In this document: piece by piece, positions 1-41,659 of the stretch
How the letters are laid out: each line of letters starts with the position of its first letter
How positions within the stretch are numbered: position 1 is the first letter of the stretch
IMG/VR virus record: IMGVR_UViG_3300020183_000173
Coordinates: 1 to 41,659 of that record
DNA length: 41,659 bases
Strand: one strand, 5' to 3'
Source of the DNA: a virus
The notes under the pieces: model-generated
What the model saw: only the letters and a program-made list of their open reading frames with translations
Database searches by the model: none
Told to the model about the DNA's origin: nothing
Made by a program: the position numbers and the translations under genes

Positions 1-1
1 A

Positions 2-169
2 CTGCGTGAGCTTAGTCTAATTCCTAAAAAGGAGATTGAAATTACTGCTGATGTCACTGGCGAAATCAAATTTGAAAGTATTGACACAATCGTGCAAAAT
101 CAAATCAATGCTATCAGCAGCGAACACTATGATCCAAAGCTGCTGTTGGAAATCTATAGGAACTGTTGA
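2..169 (+). CDS. 47: Recombination endonuclease subunit gp47-like (SbcD/Mre11), C-terminal end only
   Basis: Only the last 55 codons are present; the gene starts before the window. The frame is open from base 2 to a TGA at 167-169, and this stop shares its last base with the ATG of the next gene (TGATG). Such coupling is typical of the gp47-gp46 pair of T4-like phages, where gp47 is the Mre11/SbcD-type nuclease partner of the gp46 ATPase in recombination-dependent replication and host DNA breakdown. The visible tail (starting LRELSLIPKKEI) is beyond the catalytic phosphoesterase motifs, so the assignment rests on position and coupling rather than on active-site residues. Confidence 0.7.
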   Translation: MRELSLIPKKEIEITADVTGEIKFESIDTIVQNQINAISSEHYDPKLLLEIYRNC

Positions 170-1941
170 TGAGTTTTGTCGTAAAAGATCTCACAGTAAA
201 GAACTTCATGAGCGTGGGCAATGCCACACAGGCCATCAAGTTCAATCGCAAGGACCTTACCCTGGTGCTAGGACAAAATCTAGATCTAGGCGGAGACGAC
301 ACAGGTGCTAGAAACGGCACTGGCAAAACAACCATTATCAATGCCTTGAGTTATGCGTTGTATGGTGAAGCACTCACTCGCATTCGCAAGGAAAACCTAA
401 TCAACAAAACCAATAGCAAGGCCATGATGGTTACCATTGAGTTTGAAAAAGATGGGCAGAGATACAAGATCGAGCGCGGTCGAAAACCAAACACACTGAA
501 ATTTTTTGTTGGTGATCAAGAACAAGAGCAAAAAGACGAAGCTCAAGGTGACAGCAGAGAAACACAGGCAGCCATAGAAAGCCTGTTGGGCATGAGCCAC
601 GACATGTTCAAGCACATTGTTGCTCTCAACACATACACAGAACCATTCCTTAGTCTCAAGGCAGCAGAACAGCGTGTGATGATTGAGCAACTGCTGGGTG
701 TTACTCAGCTTTCAGAAAAAGCCGAAGCTCTCAAAGAACAGATGAAGGCCACAAAGGATGGTATCACCAAAGAAGAATTCCGTATAAAGGCTGTGCAGGA
801 TGCCAACAAGCGCATGGAAGATCAGATCGCAAATCTACAGCGCAGGCAACGACTGTGGCAGGATAAAAAAGCCGAGGACCTGGACAAGTTCACAGCAGCT
901 TATGATGAACTGTGCAAGATTGACATTGAAGCAGAACTGTTGGCACATCAACAGTTGACAGAACACATAACCAAACAAAACAAAATCAAAGAGCTAGAAA
1001 AATACATTGTGCAGAATCAGCGTGACGAACAGCGCGAAACAAAAACCATTGAAAAAATTAAAACTGAAATCCTCAGCTTAAAAGAACATCGGTGTCATGC
1101 TTGTGGACAAGAATTGCATGACAACAATCATGAATTATTGTTATCTGCTAAAGAAAAAGAATTGCAGGATGCTGCATTGAATGCATTGGCTGCAAATACA
1201 CAATACATAGAAAACACCCAGGCCTTGGCTGATCTAGGCAAACTGGACACTGTGCCAGCAACTTTCTATGAACGCGAATCTGATGCATTTGAACATCGCG
1301 CCAGCTTGGGAACTATCTTGAGTCAGATCACTGCCAAGCAGGACGAAGCAGATCCATATGTGGATCAAATAGCAGAAATGAGTGCCAAAGCAGTGGAAGA
1401 AATTAACTATGACGAAATGAATCATTTGAACACACTGCTAGAACATCAGGATTTCTTGCACAAACTGTTGACCAGCAAAGATTCATTTGTGCGCAAACGC
1501 ATCATTGATCAGAATCTTTCTTATCTAAATCAGCGTTTGAGCTACTACTTAGACAAAATTGGTCTGCCGCACACGGTGATATTCCAAAATGATCTTACTG
1601 TAAACATCACAGAACTAGGACGCGAACTAGACTTTGACAATCTCAGCCGAGGCGAACGCAATCGATTGATACTTAGCCTCAGTTGGGCGTTCCGTGATGT
1701 TTATGAAAGTTTGTATCAACCACTGAATCTACTGTTCATTGATGAAGTGGTGGACTCTGGCATGGATGCAAGTGGTGTGGACAGTGCGCTGGGCATACTG
1801 AAAAAAATGTCTCGCGATAGAAACAAGAGCGTGTGGCTGGTAAGTCACAAGGATGAACTGAGCAGTCGTGTGAACAATGTGCTCACTGTGACCAAGGAGA
1901 ACGGATTTACCAGCTATGATACCGACATTGATACCCAATGA
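169..1941 (+). CDS. 46: Recombination endonuclease subunit gp46 (SbcC/Rad50-like ATPase)
   Basis: SMC-type ATPase that works with gp47 to resect DNA ends for recombination-dependent replication. The 590-residue protein has the full Rad50 layout. A Walker A motif (GARNGTGKTT) lies near residue 46. Long charged helical arms (about 180-300 and 320-450) flank a zinc-hook CHAC near residue 309. The ABC signature LSRGER is near 492, Walker B LLFIDEVVD near 521, and an H-loop histidine follows in LVSHKDE. The track frame could begin at a TTG at 166, but the ATG at 169, overlapping the gp47 stop, is the better start. The 3' end overlaps the next gene by 26 bases. Its length is close to T4 gp46 (about 560 residues). 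Confidence 0.95.
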   Translation: MSFVVKDLTVKNFMSVGNATQAIKFNRKDLTLVLGQNLDLGGDDTGARNGTGKTTIINALSYALYGEALTRIRKENLINKTNSKAMMVTIEFEKDGQRYKIERGRKPNTLKFFVGDQEQEQKDEAQGDSRETQAAIESLLGMSHDMFKHIVALNTYTEPFLSLKAAEQRVMIEQLLGVTQLSEKAEALKEQMKATKDGITKEEFRIKAVQDANKRMEDQIANLQRRQRLWQDKKAEDLDKFTAAYDELCKIDIEAELLAHQQLTEHITKQNKIKELEKYIVQNQRDEQRETKTIEKIKTEILSLKEHRCHACGQELHDNNHELLLSAKEKELQDAALNALAANTQYIENTQALADLGKLDTVPATFYERESDAFEHRASLGTILSQITAKQDEADPYVDQIAEMSAKAVEEINYDEMNHLNTLLEHQDFLHKLLTSKDSFVRKRIIDQNLSYLNQRLSYYLDKIGLPHTVIFQNDLTVNITELGRELDFDNLSRGERNRLILSLSWAFRDVYESLYQPLNLLFIDEVVDSGMDASGVDSALGILKKMSRDRNKSVWLVSHKDELSSRVNNVLTVTKENGFTSYDTDIDTQ

Positions 1942-2821
1942 TCACATACGAGTGCTGCATCTAGAATTGACCACGAGATGTCAGGCCAGTTGTCCGCAAT
2001 GTGCTAGAATGGATCCTGCCAGCGGATATCAACAGGATCATGATCTGTCTTTGCAACAGGTGCAAAAATTGTTTTCCATAGAGTTTGTACAACAGTTGGA
2101 CAAGATGTTTGCCTGTGGCAATTTTGGTGATCCAGCAGCCGCACAAGACTGCTTGGCTATTTTTCGTTGGTTTAGAGAAGTCAATCCCAACATAGTTCTA
2201 GGCATGCATACCAATGGTGCTATTCGCGATACAAAGTTTTGGATACACATGGGAGAGCTTTTAAGTGGTGAACTGGACTATTGCGTGTTCAGCATTGATG
2301 GCATGGCCAGCAGCAACGATATCTATCGGCGTGGAGTTATGTGGCATCGTGTGATAATAAACGCCGAGTCCTTTATCAAGCATGGTGGTCGTGCGCACTG
2401 GGACATGCTGGTGTTTGAACACAACCAACATCATGTGGATCACTGTAGAGAACATGCTCGCAAAATGGGCTTTGTGAGATTCCGTACCAAGGTCAGCAGT
2501 AGATTCCAAGAACGACCTATAAAATTTCTAGCACCTCCTGCAGGCTATCAATTCAAACAACACACAGGCCCCATTGAGTGTCATGCTAAAAAAGAACGCA
2601 GCATATATGTTGCTGCCACAGGCGAAATATTGCCTTGCTGTTTTATTGGCAGTGAAATTTTCCGTATGGATTCTACTCTGAAGCATTTGTGTGACCATCC
2701 AGATCAATTGGAACACAGTTGGGTCAAACAACCTCATATGGTATGCACCAAGTTTTGTGCCACAGCAGACGCACAAACAAGATTTGAAAATCAATTTGAT
2801 GAGGATACTGCACTATGCTAG
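1916..2821 (+). CDS. Radical SAM protein with SPASM/twitch-like C-terminus (first of a pair)
   Basis: Probable radical S-adenosylmethionine enzyme of 301 residues. Near the N-terminus the cysteine triad CQASCPQC (C22, C26, C29) matches the CX3CX2C [4Fe-4S] motif. GNFGDP (69-73) occupies the place of the SAM-binding GGEP motif, and FSIDG (about 125-129) fits a later barrel strand. The C-terminal part carries further cysteines (C222, a CC pair at 241-242, C259, C277, C281) around GEILPCC, as in SPASM/twitch domains that bind an auxiliary cluster. The start at 1916 lies inside gp46; AAGGAG ends about 16 bases upstream, a long spacing. The gene overlaps the next, related gene by 7 bases. Substrate unknown; SPASM enzymes often modify peptides, but no precursor peptide is seen. 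Confidence is high for the fold, low for any function. Confidence 0.85.
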   Translation: MIPTLIPNDHIRVLHLELTTRCQASCPQCARMDPASGYQQDHDLSLQQVQKLFSIEFVQQLDKMFACGNFGDPAAAQDCLAIFRWFREVNPNIVLGMHTNGAIRDTKFWIHMGELLSGELDYCVFSIDGMASSNDIYRRGVMWHRVIINAESFIKHGGRAHWDMLVFEHNQHHVDHCREHARKMGFVRFRTKVSSRFQERPIKFLAPPAGYQFKQHTGPIECHAKKERSIYVAATGEILPCCFIGSEIFRMDSTLKHLCDHPDQLEHSWVKQPHMVCTKFCATADAQTRFENQFDEDTALC

Positions 2822-3831
2822 CACTATGGCACTGGCATATAGAAATCAGCAGCAAGTGTACTCTCAGATGTCCGCGATGTGCGCGACAAGAAGTTCCCAA
2901 TGATTTAATCAATACCGAGCTGGATCTAGCGTTTTTTCACAAGAACTTCCCGCCTGCATTCATTGAACAGCATGTGCGCAAGGTTACTTTTTGCGGCGAC
3001 GATGGAGATCCAATATATGCTCATGATCTAGTGCCAGTCATACGCTACTTCAAGAGTTGTGCAGATGTAGAAGTTGTGATTGTTACCAACGGCAGTTATA
3101 GACCGCCAAGCTGGTGGAAAGAACTAGGCTATGCGCTGGATCATGGAGACACGGTGCATTTCAGCATAGATGGTTATGACAATGCCAGCAACAATCAGTA
3201 CAGAGTAAACAGTGATTGGGACAGCATCATGGAAGGCATTGACAGCCTACGAGCCAACAGCGCAGCTAGACTGGTGTGGGCTACCATAGTGTTTGATTTC
3301 AATCAAGACCATCTACACAGGATAGAGCGTCATGCTCGTAGTCGTGGCTGTGATTTTTTACAGCTCACTCGCAGCACTAAATTTGCCAAGGTTTATCCTA
3401 TCTATGGGCCAGAGGACAAATTACAACCTAGAGCAGAATGGATTGCACCTGGCCATAGGTTTGATCGCGAAGTTATACCTTTGGATCGTAAGATTTGGCC
3501 CAAAGCACACAGCGATAATCTTAAATCATGGGATGCTGCACAAGCAGTTTACAAGGACAATCCAATATTGCCCTTGTGCGCTATAGGCAACAAAGGCCTG
3601 TTTATCAACAGCCAAGGACATTTTTTTCCTTGCTGTTGGGTAGCTAATAGATACGAACATAATACAGAATGGATAGAGCGGGGTCGCCAGTTTGACCTAA
3701 CTCAAATCACGCTGTTTGAGGCGTTAAAACACAGTTTTTGGAACACAGAATTTCAAACATTTCGTTGGCAAGAATGCCAAAATAAATGCAATCAAGGAGT
3801 AGTAAATGACAAATATGCTACCGAATGGTAA
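2815..3831 (+). CDS. Radical SAM protein with SPASM/twitch-like C-terminus (second of a pair)
   Basis: A 338-residue relative of the preceding gene. It has CTLRCPRC (C15, C19, C22) as the CX3CX2C cluster motif, FCGDDGDP (59-66) as a GGEP-like SAM-binding element, and FSIDGYD (117-123). At the C-terminus, C255, a CC pair at 273-274 within GHFFPCCW, and CQNKC (321-325) suggest an auxiliary-cluster SPASM/twitch domain. The ATG overlaps the end of the first radical SAM gene by 7 bases, so the two are translationally coupled and may be made in similar amounts. The two proteins differ in the insert between barrel and C-terminus (about 190-250 here), which suggests different substrates or a catalytic/partner division. 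No substrate can be inferred with confidence. Confidence 0.85.
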   Translation: MLALWHWHIEISSKCTLRCPRCARQEVPNDLINTELDLAFFHKNFPPAFIEQHVRKVTFCGDDGDPIYAHDLVPVIRYFKSCADVEVVIVTNGSYRPPSWWKELGYALDHGDTVHFSIDGYDNASNNQYRVNSDWDSIMEGIDSLRANSAARLVWATIVFDFNQDHLHRIERHARSRGCDFLQLTRSTKFAKVYPIYGPEDKLQPRAEWIAPGHRFDREVIPLDRKIWPKAHSDNLKSWDAAQAVYKDNPILPLCAIGNKGLFINSQGHFFPCCWVANRYEHNTEWIERGRQFDLTQITLFEALKHSFWNTEFQTFRWQECQNKCNQGVVNDKYATEW

Positions 3832-3883
3832 CAAAATGTAGAAATTTTATCCCAGTGATCTTGCAAGGTAATTAAGTTAGCAT

Positions 3884-4399
3884 ATGACATCATTACAAAA
3901 AGCCAAAGGAAACGCCTGGGAGCGTAGGGTAGCAGACCACCTTACTGTAACCTACGGAGAACGCTTTATTCGCGTTCCGCACTCTGGCGCTTATATTGGT
4001 GGTGCAAATGCCAATCGCAAAGAGATCTTGCACGAAGGACAGATCAGGAGCTTTAAGGGGGATATTATCCCCGGTCAAAGTTTTCCAAAGTTCAACGCTG
4101 AGTGCAAAAGTTATAAAGACTTTCCATTTCATCAACTCTTTCAAGGCTCATGTAAGCAACTAGACGAATGGATTGAACAGTGTATGGATGTCGCTGACCA
4201 GGGTGACTTCAATATCATATTCATGAAATTCAACCGCAAAGGCATGTTTGTAGCAGTACAGGCACAGCCCAACACAACTTCCCTTACTTTTACAAGACAC
4301 TTTAATTATGGCTCCCAGAAACATGGACACTGGTTCATCATGGATTACGACACATTTTGGGAATTGAACGCAGACGCTGTGAAACAGCTTTGCAAATAA
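3884..4399 (+). CDS. PD-(D/E)XK nuclease, Holliday-junction-resolvase-like
   Basis: A 171-residue protein with the active-site pattern of the PD-(D/E)XK superfamily. An N-terminal helix KGNAWERRVADHL carries a conserved glutamate. It is followed by RVPHSGA, KGDI (D60) and the E-X-K motif in NAECKSY (E73, K75), then a helix starting FHQLF. This arrangement is seen in RecU/Hjc-type resolvases and VRR-NUC-like enzymes. It lies 52 bases after the radical SAM pair in the same direction as gp46/gp47, consistent with processing of recombination intermediates; it could stand in for the unrelated T4 endonuclease VII, but that is inference. The start has only a weak upstream AAGG. A role as a simple DNA-end nuclease is the main alternative. 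Confidence 0.7.
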   Translation: MTSLQKAKGNAWERRVADHLTVTYGERFIRVPHSGAYIGGANANRKEILHEGQIRSFKGDIIPGQSFPKFNAECKSYKDFPFHQLFQGSCKQLDEWIEQCMDVADQGDFNIIFMKFNRKGMFVAVQAQPNTTSLTFTRHFNYGSQKHGHWFIMDYDTFWELNADAVKQLCK

Positions 4400-4780
4400 C
4401 GGTAACAAGCTAGCGCAGGCCAATTTCTTGCGCCCGGAAACCTGGATCTAGGATCGCAGGGAGGGTAAGTCTCTTGCCGTAAAGAGCACTCAACTACTAC
4501 CCGCAAGGATGAAGATCGCAAGTGCCGCGATTTAGTTGTTTGAATAGGATAAAGGCCTAAAAGACGCAGTAGCGATACTGCACGGTTTGTAAACATGTTA
4601 GCGTATGAGTGCAAACCCGCCGTTGTAAAGACGGAGCTCGAGGTACCGGACAACCGCCTCTGTAATGCTCTAACGCTAAGTGACTGTGCCACTCGGATGA
4701 AGCTACAGCTCTTAAATTTGCCCTGTGCGGGCAAAGTGTGACCGATTGATCTGGATGAAACTTAAATCGCTTCAGCGATT
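4400..4780 (+). ncRNA. Candidate structured non-coding RNA (no known family recognised)
   Basis: The 435-base gap between the nuclease gene and the minus-strand gene holds at least nine short-range helices: 4413-4419/4427-4433 (loop CCAATTT); 4463-4470 with 4493-4502 enclosing 4471-4475/4482-4486; 4513-4519/4527-4533; 4566-4571/4576-4581 closed by a GCGA tetraloop; 4584-4590/4611-4617; 4620-4623/4631-4634; 4640-4643 plus 4647-4649 with 4654-4660; 4717-4723/4729-4735; and 4765-4770/4775-4780. Loop bases 4598-4604 (TTAGCGT) also complement 4673-4679 (ACGCTAA), allowing a pseudoknot. I do not find tRNA T-loop, tmRNA, RNase P, SRP, 6S, group I or group II core motifs. Strand, ends and promoter are not established; the GNRA-type loop favours the plus strand. 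Confidence 0.5.
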
Positions 4781-4835
4781 AAAAAACAATCCATCACTGA
4801 GCGATAGCGAAAGTGATAGATCTCGCTAGAGATCT
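4781..4835 (-). terminator. Probable intrinsic terminator for the gp26 operon, double hairpin
   Basis: Read on the minus strand, a perfect 7-bp hairpin (4818-4824/4829-4835, loop GCTA or TAGC) overlaps the stop codon of the small gene. A second 6-bp stem follows immediately (4793-4798/4812-4817), and then six T residues at 4786-4781. This is where transcription from the divergent promoter near 5955 should end. The T run is about six bases from the second stem, so efficiency is uncertain. Confidence 0.55.
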
Positions 4836-5053
4836 TAGAAGAATGGTAGTCCTGACTTCTTGGTTGCTTCTATGTTTTCTTTGATAATTTCATTGATGAT
4901 TCGTCGTTCTTCAGGATTTAGTTGCAGAGCTTGTTCATAGTTAATACCTCCACGCATCCACCAGGTAATTCTAATGCTTTCTTCGCGTATGGCTCTTGAC
5001 TCTGTTTCCATGCTGCTCAGTAACAGCTCAATTTCCTCATTAGTGAGTGTCAA
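4835..5053 (-). CDS. Small conserved phage protein downstream of gp26 (possible tail/baseplate assembly factor)
   Basis: A 72-residue, helical, charged protein. Its start overlaps the end of the gp26-like gene by 4 bases (ATGA type), so it is translationally coupled to it. The segment WWMRGGINYEQAL, followed by NPEERRIINEIIKEN and a C-terminal KKSGLPFF, looks like a small protein that accompanies gp26 in aquatic T4-like phages, by recollection rather than a search. A link to the baseplate-hub assembly factor gp51 is possible, but T4 gp51 is much longer and I see no specific motif. It may alternatively be a chaperone-like partner of gp26. Confidence 0.6.
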   Translation of the reverse strand: MTLTNEEIELLLSSMETESRAIREESIRITWWMRGGINYEQALQLNPEERRIINEIIKENIEATKKSGLPFF

Positions 5054-5925
5054 GAGCCTAGCCCGAAAAAACCCGCATAATCAAACATCACATTTATAGT
5101 GAGTTCTCCTTGGCAGCTTTGACATGCTACCTTGCTGGGTTTTAGATTTGCAACATCAGTAGCTGATGCCAATGCATTTTGTATTTTGGTAAATGTTTTT
5201 GCGTCAATCTTGTCGTAGAATTCTCTAAGAAACGCAGGATCTGATATGCGCTCGCCAGTTTCTACCAGTTCTATGTACTCCGTGGAATTGGCCATTACTT
5301 CAGATCCTAGTCCTGTGATTTTGTCCAATTGTATGGTCACTGCTGCTCGTTGATCATCTTCATCGGGCAGTGCATCAATGGCTTGAGCACTTTTTTGTAG
5401 TTCGTACCCAACTCTACCCATACGATTGGCCTGTGTGTAGTTTTGTGGTTGAAACTTCACGTTCATGACATCAAATTGCTCAACATTGTCAAAGTCAGGG
5501 CAGCGCAAACTGTCCATGGTCTCACGAAGATCCATGGCATAGGTGTGTTCGGCACCACAGTGCGGGCAAATTTGATCAAAATCCATGCTGTGTCCGTAGC
5601 TGGCAATGCGCAATGCAATCAAGCAAGCATCCACATCCACAGTGGGCATGAGCCAGGCATTTTTGATGTTGGGCACACAGCTTTGTAAGACATCAACTAC
5701 ACCTTGTCCGTTGATCAACGCATCTGGAGTGCGCAGTGTGATTTCGTCCTTGTTGGTCAGCGGATACACAGGCAGCTCACCATTTTCTGGCATGTCCAGC
5801 GCACCTTCTGGATAGTATTTGCCTTTACTGGGTAATTCTATGTAAATTGCGGGTGTTCTAAACAGGCGTGACAGCGGATTAAATTTGACTGCAGGGGCTA
5901 GAGTAGCATGTGGTTCTGTGCTCAT
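5050..5925 (-). CDS. 26: Baseplate hub subunit gp26-like (T4_baseplate family)
   Basis: A 291-residue protein beginning with a Ser/Thr/Pro-rich region and then IYIELPSKGKYYPEG, the characteristic opening of the T4 gp26 family. The central part has a Cys-X2-Cys (CPHCGAEH, about residue 138) and the C-terminal part another (CQSCQGEL, about 270), so a four-cysteine zinc site is likely. T4 gp26 is about 208 residues, so this version is longer. It should act in the central hub of the baseplate. The start ATG has TAGGAAC upstream on the minus strand and lies 30 bases after a GATAAATA late promoter. It is expressed with the small downstream gene. Confidence 0.85.
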   Translation of the reverse strand: MSTEPHATLAPAVKFNPLSRLFRTPAIYIELPSKGKYYPEGALDMPENGELPVYPLTNKDEITLRTPDALINGQGVVDVLQSCVPNIKNAWLMPTVDVDACLIALRIASYGHSMDFDQICPHCGAEHTYAMDLRETMDSLRCPDFDNVEQFDVMNVKFQPQNYTQANRMGRVGYELQKSAQAIDALPDEDDQRAAVTIQLDKITGLGSEVMANSTEYIELVETGERISDPAFLREFYDKIDAKTFTKIQNALASATDVANLKPSKVACQSCQGELTINVMFDYAGFFGLGS

Positions 5926-5935
5926 ATTTTGTTCC

Positions 5936-5943
5936 TATAAATA
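5936..5943 (+). promoter_or_regulatory. T4-type late promoter TATAAATA
   Basis: Exact match to the T4 late-promoter element recognised by gp55-loaded RNA polymerase. It lies about 46 bases upstream of the ATG at 5989 and drives the large tail-type gene. Confidence 0.75.
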
Positions 5944-5954
5944 GTTGATACAGA

Positions 5955-5962
5955 TATTTATC
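5955..5962 (-). promoter_or_regulatory. T4-type late promoter GATAAATA (minus strand)
   Basis: One base from the consensus, read on the minus strand 30 bases upstream of the gp26 start. It points at the oppositely directed late promoter 12 bases away. Confidence 0.6.
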
Positions 5963-5988
5963 GGTAAAAAACCTGAGATTTAGAGAAT

Positions 5989-8900
5989 ATGGCATACGAT
6001 CGCAATACTGAACTGCTTGAACGATTAGTATCATCGATGGAGGGCGGCCGTTATGGTGGCGGGGGTCGCAGCGGCCAACAACCAACCAATGATGAAATAA
6101 ACACACTGTTACAGCGCAGTAAAGAAGCTGCCAAAGAGTTCAATTCTCTAAAAAATGGCATACGATTTACTACCAAACAGCAGCTGGCGTTTAGAGATGC
6201 ATCCAGTGATGCAGCTGGCAAACTAAGTGAAGTCAATCATGTGCTGGCACAGTACCGCAACGGTCTAATCCCACTCAGCAAAGAACAAAAGAAAGCTCTA
6301 GAAGCCGAACGGGCTAGACTTGCCAAACTAGACGAAGGTACCGCAGCCAACGAAAAATTCAAGAGTGGTGTAATTGCACTAAGACAAAATCTAGAGCAGT
6401 TTGGCACACAAATGATCCAGGGCAATGCCCAGGTCGTTCAAGCTATTCAAAGTGGTGCCAGTGGCTTTACCATAGCTGCACAGAGCATGATTGCTTCTAT
6501 CCAGCTGCAAAATACCGCAGTTCAGACCATGACAGGACTTGCCACCCAGGCCGGTGGCGCTTTGATGAACTTTGGTGGCATAATAGGCAAGGTAGCAGGT
6601 GCTGGTATAATTCTGGGTGCCCAGTACATGGGTCTGCAGAGTGCTCTCAAGGCACAGGCCAAGCAGCTACAGATTCAAACTCTCATGGCCGGTGGCGAAC
6701 AGATTCTCAAAGCCTACCAAGACATGACCGCTGCTGGTGCCAGCTATGTTGGCGGATTACAGCAGGTTCAAAACGCCCTGAAAGGCAGTGACTACACCTT
6801 GCAAGATTTCAGTGCCATGGTCAAAGCCAACTCAGAAACTCTTGCCAAAGCCAACATGAGTGTGGGAGATGCTGCTCTCATGTTTGGTCGTGTGGGTGCT
6901 ATCTTTGATCGAGATGGCAAGAAAATGCGCAAAGAGCTGCTAGCACTGGGCTTCTCATACACCGAGCAAGGTGCGCTCATGGCCGATGTCATGGCAAACA
7001 TGCGCCGTCAAGATCCAACTGCACAAATGACTGCCAATGATGTGGCTCAACGCACAAGAGAGTATGCGGTACATTTGGCTACCATATCAGACCTCACAGG
7101 CAAAAACGCACGGCAACTCATGGAAGAAGGACGCAAGAAAACTGCACAGTTGGCTTTCCAAAACTTCCTAGAAACATTTACTGATCCTAAGATCAGGGCA
7201 CAAGTAGAAGAAGCAGTAGCTGGTATTGCTGATCCGATCTTGAGACAGAATGTCATGGAACGACTGACCTTTGGTGGTGTGCTAAACAAGACTGGTGCTG
7301 TCATAGAGGCAGTCAATCCTGCATTTGAAACATTAAGTGCTGAGTTGGCCGCGGCAGCCCACGCTGGCAAAGGCGCAGGAGATTTTTTCAAGATTCAGGA
7401 AAAGCACAGCGCAGCAGTAAACAAAGGATTCCTTAGTCAGAGAGAATTTAACTTGGCTGCGGCTGCACCAGGCAGCAAAATTGAAGCCCTAGGCCATGCG
7501 GCAGCAGAGTCAAGAACTTACATCAATCAAATGAGCACTGCGGCTAAAACTTTTGCTGAGAAACTTGCCATTGGCACAGGAACAACTCCTACCACAGGTT
7601 TGGCTACACAATTGATTGACATGACTGTGATTGGAAAACAATTAGAAAAAGCCTTGCAGGACGGAGTTATTGCCAGGCTGCACATACTCACGGGACATCT
7701 AGGCGATTACAATGCCAAAATCCAGTCCATTCTAGATGCACAAGTGCCCAGTGTGAAAAAGATCATGGAAACGCAATTAAACATGATGAAGGACTTTGCT
7801 AGACAATATTGGCAGGAAATCAAAAAGTACGCTGAAGACTATTGGAACAGCCTAGGAACATGGACCAAGGCCGCAATCATTGGCGGTGGCGTAATTGTGG
7901 GCCTTATTGGAACTTTCTACATGCTAGGCAAAGCCGCTGCTTTTGCCAAAACGGCTATGGATGGCTTTAGATTTCTCACCGGCAGAGGATTGCCAGGCAC
8001 TGGTGGCACAGTTGAAAGTGGAAGATCGCGAATCCCAGGGGGCGGGAGACAGCCCCCTGGCCGCAGTGGACCCGGTGGATCGGTACCAACACCAGGCGGG
8101 CAGGGCGGTGGGTTTGGTCCTCCAGGAAGATTTGAAAGTTTTCTTTTTAATGTGTTTAGAGCATTGGGCACAGGAGCTGGTGCTCTGATCCAGGGACTCA
8201 TGAGAGGCCTAGCCTTTGGCATTGGTGCATTTGCCAATCCAAAAATTCTACTAGGCGCTGCCATCATGTCCGGTGCTATTGCAGTGCTGGGAGCAGGCAT
8301 AGGGGCCGCTTCATGGATTATGGGCAAAGCACTTCCTACACTGGCAGAAGGTCTTGAAAAATTTCAGCGACTGGACGGCGACAGACTGGTCAAAGCCGGC
8401 AAAGGTGCAGCAGCGGTGGCTGCGGGAGTGGCAGCATTTACTCTACTAGGCACTGCATCAGTGATATCAAATCTATTCAACAGCATTGTAGGTGGGCTTG
8501 GTTCCTTGTTTGGTGTTAAATCGCCATTGGAAAAAATGATGGATTTTGCCAAGGTAGGTCCGGACCTTGAAAAAGGTGGCAAAGGTATGGCATCCTTTAT
8601 GAACTCAATGAAAAGTCTTGAAAACCTTAATGACAAAAAAATATTGGCAGTTGCTGAGTCGTTGGAAAAAATTAAGGGGGCTCTGACCAAAGGATTCTTT
8701 GACTTCTTAAGGTCTGATGTTGATGTCAAAAAATTAGGAGAACTAACAAAAGCGTTACAAGGTATGCAAGGCGGTCTTTCTCCAACAATTACTGCAGATG
8801 CTAAAGTTAGCAAAGGACTTGGTTTGTGGAATGGGCTAAGGACGATTGATGGTATGCTCCTGGTAGAGCTAGGACCTAAGTCAATTGATGGCTTAATTAA

Positions 8901-9186
8901 AAGAACTATCAACCCAGCTATAAAAAACCTTGTTTCACTTGATGCTCCTTCACCTGGTCCCGTAAATCTTGCCTCTACCAATGCAGCAGATGGTGTTGAA
9001 TCATTGGCCCTTAAGTTGGCTCAATATTTAGACACACAAGGAGGCAACCAGAAAAATCATAACGAAGGGGTTACAGACCTGCTAGGCAAACTGTTGGTTG
9101 CCCATAGAGAAAACAATTCAATAACAGCAGATAGTTTAGATCAACAGCGTGTGGCCAATCGTCGTTTGTCGGTCATAGGGGCATGA
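5989..9186 (+). CDS. Putative tail tape-measure-like or other large tail structural protein
   Basis: A 1065-residue protein without a catalytic motif that I recognise. The first 600 residues are mostly alanine/glutamine/lysine-rich helix. Hydrophobic stretches lie near 629-652 (AAIIGGGVIVGLIGTF), 727-777 and 804-837, with a Gly/Pro-rich linker (about 670-707) between the first two. Long helices with internal hydrophobic segments are the usual look of tape-measure proteins, which set tail length and are ejected into the host membrane. Its position next to gp26 fits the T4 hub cluster, where gp29 serves that role, but I see no specific gp29 signature. It has its own late promoter at 5936. A structural internal virion protein is the main alternative. 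Confidence 0.5.
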   Translation: MAYDRNTELLERLVSSMEGGRYGGGGRSGQQPTNDEINTLLQRSKEAAKEFNSLKNGIRFTTKQQLAFRDASSDAAGKLSEVNHVLAQYRNGLIPLSKEQKKALEAERARLAKLDEGTAANEKFKSGVIALRQNLEQFGTQMIQGNAQVVQAIQSGASGFTIAAQSMIASIQLQNTAVQTMTGLATQAGGALMNFGGIIGKVAGAGIILGAQYMGLQSALKAQAKQLQIQTLMAGGEQILKAYQDMTAAGASYVGGLQQVQNALKGSDYTLQDFSAMVKANSETLAKANMSVGDAALMFGRVGAIFDRDGKKMRKELLALGFSYTEQGALMADVMANMRRQDPTAQMTANDVAQRTREYAVHLATISDLTGKNARQLMEEGRKKTAQLAFQNFLETFTDPKIRAQVEEAVAGIADPILRQNVMERLTFGGVLNKTGAVIEAVNPAFETLSAELAAAAHAGKGAGDFFKIQEKHSAAVNKGFLSQREFNLAAAAPGSKIEALGHAAAESRTYINQMSTAAKTFAEKLAIGTGTTPTTGLATQLIDMTVIGKQLEKALQDGVIARLHILTGHLGDYNAKIQSILDAQVPSVKKIMETQLNMMKDFARQYWQEIKKYAEDYWNSLGTWTKAAIIGGGVIVGLIGTFYMLGKAAAFAKTAMDGFRFLTGRGLPGTGGTVESGRSRIPGGGRQPPGRSGPGGSVPTPGGQGGGFGPPGRFESFLFNVFRALGTGAGALIQGLMRGLAFGIGAFANPKILLGAAIMSGAIAVLGAGIGAASWIMGKALPTLAEGLEKFQRLDGDRLVKAGKGAAAVAAGVAAFTLLGTASVISNLFNSIVGGLGSLFGVKSPLEKMMDFAKVGPDLEKGGKGMASFMNSMKSLENLNDKKILAVAESLEKIKGALTKGFFDFLRSDVDVKKLGELTKALQGMQGGLSPTITADAKVSKGLGLWNGLRTIDGMLLVELGPKSIDGLIKRTINPAIKNLVSLDAPSPGPVNLASTNAADGVESLALKLAQYLDTQGGNQKNHNEGVTDLLGKLLVAHRENNSITADSLDQQRVANRRLSVIGA

Positions 9187-9213
9187 TGAAACCGTTTGAT
9201 AGCACGCAGTCTA

Positions 9214-9221
9214 GTTAAATA
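9214..9221 (+). promoter_or_regulatory. Late-promoter-like GTTAAATA
   Basis: A two-base variant of TATAAATA, 20 bases upstream of the portal gene. Weaker match than the other sites. Confidence 0.4.
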
Positions 9222-9241
9222 CATACAGATCTGAGAACAAC

Positions 9242-10981
9242 ATGACCTGGAAAAAATATTTTAAGAGTTCGAACCTGCCCAGCAACATCAGCGGCAGCAT
9301 GAGTGTGCTGGCCAATGGCGGCGGCGCAGAGTATGTACCACAGGCTGGCTATCGCAACTGGCAAAGCAACTTGCCCGAACTGTATATTGGCCATCCAAAT
9401 CGTGTGGAGCGATACAATCAGTACGAACAAATGGACATGGACAGTGAAGTAAATGCAGCACTGGACATTCTCAGCGAATTCAGCACTCAGGCCAATGACG
9501 AAAACGGTACCGCATTCTCTTTGGATTTCAAAGAACAGCCCACAGAAAACGAAGTAAAGATCATAAAAGAACAACTGCAACAGTGGATCAGCCTGAATCA
9601 GATGAATCGCAGAATATTCAAAATATTCCGCAGTGTGATCAAGTACGGCGACCAGGTGTTTGTGCGAGACCCAGAAACTTTCAAACTGTACTGGGTAGAA
9701 ATGAGCAAGGTTGTCAAGATTATTGTCAACGAAGCCAAGGGCAAAGAACCTGAACAGTATATTATAAAAGATATCAATCCTAATTTAATGAATCTTACTG
9801 TGACAGCGGTGGCTGCCACAGACACATATCTTAATCATCCGCAGGTGGGTGGACCCAGTGGCAGCTATGTGCAACCACAGGCACCCTACACCGGCGGCAG
9901 CAGATTTTCTCAAGCGCAAAATGAGTGCGCAGTGAATGCTGAACATGTGCTGCACATGAGTCTGACCGAAGGCCTAGATGTATATTGGCCTTTTGGCAAC
10001 TCTGTGTTAGAAAATGTGTTCAAGGTATTCAAACAAAAAGAACTACTAGAAGATGCTATTATCATCTATCGTGTGCAGCGAGCACCAGAGCGTAGAGTTT
10101 TCAAAATTGATGTAGGTAACATGCCTGCTCACATGGCAATGGCTTTTGTGGAGCGCATCAAGAACGAAGTGCATCAACGCCGTATTCCCACACAAACTGG
10201 CGGTGGTACCAACATGATGGATGCCACTTACAATCCGCTGAGTCAAAATGAAGATTACTTTTTTCCTACCACCGCAGACGGTCGCGGAAGCACAGTAGAA
10301 ACACTGGCAGGAGCCAGTAATCTAGGTGAGATCACAGATCTGCATTTTTTCACCAACAAGTTGTTTAGAGGACTGCGTATTCCCAGCAGCTACTTGCCCA
10401 CAGGACTGGACGACGGAGCTGCCGGCAGTTTTACAGACGGTAAAGTAGGCACAGCACTGATTCAAGAATGGCGTTTTAATCAGTACTGTTTGCGATTACA
10501 GAATACGATTGCTGAATATATAGACAAAGAGTTCAAGCTCTACATGCGATGGCGTGGTATTAATGTAGATGGTCAACTGTTTGAACTCAAATTCAATGAG
10601 CCACAAAACTTTGCACAATACAGGCAAGCTGATGTGGACATGGCTCGAATCAACACATTCACACAATTGGAGCAGTTTCCTTACTTCTCCAAGCGTTTCT
10701 TAATGAGTCGTTATCTAGGCCTAACAGAACAAGAAATGACAGAAAACGAAACCATGTGGGCTGAAGAACAAGGTGATGTGGAAACAGCGCCTGCTGATCC
10801 TGCAGGTTTGCGTAGTGTAGGTGTTACGCCTGGTGGTATTCAAGGCGATCTAGAAGCAGCTGAACCTCCTGCTGAGGGAGATGAAGGAGCCATGGCACCT
10901 GATGCATCAGGATTAGGCAGTCCTGTACCCGGAGGCGGTGCACCACAGGCCCCGGCAGCATCCATACCAACTCCGGTATAA
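9242..10981 (+). CDS. 20: Portal vertex protein gp20
   Basis: The 579-residue portal protein forms the dodecameric DNA channel at the unique capsid vertex and nucleates prohead assembly. The segment starting NRVERYNQYEQMD with DSEVNAALDILSEF matches the conserved N-terminal clip/wing region of T4-type portals. Later FRGLRIPSSYLP and GKVGTALIQEWRF are typical of the same family. The C-terminal 60 residues are Pro/Gly/Ala-rich and probably disordered. T4 gp20 is 524 residues. It is followed by the small, gp67-like, gp21, gp22 and gp23 genes in T4 order. The TAA stop is embedded in the next late promoter. Confidence 0.95.
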   Translation: MTWKKYFKSSNLPSNISGSMSVLANGGGAEYVPQAGYRNWQSNLPELYIGHPNRVERYNQYEQMDMDSEVNAALDILSEFSTQANDENGTAFSLDFKEQPTENEVKIIKEQLQQWISLNQMNRRIFKIFRSVIKYGDQVFVRDPETFKLYWVEMSKVVKIIVNEAKGKEPEQYIIKDINPNLMNLTVTAVAATDTYLNHPQVGGPSGSYVQPQAPYTGGSRFSQAQNECAVNAEHVLHMSLTEGLDVYWPFGNSVLENVFKVFKQKELLEDAIIIYRVQRAPERRVFKIDVGNMPAHMAMAFVERIKNEVHQRRIPTQTGGGTNMMDATYNPLSQNEDYFFPTTADGRGSTVETLAGASNLGEITDLHFFTNKLFRGLRIPSSYLPTGLDDGAAGSFTDGKVGTALIQEWRFNQYCLRLQNTIAEYIDKEFKLYMRWRGINVDGQLFELKFNEPQNFAQYRQADVDMARINTFTQLEQFPYFSKRFLMSRYLGLTEQEMTENETMWAEEQGDVETAPADPAGLRSVGVTPGGIQGDLEAAEPPAEGDEGAMAPDASGLGSPVPGGGAPQAPAASIPTPV

Positions 10982-10984
10982 ATA
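10977..10984 (+). promoter_or_regulatory. T4-type late promoter TATAAATA
   Basis: Exact consensus overlapping the portal stop codon (TAA at 10979-10981) and 23 bases upstream of the ATG at 11008. Confidence 0.75.
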
Positions 10985-11007
10985 ACCAGGTTTGAGTAAA
11001 TATACAC

Positions 11008-11253
11008 ATGCTAATATACGAGTTTTTTGACAAAGCCATACCTGGGCGCGAGAATCCCGCAGAAGATCATTCAGTACTCAAATTGGATGATTCACGCAAA
11101 ACACGACTTACTCTAGCACAGATAAATCGTTTGCGTATGATGAATGATGTGAAAAAACTAGAACACGAGCAACAACTCAAACGGGTAAGCAAGCAGTACA
11201 AACCGCCAGTGGAAGCAGGTCCAGGCGGAGCAGGTGCTGGTGCAAGCCTGTAG
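11008..11253 (+). CDS. Small protein between portal and prohead core gene, function unknown
   Basis: An 81-residue protein starting MLIYEFFDKAIPG. A central basic helix (TRLTLAQINRLRMMND with KKLEHEQQLKR) leads to a Pro/Gly/Ala tail. It sits in the place of the small head genes 67/68 of T4, downstream of an exact late promoter. The composition is unlike acidic gp67, whose likeness is instead in the following gene. A role as a prohead core component or assembly factor is inferred from position only. No clear ribosome-binding site precedes the ATG. Confidence 0.7.
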   Translation: MLIYEFFDKAIPGRENPAEDHSVLKLDDSRKTRLTLAQINRLRMMNDVKKLEHEQQLKRVSKQYKPPVEAGPGGAGAGASL

Positions 11254-11297
11254 AATGCTGCTAAATTCTTCAAAATACTTCAAAATTTCAGCCAAAG

Positions 11298-11326
11298 CGG
11301 TTAAATCTTAGCCGTTATCTTAAATA
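11298..11326 (+). promoter_or_regulatory. Hairpin followed by late-promoter-like CTTAAATA
   Basis: A 7-bp hairpin (11298-11304/11308-11314, loop ATC, one G-T pair) may weakly terminate the preceding transcript. CTTAAATA at 11319-11326 is a two-base variant of the late promoter, 35 bases upstream of the ATG at 11362. Two TCAAAAT copies lie just before the hairpin. Confidence 0.4.
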
Positions 11327-11361
11327 CTATAACAAGCCATATTACTAAAGGAGTGGTTCTC

Positions 11362-12366
11362 ATGAACAAATATGAACAGCTTATAGAACACATCATCAAT
11401 GATGACGAAACTAAAGCTCGCGCACTTTTTCACAGCATCGTGGTAGAGCGCAGCCGTGAAATCTATGAATCATTGATGGATACTGAAGAAGGACTAAGCC
11501 AGGACGCAGTTGGCGGCTTAGTAGACGAAATCCAAGCAGACGAAACTGGCATGCACGAAGCCGACGACGAAGAAATGCCTGGTGATGATATGAGTGGCGA
11601 TCCAGCTGGCATGGACGACATGGACGACATGGACCCAATGGGTGGCATGGACGACATGGACGGTGCAGTTGGTGACAGCGATGCTCCAGCTACCAAAGGC
11701 GATATCATGGATCTGGAAAGTGCCATCGATGAACTCAAAGCAGAATTTGATCGTTTGATGTCTGATGAAGGCGGCGACGACATGGGCGGCAAAGATGATT
11801 TTGGTTCCAGTGACGACGAAGAAGGCGACGAAGAAGGCGACGAAGAAGCAGATGATGAAGAAGGCGACGAAGAAGCAGATGATGAAGACGCTGGAAAAAA
11901 TCCGTTTGCTGAATCCGAAGACGAAGAAGGTGTTGCTGAAAGCCGTCGTGCAAAAAGCGATGCCGAGCGTATTCGTGAGTATGTAGACAAAGTTGGCGTA
12001 GACTGGGACAAAGGCGCATACAAAGGCCCTAAAGGTGAAAATGTAGGCACTGGCGACAAGAGCGAGCGGCAAGGTGAAAAGAACACCAAAAGCCCAGTGG
12101 CTGGCAAAAACGACATGGGCGGTACAACAAAAAACATAGTGCAAGGCGGCAGCGAAGCTGATCCAAGCGGTCAACGACCAAATGGCAAAGCCGGCGGCTT
12201 TCTAAAGTCACCACAGGAAATTGATGTTGCCAAGCGCAATGTTAACAAGCCAGGTGGTAACAAAGGCGCACAAAATTACTATGACACCAAAGCAAGTGCA
12301 AAATCTGGAGAACAGAGTGTAAATTCTAACAGTCCTCTGAATGGTGCACCAAGTCGTGCCAAGTAA
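11362..12366 (+). CDS. 67: Prohead core protein, gp67-like N-terminus with long acidic extension
   Basis: A 334-residue, highly acidic protein. AAAGGAG lies eight bases before the ATG at 11362, so I prefer this to the upstream GTG at 11353. The first 40 residues (MNKYEQLIEHIINDD, then ETKARALFHSIVVERS) resemble the start of T4 gp67, which is also a short helix followed by an acidic tail and is cut into internal peptides by gp21. Here the tail is far longer, with Met-Asp-Asp runs and Glu/Asp repeats (about 155-185), then a basic, Gly/Asn-rich, probably disordered C-terminus. Place in the gp20-gp23 cluster fits a core role. The gp67 name is by resemblance. Confidence 0.6.
   Translation: MNKYEQLIEHIINDDETKARALFHSIVVERSREIYESLMDTEEGLSQDAVGGLVDEIQADETGMHEADDEEMPGDDMSGDPAGMDDMDDMDPMGGMDDMDGAVGDSDAPATKGDIMDLESAIDELKAEFDRLMSDEGGDDMGGKDDFGSSDDEEGDEEGDEEADDEEGDEEADDEDAGKNPFAESEDEEGVAESRRAKSDAERIREYVDKVGVDWDKGAYKGPKGENVGTGDKSERQGEKNTKSPVAGKNDMGGTTKNIVQGGSEADPSGQRPNGKAGGFLKSPQEIDVAKRNVNKPGGNKGAQNYYDTKASAKSGEQSVNSNSPLNGAPSRAK
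11833..11886 (+). repeat. Two perfect 27-bp tandem units in the acidic core gene
   Basis: Bases 11833-11859 and 11860-11886 are identical (both start GAAGGCGACG) and encode a nine-residue acidic repeat, EGDEEADDE. They lie within a longer Glu/Asp tract and are a likely site of length change by slippage. Confidence 0.85.
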
Positions 12367-12380
12367 TATAGAGAAATAAA

Positions 12381-13019
12381 ATGGCTTTGTATCTTAAAGA
12401 AAATCTTACTTTTGACGCAGCTAAACTGGAGCTCCTCGCTGAGGATGCTCCGGATGGCAAAAGTAAGAATCTTTATCTCAAAGGTATATGCATTGAAGGC
12501 GGAATCAAAAACGAAAACAAGCGCATATACCCTATTCACGAGATTGAAAAAGCAGTTGGGCAAGTCAACGAACAACTCAAACAAGGTAAAAGCGTACTCG
12601 GCGAAGTTGATCATCCAGACGATCTAAAAATTAATTTGGATCGTGTGAGTCATATGATTACAGAAATGTACATGGATGGTCATGCTGGTATTGGTAAATT
12701 AAAGATTCTACCTACGCCAATGGGTGAGCTGGTAAAAGCCATGCTAACTAGTGGCGTAAAATTAGGAGTGAGCAGTCGTGGCAGCGGTAATGTCAACGAA
12801 GGCTCAGGTCATGTGAGTGATTTTGAAATCATCACAGTAGACATTGTAGCACAACCATCTGCACCTCATGCATATCCAAAAGCAATATACGAAGGTCTAA
12901 TGAACATGCGTCATGGACATCGTGCTTTGGACATGGCAGGTGACGCAGTACATGATCAACGAGTTCAGAAATATCTGAAACAGGCAGTTGTGCGCCTAAT
13001 CAATGATTTGAAACTATAG
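12381..13019 (+). CDS. 21: Prohead core protease gp21 (S80-family serine peptidase)
   Basis: A 212-residue serine protease that cleaves scaffold, core and capsid precursors during head maturation. The family features are present: KGICIEGGIKNENKRIYP (34-51), GEVDHP with the catalytic histidine at 78, and LGVSSRGSG with the catalytic serine near 131/132, then a strand ending DIVAQPSAP. The length matches T4 gp21 (212 residues). Its place between the core gene and gp22 is the same as in T4. The ribosome-binding site is weak. Its stop TAG overlaps the AGGAG ribosome-binding site of gp22. Confidence 0.95.
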   Translation: MALYLKENLTFDAAKLELLAEDAPDGKSKNLYLKGICIEGGIKNENKRIYPIHEIEKAVGQVNEQLKQGKSVLGEVDHPDDLKINLDRVSHMITEMYMDGHAGIGKLKILPTPMGELVKAMLTSGVKLGVSSRGSGNVNEGSGHVSDFEIITVDIVAQPSAPHAYPKAIYEGLMNMRHGHRALDMAGDAVHDQRVQKYLKQAVVRLINDLKL

Positions 13020-13029
13020 GAGATAGGTA

Positions 13030-14127
13030 ATGTTTGATGTTATCAAACCACTGGTTGACTCCGGTATCATCAACGAAGACACCCGTCAAGCCATCGCAGA
13101 AGCTTGGGAAACCAAACTGAATGAGGCACGAGAAACAATTCGTGCAGAGCTGCGTGAAGAATTTGCGCAACGCTATGAGCATGATAAGGGTTTAATGGTT
13201 GACGCTCTGGACAGTATGGTTACCGAAGCTCTGTCTGAAGAAATTCGCGAATTTGCGGAAGAAAAACAAGCTATGGCGGAAGATCGTGTGAAGTTTCGTA
13301 CTTCCATGATTGAAAATGTACAAAAGTTCGATCAGTTCATGGTTAGTAAACTAGCTGAAGAATTGAAAGAACTGCGTGTAGATCGCAAACACTATCAAGA
13401 GAATATCCAAAAACTTGAAGGTTTTGTGATCAAGGCTCTAGCAGAAGAAATTCAAGAATTTGAACAAGATAAGAGAGCTGTGGTAGAAGCTCGCGTTCGT
13501 CTAGTGGCAGAAGCAAAGACCAAGTTGTCTGAGCTGAAATCACAATTCATTCAACGCAGCGCCAGATTGGTCAAAGAGGCTGTGGCCACCAATTTAGACA
13601 CAGAAATTACACAATTGAAAGAGGATATCCAAATTGCTCGCGAGAATATGTTTGGTCGTCGTCTCTTCGAAGCCTTCGCAAGCGAGTTTGCTGTAACACA
13701 TCTCAATGAGAATCGTGAAATTGTAAAACTTAAAAACGAAATGGCTGTTACTGAGCAGGCTCTAGCAGAAGCTAAAGTAGTGGCTGCGCAGGCACAAATT
13801 CTTGCTGAAAGCAAGGAAAGAGAAGTTAGAATAATCAAAGAATCTGCAGAGCGCAAAGAAATTGTTGCTGGTCTGTTGAAAACTTTGAACAAAGAGAAGG
13901 CCGCAGTAATGAGCGAACTTCTTGAGAGTGTGCAAACTGCAAAATTGCAGAATGCATTTGAAAAGTATCTTCCGGCTGTTTTGAACAACACGCCAGTCAA
14001 GCCTGCTGCCAAGGTAGCGTTGACGGAAAGTCGTTCAGAAGTTACTGGAGATAAAGCTGCTAAGGTCAGCGCCTCTGATGAAGCCACTAACGTGATTGAA
14101 ATCAAGCGTTTAGCAGGGCTTAAATAA
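13030..14127 (+). CDS. 22: Prohead scaffolding core protein gp22
   Basis: A 365-residue protein consisting almost wholly of charged, heptad-like helix (for example EEFAQRYEHDKGL, LAEELKELRVDRKHYQ), as expected of the T4 gp22 scaffold that fills the prohead and is degraded by gp21. Several L/I-X-E sites that gp21 could cut are visible. It is longer than T4 gp22 (about 269 residues). AGGAG sits seven bases before the ATG, overlapping the gp21 stop. gp23 follows after 24 bases. Confidence 0.9.
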   Translation: MFDVIKPLVDSGIINEDTRQAIAEAWETKLNEARETIRAELREEFAQRYEHDKGLMVDALDSMVTEALSEEIREFAEEKQAMAEDRVKFRTSMIENVQKFDQFMVSKLAEELKELRVDRKHYQENIQKLEGFVIKALAEEIQEFEQDKRAVVEARVRLVAEAKTKLSELKSQFIQRSARLVKEAVATNLDTEITQLKEDIQIARENMFGRRLFEAFASEFAVTHLNENREIVKLKNEMAVTEQALAEAKVVAAQAQILAESKEREVRIIKESAERKEIVAGLLKTLNKEKAAVMSELLESVQTAKLQNAFEKYLPAVLNNTPVKPAAKVALTESRSEVTGDKAAKVSASDEATNVIEIKRLAGLK

Positions 14128-14151
14128 CCCTAAACAGGAGAAGGAAAAGAA

Positions 14152-15333
14152 ATGACAACCGCACTATTAGAGAGCCGTTGGGGCGAAACAAAAGAAGCCC
14201 TGTTAGAAGGCCTAAATGGTTCAAAAAGAACCACCATGGGTGTGATCCTTGAGAACACCCGCAAGTACCTGGCAGAAAATGCAACAGCAGGTGCTACTGC
14301 TTCCAGCAATGTAGCAACTCTGAACCGCGTGATTCTTCCAGTGATTCGCCGTGTTATGCCTACTGTTATCGCCAACGAAATCGTTGGTGTTCAGCCCATG
14401 ACCGGTCCAGTGGCACAGATCCACACTCTGCGTGTACGCTACGCCGACACAGTGAGCGCAACAACCGCTTCTGACGGTGCAACAAACGGAGATGAGGCAC
14501 TGAGCCCATTCAAGATTGCCACTGCGTATTCTGGTAACGCAACAACTTCCAAGGCTACCAACACAGCCACCCTAGAAGGTGTACCAGGTAACAGAATCAA
14601 CGTGCAAATCTTGAAACAAGTTGTTGAAGCCAAGACTCGTAAGCTCAGCGCACGTTGGACCTTTGAAGCTGCTCAAGACGCACAAGCCATGCATGGCCTG
14701 GACGTTGAAGCAGAAATCATGGCTGCTCTTGCACAGGAAATCACAGTTGAAATCGACCAAGAAATCCTGGCAAGCCTGCGTAGTTTGGCTGCTACTGAGT
14801 TTACATATGATCAGTCATCTGTAAGCGGTACAGCAACTTTCGTTGGTGATGAGCATGCTGCTCTGGCAGTTCTGATCAACCGTACAGCTAACCTGATCGC
14901 TCAGCGTACCCGTCGTGGTGCTGCTAACTGGGCAGTTGTGTCAGCTGAGGCCCTGACAGTGCTGCAAAGCGCAACAACCTCTGCTTTTGCTCGTACCACC
15001 GAAGGTACTTTCGAAGCACCAACCAACACCAAGTTTGTTGGTACACTGAACGGCGCAATGCGTGTTTACGTAGACAGCTATGCAAACACCGGTACCGCAG
15101 TTCTGATTGGTTACAAGGGTTCAAGCGAGGCTGATGCAGCCGCGTTCTACTGCCCATACGTGCCACTCATGAGCTCTGGTGTTGTGCTGGATCCAGCCAC
15201 ATTCGAACCAGTCGTGGGCTTTATGACTCGCTATGGTTATGTGGAACTCACAAACACAGCAAGCTCTCTGGGCAACGCTGGCGACTACCTGGGCAAGATT
15301 GGCATCACTTCAGCCACTCTGTCATTCCAGTAA
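14152..15333 (+). CDS. 23: Major capsid protein gp23
   Basis: The main shell protein of the head (HK97 fold). It starts with a helical delta domain (LLESRWGETKEALLEG), followed by TRKYLAE; the L-X-E gp21 cleavage site would cut after residue 42. The mature part then has NRVILPVIRRVMPTVIAN and GVQPMTGPVAQIHTLRVRYA, typical of gp23. At 393 residues it is much shorter than T4 gp23 (521), so the insertion domain of T4 is probably reduced. A strong GGAGAAGG ribosome-binding site precedes it, codons are rich in preferred C-ending forms, and an intrinsic terminator follows. All fit very high late expression. Confidence 0.97.
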   Translation: MTTALLESRWGETKEALLEGLNGSKRTTMGVILENTRKYLAENATAGATASSNVATLNRVILPVIRRVMPTVIANEIVGVQPMTGPVAQIHTLRVRYADTVSATTASDGATNGDEALSPFKIATAYSGNATTSKATNTATLEGVPGNRINVQILKQVVEAKTRKLSARWTFEAAQDAQAMHGLDVEAEIMAALAQEITVEIDQEILASLRSLAATEFTYDQSSVSGTATFVGDEHAALAVLINRTANLIAQRTRRGAANWAVVSAEALTVLQSATTSAFARTTEGTFEAPTNTKFVGTLNGAMRVYVDSYANTGTAVLIGYKGSSEADAAAFYCPYVPLMSSGVVLDPATFEPVVGFMTRYGYVELTNTASSLGNAGDYLGKIGITSATLSFQ

Positions 15334-15365
15334 TCGTTACATTTCCTCGGGATGGGAAAGCATTA

Positions 15366-15387
15366 AAGGGCCGCAAGGCCCTTTTTT
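15366..15387 (+). terminator. Intrinsic terminator after gp23
   Basis: A 7-bp stem AAGGGCC/GGCCCTT (15366-15372/15377-15383) with a GCAA tetraloop, running into six T residues (15382-15387). The core is nearly identical to the terminator at 29054. Confidence 0.9.
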
Positions 15388-15393
15388 GTTGAA

Positions 15394-15429
15394 TAAAAAA
15401 ATACCTGGGACACTACTGCCCCAGGTATT
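15394..15429 (-). terminator. Inverted repeat with minus-strand T run (possible antisense terminator)
   Basis: A perfect 10-bp inverted repeat (15400-15409/15420-15429, AATACCTGGG) is preceded on the plus strand by a run of A from 15394. On the minus strand it therefore reads as hairpin plus T run. No minus-strand gene is nearby. The rest of the 15334-15591 gap holds the gp23 terminator, a late promoter and the next ribosome-binding site. Confidence 0.5.
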
Positions 15430-15503
15430 GAACTAAACAGGATGCTGTCTGACTAGCACCAAGTGTTATTATATAACAGCTACAACAAAGAAGCAAACTT
15501 TCT

Positions 15504-15511
15504 GATAAATA
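15504..15511 (+). promoter_or_regulatory. T4-type late promoter GATAAATA
   Basis: One base from consensus, followed by ATATTTG; it starts the transcript of the 15592 gene with a leader of about 75 bases. Confidence 0.6.
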
Positions 15512-15591
15512 TATTTGTTCAACTCATTCATGAGAGTTTTATGCGGCACCCACCGCGTAGGCCTAGAACGCTAACACACAAGGAGAAACAA

Positions 15592-16335
15592 ATGGGACGT
15601 CCATTAGGTAAAAAGTTTTTTGGCGGTGACTACAACTATCGTCAAACAGGTGAAGCAGTTGGTGGCGAAGGTGTTGCCAGCGTAACAGTTGGTGGAGTAA
15701 ACAACTCGTCTGGTTATACCACAGGCGACGCAGTTACATTTGCAGCGCCAGGTATTGCTGGTGGCCAAACAGCAACCGGTACTATTGTGGCCACAGCTGG
15801 CGCAATTGTTAGTATCACAATTACCAATGCAGGTTCTGGTTATACATCAGCACCAGCAGTGACCGCAGCCACAGGTACAATTGGTACAACCACACTGACA
15901 GCAGTGCTTACTACTGGTGCTGATGCTCGTCGTAACGCTATTGCTCCGCAAGTGCGTATCAGCAGCACAAACCGTACCAGTGGCAATGACATTGTGAAAC
16001 AAAAAGGCAGCACTCGCTTTGTCTGCACAAGCCAAGATGGCACAGCACTGTGCAAGCTGGTAGCAGCTACACCAGGTGCAGCAGGTGAAATGGCTATTGT
16101 AGCTACAGACAGTCAGAACAGCACCTACTGGGTTCGCAGAATCACCAAGAACAAGGTAGAATTGGTGCAAGATACAGATGGTGGCACAGGGTTTGATTTT
16201 GAAACTGGCGACACTGCAAAATGGACTCTCACAGGCAGTGCAAGTGCTCCCGTGGCAGGTGGCCATCCAGCAGCATCAACCACTGTGGGTGCTACCACAG
16301 CAGACATGGGCACAGTTGTACTAGCCAACGCTTAA
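15592..16335 (+). CDS. Putative virion structural protein (head decoration or surface), beta-rich
   Basis: A 247-residue protein starting MGRPLGKKFFGG. AAGGAG lies seven bases before the ATG at 15592, so the in-frame extension back to 15463 is not used. Residues 25-105 hold two imperfect Gly/Thr/Val-rich repeats of the type SVTVGGVNNSSGYTTGDAV and SITITNAGSGYTSAPAV, a beta-strand pattern common in phage virion proteins. The later part (VRISSTNRTSGNDIVKQKG and beyond) looks like a second beta domain. The gene is an isolated late unit with its own promoter and terminator, immediately after the capsid gene. This suggests an abundant head or surface protein; the exact role is unknown. Confidence 0.7.
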   Translation: MGRPLGKKFFGGDYNYRQTGEAVGGEGVASVTVGGVNNSSGYTTGDAVTFAAPGIAGGQTATGTIVATAGAIVSITITNAGSGYTSAPAVTAATGTIGTTTLTAVLTTGADARRNAIAPQVRISSTNRTSGNDIVKQKGSTRFVCTSQDGTALCKLVAATPGAAGEMAIVATDSQNSTYWVRRITKNKVELVQDTDGGTGFDFETGDTAKWTLTGSASAPVAGGHPAASTTVGATTADMGTVVLANA

Positions 16336-16354
16336 TTTAGCAAGTAGCAAACTG

Positions 16355-16380
16355 GAAAGAGGGCATTGCCCTCTTTCCTT
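16355..16380 (+). terminator. Intrinsic terminator after the 15592 gene
   Basis: A perfect 10-bp stem GAAAGAGGGC/GCCCTCTTTC (16355-16364/16368-16377) with a three-base loop. The T run is interrupted (TTTCCTT), so it may act by stem strength. Confidence 0.75.
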
Positions 16381-16385
16381 ATGAG

Positions 16386-16393
16386 CATAAATA
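16386..16393 (+). promoter_or_regulatory. T4-type late promoter CATAAATA
   Basis: One base from consensus, six bases after the preceding terminator and 19 bases upstream of the ATG at 16413. It probably drives the four closely spaced genes to 19735. Confidence 0.65.
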
Positions 16394-16412
16394 AAGCAAA
16401 TGGCAGAATCAT

Positions 16413-17066
16413 ATGAGTATAGTTAAAAATGTAAGCGGACCATATACAATCAATACCATTGATAAAGACGACCCTATCATTTTGGATAGTAATGTTGTTA
16501 TTATCAAAGGTAACCTAACGGTGATTGGTAATTCTGCTAGTATCACCAGTAACAATACCAGTATCACAGATAACATTATCACGCTGAACGCAGGGTATGT
16601 TGGGGCGACCCCGCTGCCAATTCCAGCTGGTCTAGAAGTAGTGCGTGGCGGGGATATCAGCAATCCTGATGTTTATCTGCGTTGGAATGAAGTCAGCACT
16701 AGCTGGCAAATAACCAATAATGGCAGCACCTTTTATAACTTAGTTGCAACAACCACAGGCAACACCAGAGTAGTCGACGACCCAAGTCCACAACTGAGCG
16801 GTAATCTTTTTACCAATGGAAATTGGATAACCGACAGCACAGGTGCAATTAAAATGGATCCAGCTACCAATCTACAGATTGATGGCAATGTTGCACTCAA
16901 GATGTTTACTTCAGCACCACCGTCGTTGCCAAATTATAATATTTTACATGCAGGTAATGTGGCAGCAGGCGGCACTGGGTTGTATGTTACATCAGCAGAA
17001 CAAAACATCGTAGGCGAGGAATTGATTAGCAAACGCAAGGCCATTGTCTACTCAATTATATTTTAG
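16413..17066 (+). CDS. Fibre-type virion protein with a GNLTV-type module
   Basis: A 217-residue beta-rich protein. The segment VVIIKGNLTVIGNSASITSN followed by DNIITLNAGYVG and a Gly/Leu strand is a module that also occurs in the 19789 and 36494 proteins, where it reads GNFTVSGNTNTINSTN and GNLYVAGNTTTVATT. It is common in fibres of aquatic T4-like phages. A structural role at the tail or fibre is likely; no enzyme motif is seen. The ATG has no clear ribosome-binding site, and the leader from the late promoter would be very short. It begins a run of four genes with gaps of 1-10 bases. Confidence 0.7.
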   Translation: MSIVKNVSGPYTINTIDKDDPIILDSNVVIIKGNLTVIGNSASITSNNTSITDNIITLNAGYVGATPLPIPAGLEVVRGGDISNPDVYLRWNEVSTSWQITNNGSTFYNLVATTTGNTRVVDDPSPQLSGNLFTNGNWITDSTGAIKMDPATNLQIDGNVALKMFTSAPPSLPNYNILHAGNVAAGGTGLYVTSAEQNIVGEELISKRKAIVYSIIF

Positions 17067-17075
17067 GAACACAAC

Positions 17076-17390
17076 ATGGCAATACAAAGCACAGTAATCA
17101 CATCAGGAACACCGCAAAGCATGCTCACCGCTGCTGGGAACATTGCAGTGACCACAGTTTATCTATGCAATCGCACTAGTACCACAGTGATCACAAATGT
17201 TTACATTGTTGCCAATGGTATCACAAATTTTGATAATTTAATTTATAGTAATCTTGCTATAGCTGGCAATGACACTTATATTATGGAACAAGAACGATTG
17301 ATTTTAAGTGTTGGTGATAGCATAAGAGCAAACACTGATTCTCTTTCATATGACTCATTGGTTGCCACAGTAACATTCACGAGTATTTAA
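17076..17390 (+). CDS. Small beta-rich virion protein
   Basis: A 104-residue protein (starting MAIQSTVITSGTPQ) with alternating hydrophobic and Thr/Asn residues and the segment TTVYLCNRTSTTVITNVYIV. No catalytic motif is seen. AGGAAC precedes the ATG. Its stop is separated from the next ATG by a single base, so the two genes are coupled. It lies within a run of fibre genes and is probably a minor fibre or fibre-tip component. I do not recognise the family. Confidence 0.65.
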   Translation: MAIQSTVITSGTPQSMLTAAGNIAVTTVYLCNRTSTTVITNVYIVANGITNFDNLIYSNLAIAGNDTYIMEQERLILSVGDSIRANTDSLSYDSLVATVTFTSI

Positions 17391-17391
17391 C

Positions 17392-17808
17392 ATGGGTAGA
17401 TTTCTAAAAAATACCAAAATTCAGACTGCAGGGTATGGTGCGGTAATGCCATTTGGTTCTACTGCGCTGCGTCCTTCAGCTCCTATCGATGGTGATTTTA
17501 GATTCAATCAAGACACAAACAAAGTAGAGGTGTATTATCAAAACGCCTGGAATAGTTTGGCAAAGGTTGGCCAGGTTACTATAGCCAAAGACACATTTAC
17601 TGGTGACAGTAGCACAACCAACTTTACCATGACACAAAGTTACAGTGCAGGGCAAGAAAATAGAATTATTGCAGTAGTAGGTAATGTGTTTCAAAATCCT
17701 GGAGTTGCTTTTACTGTAAACGGTTTCGTAATAACCTTTACATCGCCCCCGCCATTTGGCCAAACTATTATTGTGTTGCATGGATTCGCTAGCACAGATC
17801 CAGCATAA
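17392..17808 (+). CDS. Short fibre-associated protein, paralogue of C-terminal modules in the two next fibres
   Basis: A 138-residue protein. From residue 20 it reads PFGSTALRPSAPIDGDFRFN, then a strand with YYQNAWNSLAKVG. After that come KDTFTGDSSTTNFTMTQS, a gap, VVGNVFQNPGVAFTVNGFVI and a final TFTSPP. The same order of motifs (AERP, GDFRFN, W, TYTLSQ, NGVIQRP, LITFTTVP) occurs in the 17819 and 19789 proteins. It therefore looks like a free-standing copy of that module. Probably a structural subunit; binding role unknown. Confidence 0.7.
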   Translation: MGRFLKNTKIQTAGYGAVMPFGSTALRPSAPIDGDFRFNQDTNKVEVYYQNAWNSLAKVGQVTIAKDTFTGDSSTTNFTMTQSYSAGQENRIIAVVGNVFQNPGVAFTVNGFVITFTSPPPFGQTIIVLHGFASTDPA

Positions 17809-17818
17809 GGAGTAGTGC

Positions 17819-19735
17819 ATGGCCATCGGAAGAGTTGCAGGCCCAATGTTGTTGTCGGAGTTAGACCGACAAGGCATAGATCTGAGCTTTACAACCAACA
17901 GCGATAAACTGATTGAACTGGATTTTACCAACTTTAGAATCTATGTCAAAGGTGGTACTGTTGGTAATCATGTGTTCAATATCAATGGAAACTTGGTAGC
18001 AGGCAATGTTGTGCTTGATGCCGGGGCCTTGATCACCACACAGCAACTCAATCAACCATTGACACTAAGAGCCAATGGTGTTGCCAATGTAACTGTTATA
18101 AATGCAAATGTAATTAGTGGTAGTGTAGACGGCACAGTAATTGGCGGACTCAACCCCAGTTTAGGAACTTTTACATATTTGAATGCAAATGTTCTAGGCA
18201 CTTTTGCAACCGCCAACATAAGCAATTTGAGTGCCAATAGAATTCCGTTTACTAATGGTTCTAATACCTATCTTGAAGACGATGCGCAACTGCTGTACTT
18301 TACTAGTAACAACGCTCTAATTGTTTCAAACCTTACAGTATTAGAATCACAAATATTTAATACACTAGATGCTGCAAACATCATTCTTCAAAACGCAAAT
18401 CCAACCAGCATTACATTTATTGCTGCAAACAACTGGATTAAGACCAACACTAGTTTTAATTATTTTGAATCTAACAATATTGTGCGGGCAGGTAATATTC
18501 AATTGGATGGCCCAAACACCAATCAAGTTTTGTTTCTTGATGCAGCAGACAGTCGCAGAATCAAAGGCACGACCTTTTTAACATTTGATGGTACTAACTT
18601 GCGTGCCAATGGTGTAACCAGGCTTGGCAATATCAATGTTTTGCAAAATTTGATCACCACGGCTGTTACCAATCAAGATTTAACAATCAGTCCTGACGGC
18701 ACTGGTTTGGTTTCATTAAATAACAAAAGACTTACCAACCTAAGTGATCCTACTCAGCCCAGCGACGCTGCGACCAAGAGTTATGTTGATGGATTGATTG
18801 TTATCAGCACTGCAAGTACCAGAAGCATATTCCAACTAGACACTAAAGTCGAAGTGGCTGACAATGGATCAACTGCTGCCAATATTGTGTTTGTGGTTGA
18901 TGGCTTTGAAAATGGCAGGATTGAAAATGGCCTAGTAACGCTGCAAGACATAGAAATTTTTGACAACTATGTTACTTCACAAGCAGGTCCGCTGATTCTC
19001 CAGCCTGGCTCGGGCGACAGAATTATCCTAGACACAGTGACCAGTGTGAGATTGCCTGTAGGTGACAGTGCCGAGCGTCCAGTGGCGGGTTTTGAACAAA
19101 CAGGAGATTTCAGATTCAATACAGAATTCCAAACAGTTGAATGGTATAATGGAACAGACTGGAAAAATCCATTGATGGCCACAGTGACCAGTCAAGCGAT
19201 TGTGCCAGACGGGTCCAGCACTGTTTACACGCTGTCTCAAACCAGTACCACAGAAAGTGTACTGGTTAACTTTAACGGTGTGATTCAACGCCCTAGCACT
19301 ACCTATGCCGTAGCAGGCAACTTGATTACTTTTACTACAGTTCCACTAACATCAGACATAATTGAAGTAAGATTTCTCAACGGAACCACTGCGCAAGCCA
19401 CTAATCCTATTGTGGTTGACTCTTCGTATGCCAACATCAGCACATCAGCTACTACAATTGATTCTTGGTACATGAATGAGTACCGTGCAGTGAAATACAC
19501 CTACACTGCAAAAAGTACTCTGGGCGATGCTTATGAAATAGGCGATGTGAAACTGGTACACGACGGGATAAGTGCCTTTTTTACCAGTAGTTTTGTAAGC
19601 AAAAGCGGCAACAGCATGGTGACTTTCAGCACCACAAACAGCCCAATTGGTACCATGAATGTGCGTGTGCAAGGGCTGTACGCTGACACTAGAATCAAAT
19701 ATCACGCAATTTATCTCACAGAATCTGTAACCTGA
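17819..19735 (+). CDS. Large tail-fibre-type virion protein
   Basis: A 638-residue beta-rich protein preceded by AAGGAG. Residues 20-350 consist of Asn/Gly/Val-rich strands (GNHVFNINGNLVAGNVVLDA and similar). TKSYVDGLI (about 322-330) is a motif common in phage fibres. Residues about 415-525 carry the AERP/GDFRFN/NGVIQRP module shared with its neighbours. The last 100 residues (starting NISTSATTIDSWYMNEYRAV) match the C-terminus of the 19789 protein in pattern. It should be a trimeric fibre or adhesin. Receptor-binding function is inferred from the family, not from a visible site. Confidence 0.75.
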   Translation: MAIGRVAGPMLLSELDRQGIDLSFTTNSDKLIELDFTNFRIYVKGGTVGNHVFNINGNLVAGNVVLDAGALITTQQLNQPLTLRANGVANVTVINANVISGSVDGTVIGGLNPSLGTFTYLNANVLGTFATANISNLSANRIPFTNGSNTYLEDDAQLLYFTSNNALIVSNLTVLESQIFNTLDAANIILQNANPTSITFIAANNWIKTNTSFNYFESNNIVRAGNIQLDGPNTNQVLFLDAADSRRIKGTTFLTFDGTNLRANGVTRLGNINVLQNLITTAVTNQDLTISPDGTGLVSLNNKRLTNLSDPTQPSDAATKSYVDGLIVISTASTRSIFQLDTKVEVADNGSTAANIVFVVDGFENGRIENGLVTLQDIEIFDNYVTSQAGPLILQPGSGDRIILDTVTSVRLPVGDSAERPVAGFEQTGDFRFNTEFQTVEWYNGTDWKNPLMATVTSQAIVPDGSSTVYTLSQTSTTESVLVNFNGVIQRPSTTYAVAGNLITFTTVPLTSDIIEVRFLNGTTAQATNPIVVDSSYANISTSATTIDSWYMNEYRAVKYTYTAKSTLGDAYEIGDVKLVHDGISAFFTSSFVSKSGNSMVTFSTTNSPIGTMNVRVQGLYADTRIKYHAIYLTESVT

Positions 19736-19752
19736 TCAGGGCTCCTAGTTTG

Positions 19753-19760
19753 GCTAAATA
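19753..19760 (+). promoter_or_regulatory. Late-promoter-like GCTAAATA
   Basis: A variant of TATAAATA 28 bases upstream of the ATG at 19789, in the 53-base gap between two fibre genes; TAGGAG follows as ribosome-binding site. Confidence 0.45.
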
Positions 19761-19788
19761 GCTATAACCCATGCCTTAGGAGCATAAG

Positions 19789-22700
19789 ATGGCCGTAACA
19801 CGGATTAAAAATAACCAAATCACTGACGCTACGATTTTTGCTAATGTTAAAATCGCTCCAGGCACTATCGTAGGCTCATTGTTCAACCCAGATGTAACAA
19901 TCAATTCTAATATTGCTATTGTTGGAAATTTCACGGTTTCTGGCAATACAAACACCATTAACAGCACTAACACACTAGTAAATGATCCATTGGTGATCTT
20001 TAACAATGGATACATTGGTACACCTGCTTATGACATAGGTATTTTAGTAGATCGTAATCTACAACCTATCAGTCCAACAAACTATGGCGCATTAAATACG
20101 GCCTGGGTCTGGCGCGAAGAAGATGGAAGTTTTGAGGGCATTTTAACCACAGAAACTGGAACCACTCGTGGTTCTATAAATCGCAGTGCCTACGCCAATC
20201 TTATAATTGGCAATACTACCATCCGCAGTACTGGAACAGACTCTAGCGTGGTAGAAGCAGTTGACACAGCTACAGGCGCACTGCAAGTAAAAGGCGGTGC
20301 TAGCTTCACTCAGAATATTCAAGTGGGCAGCACTGGCAGTTTCTTTGGTGCCAACACAGGTGCAGTAGCAATTGCAAGCAATTTAGGCATAGTTACTATT
20401 TCGCAACAGACCAGTACCCGTCCTGGATTGATGATCACAGACACCAGTAATAATGGTGCATTAACATTGACCACTGGTGTGTTTGGTGCAAGTCTACAAA
20501 CTTATGGCGGCACCAACAACGACATCTATATTCAGGCGAACAACCAACCAAGTTTGATTGTGCAAGGTGCCAATGGTGCAGTCATTGGCACAGCAGAAAT
20601 TAACAGTACCAATGCCAATGTAGGCGCAATAATTGTACGGGGCAGCGGAGGAATTGGCATTGGCGGCAACTTAAACACCGGAACCAGTGCAGGGTTTGAA
20701 AGTCAGAATATTGTTGTGCAAAGTAACAAACAGAATGATGTATTGATTGGAAAAAATCAGCGCAAGCAAGGATCATCTGCAAATGTAACTGCACTTGGTG
20801 CTGCACAAGGTATTACCAGCATTGGAACAAATTCTACCTTGATTGGTATGGGTGCAGGGTCAAATGAACCAGGTGCAAACTCAACTTTAATAGGTAAAGG
20901 GTCCGGAAACATTACTACCGGCTCTGATAATCAATTTTTTGGCTACAATACTGGTAGCCTGGTAACCACCGGCAGTAGAAATCTTATTCTTGGTGCGCAT
21001 GATGGTAACACCATTGCCACGCTGAACAATCATAGTATTATCAGTGATGGAGAAGGCAATCCAAGAATTAACATTGACAACACAGGCAATGTTTGGATAG
21101 TTTCGACCAACGACAGTACCAGTACCACAACAGGTGCTCTGACAGTAAATGGCGGTGTTGGTATTCGTGGTAATTTGAATATTGGTGCCAACAGTATTAG
21201 TATCAATTCGTTGGTATGGGGCGGTAACGCAGATTCAGGTAGTGAAAAATTATACGCAGGCTATGCAGCATTTACAGAAGCCATTAGTGCAAACAGTGTT
21301 GTCATTGGTATCCGTGCTGGTAATCAAGGCACAGGTATTAGAAATACCATTGTTGGTGACAACGCTGGTAGATCTGGTCCAGGAGATAATTCTACTCTGT
21401 ATGGTCACTGGGCAGGACGCAGCCTAACTGGTACCAACGGAACCATGATTGGCCAAGACGCTGGTAGAATGAACACCAGTGGCAACAACAATCAGTTCTT
21501 TGGCTACACAGCTGGCCGTGAAGTTACAACTGGTAACAACAATGTAATTCTTGGTGCAAATACTGGTAGCACAATTGCAACACTAGACAACAGAATTATT
21601 ATTGCCGACGGTCAAGGTATTAGTAGAATCAATATCACAAACACCGGATCTACTGAAATCACCAGCACAGTTGAATCAGACTCAATTGGCACAGGCGCAC
21701 TGATTGTAGATGGTGGTTTGAGTGTGCAAAAAAATGCTCGCATTGGTGGCAACTTAATCGTCACTGGCGAACTAAATGTAATTGGCAACATCACAACCAT
21801 TGACAGCAACTTCTTGACCTTGGTTGACCCAATCATTGAATTGGGTACCAGTGCCAATGCAGATGTGCTGACAACCAACGATGGCAAAGACCGTGGCTTG
21901 GCCATGCACTATTATCTTGGTGCAGACCGCGAAGCATTCTTGGGATTTCAAAACAGCACAGGCAATTTAGTATATCTAAACGGTGCAATTGAAAGCGGTG
22001 CAAATGTTTACTCTGGCAGTTACGGCAGTGTTCACTTTGGTCAATTGCGATTAAGCAACACAACACCAAGCAGCAGCCAGACTACTGGTGCGCTTTGGGT
22101 GCAGGGCGGCGTAGGCATTCAAGGTCGGTTAACTGCTAATAATGCTGTGGTTGACAACAATTTAACTGCCAGCGGAACAGATGCGATTATAACATTTGCA
22201 CCTACTGCCAATGGATATGTAACAATCAATCCTCAGACTACTGGTACAATTGATAACATGATCATTGGTGGCAGCACTCCTGTACCTGCTACAGTGACTA
22301 ATCTTGTAGTAACAAGCACTTTGACCATCCTGGGCAGTGGTGGTGGTAACATTTCGCCTTCTGGCAATTTGATATTGAATCCTGGTGCTCCGGGCGACAT
22401 GAACAATATCTATATTGGCAACATCACTCCTCGCCAGGCAGCGTTTACCGCAGCCAACATTGGTCAAGACCTGGTAATGAAGGCATTCAGCAGTAACAGT
22501 GTGTTATTCATTAGCCCAAGCGGTAACTTGTCAGTTGATCAAAGAAATTCGCAATTCAATTTCCAGAGACAAACCGGTAATACATTTAGCTCGGTGGGTT
22601 TGCATGTAGGCACTGACGGAGACTTTGGCGGATCAGACACACTGAATATCTACTATCAAGGCGACAGCTATGTGCCCCATAGTGCTGTATCCGCAAATGT

Positions 22701-24099
22701 ACTTGGACAATTACCAGGCTGGAGTGTAAGCACCAGTCGCGGCAGTACGCACAGTCCAAGCAATTCAGTTGATGGAGATCCTGTTGGCACTTTTGGTGCC
22801 TATGCCTACACCGGCAACATAGGCAATTGGCAAGAAATTTCTGGTATCCGTACCGTGGTTCAAGGCGCTACAAATGCACCGAACGGCATTGGTGGCGAAC
22901 TACAAATCTGGACCAAGCGCGACGACAGTGATCACACACTGGCAGTTCGTGTGGACAACAATCAAAAAACAACATTCACCGGTCAGGTAGCAATCGCTAA
23001 CAGTACAATAAGCACAACTACTTCAAGTGGTGCATTGTATGTGCAAGGCGGCACAGCTATTGGGGGCAATCTAAATGTGAGTCAAGGCGCTCGCATCAAC
23101 GATCAGCAGAATCACAATAGAGATTTTGTAGCACGTGGCGGCAACGACTCAACCTTAATATGGGCCAGCACAGCATCTGGGTACAATCAAGTGCTGATCG
23201 GCAACAGTGCTGTGTCAGCCAACCTGGTAACAGGTGCTAAACTACAGATCAATAGTACAGATAGTTTGTTATTGCCTAAAGGTACTGAAGCACAACGTCC
23301 GGGGGTTGTGGGCTACGGTAGTCCATCCACTGGCATGATTCGTTTCAACACCATAGCCAATGACCTTGAATATTGGGATGGTGCCAAATGGTTCCAACCA
23401 CAGGCCGCCCTTACTTCAACCATTGTGGCTGACACCTTTTCTGGCGACGGACTGACTACACAATACACTCTCAGCAGATTGGCCACCACAGCTGGTACAT
23501 TCATTGCCATCAACGGTACTTTACAGCAGCCTGTGGCTGCCTACAGTATTTCGGGCAATGTGGTCACATTCACAGAAGCACCTGCGCCTGGCGATGTTAT
23601 CAGCGCCAGGCATATTGCAGTGTCTACTACAACTGGATTTTCTTCTGCTACGGGATTAGTTACCTTACAAACACTTGAAGAAGGTGTACTAATAACAGGT
23701 GCAAATGGGACTGCCAGTGCTAACAGTGTGCTGTTCAAAAGTGATCACACTGTGGGCTGGCGAGGCACTACAGAAATCACAGTAAACACAACTCCAGTAC
23801 TGATTCATACATTCCAGGCTGATAGATATCGCAGTGCCAAATACATGGTTCAAGTACAAAACGCCACAAGGGCTGCACATGAAGTGAGCGAAGTTTTGAT
23901 CATCCACAATGACACAACTGCCTATAGAACTCAATACAACATGATCAGCACCTTGGCAAATGCTGCACCGTTAGGCAATGTGAGTGTGGCTCTCAGCAGC
24001 GGAAATGTTAATTTGTATTACACAGGCAACAGCACAGATAATAAGGTCAAGGTAAAAGCTGATATGTTGAGCAAATACCAGGAATGGGAATCCTACTGA
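19789..24099 (+). CDS. Giant tail fibre/adhesin with YadA-head-like repeats
   Basis: A 1436-residue beta-rich protein. The N-terminus holds the GNFTVSGNTNTINSTN module, and a second copy (GNLIVTGELNVIGNITTIDS) lies near residue 655. Motifs of the type TGALTVNGGVGIRGNLNIG recur through the chain. Residues about 340-425 and 500-610 carry runs such as NSTLIGMGAGSNEPGANSTL and NNQFFGYTAGREVTTGNNN, reminiscent of the beta-roll repeats of trimeric adhesin heads. Residues about 1155-1280 hold the AQRP/NGTLQQP module and the last 100 residues the YRSAKYMVQVQN module. It is probably one of the longest fibres. Attachment point and receptor are unknown. Confidence 0.8.
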   Translation: MAVTRIKNNQITDATIFANVKIAPGTIVGSLFNPDVTINSNIAIVGNFTVSGNTNTINSTNTLVNDPLVIFNNGYIGTPAYDIGILVDRNLQPISPTNYGALNTAWVWREEDGSFEGILTTETGTTRGSINRSAYANLIIGNTTIRSTGTDSSVVEAVDTATGALQVKGGASFTQNIQVGSTGSFFGANTGAVAIASNLGIVTISQQTSTRPGLMITDTSNNGALTLTTGVFGASLQTYGGTNNDIYIQANNQPSLIVQGANGAVIGTAEINSTNANVGAIIVRGSGGIGIGGNLNTGTSAGFESQNIVVQSNKQNDVLIGKNQRKQGSSANVTALGAAQGITSIGTNSTLIGMGAGSNEPGANSTLIGKGSGNITTGSDNQFFGYNTGSLVTTGSRNLILGAHDGNTIATLNNHSIISDGEGNPRINIDNTGNVWIVSTNDSTSTTTGALTVNGGVGIRGNLNIGANSISINSLVWGGNADSGSEKLYAGYAAFTEAISANSVVIGIRAGNQGTGIRNTIVGDNAGRSGPGDNSTLYGHWAGRSLTGTNGTMIGQDAGRMNTSGNNNQFFGYTAGREVTTGNNNVILGANTGSTIATLDNRIIIADGQGISRINITNTGSTEITSTVESDSIGTGALIVDGGLSVQKNARIGGNLIVTGELNVIGNITTIDSNFLTLVDPIIELGTSANADVLTTNDGKDRGLAMHYYLGADREAFLGFQNSTGNLVYLNGAIESGANVYSGSYGSVHFGQLRLSNTTPSSSQTTGALWVQGGVGIQGRLTANNAVVDNNLTASGTDAIITFAPTANGYVTINPQTTGTIDNMIIGGSTPVPATVTNLVVTSTLTILGSGGGNISPSGNLILNPGAPGDMNNIYIGNITPRQAAFTAANIGQDLVMKAFSSNSVLFISPSGNLSVDQRNSQFNFQRQTGNTFSSVGLHVGTDGDFGGSDTLNIYYQGDSYVPHSAVSANVLGQLPGWSVSTSRGSTHSPSNSVDGDPVGTFGAYAYTGNIGNWQEISGIRTVVQGATNAPNGIGGELQIWTKRDDSDHTLAVRVDNNQKTTFTGQVAIANSTISTTTSSGALYVQGGTAIGGNLNVSQGARINDQQNHNRDFVARGGNDSTLIWASTASGYNQVLIGNSAVSANLVTGAKLQINSTDSLLLPKGTEAQRPGVVGYGSPSTGMIRFNTIANDLEYWDGAKWFQPQAALTSTIVADTFSGDGLTTQYTLSRLATTAGTFIAINGTLQQPVAAYSISGNVVTFTEAPAPGDVISARHIAVSTTTGFSSATGLVTLQTLEEGVLITGANGTASANSVLFKSDHTVGWRGTTEITVNTTPVLIHTFQADRYRSAKYMVQVQNATRAAHEVSEVLIIHNDTTAYRTQYNMISTLANAAPLGNVSVALSSGNVNLYYTGNSTDNKVKVKADMLSKYQEWESY

Positions 24100-24108
24100 T
24101 CCAACATT

Positions 24109-24116
24109 CATAAATA
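24109..24116 (+). promoter_or_regulatory. T4-type late promoter CATAAATA
   Basis: One base from consensus, 21 bases upstream of the ATG at 24138. Confidence 0.65.
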
Positions 24117-24137
24117 ACATATAGGAACAAATGTATT

Positions 24138-24524
24138 ATGGCTAACAGCAAATTTGTAATTGATACAGGAATCGTTTGCGGTCCGATTACCATGTTTGCT
24201 TCCAACGGCGACATTCGTACCAGCGGGAACATTATTTATGCCAATTCTGGCCCTGACAATATCATCACTACACCTGGCGCTGGATCAGGGTTTACCAATT
24301 CTACCACGCTGTATTATCCCGCAGCAGACTATGCTGTGACACAAGTCACTATAGATGGTAATGTGACCACCTTCACTGAATCTTCAGGTCCTGAGACAAT
24401 TACACCTGTACAAGATGCTTTTGGTGCAGTGCTGCAAGAAAGTTCCAACACAGCCTATGATGTCTATGATTGCATGGAGCCATCTGGCTACCTGGAAACC
24501 ACAGATCTGGGTGAGTTAACATAA
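24138..24524 (+). CDS. Small virion protein of unknown role
   Basis: A 128-residue protein starting MANSKFVIDTGIVCGPIT. The first 50 residues look like a fibre-type strand segment (NGDIRTSGNIIYANSG); the C-terminal third is acidic and helical (TPVQDAFGAVLQESSNTAYD). AGGAAC lies upstream. It has its own late promoter and is followed directly by a double late promoter. A structural or fibre-assembly role is inferred from its neighbours. I do not recognise the family. Confidence 0.65.
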   Translation: MANSKFVIDTGIVCGPITMFASNGDIRTSGNIIYANSGPDNIITTPGAGSGFTNSTTLYYPAADYAVTQVTIDGNVTTFTESSGPETITPVQDAFGAVLQESSNTAYDVYDCMEPSGYLETTDLGELT

Positions 24525-24537
24525 ATACCAATAAATA
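24520..24537 (+). promoter_or_regulatory. Two tandem late-promoter elements (CATAAATA, AATAAATA)
   Basis: CATAAATA at 24520-24527 overlaps the stop codon of the preceding gene, and AATAAATA at 24530-24537 follows ten bases later, one helical turn apart. The ATG at 24561 has TAGGAG upstream. Confidence 0.6.
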
Positions 24538-24560
24538 CACTATTAGGAGCCGGTTAAGAT

Positions 24561-24932
24561 ATGCCAACACAAGTACAGTTCCGTAGAGGAACAACGACCC
24601 AAAACAACAACTTTACAGGTGCGGTGGGCGAAATCACGGTAGATACACAGTTGGATGTGTTGCGTGTTCACGACGGCTCCACAGCAGGCGGCTTTGCGCT
24701 AGTTGGAGCCACTGCTACTCAAACCCTTACAAACAAAACACTGACAAGCCCAACAATTAACAGTGCCACTTTGAACAACTCTGTGTTCACCGGCTCTTCC
24801 AATTTTTCTGGAGTAGGCACGTTTGATGGAGTCACGTTGGCCAATGTTAATTTGGCTACCCAAACATTCCAAGGCAACTCAATCATGCCAAAAAGCTACA
24901 TTGATTCCATTGGAATAGTGTTCGGTGTATAA
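24561..24932 (+). CDS. Short fibre-type protein with an Mtd-N-like domain (copy 1)
   Basis: A 123-residue protein whose first 50 residues (QVQFRRGTTTQNNNFTG, GEITVDT, LRVHDGSTAGG) match the small domain found at the start of many phage receptor-binding proteins, including the major tropism determinant of Bordetella phage. TQTLTNKTLTSPTIN follows, a motif that links fibre domains, and the chain ends MPKSYIDSIGIVFGV. A close paralogue is at 37053. Both are separate short genes here, so they may be fibre adaptors or tips. No diversity-generating element is present. Confidence 0.75.
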   Translation: MPTQVQFRRGTTTQNNNFTGAVGEITVDTQLDVLRVHDGSTAGGFALVGATATQTLTNKTLTSPTINSATLNNSVFTGSSNFSGVGTFDGVTLANVNLATQTFQGNSIMPKSYIDSIGIVFGV

Positions 24933-24935
24933 ATA
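24928..24935 (+). promoter_or_regulatory. T4-type late promoter TATAAATA
   Basis: Exact consensus embedding the TAA stop (24930-24932) of the preceding gene, 34 bases upstream of the ATG at 24970. Confidence 0.75.
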
Positions 24936-24969
24936 AAAGAAGCATATTAACCATATAAGGTAGACCAAA

Positions 24970-27900
24970 ATGGCAAGAAAAGCGATACAATATTACATCT
25001 TTACTCCAGGCGCAGGCGGAGCTGGTACAGTGAAGATTGCTGATAATTATCAGTTAAAAGACATTCTAATGATCACTAATGTGACCACAAACACAGTGAT
25101 CTACAATTTCAGCGATTCAACTCGTGGCGGAACCATCAGCTATTCATCCACAGACACCACAACCATTCCTGGAGTCCAGAATGGCGTGACCACTCTTACA
25201 CTGGATCTAGACACCAGTGCAATGAGTGCCAATGACAAGCTCCAGATTTTTGTGGAAACTGTCGAGCTGCGTGTGCGTACTCATGATTTTGGTATTGATG
25301 CTGTAGAGCGTCAGCGTGTGGCACTGCCAGAATCCTTGATCGACGCTGACTTTGAATATGGTTTGCAGCAGACCAAATGGGCCAGCTTTACCGCAGGTTT
25401 CCAAACTTCCATGACTTATGAAGTGCCTGGTACAGATGTCCAGGCCAACGTTCATGGTTATGCTACCCTGATGACAGCAGGTTCAAACGGTAACATTACC
25501 CAGACGGGCGCAGGCGGAACCTCTTTCAAGACGCTGAACCAGGGTTTCACCCCTCCTGTGACGACCACCAACTTCCCATTAGGCTTTGCAGTCAGTTACC
25601 AAGGCAACACAGGTCCCAGCCACAACTTTAACGATTACAAGATCATTATCAATCAGCCATTGGGTACCAGTGCTCCACGTGGTACCACCTGGGTGGCCAA
25701 CTCGGCCGTTACTGGGGGTGCCCGCAACGTGACATTGGCCAACGGTGGTCCTGCACAGAAAACATTCACAGTGCTGAGCACTCAATACTGGAATGCAGGC
25801 GATATTGGTGTTATTGTTACTCTTCCTGACAGCGACGTGGCTACTGTAGCTACCACCGCAGTCACATCCGGTGCCAGTGCTTTAGCCACCAACGTGGCTC
25901 TCGCAGCACCACAGGCAGTGGTCTTGGCTGTTGAAACTGCCATTGGTGGCACTTTTGAGCTGGTAGGCGTCAACGCCGGCGGCGGCACCGCTGCGCTAGG
26001 AATCACACGACAACTGTTGGGAACCAACAGCGACTCAGTGCAGACTTTGCCAATTGGTGCCAGGATCAAATCAATCACTTCTAACGTGGCCGCTGGTTTT
26101 GCTGCCAACATCGAACTGTTCCGTTGTGACCAGGTTGATACTACCAACAGTACACTCACAATAACTCGTGGCTGGATGAACACCAACGCCAGCCCAATCA
26201 TCAACCCAGGTTCGATTATCGCCAAGGTCAACATGGCCAGCGAACTCAGCACTGGATTGGGCGGCAATTCCAATATTGAAATCGTGCGTCCTACCACAGT
26301 CGCAGTGGTCACAGACGGTGCGTTCACCGTGGTACGTAGTGCTCTTGGTACACAAGCTATAAGTGCTGCACCAGCTGGGTCGCTGTGCATCACAGCAGCA
26401 GGTGTGTTTGTAGCAGGTAACGTCAACGTGCCAGTGATTGGTATCAATGCCAACGCACACGGTGTTCCATCATCAGTTAACGGCGCCAGCCCGTTTGGGC
26501 AAAGTGCAGCAGTAGCCGGTGTGGCTAACATTGCTAACGCTTTTGTGTCTACCTTGGGCTTGAATAACGCCAACGTTGAAGGTATCTACTTTAACACTAT
26601 CAACGATGTAAACTACATGGCGTATTATCCAAAATACTCTCCTAACAGAGACGTCGGGTACATGCTGAGCTCACCGGTTGTTTCTAATGATATCGTTGTT
26701 CGCAAAGGCGGAATGTATTCAGGTGCCAATATCCAGTACGCCAGCATCGTGTCAAACGTGGGAACACCTAGCACCATGACCGTGACCACTGTGCAACCGC
26801 ATGGCCTGTACCCAGGTATGATTATACAAACTCAACTGTTTGGTGCACAAAATGCCAATACTCATGCATCGGGTATTTTTGTTGTTAACAGTGTTCCGAC
26901 CAGCAATCAGTTCACTTTTGTAACTAAGCCGGGTGCTATCGTGGCCAACGCACTGGCCACTGTGGCAGCAATTGGACAGCAGAGTCAGATCAATGGTAAC
27001 ATTACCCTGTTTCCAACCAGCTTGGTACGTCACCGTCCAGTTGATGGTGGAACCAACATTGGTGTAAACGCTCCAGCATTTGGTTTTGAAGTGGCTCGCC
27101 AGACCAAGAAATACTTCCGCTACCAAAGCGGCAAGGGCATGATGTTTACCACAGGTATCAGCATGTGCCCAACGTTTACTGTCACCAATGTGGTAGCGTC
27201 AGGTACCAGCGTGGCCAGCACAATTACTATCCTTACAGAACTCGAGCATGGATTGCAGATAGGCGCCAATATCTCCTTGTTTGGTATCACTACCAGCGGG
27301 TACAACGATCATTATCTGGTAAATTCTATCGTTAGCCCAACAAACTTCACTGTGCTGGCTAAAAATATCCTAGGAGCCACAACACCAACGTACGGAACAT
27401 TCCCCAAGTTCAGCGTAGTAAATTGGCACGGTGCAAGAATCCGCGTGGGCATGTTTGATGACCAAAACGGCGTGTTCTGGGAACATGACGGTATCAAAAT
27501 CAAAGTTGGTCGACGCAGCGCCACCCGTGAAGTGCTTGGTCGAGTAAACGTGGGTATCAATCAACACCTGGTAGCAGGCGACAGATTTACTAGATTTGTT
27601 GACCAGCTGGATGTGGGTGATCAGATTGTTATTCGCGGACAAAATCACACTGTGAGTCGTGTTGTTGGGCAAAGTGAAATGTACATTACACCAACATATC
27701 GCGGATCAATAAACGCAGCCGAAGCAAGAATGAGCGTGATTGACACACTACTTGTTCCTCAGGAGCAATTCAATCTTGACAAACTGGATGGCACCGGTCC
27801 ATCAGGTTATGTGCTAGACAAGACCAAGATGCAGATGGTTGCTATCCAGTACACCTGGTATGGTGCCGGCTTCATTGACTGGGGTCTCCGTACCACAGAT

Positions 27901-29034
27901 GGTAAAATGATCTGGGCACATCGTATCAAGAACAACAACGTGAATGACGAAGCGTTCATGCGCTCAGGTAACTTGCCAGCTAGATACATGAGTTCCAACA
28001 GAACCAATGCACACTCAAGATTGGCACTGCCACTGGTTGCTGCCGAAACAGGCAATATTTCACTGCAAAGCATCACAGACTTCCCAGTTGCTAGTGCTGG
28101 CATTCCAGTCACTGTGGTGGTAGGCGATGAGCTGATCACTTACACAGCAGGTCCATTTGCAGCCAACGGCAACGTTTGTACACTCACACGCAGTGCTGTA
28201 ATATCAAACTACAATCTTGGTCAAGTTCGTTCCATGAGCATGGGTTTGAATCCACAGGGTTCTGGTGTGTCACACAGTGCTGATGCCACATGTAGATTGT
28301 TCAGTATCACTGCCAGCCCAGACCTCAATCACTGGGGTTCGGCGGTCATCCTAGACGGACGCTTTGACGTTGATCGTTCGTATCAGTTTACCTATAACCT
28401 AGCTAACCTCAACGTGTTGGGCACACAGGTTCAAACACTGTTCATGATGAGACTGGCTCCTGCGATTACTAACGCTGTCACAGGCGAACTGGGCAGCAAG
28501 GACTTGATCAACCGCGCTCAGTTGCTGTTGCAGAACTTGTTCGTTAACATCGCAGATACTGCTGCTACCTTGAAGCCACGTTTCTTGTTGCAAGCGGTGT
28601 TGAATCCAACCAACATTATCAGTGCTAACTGGCAGCCGTTGAATGTACGTTTCAACCAACCAGGCGGCACGCTACAAACAGGTGGTTTCAACCAGCCTAG
28701 CTTTACACAGTTCGTTGCAAACGTGTATCCAGCTGGTGACAAGCCAACCAATCTGTGGGGTGTGAACTCGGTAGTGTTTGATTTGAGCCCAAGAGGACAT
28801 CACAACATTCTGCCATATGCACAAGGCGGCGAGCAGTTGTTCTCGATTCCAGTAAGTGCTACTAACTCTGGATTTATCGATCTGCGCAACGTTAAGGAAA
28901 TTGGTGGTGCAGTTCTTCCAGGAACTGGCTTCTATCCAAACGGTAACGAGATAGTGGCGTTCAACATTGTACCTGCTCAAGGATCACAAGCGAACGTTGA
29001 CATTCAAATTACATACATCGAATCTCAAGCGTAA
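24970..29034 (+). CDS. Very large virion structural protein, probably abundant
   Basis: A 1354-residue protein, Thr/Val/Asn/Gly-rich and beta-rich, that differs from the modular fibres around it. It lacks the TGALxVxGG repeats. The middle (GFEVARQTKKYFRYQSGKG, HGARIRVGMFDDQNGVFWEH and RRSATREVLG) looks like one large continuous domain, of a type I recall in virion proteins of aquatic T4-like phages. Codons are richer in AAC, ACC, CTG and CGT than in neighbouring fibres, similar to gp23. It has an exact late promoter, AAGG upstream of the ATG, and a strong terminator almost identical to that of gp23. All suggest a highly expressed virion component such as a baseplate or fibre body; exact identity unknown. 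Confidence 0.75.
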   Translation: MARKAIQYYIFTPGAGGAGTVKIADNYQLKDILMITNVTTNTVIYNFSDSTRGGTISYSSTDTTTIPGVQNGVTTLTLDLDTSAMSANDKLQIFVETVELRVRTHDFGIDAVERQRVALPESLIDADFEYGLQQTKWASFTAGFQTSMTYEVPGTDVQANVHGYATLMTAGSNGNITQTGAGGTSFKTLNQGFTPPVTTTNFPLGFAVSYQGNTGPSHNFNDYKIIINQPLGTSAPRGTTWVANSAVTGGARNVTLANGGPAQKTFTVLSTQYWNAGDIGVIVTLPDSDVATVATTAVTSGASALATNVALAAPQAVVLAVETAIGGTFELVGVNAGGGTAALGITRQLLGTNSDSVQTLPIGARIKSITSNVAAGFAANIELFRCDQVDTTNSTLTITRGWMNTNASPIINPGSIIAKVNMASELSTGLGGNSNIEIVRPTTVAVVTDGAFTVVRSALGTQAISAAPAGSLCITAAGVFVAGNVNVPVIGINANAHGVPSSVNGASPFGQSAAVAGVANIANAFVSTLGLNNANVEGIYFNTINDVNYMAYYPKYSPNRDVGYMLSSPVVSNDIVVRKGGMYSGANIQYASIVSNVGTPSTMTVTTVQPHGLYPGMIIQTQLFGAQNANTHASGIFVVNSVPTSNQFTFVTKPGAIVANALATVAAIGQQSQINGNITLFPTSLVRHRPVDGGTNIGVNAPAFGFEVARQTKKYFRYQSGKGMMFTTGISMCPTFTVTNVVASGTSVASTITILTELEHGLQIGANISLFGITTSGYNDHYLVNSIVSPTNFTVLAKNILGATTPTYGTFPKFSVVNWHGARIRVGMFDDQNGVFWEHDGIKIKVGRRSATREVLGRVNVGINQHLVAGDRFTRFVDQLDVGDQIVIRGQNHTVSRVVGQSEMYITPTYRGSINAAEARMSVIDTLLVPQEQFNLDKLDGTGPSGYVLDKTKMQMVAIQYTWYGAGFIDWGLRTTDGKMIWAHRIKNNNVNDEAFMRSGNLPARYMSSNRTNAHSRLALPLVAAETGNISLQSITDFPVASAGIPVTVVVGDELITYTAGPFAANGNVCTLTRSAVISNYNLGQVRSMSMGLNPQGSGVSHSADATCRLFSITASPDLNHWGSAVILDGRFDVDRSYQFTYNLANLNVLGTQVQTLFMMRLAPAITNAVTGELGSKDLINRAQLLLQNLFVNIADTAATLKPRFLLQAVLNPTNIISANWQPLNVRFNQPGGTLQTGGFNQPSFTQFVANVYPAGDKPTNLWGVNSVVFDLSPRGHHNILPYAQGGEQLFSIPVSATNSGFIDLRNVKEIGGAVLPGTGFYPNGNEIVAFNIVPAQGSQANVDIQITYIESQA

Positions 29035-29053
29035 TCCGCAGCAGAGGAGACAG

Positions 29054-29080
29054 AAAAAGGGCCGCAAGGCCCTTTTTCTT
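29054..29080 (+). terminator. Intrinsic terminator after the 1354-residue gene
   Basis: A 10-bp stem AAAAAGGGCC/GGCCCTTTTT (29054-29063/29068-29077) with a GCAA tetraloop and T run. Its core is the same as at 15366. Confidence 0.9.
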
Positions 29081-29108
29081 TATGTACTTTTCTTTTGGAT
29101 CATGTCTC

Positions 29109-29116
29109 CATAAATA
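29109..29116 (+). promoter_or_regulatory. T4-type late promoter CATAAATA
   Basis: One base from consensus, 23 bases upstream of the ATG at 29140. A second, weaker AGTATAAAT follows at once. Confidence 0.65.
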
Positions 29117-29139
29117 GTATAAATTGAGACAGTTCTGCC

Positions 29140-32100
29140 ATGGCATTAACCAGACCTAAATACAGTCAGATACCTGATACCGACTTTAAGCAAAGCGTAA
29201 GAGTCGCTACTACCGCGGACATCGGCAATGTCATGTTGGCGCAGATGCCCAATACTGTAGACGGCATCGTCTTAAACTTTTATGATCGCGTGTTGGTACG
29301 TGCTCAGGCCAACGCAGCACAAAATGGTATCTATCAAGTCATTGCAGTAGGCACTGGCAGCAACGGTATTTGGGAAAGAACCAAAGATGCCAATGCAGGT
29401 TCAGCCGAAGGTAAAATTACCCCTGCAATTATTACTCTGGTTGAAGAAGGCACAGTCAACACCGGACGTACCTTTAGACTTACCACCACAGGTAATATTG
29501 ATCTTGGCACCACAAATCTAAGTTTTGGTGTGAGCACAGCTGAGCCGGCTGGTAGTACAGGGCAGCTACAGTTTGCCAACGTCAACAATCAGCTGGGCGG
29601 CATTTCAACTTCCAGCTTTAATTATGTTACTGGAAACCTAACTTTTGCCAGCGGCAATATATTTGTCCCTAATCTATTCGCCACCACAACCATAACCGCT
29701 GCCACGCTGTTCCAAAACGGCAAACGAGTTCCCCAGATAGTCAGTTCCCCAACTCCACCAGCAGATCCTGCTGAAGGTGATCAGTGGTATCAAGTTGGCA
29801 CAGACATACTGTATGAATGGATCGATAGCGGAGGTACCACCTATTGGGTGGACGTTACCGGCGCCACTATTGCCAATGTCAATCCAATCACATCAACCAC
29901 AGTTGGCACCTTAGTTGTTAACAGTGGCACAGACAGCACCAGTGCCAACACAGGTGCGCTGCAAATTGTGGGTGGCGTTGGCATCAGCGGCAATATCTAT
30001 GTTGGTGGACAAATCCTCACATCTAGCGGAGTAGGCATTGGTGGCAATCTTAGTATTACTTCTACTGCTCCAAGCACAAGCGAAACAACAGGTGCATTGG
30101 TCATTCCAACACCAGGCGGACTAGGCATTGGTGGCAACATCTGGGCTGGCGGTGCCATAGTTGCCAACAGCAGAATCGCAGCCACATCAAGCAGCACAGG
30201 TGCTATTGTTGTACCTGGCGCAGGAGGTATTGGTGCGGGCGGCAACATCTGGGCTGGCCAAAATATCAGTGCTGTAGGCAACATCACCGGTGGCAGTATC
30301 CGTCAGAGTATAAGTTCTAATGCACCACTGAATCCTGTGGTAGGTGACCAATGGTATCAGCTGGGTACTGATGTTTTGTACCAGTATGTAAGCGATGGTA
30401 CCAACTCTTATTGGGTTGATATTACCGGTGCCACAGTGGCCAATATCACGGCCTACAATCAACAAAGTTTGAATGACATTGCGATTGTGAGTGGTACACC
30501 AAGCACCAGTGCAGCCAGCGGCGCACTGCAAGTTTCTGGCGGAGTAGGCATCCAAGGCAACCTGTACCTGCAGGGTAATTTGAATGTGGCTGGCGGTAAT
30601 ATTGTTGCCAACCAAAATATTACCAGCACCAGTACCACTACAGGCAGCATGGTTGTCACCGGGCAAGGCGGCCTAGGCGTAGGTGGCAACATCAACATTG
30701 GTGGCAATCTCAGCGTTTTGCAAACAGCATCATTCGCTCAAAATGTGCAGATTGCTGCTAACCTAACCACTGGTGGCACTTATTTTTCTGCTGCTGGACT
30801 AACAGTTGACCAAGGAAATGTCTCAGCTACCGGCAGTTATTTTTCGTTAAACGGATTAACAGTCACCAATGGCAATATCACAACCACAGGTAACACCGCT
30901 ATTGTGGGCGGATTGACCATTACTGATGGCGGTATCAGTAGTTTAAGCAGTCTGGCCGTGATTGGAGCAGGCACCATTGGCGGCAATTTGGATGTGACTG
31001 GTAGAGTCACAGGTGGCGGCATACGCAAAACATCCAGTGCCACTGCACCAGTCAACCCTATTGTGGGGGATGTTTGGTACAAAACGGACACAGATGTTTA
31101 CTACCAATACATCAATGATGGAGCAAGCAATTTCTGGATAGACATAGCTGGTGCTACGGTCAGCAATGCCACACCCAATCAGCCACAAAGTTTACAAGAT
31201 TTGACCATTGTCAGCGGTACAGCTAGCACAAACACCACAACAGGGGCATTGGTTGTCACTGGTGGGGTAGGTGTAAGCGGTAATATAAATGCAGGCAATG
31301 TCACAGCAAATAACATCACAGCAAATAACATCACAGCAGACTTGTTTACCTATGCCAATGGTGTTAGCATACTTGCCGGCAACGAAGGTACTTTTTCTAA
31401 CACCAATGTCACAGCGTATCTCGCAGCAAATTCTATTTCTTTTGCTGGTGGCAACATTGTTTCATCAGCGCAGTTTTTTAGCACAAACAATTTTAACATT
31501 ACCAATGGCAATATTGTCAGCACCGGAACTCTAGCTGTCATAGGCGGGTTGACTATAGAAAACGGTGCTATTGGTAACTTGGCCGGTTTGACGGTGATCG
31601 GCAACGGTACCATATCAGGCAATTTAGCTGTGAGTGGTAATGTTACTGGTGGCGGTATTAGAAAAACAACCAGTACCACAGCACCAGTCAACCCTGTGGT
31701 GGGTGACTTGTGGTATAAGAGTGACACCGATGTTCTTTACCAATACATCAATGATGGTACAAGCAACTTCTGGGTAGACTATGTAGGCGCAACTGTAAGC
31801 AATGCTTCGCCAACATCTCCGCAAAGTTTACAAGACTTGGCTATCGTAAGTGGAACACCAAGCACCACCACTACTACCGGTGCGCTAACTGTTACTGGTG
31901 GAGCAGGCATCAGCGGTAATATCAATGCAGGCAATGTTTCTGCAGGCACAGTAAGTGGTAGTTTGTTTACTTTTGCCAATGGCGTAAACATACTAGCTGG
32001 TAATGAAGGTACCTATTCGAATGCGAATGTTACCGCATATCTAGTCAGCTCAGATGTGGCCATTGGTGGTAATCTTTCTGCAGGTGGAACTTACTTTGCA

Positions 32101-35100
32101 GCTGGCGGGTTATCTGCACTTGGCGGCATACTCACAGTTGGCAATGTCCTGAGTTCGGGCAGCAAGGCCATTGTGGGCGGCCTCACAATTGAAAACGGTG
32201 GTTTTGGTAACATTGCCAGTCTGACTGTGGTTGGTGCTGCAAATATTGGTGGGGACCTTGCAGTAACAGGTAACATAACCGGCGGCGGCCTAAGAAAAAC
32301 CGCCAGCGCAACTGCACCAGCGTATCCGGTACCTGGCGACGTATGGTATAAAACTGATACCGATGTCTACTATACCTATGTAAATGACGGAACCAGTAGT
32401 TATTGGATCGACTATGTAGGTGCCACAGTTAGTAATGCTGCTGTGCAAAACAGCATAAATTATGATTTCCGTATTGCCAGTGGAACCGAAAGCTACGATA
32501 GTGACACTGGTGCGGTCACTGTGGTAGGAGGCATAGGCGCCACAGGCAATATTTTTATAGGCGGACTAATCAACGCCAATGGCAACATTGTTGCCAACAG
32601 CAGAGTAGCAAGCACCAATGCCACTACTGGTGCTTTGGTTATAGCCGGCCTAGGCGGACTTGGAGTCGGCGGCACACTGTTCACAGGTCAAGGTGCCAAT
32701 ATTGGTACCACGCTAAATGTAGGTACCAGTGCTATTGTTGGTACCAGTCTAAATGTCGGAGCCACAGCCAATGTGGTAGGCAACTTCAACACTCTGGGCA
32801 ACATCAGTGCTCAAGGCCGAGTTGACATAACTGGTAATCTTGATGTAGTGGGCAGAGTTACAGGTGGTGGCATCCGTAAAACCACTAGCGTATCAGCACC
32901 GGCCAGTCCTGTGGTCGGTGATTTATGGTACAAGACCGACACAGATGTTCTTTATCAGTACGTGCATGACGGCACCAGCAACTACTGGGTTGATTATGTA
33001 GGTGCGACAGTCAGCAATGCCAGCATAGAAACAGGTTTACTTACTGATTTAGAAATAGTAACTGGCACCGCAAGCACCAACGATCAAAGTGGTGCACTGC
33101 GTGTGGTAGGCGGCGCAGGCATCACAGGAAATATTTTTGCCGGCGGATTGATATCAGCCAATGGTAACATTGTTGCCAACAGTCAAACTGCCAGTTCAAG
33201 CACAACAACAGGTGCACTGGTTATTACTGGTAGCGGTGGCATTGGTATAGGTGGTGCCGCATGGATAGGCACCAGTGCCAATATTGGTACAACATTAAAT
33301 GTTGGCACCAGCGGCATTATTGGTACCAGTTTGAGCGTGGGCGGCAACATTGTAGGTGCAAGTAACTTTGCTCTAACTGGACGAGCTGATATATCAGGAG
33401 ATGTTGCTATCACAGGCAATGTAACTGGCGGCGGCATCCGTAAAACAACAAGTTTGAGTGCCCCAGTCAACCCTGTGGTCGGCGACCTTTGGTACAAAAC
33501 AGACACAGATGTACTATACCAATACATCAATGATGGCACAAACAGCTATTGGATTGACTTTGTTGGTGCGACTGTAAGCAATGCCGCAGTTGACAACAGT
33601 ACCAATGCAGATTTTACAATTACCAGCGGCACTCCAGGTACAGACACTGAAACTGGTGCCTTAAGAGTTGCAGGCGGATTTGGCATCACCGGCAACATCT
33701 ATGCTGGGGGCATTATTAGTGCGTCTGGTAATTTGGTAGCAAATGCAACCACAGCAAGTGGCAATACCAGCACTGGTGCTTTGGTTGTGCGTGGTGGTGC
33801 GGGCATTGCAGGTGCTACCTATATTGGCGGATTGCTCAATGTTGCTCAAACTCTCGCAGTTACTGGCAATATATCTGGTGCAAATCTTTTGGCTGGGCAA
33901 GGTAACTTTTCTAGCAATATATATGCTGCCAGTGCTTTATTATCAGGCAGAATAGACATTATTGGGTCGGCCACTGTGGGCGGCGACCTAGCAGTAACAG
34001 GCAATGTTTCTGGTGGTGGACTAAGAAAAACTGCCAGTACCACAGCACCTGTAAATCCAGTACCAGGCGATGTTTGGTACAAAACAGATACAGATGTGTA
34101 CTATACCTATGTCAATGATGGATCAAATACCTATTGGATTGATTTTGTCAGCGCCACAGTGAGTAACGCAGCAGTTGACAACAGCACCAACAATGATTTC
34201 ACAATTGCCAGCGGCACAGAAAGCACCAGTGTCAATACCGGTGCGCTACGTGTGGTAGGGGGTGTAGGTGTTACAGGTAACCTAAATGCAGGTAATCTAG
34301 CAGTGACCACAGTGTCCGCTGGCACATTTACCTATGCTAATGGAGTCAACATTCTTGCTGGCAATGAAGGCACATACTCAAATGCCAATGTTGCAGCCTA
34401 TATCGCAGCATCATCAATTACAGTTGGTGGTAACGTATCTGCGGGTGGATCATATTTCTCAGCTGGAGGTTTCACTGCACTCTCTGGTGCTATATCTGCT
34501 GCCACACTAGATCTCTCAGGCAACATCAACAGTGCAGGTACTCGCGCAGTTGTGGGCGGGCTCACAATTGAAAATGGAGCATTTGGCAACCTGGCCAGTT
34601 TGAGTGTGATAGGGTCAGCAGTAATTGGCGGCGACGTGACAATCACAGGAAACGTGACCGGTGGTGGTATTCGTAAAACCACAAGTGTGTCTGCACCTGT
34701 TAATCCAGTGATAGGAGATTTATGGTACAAGAATGACACTGACGTCTTGTATCAGTATGTAAATGATGGAACTAGCAACTACTGGGTTGACTTTGTCAGT
34801 GCCACAGTAAGCAATGCAGCAGTGAGCTTGGGCACCAGTAGCGACTTCACAGTGGCCAGTGCAACCGCAGCGGTAGATTACAACACAGGTGCGTTACGTG
34901 TAGTTGGTGGTGTTGGAGTAACTGGAAATATTTTTGCTGGAAACAACATTAGTGCAGGAGAAATGTTGTCTGCTGTTACCGGTGCATTTGTTGGCAATCT
35001 AACAGCAGGCAATATCAGTACTGGCCAGGTTACAGCCACTGGTTCAATTGCAGCATTGAGTATGACTGCAGGCGGATTGTCTGTGTCATCCAACAGCATG

Positions 35101-36447
35101 AACATTCCAGGAATTTTCTCAGTCAATTCTAGCGGCAATTTGACTGCGTCCGGTCAGTATTTTTCTGCCGGCGGCTTGAGTGCAATAGCTGGTAATCTTA
35201 CTATTGGCAACTTGATTGGCTCTGGATTTAGCATACAAGCTGGCAACATTGTAGCGTCAGGTACCACTGCTACCATAGGCGGGTTAACCATAGCCAACGG
35301 CGGGTTTGGCAACCTGGCTAGTTTGGATGTGATTGGTGCAACCACCGTGGGAGGAAACCTGGCAGTTACAGGCAACATCACAGGCGGCGGACTAAGAAAA
35401 TATGCTCAGGCCAGTGCACCTGCTGTGCCAGTATTAGGTGATATTTGGTACAAAACGGATACAGATGTTGTTTACGAATACATCAATGATGGCACAAACA
35501 ATTATTGGGTGGACCTAACCAGTGCAAGTGTTGCAAATGTCACTGCCTCGTACGACAATCTAGGTGATTTGAATGTGGTAGGGAATGTTGCTGTGACAGG
35601 AAATGTTACTGTAACAGGTGCATTTAGATTTGCCAACGGCGTTCCATATATTACTACTACATTGGCAAACACAACCAATGTTGTGGCAAATCTTGCCAAT
35701 GGTTTCAATGTGGGATTAGACTTGACTCCAACTGGCGTGGTAGCAGGCAACTACGGCAGTGCCACAAGTGTGCCTACTGTTGTGGTTGATAATTATGGTA
35801 GGATAACCAGTATCACAAGCAATGCCGTTAGTACCACATTTGGGCTACAAGGCAATACTGGAACAGGTTCAGTCACAGGTGGCAATACCATCGTTGTGGT
35901 AGGTGTACCCAATCAAATTCAAACCACTGTCAGCGGAAACACTGTGACCATTGGATTTACACCTAACATAACTTTTACAGATTTTTCTGTAGGAGGCACG
36001 TTAACTGTCGCAGGCAACATTGTCTATGGTGAAAACGGACTTAGGACCACTACCAGCGCAACTCCGCCGGGTGATCCCACCCCAGGAGACATGTGGTATC
36101 AATCAGGCACAGACATATTGTATCGCTACATAAATGATGGTACCGGCGAATATTGGGTAGATTTTTTCAGTACACCCTTGAGAGCCATATTACCAGAAGC
36201 AGATATAGGTGGCGGCGATGGAGAGGTACAATACAACGATACAGGCACTTTTGGAGCCAATGCTAATTTCAGCTATGATCAAGTGACCGGGCAGCTTAAA
36301 GTACCTAGATTCCGTATAACGCAATCACAGAGCCCTGTTAGCCCATATAGCCCAGGACACACAGGCGAAATTACTTGGGATGGCAGCTGGTTATACGTTT
36401 GCGTGGCACCAAACACCTGGCTCAGAGCTGGTTTATATACATGGTAA
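29140..36447 (+). CDS. Giant repetitive tail fibre (2435 residues)
   Basis: The longest gene of the window. Residues 1-150 (KYSQIPDTDFKQSVRVATTA, FYDRVLVRAQANAAQNGIYQ) form a separate N-terminal domain of a type seen at fibre bases. The rest is built from eleven copies of a 55-residue module of the form GGGIRKTTSVSAPVNPVVGD, then LWYKTDTDVLYQY, NDGTSNYWVD and a closing ATVSNA. The copies are linked by 130-180 residues of Gly/Asn-rich strands with TGALVVTGGxGIxGN motifs and, in several copies, ILAGNEGTYSNANV. The C-terminus ends with GHTGEITWDGSWLYVCVAPN, a common fibre-tip segment. The layout indicates a long trimeric fibre. No stop or frameshift is seen. Confidence 0.85.
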   Translation: MALTRPKYSQIPDTDFKQSVRVATTADIGNVMLAQMPNTVDGIVLNFYDRVLVRAQANAAQNGIYQVIAVGTGSNGIWERTKDANAGSAEGKITPAIITLVEEGTVNTGRTFRLTTTGNIDLGTTNLSFGVSTAEPAGSTGQLQFANVNNQLGGISTSSFNYVTGNLTFASGNIFVPNLFATTTITAATLFQNGKRVPQIVSSPTPPADPAEGDQWYQVGTDILYEWIDSGGTTYWVDVTGATIANVNPITSTTVGTLVVNSGTDSTSANTGALQIVGGVGISGNIYVGGQILTSSGVGIGGNLSITSTAPSTSETTGALVIPTPGGLGIGGNIWAGGAIVANSRIAATSSSTGAIVVPGAGGIGAGGNIWAGQNISAVGNITGGSIRQSISSNAPLNPVVGDQWYQLGTDVLYQYVSDGTNSYWVDITGATVANITAYNQQSLNDIAIVSGTPSTSAASGALQVSGGVGIQGNLYLQGNLNVAGGNIVANQNITSTSTTTGSMVVTGQGGLGVGGNINIGGNLSVLQTASFAQNVQIAANLTTGGTYFSAAGLTVDQGNVSATGSYFSLNGLTVTNGNITTTGNTAIVGGLTITDGGISSLSSLAVIGAGTIGGNLDVTGRVTGGGIRKTSSATAPVNPIVGDVWYKTDTDVYYQYINDGASNFWIDIAGATVSNATPNQPQSLQDLTIVSGTASTNTTTGALVVTGGVGVSGNINAGNVTANNITANNITADLFTYANGVSILAGNEGTFSNTNVTAYLAANSISFAGGNIVSSAQFFSTNNFNITNGNIVSTGTLAVIGGLTIENGAIGNLAGLTVIGNGTISGNLAVSGNVTGGGIRKTTSTTAPVNPVVGDLWYKSDTDVLYQYINDGTSNFWVDYVGATVSNASPTSPQSLQDLAIVSGTPSTTTTTGALTVTGGAGISGNINAGNVSAGTVSGSLFTFANGVNILAGNEGTYSNANVTAYLVSSDVAIGGNLSAGGTYFAAGGLSALGGILTVGNVLSSGSKAIVGGLTIENGGFGNIASLTVVGAANIGGDLAVTGNITGGGLRKTASATAPAYPVPGDVWYKTDTDVYYTYVNDGTSSYWIDYVGATVSNAAVQNSINYDFRIASGTESYDSDTGAVTVVGGIGATGNIFIGGLINANGNIVANSRVASTNATTGALVIAGLGGLGVGGTLFTGQGANIGTTLNVGTSAIVGTSLNVGATANVVGNFNTLGNISAQGRVDITGNLDVVGRVTGGGIRKTTSVSAPASPVVGDLWYKTDTDVLYQYVHDGTSNYWVDYVGATVSNASIETGLLTDLEIVTGTASTNDQSGALRVVGGAGITGNIFAGGLISANGNIVANSQTASSSTTTGALVITGSGGIGIGGAAWIGTSANIGTTLNVGTSGIIGTSLSVGGNIVGASNFALTGRADISGDVAITGNVTGGGIRKTTSLSAPVNPVVGDLWYKTDTDVLYQYINDGTNSYWIDFVGATVSNAAVDNSTNADFTITSGTPGTDTETGALRVAGGFGITGNIYAGGIISASGNLVANATTASGNTSTGALVVRGGAGIAGATYIGGLLNVAQTLAVTGNISGANLLAGQGNFSSNIYAASALLSGRIDIIGSATVGGDLAVTGNVSGGGLRKTASTTAPVNPVPGDVWYKTDTDVYYTYVNDGSNTYWIDFVSATVSNAAVDNSTNNDFTIASGTESTSVNTGALRVVGGVGVTGNLNAGNLAVTTVSAGTFTYANGVNILAGNEGTYSNANVAAYIAASSITVGGNVSAGGSYFSAGGFTALSGAISAATLDLSGNINSAGTRAVVGGLTIENGAFGNLASLSVIGSAVIGGDVTITGNVTGGGIRKTTSVSAPVNPVIGDLWYKNDTDVLYQYVNDGTSNYWVDFVSATVSNAAVSLGTSSDFTVASATAAVDYNTGALRVVGGVGVTGNIFAGNNISAGEMLSAVTGAFVGNLTAGNISTGQVTATGSIAALSMTAGGLSVSSNSMNIPGIFSVNSSGNLTASGQYFSAGGLSAIAGNLTIGNLIGSGFSIQAGNIVASGTTATIGGLTIANGGFGNLASLDVIGATTVGGNLAVTGNITGGGLRKYAQASAPAVPVLGDIWYKTDTDVVYEYINDGTNNYWVDLTSASVANVTASYDNLGDLNVVGNVAVTGNVTVTGAFRFANGVPYITTTLANTTNVVANLANGFNVGLDLTPTGVVAGNYGSATSVPTVVVDNYGRITSITSNAVSTTFGLQGNTGTGSVTGGNTIVVVGVPNQIQTTVSGNTVTIGFTPNITFTDFSVGGTLTVAGNIVYGENGLRTTTSATPPGDPTPGDMWYQSGTDILYRYINDGTGEYWVDFFSTPLRAILPEADIGGGDGEVQYNDTGTFGANANFSYDQVTGQLKVPRFRITQSQSPVSPYSPGHTGEITWDGSWLYVCVAPNTWLRAGLYTW
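29743..36168 (+). repeat. Eleven-copy protein-coding repeat in the giant fibre
   Basis: The diagnostic GDxWYxxxTDxxYxYxxDG core begins at about 29777, 30347, 31067, 31706, 32335, 32920, 33478, 34065, 34716, 35440 and 36087, giving spacings of 560-720 bases. Copies 3-9 are closest to each other. The copies near 32335 and 34065 share a variant (GLRKTAS, PVPGDVWYK, VYYTYVNDG) that differs from the GIRKTTS/VLYQY type of copies 4, 6, 7 and 9. Confidence 0.9.
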
Positions 36448-36459
36448 TTTGAGCTCAAG

Positions 36460-36467
36460 CATAAATA
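36460..36467 (+). promoter_or_regulatory. T4-type late promoter CATAAATA
   Basis: One base from consensus, 26 bases upstream of the ATG at 36494; probably drives the three genes to 38144. Confidence 0.65.
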
Positions 36468-36493
36468 CTTTGAGCAATTAAAAGGCAAGAAAA

Positions 36494-37051
36494 ATGGCAT
36501 TTCCATCATCCCCTACTAATGGACAGCAAGCTACAGTAAACAACATACTGTATACCTATAATGCTACCTACGGAACTTGGACACGCCAGGCCACCCAAAT
36601 CAGCAATGTAACAATTGCAGGTGCCAGCAGCTTGAGCCCAACCACCGGTGCTTTGGTTGTCACCGGTGGTGCAGGAGTTGTTGGACGTTTGAACATTGGC
36701 GGGCTAGTCAGTGCGTTAAGCGATATGTATGTTATTGGTAACTTGTATGTGGCTGGAAACACCACCACAGTGGCAACCACAGAAATCACTACCAATGACA
36801 AAAACATTACCATGGCAAACAATGCAATTAACTCCACAGCAGCAAGAGGCGGTGGTATTAGCATTGGTTACAATGGTATCTATGGAAACATCAGCATCTA
36901 CGACAATGTTTGGATGACTCCAAACGATTTTGACTTCAAAGGTCAAGTAACTGTTAACGGTGCGCAGGTTACCACAGATAACTTTTCTGCCGATTACGGA
37001 TTGATAAGCAATCCGGTAGGATTAACTAGAGATTATGGGAGCATAGCATAA
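36494..37051 (+). CDS. Short fibre protein
   Basis: A 185-residue protein starting MAFPSSPTNGQQATVNNILY, an N-terminal segment typical of short phage fibres. A single TGALVVTGGAGVVGRLNIGG motif (about 55-75) follows. It then has the GNLYVAGNTTTVATTEITTN module shared with the 16413 and 19789 proteins, and a segment GGGISIGYNGIYGNISIYDN. AAAGG precedes the ATG. The stop is one base from the next start, so it is coupled to the Mtd-N-like gene. Probably part of the same or a neighbouring fibre. Confidence 0.75.
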   Translation: MAFPSSPTNGQQATVNNILYTYNATYGTWTRQATQISNVTIAGASSLSPTTGALVVTGGAGVVGRLNIGGLVSALSDMYVIGNLYVAGNTTTVATTEITTNDKNITMANNAINSTAARGGGISIGYNGIYGNISIYDNVWMTPNDFDFKGQVTVNGAQVTTDNFSADYGLISNPVGLTRDYGSIA

Positions 37052-37052
37052 A

Positions 37053-37394
37053 ATGCCAGCAACACAAGTACAATTCCGTAGAGGTACCACAGCACAGCAC
37101 AGCAGTTTTACAGGTGCGTTAGGTGAGGTTACTCTTGATACAGACAAAGACACTCTGATTATTCATGATGGTTCAACCGCTGGTGGTGTGTCAGAAATGG
37201 TCACAAAAACTGCTACTCAGACCCTCACCAATAAAACCTTGATCAGCCCAGTGTTTTCTGGCAATATGACTGTGCAAAACTTTGTGGTAAGTGGCACATT
37301 GTCCTATGCCGCAGCGCCAACTTCAGATTTCACTGCCAATGCCATTGTGCCAAAAAGTTACATTGACAGTGTTTCAATGGTGTTTGGGGTGTAA
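37053..37394 (+). CDS. Short fibre-type protein with an Mtd-N-like domain (copy 2)
   Basis: A 113-residue paralogue of the 24561 protein. It shares TQVQFRRGTT, FTGALGEVTLDT, IIHDGSTAGG, ATQTLTNKTL and the ending PKSYIDSVSMVFGV; the middle, between linker and ending, differs. As in copy 1, it directly follows a fibre gene. The stop TAA overlaps an ATG (TAATG, 37392-37396) that opens only a 15-codon frame; see the next gene. Role as adaptor or tip protein is inferred. Confidence 0.75.
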   Translation: MPATQVQFRRGTTAQHSSFTGALGEVTLDTDKDTLIIHDGSTAGGVSEMVTKTATQTLTNKTLISPVFSGNMTVQNFVVSGTLSYAAAPTSDFTANAIVPKSYIDSVSMVFGV

Positions 37395-37397
37395 TGT

Positions 37398-38144
37398 TTG
37401 CAAAAACTAAACAAAATTTATCGAACCAACTACGGTGGTGAGCGCATTACCACCGAAGCCGCCTTTCGAAACAGCGAATGGTTATACAAAACAGAGTGGA
37501 TTCCAACAGCAGTAGCAAACAATCATATCAGTAAAATTGCCACGGTGATTGGCAATGGCAACAGTAGAAAAACATTTCCAATTGGTTTGTTAATTAAACA
37601 CCTCAGCGGTAGGCTTGGTGCTACCAGTATGCAAACCTATGGATGTAATGCTTTCTATAGAGACTTTGAACCAACATTTTTGGTTACAGTTGGTGACGAT
37701 ATTACCAACGAACTTGCTCACAGTGGTTATTGCAACGGACACATTGTTTATGCCAACAGTGATAAAATAATGCGACATCCTGACAAATTTTATCTAATAC
37801 CTCAAGACTTTGTTAGCAATGCAGGCACGGTAGCCACATACTTGGCCTGCTTTGACGGTCACGAAAAAGTTTATTTGATTGGATTTGATAATAGTGCTGG
37901 AGAATATTATAACAATAATGTATATGCTGGTACATCTGGTTATGCTCCAACAAACTATAACTATAGTGATGATTACTGGATCATGAGCATGGAAAGAATC
38001 ATGCGCATGTATAATGAAGTTGAATTTGTACGAGTAACTTCTACACCTAACTATGTTTGTCCGCCTAGTTGGAGCAAGTTACTAAATTTTAGGCAGATTC
38101 ATTTTCAAACCTATTTGGTTGAAGCTGACATAGGTGTAACCTAA
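37398..38144 (+). CDS. Rossmann-like protein, possibly related to GT42/DUF115-type glycosyltransferases
   Basis: A 248-residue protein. ATVIGNGNSRKTF (about 48-60), QTYGCNAFYRDFEP (79-92), VTVGDDITNEL and later EKVYLIGFDNS resemble in order the GNGPS, RCNxFY and CGIDFY motifs of the CST-I-like sialyltransferase fold and relatives. The catalytic histidine of that family cannot be assigned, so activity is unproven. Standing directly after fibre genes, it might modify a fibre or host glycan. The frame opens with TTG at 37398; the next in-frame ATG is near codon 78. The neighbouring ATG at 37394 is one frame off. Its stop overlaps the stop of the convergent Nudix gene. Confidence 0.6.
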   Translation: MQKLNKIYRTNYGGERITTEAAFRNSEWLYKTEWIPTAVANNHISKIATVIGNGNSRKTFPIGLLIKHLSGRLGATSMQTYGCNAFYRDFEPTFLVTVGDDITNELAHSGYCNGHIVYANSDKIMRHPDKFYLIPQDFVSNAGTVATYLACFDGHEKVYLIGFDNSAGEYYNNNVYAGTSGYAPTNYNYSDDYWIMSMERIMRMYNEVEFVRVTSTPNYVCPPSWSKLLNFRQIHFQTYLVEADIGVT

Positions 38145-38572
38145 GAGTTCAACTTTTCAATAGTTTTAATCTTACTAATTACTTCATCAAATTTGAATGT
38201 ACGCCATACACCTGGGTGTAAAGGTTTAGGATAGTTTTCCAATGGAACCCAGCAAAAACCAGTGTGTTCGTGATTGAGTACTGGAATAAATTCTGAGTCA
38301 ACCACAATCATAAAAGTATGGTATGAGAACTGTTGATTGTTACTGGTAAACTTTTCTATTGGCACAGGTTTAGCATTGTCAATGACACCGCCTAGTTCTT
38401 CTAAAATTTCTCTGTGCAGGGCTTGAACAACAGTTTCGCTTTTTTCGACTTTGCCGCCAACTAGCCCCCAGCTATTTCTGTGTTTGCTTGAGCTGCGCAG
38501 CAAGAACAAATATCTATGAGTGTCTTTTGCATAGATAAGCGCACCACAATTTTCTACAAAACGATTCTCCAT
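38141..38572 (-). CDS. Nudix hydrolase
   Basis: A 143-residue Nudix protein. The Nudix box runs from G40 to G62: GKVEKSE, seven residues, then REILEELGG, which matches GX5EX7REUXEEXGU except for the last position. The residues that bind the metal (E55, E58, E59) are present. The family cleaves nucleoside diphosphates linked to other groups; the substrate here cannot be told. Phages of this type use such enzymes to clean nucleotide pools or remove dinucleotides and caps. The start overlaps the end of the gp15-like gene by 19 bases. Preceded by AGAGG on the minus strand. Confidence 0.9.
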   Translation of the reverse strand: MENRFVENCGALIYAKDTHRYLFLLRSSSKHRNSWGLVGGKVEKSETVVQALHREILEELGGVIDNAKPVPIEKFTSNNQQFSYHTFMIVVDSEFIPVLNHEHTGFCWVPLENYPKPLHPGVWRTFKFDEVISKIKTIEKLNS

Positions 38573-39966
38573 TCTGCCTCTCTATACAATCCTTCGTAAC
38601 TTTTGATCCACTCGGCACCGGTCCAGCGTAATTGCACTCCGGTAGCGGTATTGGTCACATACTCTACTTCGTTAGCAGAGTTGCTATCAAACACCACTTG
38701 CCATGCATTACCGTCATAGTATACAATATCGTTGGCCTTGGCCACAAGTGGTTTTCCATTCGGATTCCAGGCTTGCGAAAAATCAGTGTTTGGTAAATCG
38801 TTAATGTCTTCAAGTATGAGATATCTTGTGCCAGCAGCAACTTGGTAGTTACCCATACTGTCAAACAGTAGAGCAAGAACAGAATTCTTATGCGGATTGA
38901 CCACAGCATCAATTGCAGTCAAAGTGTTCACAGGCACTGTATCATTCAACACTCCAAACAACAACGAAGTGTCGTCGGTCGGGTCGTACGCTACAGTTCC
39001 AACTAGTTCGCCGCCGTTGGGCATCTCCAAGCGAACCTGACTTATGCCATTTTCCAAAGACCCATACTGGTTGATAATATTGCGCCAGATCTGAGGATCG
39101 TTGTCATACACTTCTACATCATCAGATTCTATGGAGTTGTTTCCTCGCGCTGAACTGGCTGATACTAGTCGTAGTCTGTTGCCAATCAATACCACACCGT
39201 AGTTTAGAACAGTCAATGCTCGTCTAATTAAAATTTTGTTTTCGTCAAACACGCTCTTGTCCAAAACACCGCTGCTGTCATACACACTATTAATAATTTT
39301 TTGTATGACTCCCATCTGAGTAACCTTGGCAGGCGGCGCAATCCAGACCGGTAGCTCAAAAGTCATGGTCGCAATGTCAATGGGATCTTCGGTTCCAACC
39401 GGCACAGTTCGACTGCTCCAGTTCATGTCAGTGAGTAAAACATAGCTAAGACTAGTCCAATCTATGTAGTTGTCAGTACTTTGTATTTCCAAAGCAGGAT
39501 TGAACAAAGTAGCAATTTGTTCAATGAGTTGCAATTTTTGTTCAGTGTTGCTGGTCCATATATCTAACTTGATGGTCATGAGATATGGAACAGGCATAGG
39601 GCGTTCAACAGTGTAAGTATCGCCTTGCTGGTCTGTTTGCATACCAGTGATTTGATCATACATACGCTCGCGTATTTGCATCTTGCCAATAAAGTTTGGT
39701 TCCTGCATACGCTGCCTGTCGTACTGCAACGAACTTATATAAAACGCCATAGCTGGTACAGCTTGTAAAACATTTTCGCTGTTTCGTGCTAAAATCTGGG
39801 CAGCTTGTCTGCTGGCATCGCCATAGAACACTGGAACAGTTTGCAAAGCCAATTGATTTGTTGTAGCATCAGTTTTTCCAAACTGCACTTGGAAGTTGCT
39901 GACCATTCGTGTGAATTGCAGCAAGAATCTGCGTATTTGATTATCGTAAAAAAATTGAACAGCCAT
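38554..39966 (-). CDS. 15: Tail sheath stabilizer gp15-like, with C-terminal extension
   Basis: A 470-residue protein. The first 250 residues fit the gp15 family, which forms the ring at the top of the tail that joins it to the neck: FFYDNQIRRFLLQFTR, VPVFYGDASRQAAQI, PAMAFYISSLQYDRQRM, RPMPVPYLMTIKLDIWTSNT and TDNYIDWTSLS. T4 gp15 is about 272 residues, so about 200 extra residues follow, including IVYYDGNAWQVVFD and a final YEGLYREAEWRIVL. The start ATG shares its A with the stop of the gp14-like gene (TAATG), which is also the T4 order. The identification is by recognition of family pattern, not by search. Confidence 0.7.
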   Translation of the reverse strand: MAVQFFYDNQIRRFLLQFTRMVSNFQVQFGKTDATTNQLALQTVPVFYGDASRQAAQILARNSENVLQAVPAMAFYISSLQYDRQRMQEPNFIGKMQIRERMYDQITGMQTDQQGDTYTVERPMPVPYLMTIKLDIWTSNTEQKLQLIEQIATLFNPALEIQSTDNYIDWTSLSYVLLTDMNWSSRTVPVGTEDPIDIATMTFELPVWIAPPAKVTQMGVIQKIINSVYDSSGVLDKSVFDENKILIRRALTVLNYGVVLIGNRLRLVSASSARGNNSIESDDVEVYDNDPQIWRNIINQYGSLENGISQVRLEMPNGGELVGTVAYDPTDDTSLLFGVLNDTVPVNTLTAIDAVVNPHKNSVLALLFDSMGNYQVAAGTRYLILEDINDLPNTDFSQAWNPNGKPLVAKANDIVYYDGNAWQVVFDSNSANEVEYVTNTATGVQLRWTGAEWIKSYEGLYREAEWRIVL

Positions 39967-41162
39967 TAGTTATCTGCCTCTGGTCTAAGTGCCTTGCTAA
40001 GACTCTGACGCTGTGGCTTGGTATTGCCTTGAAGGTCAGTGAATGTGTTGGTGTTGTTTACAAAAATACTGCGTTGAGTTTCATTGTTGGCAGCACCAGG
40101 CGTGATATTGGTTCGTACCTTGTCTTCAATTTTGACCCAACGATTTCCGCTGTATCTAAATAATCTGTTTGGAACATAATCCAATCGTAGGAAATAGTCG
40201 CCGCTTTTGGGATCACCTGGGAATGCTACCCCCATACCTACATCTAACCCATTAGGGCCTAATCCGTCGCCGGTCAGGTAGCCTTGTATTTTAGAAATTG
40301 GCGTTGCTTGTCCAGAATCTGCTGTGGTGCTTACACTACTAGTGTCAACCACACCGTTACTGTTAACACGATAGCCTATCGGATCTTTGTGTTTGTTGTT
40401 TTCCACAGGCACTGTGTAGAACTTGCTGGTGTCGTATCCACTGGTCGGAACTTCCACTTCTGCTTGTTCGATAACTGCTTCGTTTATGTCAAGATATCGT
40501 TGATAACTGCTCAATATGCTTCCTATGCTGGTTGCAGCATTTGCATTGTTGGCCGTGAACGGATCACGATCTGCAGATATCTTGTTAAGAATGTCCTTGT
40601 ATTCTTGACTGTCAACCAATGGCTGTAGTTTTACTCGCCATAGGTGCGGATACCATGTGGAACTAAATCCTTCAGCAGCTCGGGTTGCCTCAACCACACT
40701 ATAGAAGCGTTGCAAAGCAAACGGAACATTAGGGTCCAAGCTGTGAAAATCACGCAGGTGCATGAGTTCCAACACATCGCCTGGCATAATTTTTCTTCCC
40801 AATAGGTGTATCATGTCATTCAAATGGAACGTCATGAATGTGGTGCCTTGTGCTAGAAAAATGCCAAATTGCCTTAGATCAAAATCTTGATCTTGCACTT
40901 GATAGATTCCGCGCATGCTGTACACATCAGTGTCGTATTTTCTATCACGGTTCTCTAAGAACAGTAAATCTTGAATATTCAACTCGCTTTGAGTTACATA
41001 ATCCGGACGAGTAGCGTCAGTGCCACTGGTATTATTTTCTGTACCTAAATATTTGTGTACCAAAACACCAGTACCACCAATGGTAAACATTTCGCTGATC
41101 CTGCGATCTATGAATTTATAATCATTACCATGATTTTCGCGCCAAAGGCTCAAGCGTGGCAT
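39966..41162 (-). CDS. 14: Neck protein gp14-like, with C-terminal extension
   Basis: A 398-residue protein. LLFLENRDRKYDTDVYSMRG, DFDLRQFGIFL, TFHLNDMIHLLGRKIMPGD and LELMHLRDF match the neck protein family that seals the head before tail joining. T4 gp14 is 256 residues; here the N-terminus (LWRENHGNDYKFIDRRISE) is as expected, and the C-terminus carries an added segment with GDYFLRLDYVPNRLFRYSG and NRWVKIED. A late promoter (41181-41188) and AAAGGA lie upstream on the minus strand. It is followed by gp15, coupled by overlapping stop and start. Confidence 0.75.
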   Translation of the reverse strand: MPRLSLWRENHGNDYKFIDRRISEMFTIGGTGVLVHKYLGTENNTSGTDATRPDYVTQSELNIQDLLFLENRDRKYDTDVYSMRGIYQVQDQDFDLRQFGIFLAQGTTFMTFHLNDMIHLLGRKIMPGDVLELMHLRDFHSLDPNVPFALQRFYSVVEATRAAEGFSSTWYPHLWRVKLQPLVDSQEYKDILNKISADRDPFTANNANAATSIGSILSSYQRYLDINEAVIEQAEVEVPTSGYDTSKFYTVPVENNKHKDPIGYRVNSNGVVDTSSVSTTADSGQATPISKIQGYLTGDGLGPNGLDVGMGVAFPGDPKSGDYFLRLDYVPNRLFRYSGNRWVKIEDKVRTNITPGAANNETQRSIFVNNTNTFTDLQGNTKPQRQSLSKALRPEADN

Positions 41163-41180
41163 TTTGGTATCCTTTCGTGA

Positions 41181-41188
41181 TATTTATC
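41181..41188 (-). promoter_or_regulatory. T4-type late promoter GATAAATA (minus strand)
   Basis: One base from consensus, 18 bases upstream of the gp14-like start; serves the gp14-gp15-Nudix unit. Confidence 0.65.
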
Positions 41189-41192
41189 TAGA

Positions 41193-41221
41193 TTGACTTT
41201 AGCCCAAAATGCTGTTACACT
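41193..41221 (+). promoter_or_regulatory. Sigma-70-type promoter TTGACT-17-TACACT
   Basis: TTGACT (41193-41198) and TACACT (41216-41221) are separated by 17 bases. Transcription would start at about 41228, the A of the next ATG. It points away from the minus-strand late promoter a few bases off. Confidence 0.55.
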
Positions 41222-41227
41222 AGAATC

Positions 41228-41497
41228 ATGCGATTGCAAACTGCTGTAGATTGGGACAAAGTTGGAATAGAATTGCGTAATAATATGCATGCTGCCCCAA
41301 CCAAATGTCGTAAGGACCTGGCCAGGATGCTGGGCCACATAGAAGGCCTTGTGCAAAAGTTAGGCGCAGAAGAAGTGGTGCTCCGACGCACCAAAAAACC
41401 AACTAGTCCTGTAGCAGATCAACTTCGTGCTCAGATCAACGAAAGTATTAACGAGTACGAAAAATGGCTGATGTTAGCATATTTGCAACATGGTTGA
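41228..41497 (+). CDS. Small helical protein of unknown function, probably early
   Basis: An 89-residue, helix-rich protein (starting MRLQTAVDWDKVGIELRNN) with a basic centre (RRTKKP) and an amphipathic C-terminus (AQINESINEYEKWLML). I do not recognise the family. There is no ribosome-binding site before the ATG at 41228, which lies at the expected transcription start of the sigma-70 promoter, so the message may be leaderless; the in-frame ATG at 41285 is the alternative start. Its stop codon lies in the -35 box of the next promoter. Confidence 0.65.
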   Translation: MRLQTAVDWDKVGIELRNNMHAAPTKCRKDLARMLGHIEGLVQKLGAEEVVLRRTKKPTSPVADQLRAQINESINEYEKWLMLAYLQHG

Positions 41498-41522
41498 CCT
41501 TTTTTCCGTTTTTGCGTATAAT
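41494..41522 (+). promoter_or_regulatory. Strong sigma-70-type promoter TTGACC-17-TATAAT
   Basis: A near-perfect host-type promoter: TTGACC at 41494-41499, exact TATAAT at 41517-41522, 17-base spacer with a T-rich stretch. It precedes the last gene by 29 bases and marks an early region. Confidence 0.8.
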
Positions 41523-41551
41523 TACAAAGTAATCAAACTCTGGGAGCATGT

Positions 41552-41659
41552 ATGGCCACAGCCGCTAAAAGCAAGCCTGTTGCAAAAAAAGCAACAAAAG
41601 GACAAAGCATAAAAGTACCTTCAAAAAAGAAACCCGCTGTACGCCGGGCACATCTGGCA
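41552..41659 (+). CDS. Lys/Ala-rich protein, N-terminal part only
   Basis: The frame is open from the ATG at 41552 to the window end (36 codons). GGGAG lies six bases before the ATG. The visible part (MATAAKSKPVAKKATKG, then VPSKKKPAVRR) is strongly basic and probably disordered, like tails of nucleic-acid-binding or histone-like proteins. Function cannot be judged from this fragment. An alternative ATG at 41548 gives only six codons. Confidence 0.65.
   Translation, partial: MATAAKSKPVAKKATKGQSIKVPSKKKPAVRRAHLA

Follow-up and report, generated by a model that had tools for sequence, protein, structure and literature searches.

The question raised by this locus is what a phage keeps in a stretch without a convincing gene, between a resolvase gene and a convergent ORF. 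In the window, the whole 41,659-nt stretch of freshwater phage DNA that was analysed (IMG/VR record IMGVR_UViG_3300020183_000173), the gap extends from the stop of the RusA-like resolvase (4399) to the end of a convergent 72-aa ORF (4835). A preliminary description had placed a hairpin-dense structured RNA at 4400–4834 in this gap, beside recombination nuclease and radical SAM genes. The gap and its neighbours were found as described (the radical SAM genes at 1916–3831, phrog_21308), but the element overshoots these limits slightly, as helix P0 starts at 4399 and 4835 is the last base of the final hairpin (Table 1). The two radical SAM genes are adjacent, lie between a gp46-like gene and the resolvase, and are an unusual cargo for a recombination cluster. 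A hidden gene in the gap, also absent from the preliminary description, was rejected because the reading frames of the two internal ORFs are not conserved; their length changes by a non-multiple of three in 24/37 and 25/37 homologues, and they stay open in only 4 and 1.

In phages, the RNA is placed after whichever gene closes the gp46 operon and faces the baseplate gene convergently; in the homologues of group A it begins about 5–20 nt past the stop codon of the preceding gene, be it the resolvase or another. The next gene downstream is encoded on the other strand, both in the window and in almost every homologue with an identified downstream neighbour, which makes a role as 5′ UTR in phages unlikely. 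Scans for promoters and terminators in the region gave nothing decisive on the + strand, and T4-late-type promoter motifs were not significantly enriched in the window, being too few to stand out. The T4 late promoter core TATAAATA occurs on the + strand at 5936–5943, 10977–10984 and 24928–24935, each 24–46 nt ahead of an ORF (at 5989, 11008 and 24970, respectively), a count not above chance.

Comparison with Rfam identified the first 134 nt of the element as Polynucleobacter-1 (RF01718). The match at 4408–4541 reached 112 bits against a gathering cut-off of 37 bits and spans the full length of the model (1–141), so that the earlier statement that no standard RNA class fits does not hold for this 5′ domain; the 3′ core (~4590–4835, ~245 nt) was matched by no Rfam model. 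Polynucleobacter-1 was tabled in 2010 by Weinberg et al. as probably an RNA and probably cis-regulatory (cis-reg “y”), with sources in Burkholderiales and in fresh water or estuary (PMC2864571); in the literature found, RF01718 was mentioned by this discovery paper only. The proposed cis-regulatory 5′ UTR role misfits the convergent downstream gene found here. Moreover, the RF01718 model does not describe the whole RNA: it is without helix P0, pseudoknot P1′, the 3′ core with PK1 and PK2, the matched repeats and the terminal hairpins, covarying structure runs to 4835, and many homologues do not have the RF01718 domain. At least three different 5′ ends alternate on the wider 3′ core with its pseudoknots, and the RF01718 domain is one of them; it is limited to group A and was found in 7/24 tested larger phage contigs (one copy each), whereas the core is widely shared. 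Groups B and C carry different 5′ parts, and no Rfam family matched their loci at E-values up to 0.1. The novelty claimed at the outset thus applies to part of the element: the RF01718 5′ part is already known, while the ~245-nt core, the pseudoknots, the matched repeats and the bacterial islands described below are new relative to Rfam and the papers found.

Homologues were collected by a protein search with the resolvase, which gave 80 viral loci, followed by iterated nhmmer with window positions 4400–4860. This yielded 65 matches, with homologues behind the resolvase in 63/80 viral loci. The motif GGTACCGGACAACCGCC alone retrieved, among the matches listed, at least 120 sequences (120/120 true homologues), and for a second conserved pattern used alone 66/66 retrieved sequences were true homologues; a looser pattern search of genome contigs, with a pattern that was too loose, gave 118 matches and none with the RNA. 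Carriers of the RNA number in the hundreds among phages and include some mobile islands of bacteria; the phage carriers are a large group of T4-like aquatic phages with a single copy per tested contig. Among cultured phages no DNA match was obtained for group A, B or C, nor did the resolvase neighbourhoods of SCTP-2, PA5oct and Phosso match the RNA. An RNAalifold-based model of only 4 pairs (R1) likewise failed to detect the element in cultured phages, and its support for group C was weak (E-values of about 0.001 to 0.4). In Pseudomonas phage PA5oct the corresponding place (4478–5992 of the retrieved locus) is a stretch of ~1.5 kb with tiny annotated ORFs only; it has no match to the RNA and is possibly a different non-coding element.

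The + strand of the gap folds better than 100/100 dinucleotide shuffles (z = -3.72), and folding of the - strand is weaker (z = -2.28). In group A (37 sequences) a structure of 79 pairs was derived, with P0, PK1 and PK2 as pseudoknots, in which 90.9% of cells are paired, compared with 77.8% in shuffled controls and 36–44% when the structure was slid along the alignment; the slid control flatters the result because the structure was drawn from the same sequences, a dependence that does not bear in the same way on the shuffles and the number of distinct pair types. Double changes were present in 49 pairs, with 380 double-change cells versus 109 ± 9 in shuffles. In group B (26 sequences) 85.0% of cells are paired and 139 double-change cells were counted versus 47.5 ± 6.3; in helix P9, 3/4 pairs show double changes in group A and 4/4 in group B. 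Because this covariation, pseudoknots included, is found in both groups, the aligned sequences identify the element beyond reasonable doubt as a real RNA, and chance hairpins are ruled out. The structured phage RNA proposed in the preliminary description is thus strongly supported by compensatory changes, and the three hairpins it named (P7, P12 and the 3′-terminal hairpin) are present at the positions given. In the module at 4793–4817 the inner pair switches from GC/GC to AC/GT, and its cap resembles tandem sheared G-A pairs.

Table 1. Positions in the window of the RNA element, its helices and repeats, and the adjoining genes.
Feature	Position	Strand	Observation
RusA-like Holliday junction resolvase, upstream	3884–4399	+	phrog_244, E 9e-19; variable neighbour, outside the RNA
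Whole structured RNA element	4399–4835	+	nhmmer homologues and covariation; ~437 nt
Helix P0, 5′ strand	4399–4402	+	pseudoknot beyond RF01718; pairs with 4477–4480; A-U, G-C, U-A and G-U variants
Helix P0, 3′ strand	4477–4480	+	covariation
5′ domain, RF01718 Polynucleobacter-1 (optional, group A)	4408–4541	+	cmscan, 112.1 bits
Hairpin P1 (4413–4417/4429–4433)	4413–4433	+	100% of cells paired; double changes in 4/5 pairs
Helix P4 (4491–4496/4533–4538)	4491–4538	+	100% of cells paired; double changes in 4/6 pairs
Hairpin P7, 6 bp, GCGA loop (GCAGTA-GCGA-TACTGC)	4566–4581	+	double changes in 6/6 pairs
Helix P8 (4584–4589/4612–4617) with inner P8a (4594–4596/4605–4607)	4584–4617	+	96–97% paired
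Pseudoknot PK1, 5′ strand	4598–4604	+	pairs with 4673–4679; double changes in 7/7 pairs, 95% paired
Pseudoknot PK1, 3′ strand	4673–4679	+	covariation
Pseudoknot PK2, 5′ strand	4622–4626	+	pairs with 4650–4654; paired 98.9% in group A, 99.4% in group B
Pseudoknot PK2, 3′ strand	4650–4654	+	within the most conserved loop, GGTACCGGACAACCGCC
Helices P9 (4634–4637/4667–4670) and P10 (4640–4643/4657–4660)	4634–4670	+	
Matched repeat, copy 1, GGATGAA, flank CTC	4695–4701	+	same as copy 2 in 112/124 non-redundant homologues
Hairpin P12 (TTTGCCC/GGGCAAA), between the two repeats	4717–4735	+	91.9% paired, six main pairs
Matched repeat, copy 2, GGATGAA, flank TCT	4753–4759	+	mutual information, tree, new sequences
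Stem capped by GA / 2 bp / GNNA loop / GA module	4793–4817	+	pattern in 94/123 homologues
3′-terminal hairpin AGA...TCT (AGATCTC/GAGATCT), end of element	4818–4835	+	in 113/123 homologues
Convergent 72-aa ORF, downstream	4835–5053	-	conserved neighbour; adjoins baseplate hub gene
Baseplate hub gene	5050–5925		phrog_150

The 3′ core carries two 7-nt direct repeats that are the same within nearly every RNA and change fast between RNAs, with more than 20 alleles of this tag seen. In an unsupervised mutual-information scan the strongest column pairs of the core were 4701/4759, 4695/4753 and 4699/4757 (z = 18.2, 14.6, and 14.4); all three couple like with like, with Watson-Crick pairs at about 0%, and outrank every true base pair. 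On a tree built without the repeat columns we counted about 50 lockstep changes (51 for the 7-mer, 53 for the joint state), with ~26 changes at position 1, 19 at position 5 and ~23 at position 7, nearly always in both copies, and mixed states were few (3/105 at position 1, 0/105 at position 5). As the first counts of repeat identity had favoured matching candidates, newly fetched sequences were parsed by an identity-blind and thus unbiased rule: 91/98 had the same 7-mer twice, versus 13% when copy 2 was drawn from another RNA, and several of the seven exceptions were parsing errors. The rule CTC-N7 ... TCT-same N7 alone found the RNA in 8/8 phage contigs, with 3 other matches in ~1.46 Mb and 1 in 0.61 Mb of bacterial control sequence. 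The coupling is parallel and in register and extends to positions -6, -5, +9, and +10, in a count that took only candidates with at least 5/7 matches and therefore inflates the values within the 7-mer. The bases at -6 and -5 are correlated, yet often unlike, and the direct flanks differ between the copies (CTC versus TCT; +8 mostly G versus A). Two simple candidates were rejected: flank pairing is too weak for copy 1 to be a simple hairpin loop, and half of the alleles start with AGA rather than the GGA of CsrA/RsmA-type sites.

Searches for a sequence complementary to the tag gave no candidate partner. No complement was found in the RNA, no enrichment in the 5–10 kb flanks, and none in the conserved contexts of six islands; across 8 phage contigs no conserved complementary site was found beyond the RNA itself and one pair resembling a coding coincidence. 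An RNA partner tolerating G-U pairs is disfavoured because mixed states are rare.

The RNA has a second home in bacteria. RF01718 scored above the cut-off in 6/398 sampled genomes of the family Burkholderiaceae and, in integrase-bearing islands, in 19/186 genomes (~2 Mb) of one genus of this family, probably Polynucleobacter, and in 0/369 genomes sampled from the class. The island copies also possess the 3′ part of the RNA. Besides the RNA, which sits between divergent genes, the conserved island element contains two integrases, one of them large, together with DUF6641, an AAA ATPase akin to phage clamp loaders, and unknown genes. No capsid, tail or terminase family was detected among ten island proteins scanned; the islands thus have integrases and no recognised structural gene, as satellites do, and their gene content suggests that they are satellite-like, resembling a satellite of a T4-like phage. 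Flanks of the island RNA are nearly constant, and the tags are the same in 16/18 parsed copies, with five alleles. Rare island RNAs with unlike tags (L714, AACAAAA/TCCAAAA; L727, GGCGAAA/AGCGAAA) are possible intermediates or defective copies. Upstream of the island RNA lies a conserved stretch TTTTATTAGGTTT..CTAAATAACT (TATAAATAACT in L732), which may be a T4-late-type promoter. In the regions L716–L721 (~7–12 kb around the RNA) we observed a conserved integrative element that encodes DUF6641, the clamp-loader-like ATPase and a pair of tyrosine recombinases and is a candidate for a new satellite family; several genomes contain two RF01718 copies.

We consider it most likely that the element is a bivalent recognition RNA common to phages and satellite-like islands, and rank recognition by a changing partner above contact between the copies and above copying; the full reading, whose partner and mechanism are hypothetical, we would put at a little less than an even chance. 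Two equivalent modules would each present the 7-nt tag to one co-changing partner, protein or nucleic acid, and, if a single partner reads both tags, both must match. The fast switching of tags and their presence in islands would fit a phage-satellite race or the sorting of self from non-self, with the RNA acting in replication, late expression or packaging. The phage RNA would form the 3′ end of the transcript from the gp46 operon, and in islands the RNA would be transcribed from its own promoter.

The repeats might instead touch each other, as a parallel like-base helix (A-A, G-G, U-U, C-C) within one RNA or between two, in which case the constraint would lie in their being identical and a third partner would not exist. 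The in-register parallel coupling with almost no Watson-Crick pairs, the searches that found no partner for the tag, and the scarcity of the mixed states that a G-U-tolerant RNA partner would permit all speak for such contact. On the other hand, C-C and G-G pairs are hard to fit together in one frame, the correlated flanks at -6 and -5 are often not identical, and we know of no natural RNA with a seven-pair parallel like-base helix. We regard direct contact as unlikely, even counting in its favour the unusual A-A helix in the OLE RNA dimer (PMC12286853).

The repeats could also be kept the same by copying (template switching, strand transfer or repeat-templated conversion), without any shared recognition. 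Identity would then be required while the sequence is nearly free, as observed, and hairpin P12 sits between the copies. DRT2-type ncRNAs show template-jump repeats and, like the RNA described here, have short identical direct repeats next to a hairpin within one ncRNA; they differ in requiring a reverse transcriptase, and this enzyme (PF00078) was found in 0/20 phage contigs, with controls positive in 3/14. Simple copying is further disfavoured because the constant close flanks stay unlike, though a copy tract should cross them, and unlike bases are often the ones coupled at -5 and -6. Altogether, copying appears distinctly improbable. About as improbable is that the locus acts as DNA, in replication, recombination or packaging, with the repeats as a recognition or crossover element. 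Phages and integrative islands share the element, as cis sites often are shared, recombinase genes flank the island copy, and the phage copy is placed at the gp46 end of the replication/recombination cluster; however, dozens of compensatory changes with many G-U pairs, together with the pseudoknots, favour RNA, the repeat spacing of 50–58 bp is short for direct-repeat recombination, and phage copies have no adjoining recombinase. Least probable is a cis-regulatory or mRNA-end element, either stabilising or terminating the gp46-operon mRNA as part of its 3′ UTR, which would suit a start shortly after a stop codon and a closing hairpin, or serving as a 5′ leader, as put forward for Polynucleobacter-1, an RNA listed as probably cis-regulatory (PMC2864571), since the downstream gene is convergent, the upstream gene variable and the island genes divergent on both sides, and a plain 3′ end needs neither pseudoknots nor matched tags.

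The closest comparison among large phage RNAs is with GOLLD and ROOL, ornate pseudoknotted RNAs that phages and prophages encode and that have no assigned function; in GOLLD, too, the 3′ part is constant and the 5′ part less conserved (PMC12286853). However, GOLLD and ROOL measure 650–800 nt or more compared with the ~437 nt of the phage RNA, they are located near phage tRNA genes while the window contains none, and matched direct repeats are a feature of the phage RNA that they do not share. No GOLLD or ROOL Rfam match was obtained at E-values up to 5 in 4380–4900, or up to 0.1 in five homologous loci.

With this analysis an orphan Rfam fragment becomes a full RNA with a defined fold, which is widespread in aquatic phages and also occurs in bacterial islands. 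In evolutionary terms the lockstep tags give a strong signal for which ordinary base pairing does not account, and two matched tags changing together suggest a recognition system that nobody has described; what could be new in a categorical sense is the matched-repeat rule. We hold it possible, if rather doubtful, that the element is an RNA specificity system of a new kind, a scaffold with two identical exchangeable tags, paired as a parallel like-base helix or read by a co-varying partner, by which phages and satellite-like islands would distinguish their own system from foreign ones. Should satellites employ the RNA against their helper, or together with it, this would represent an RNA-based layer of phage-satellite conflict.
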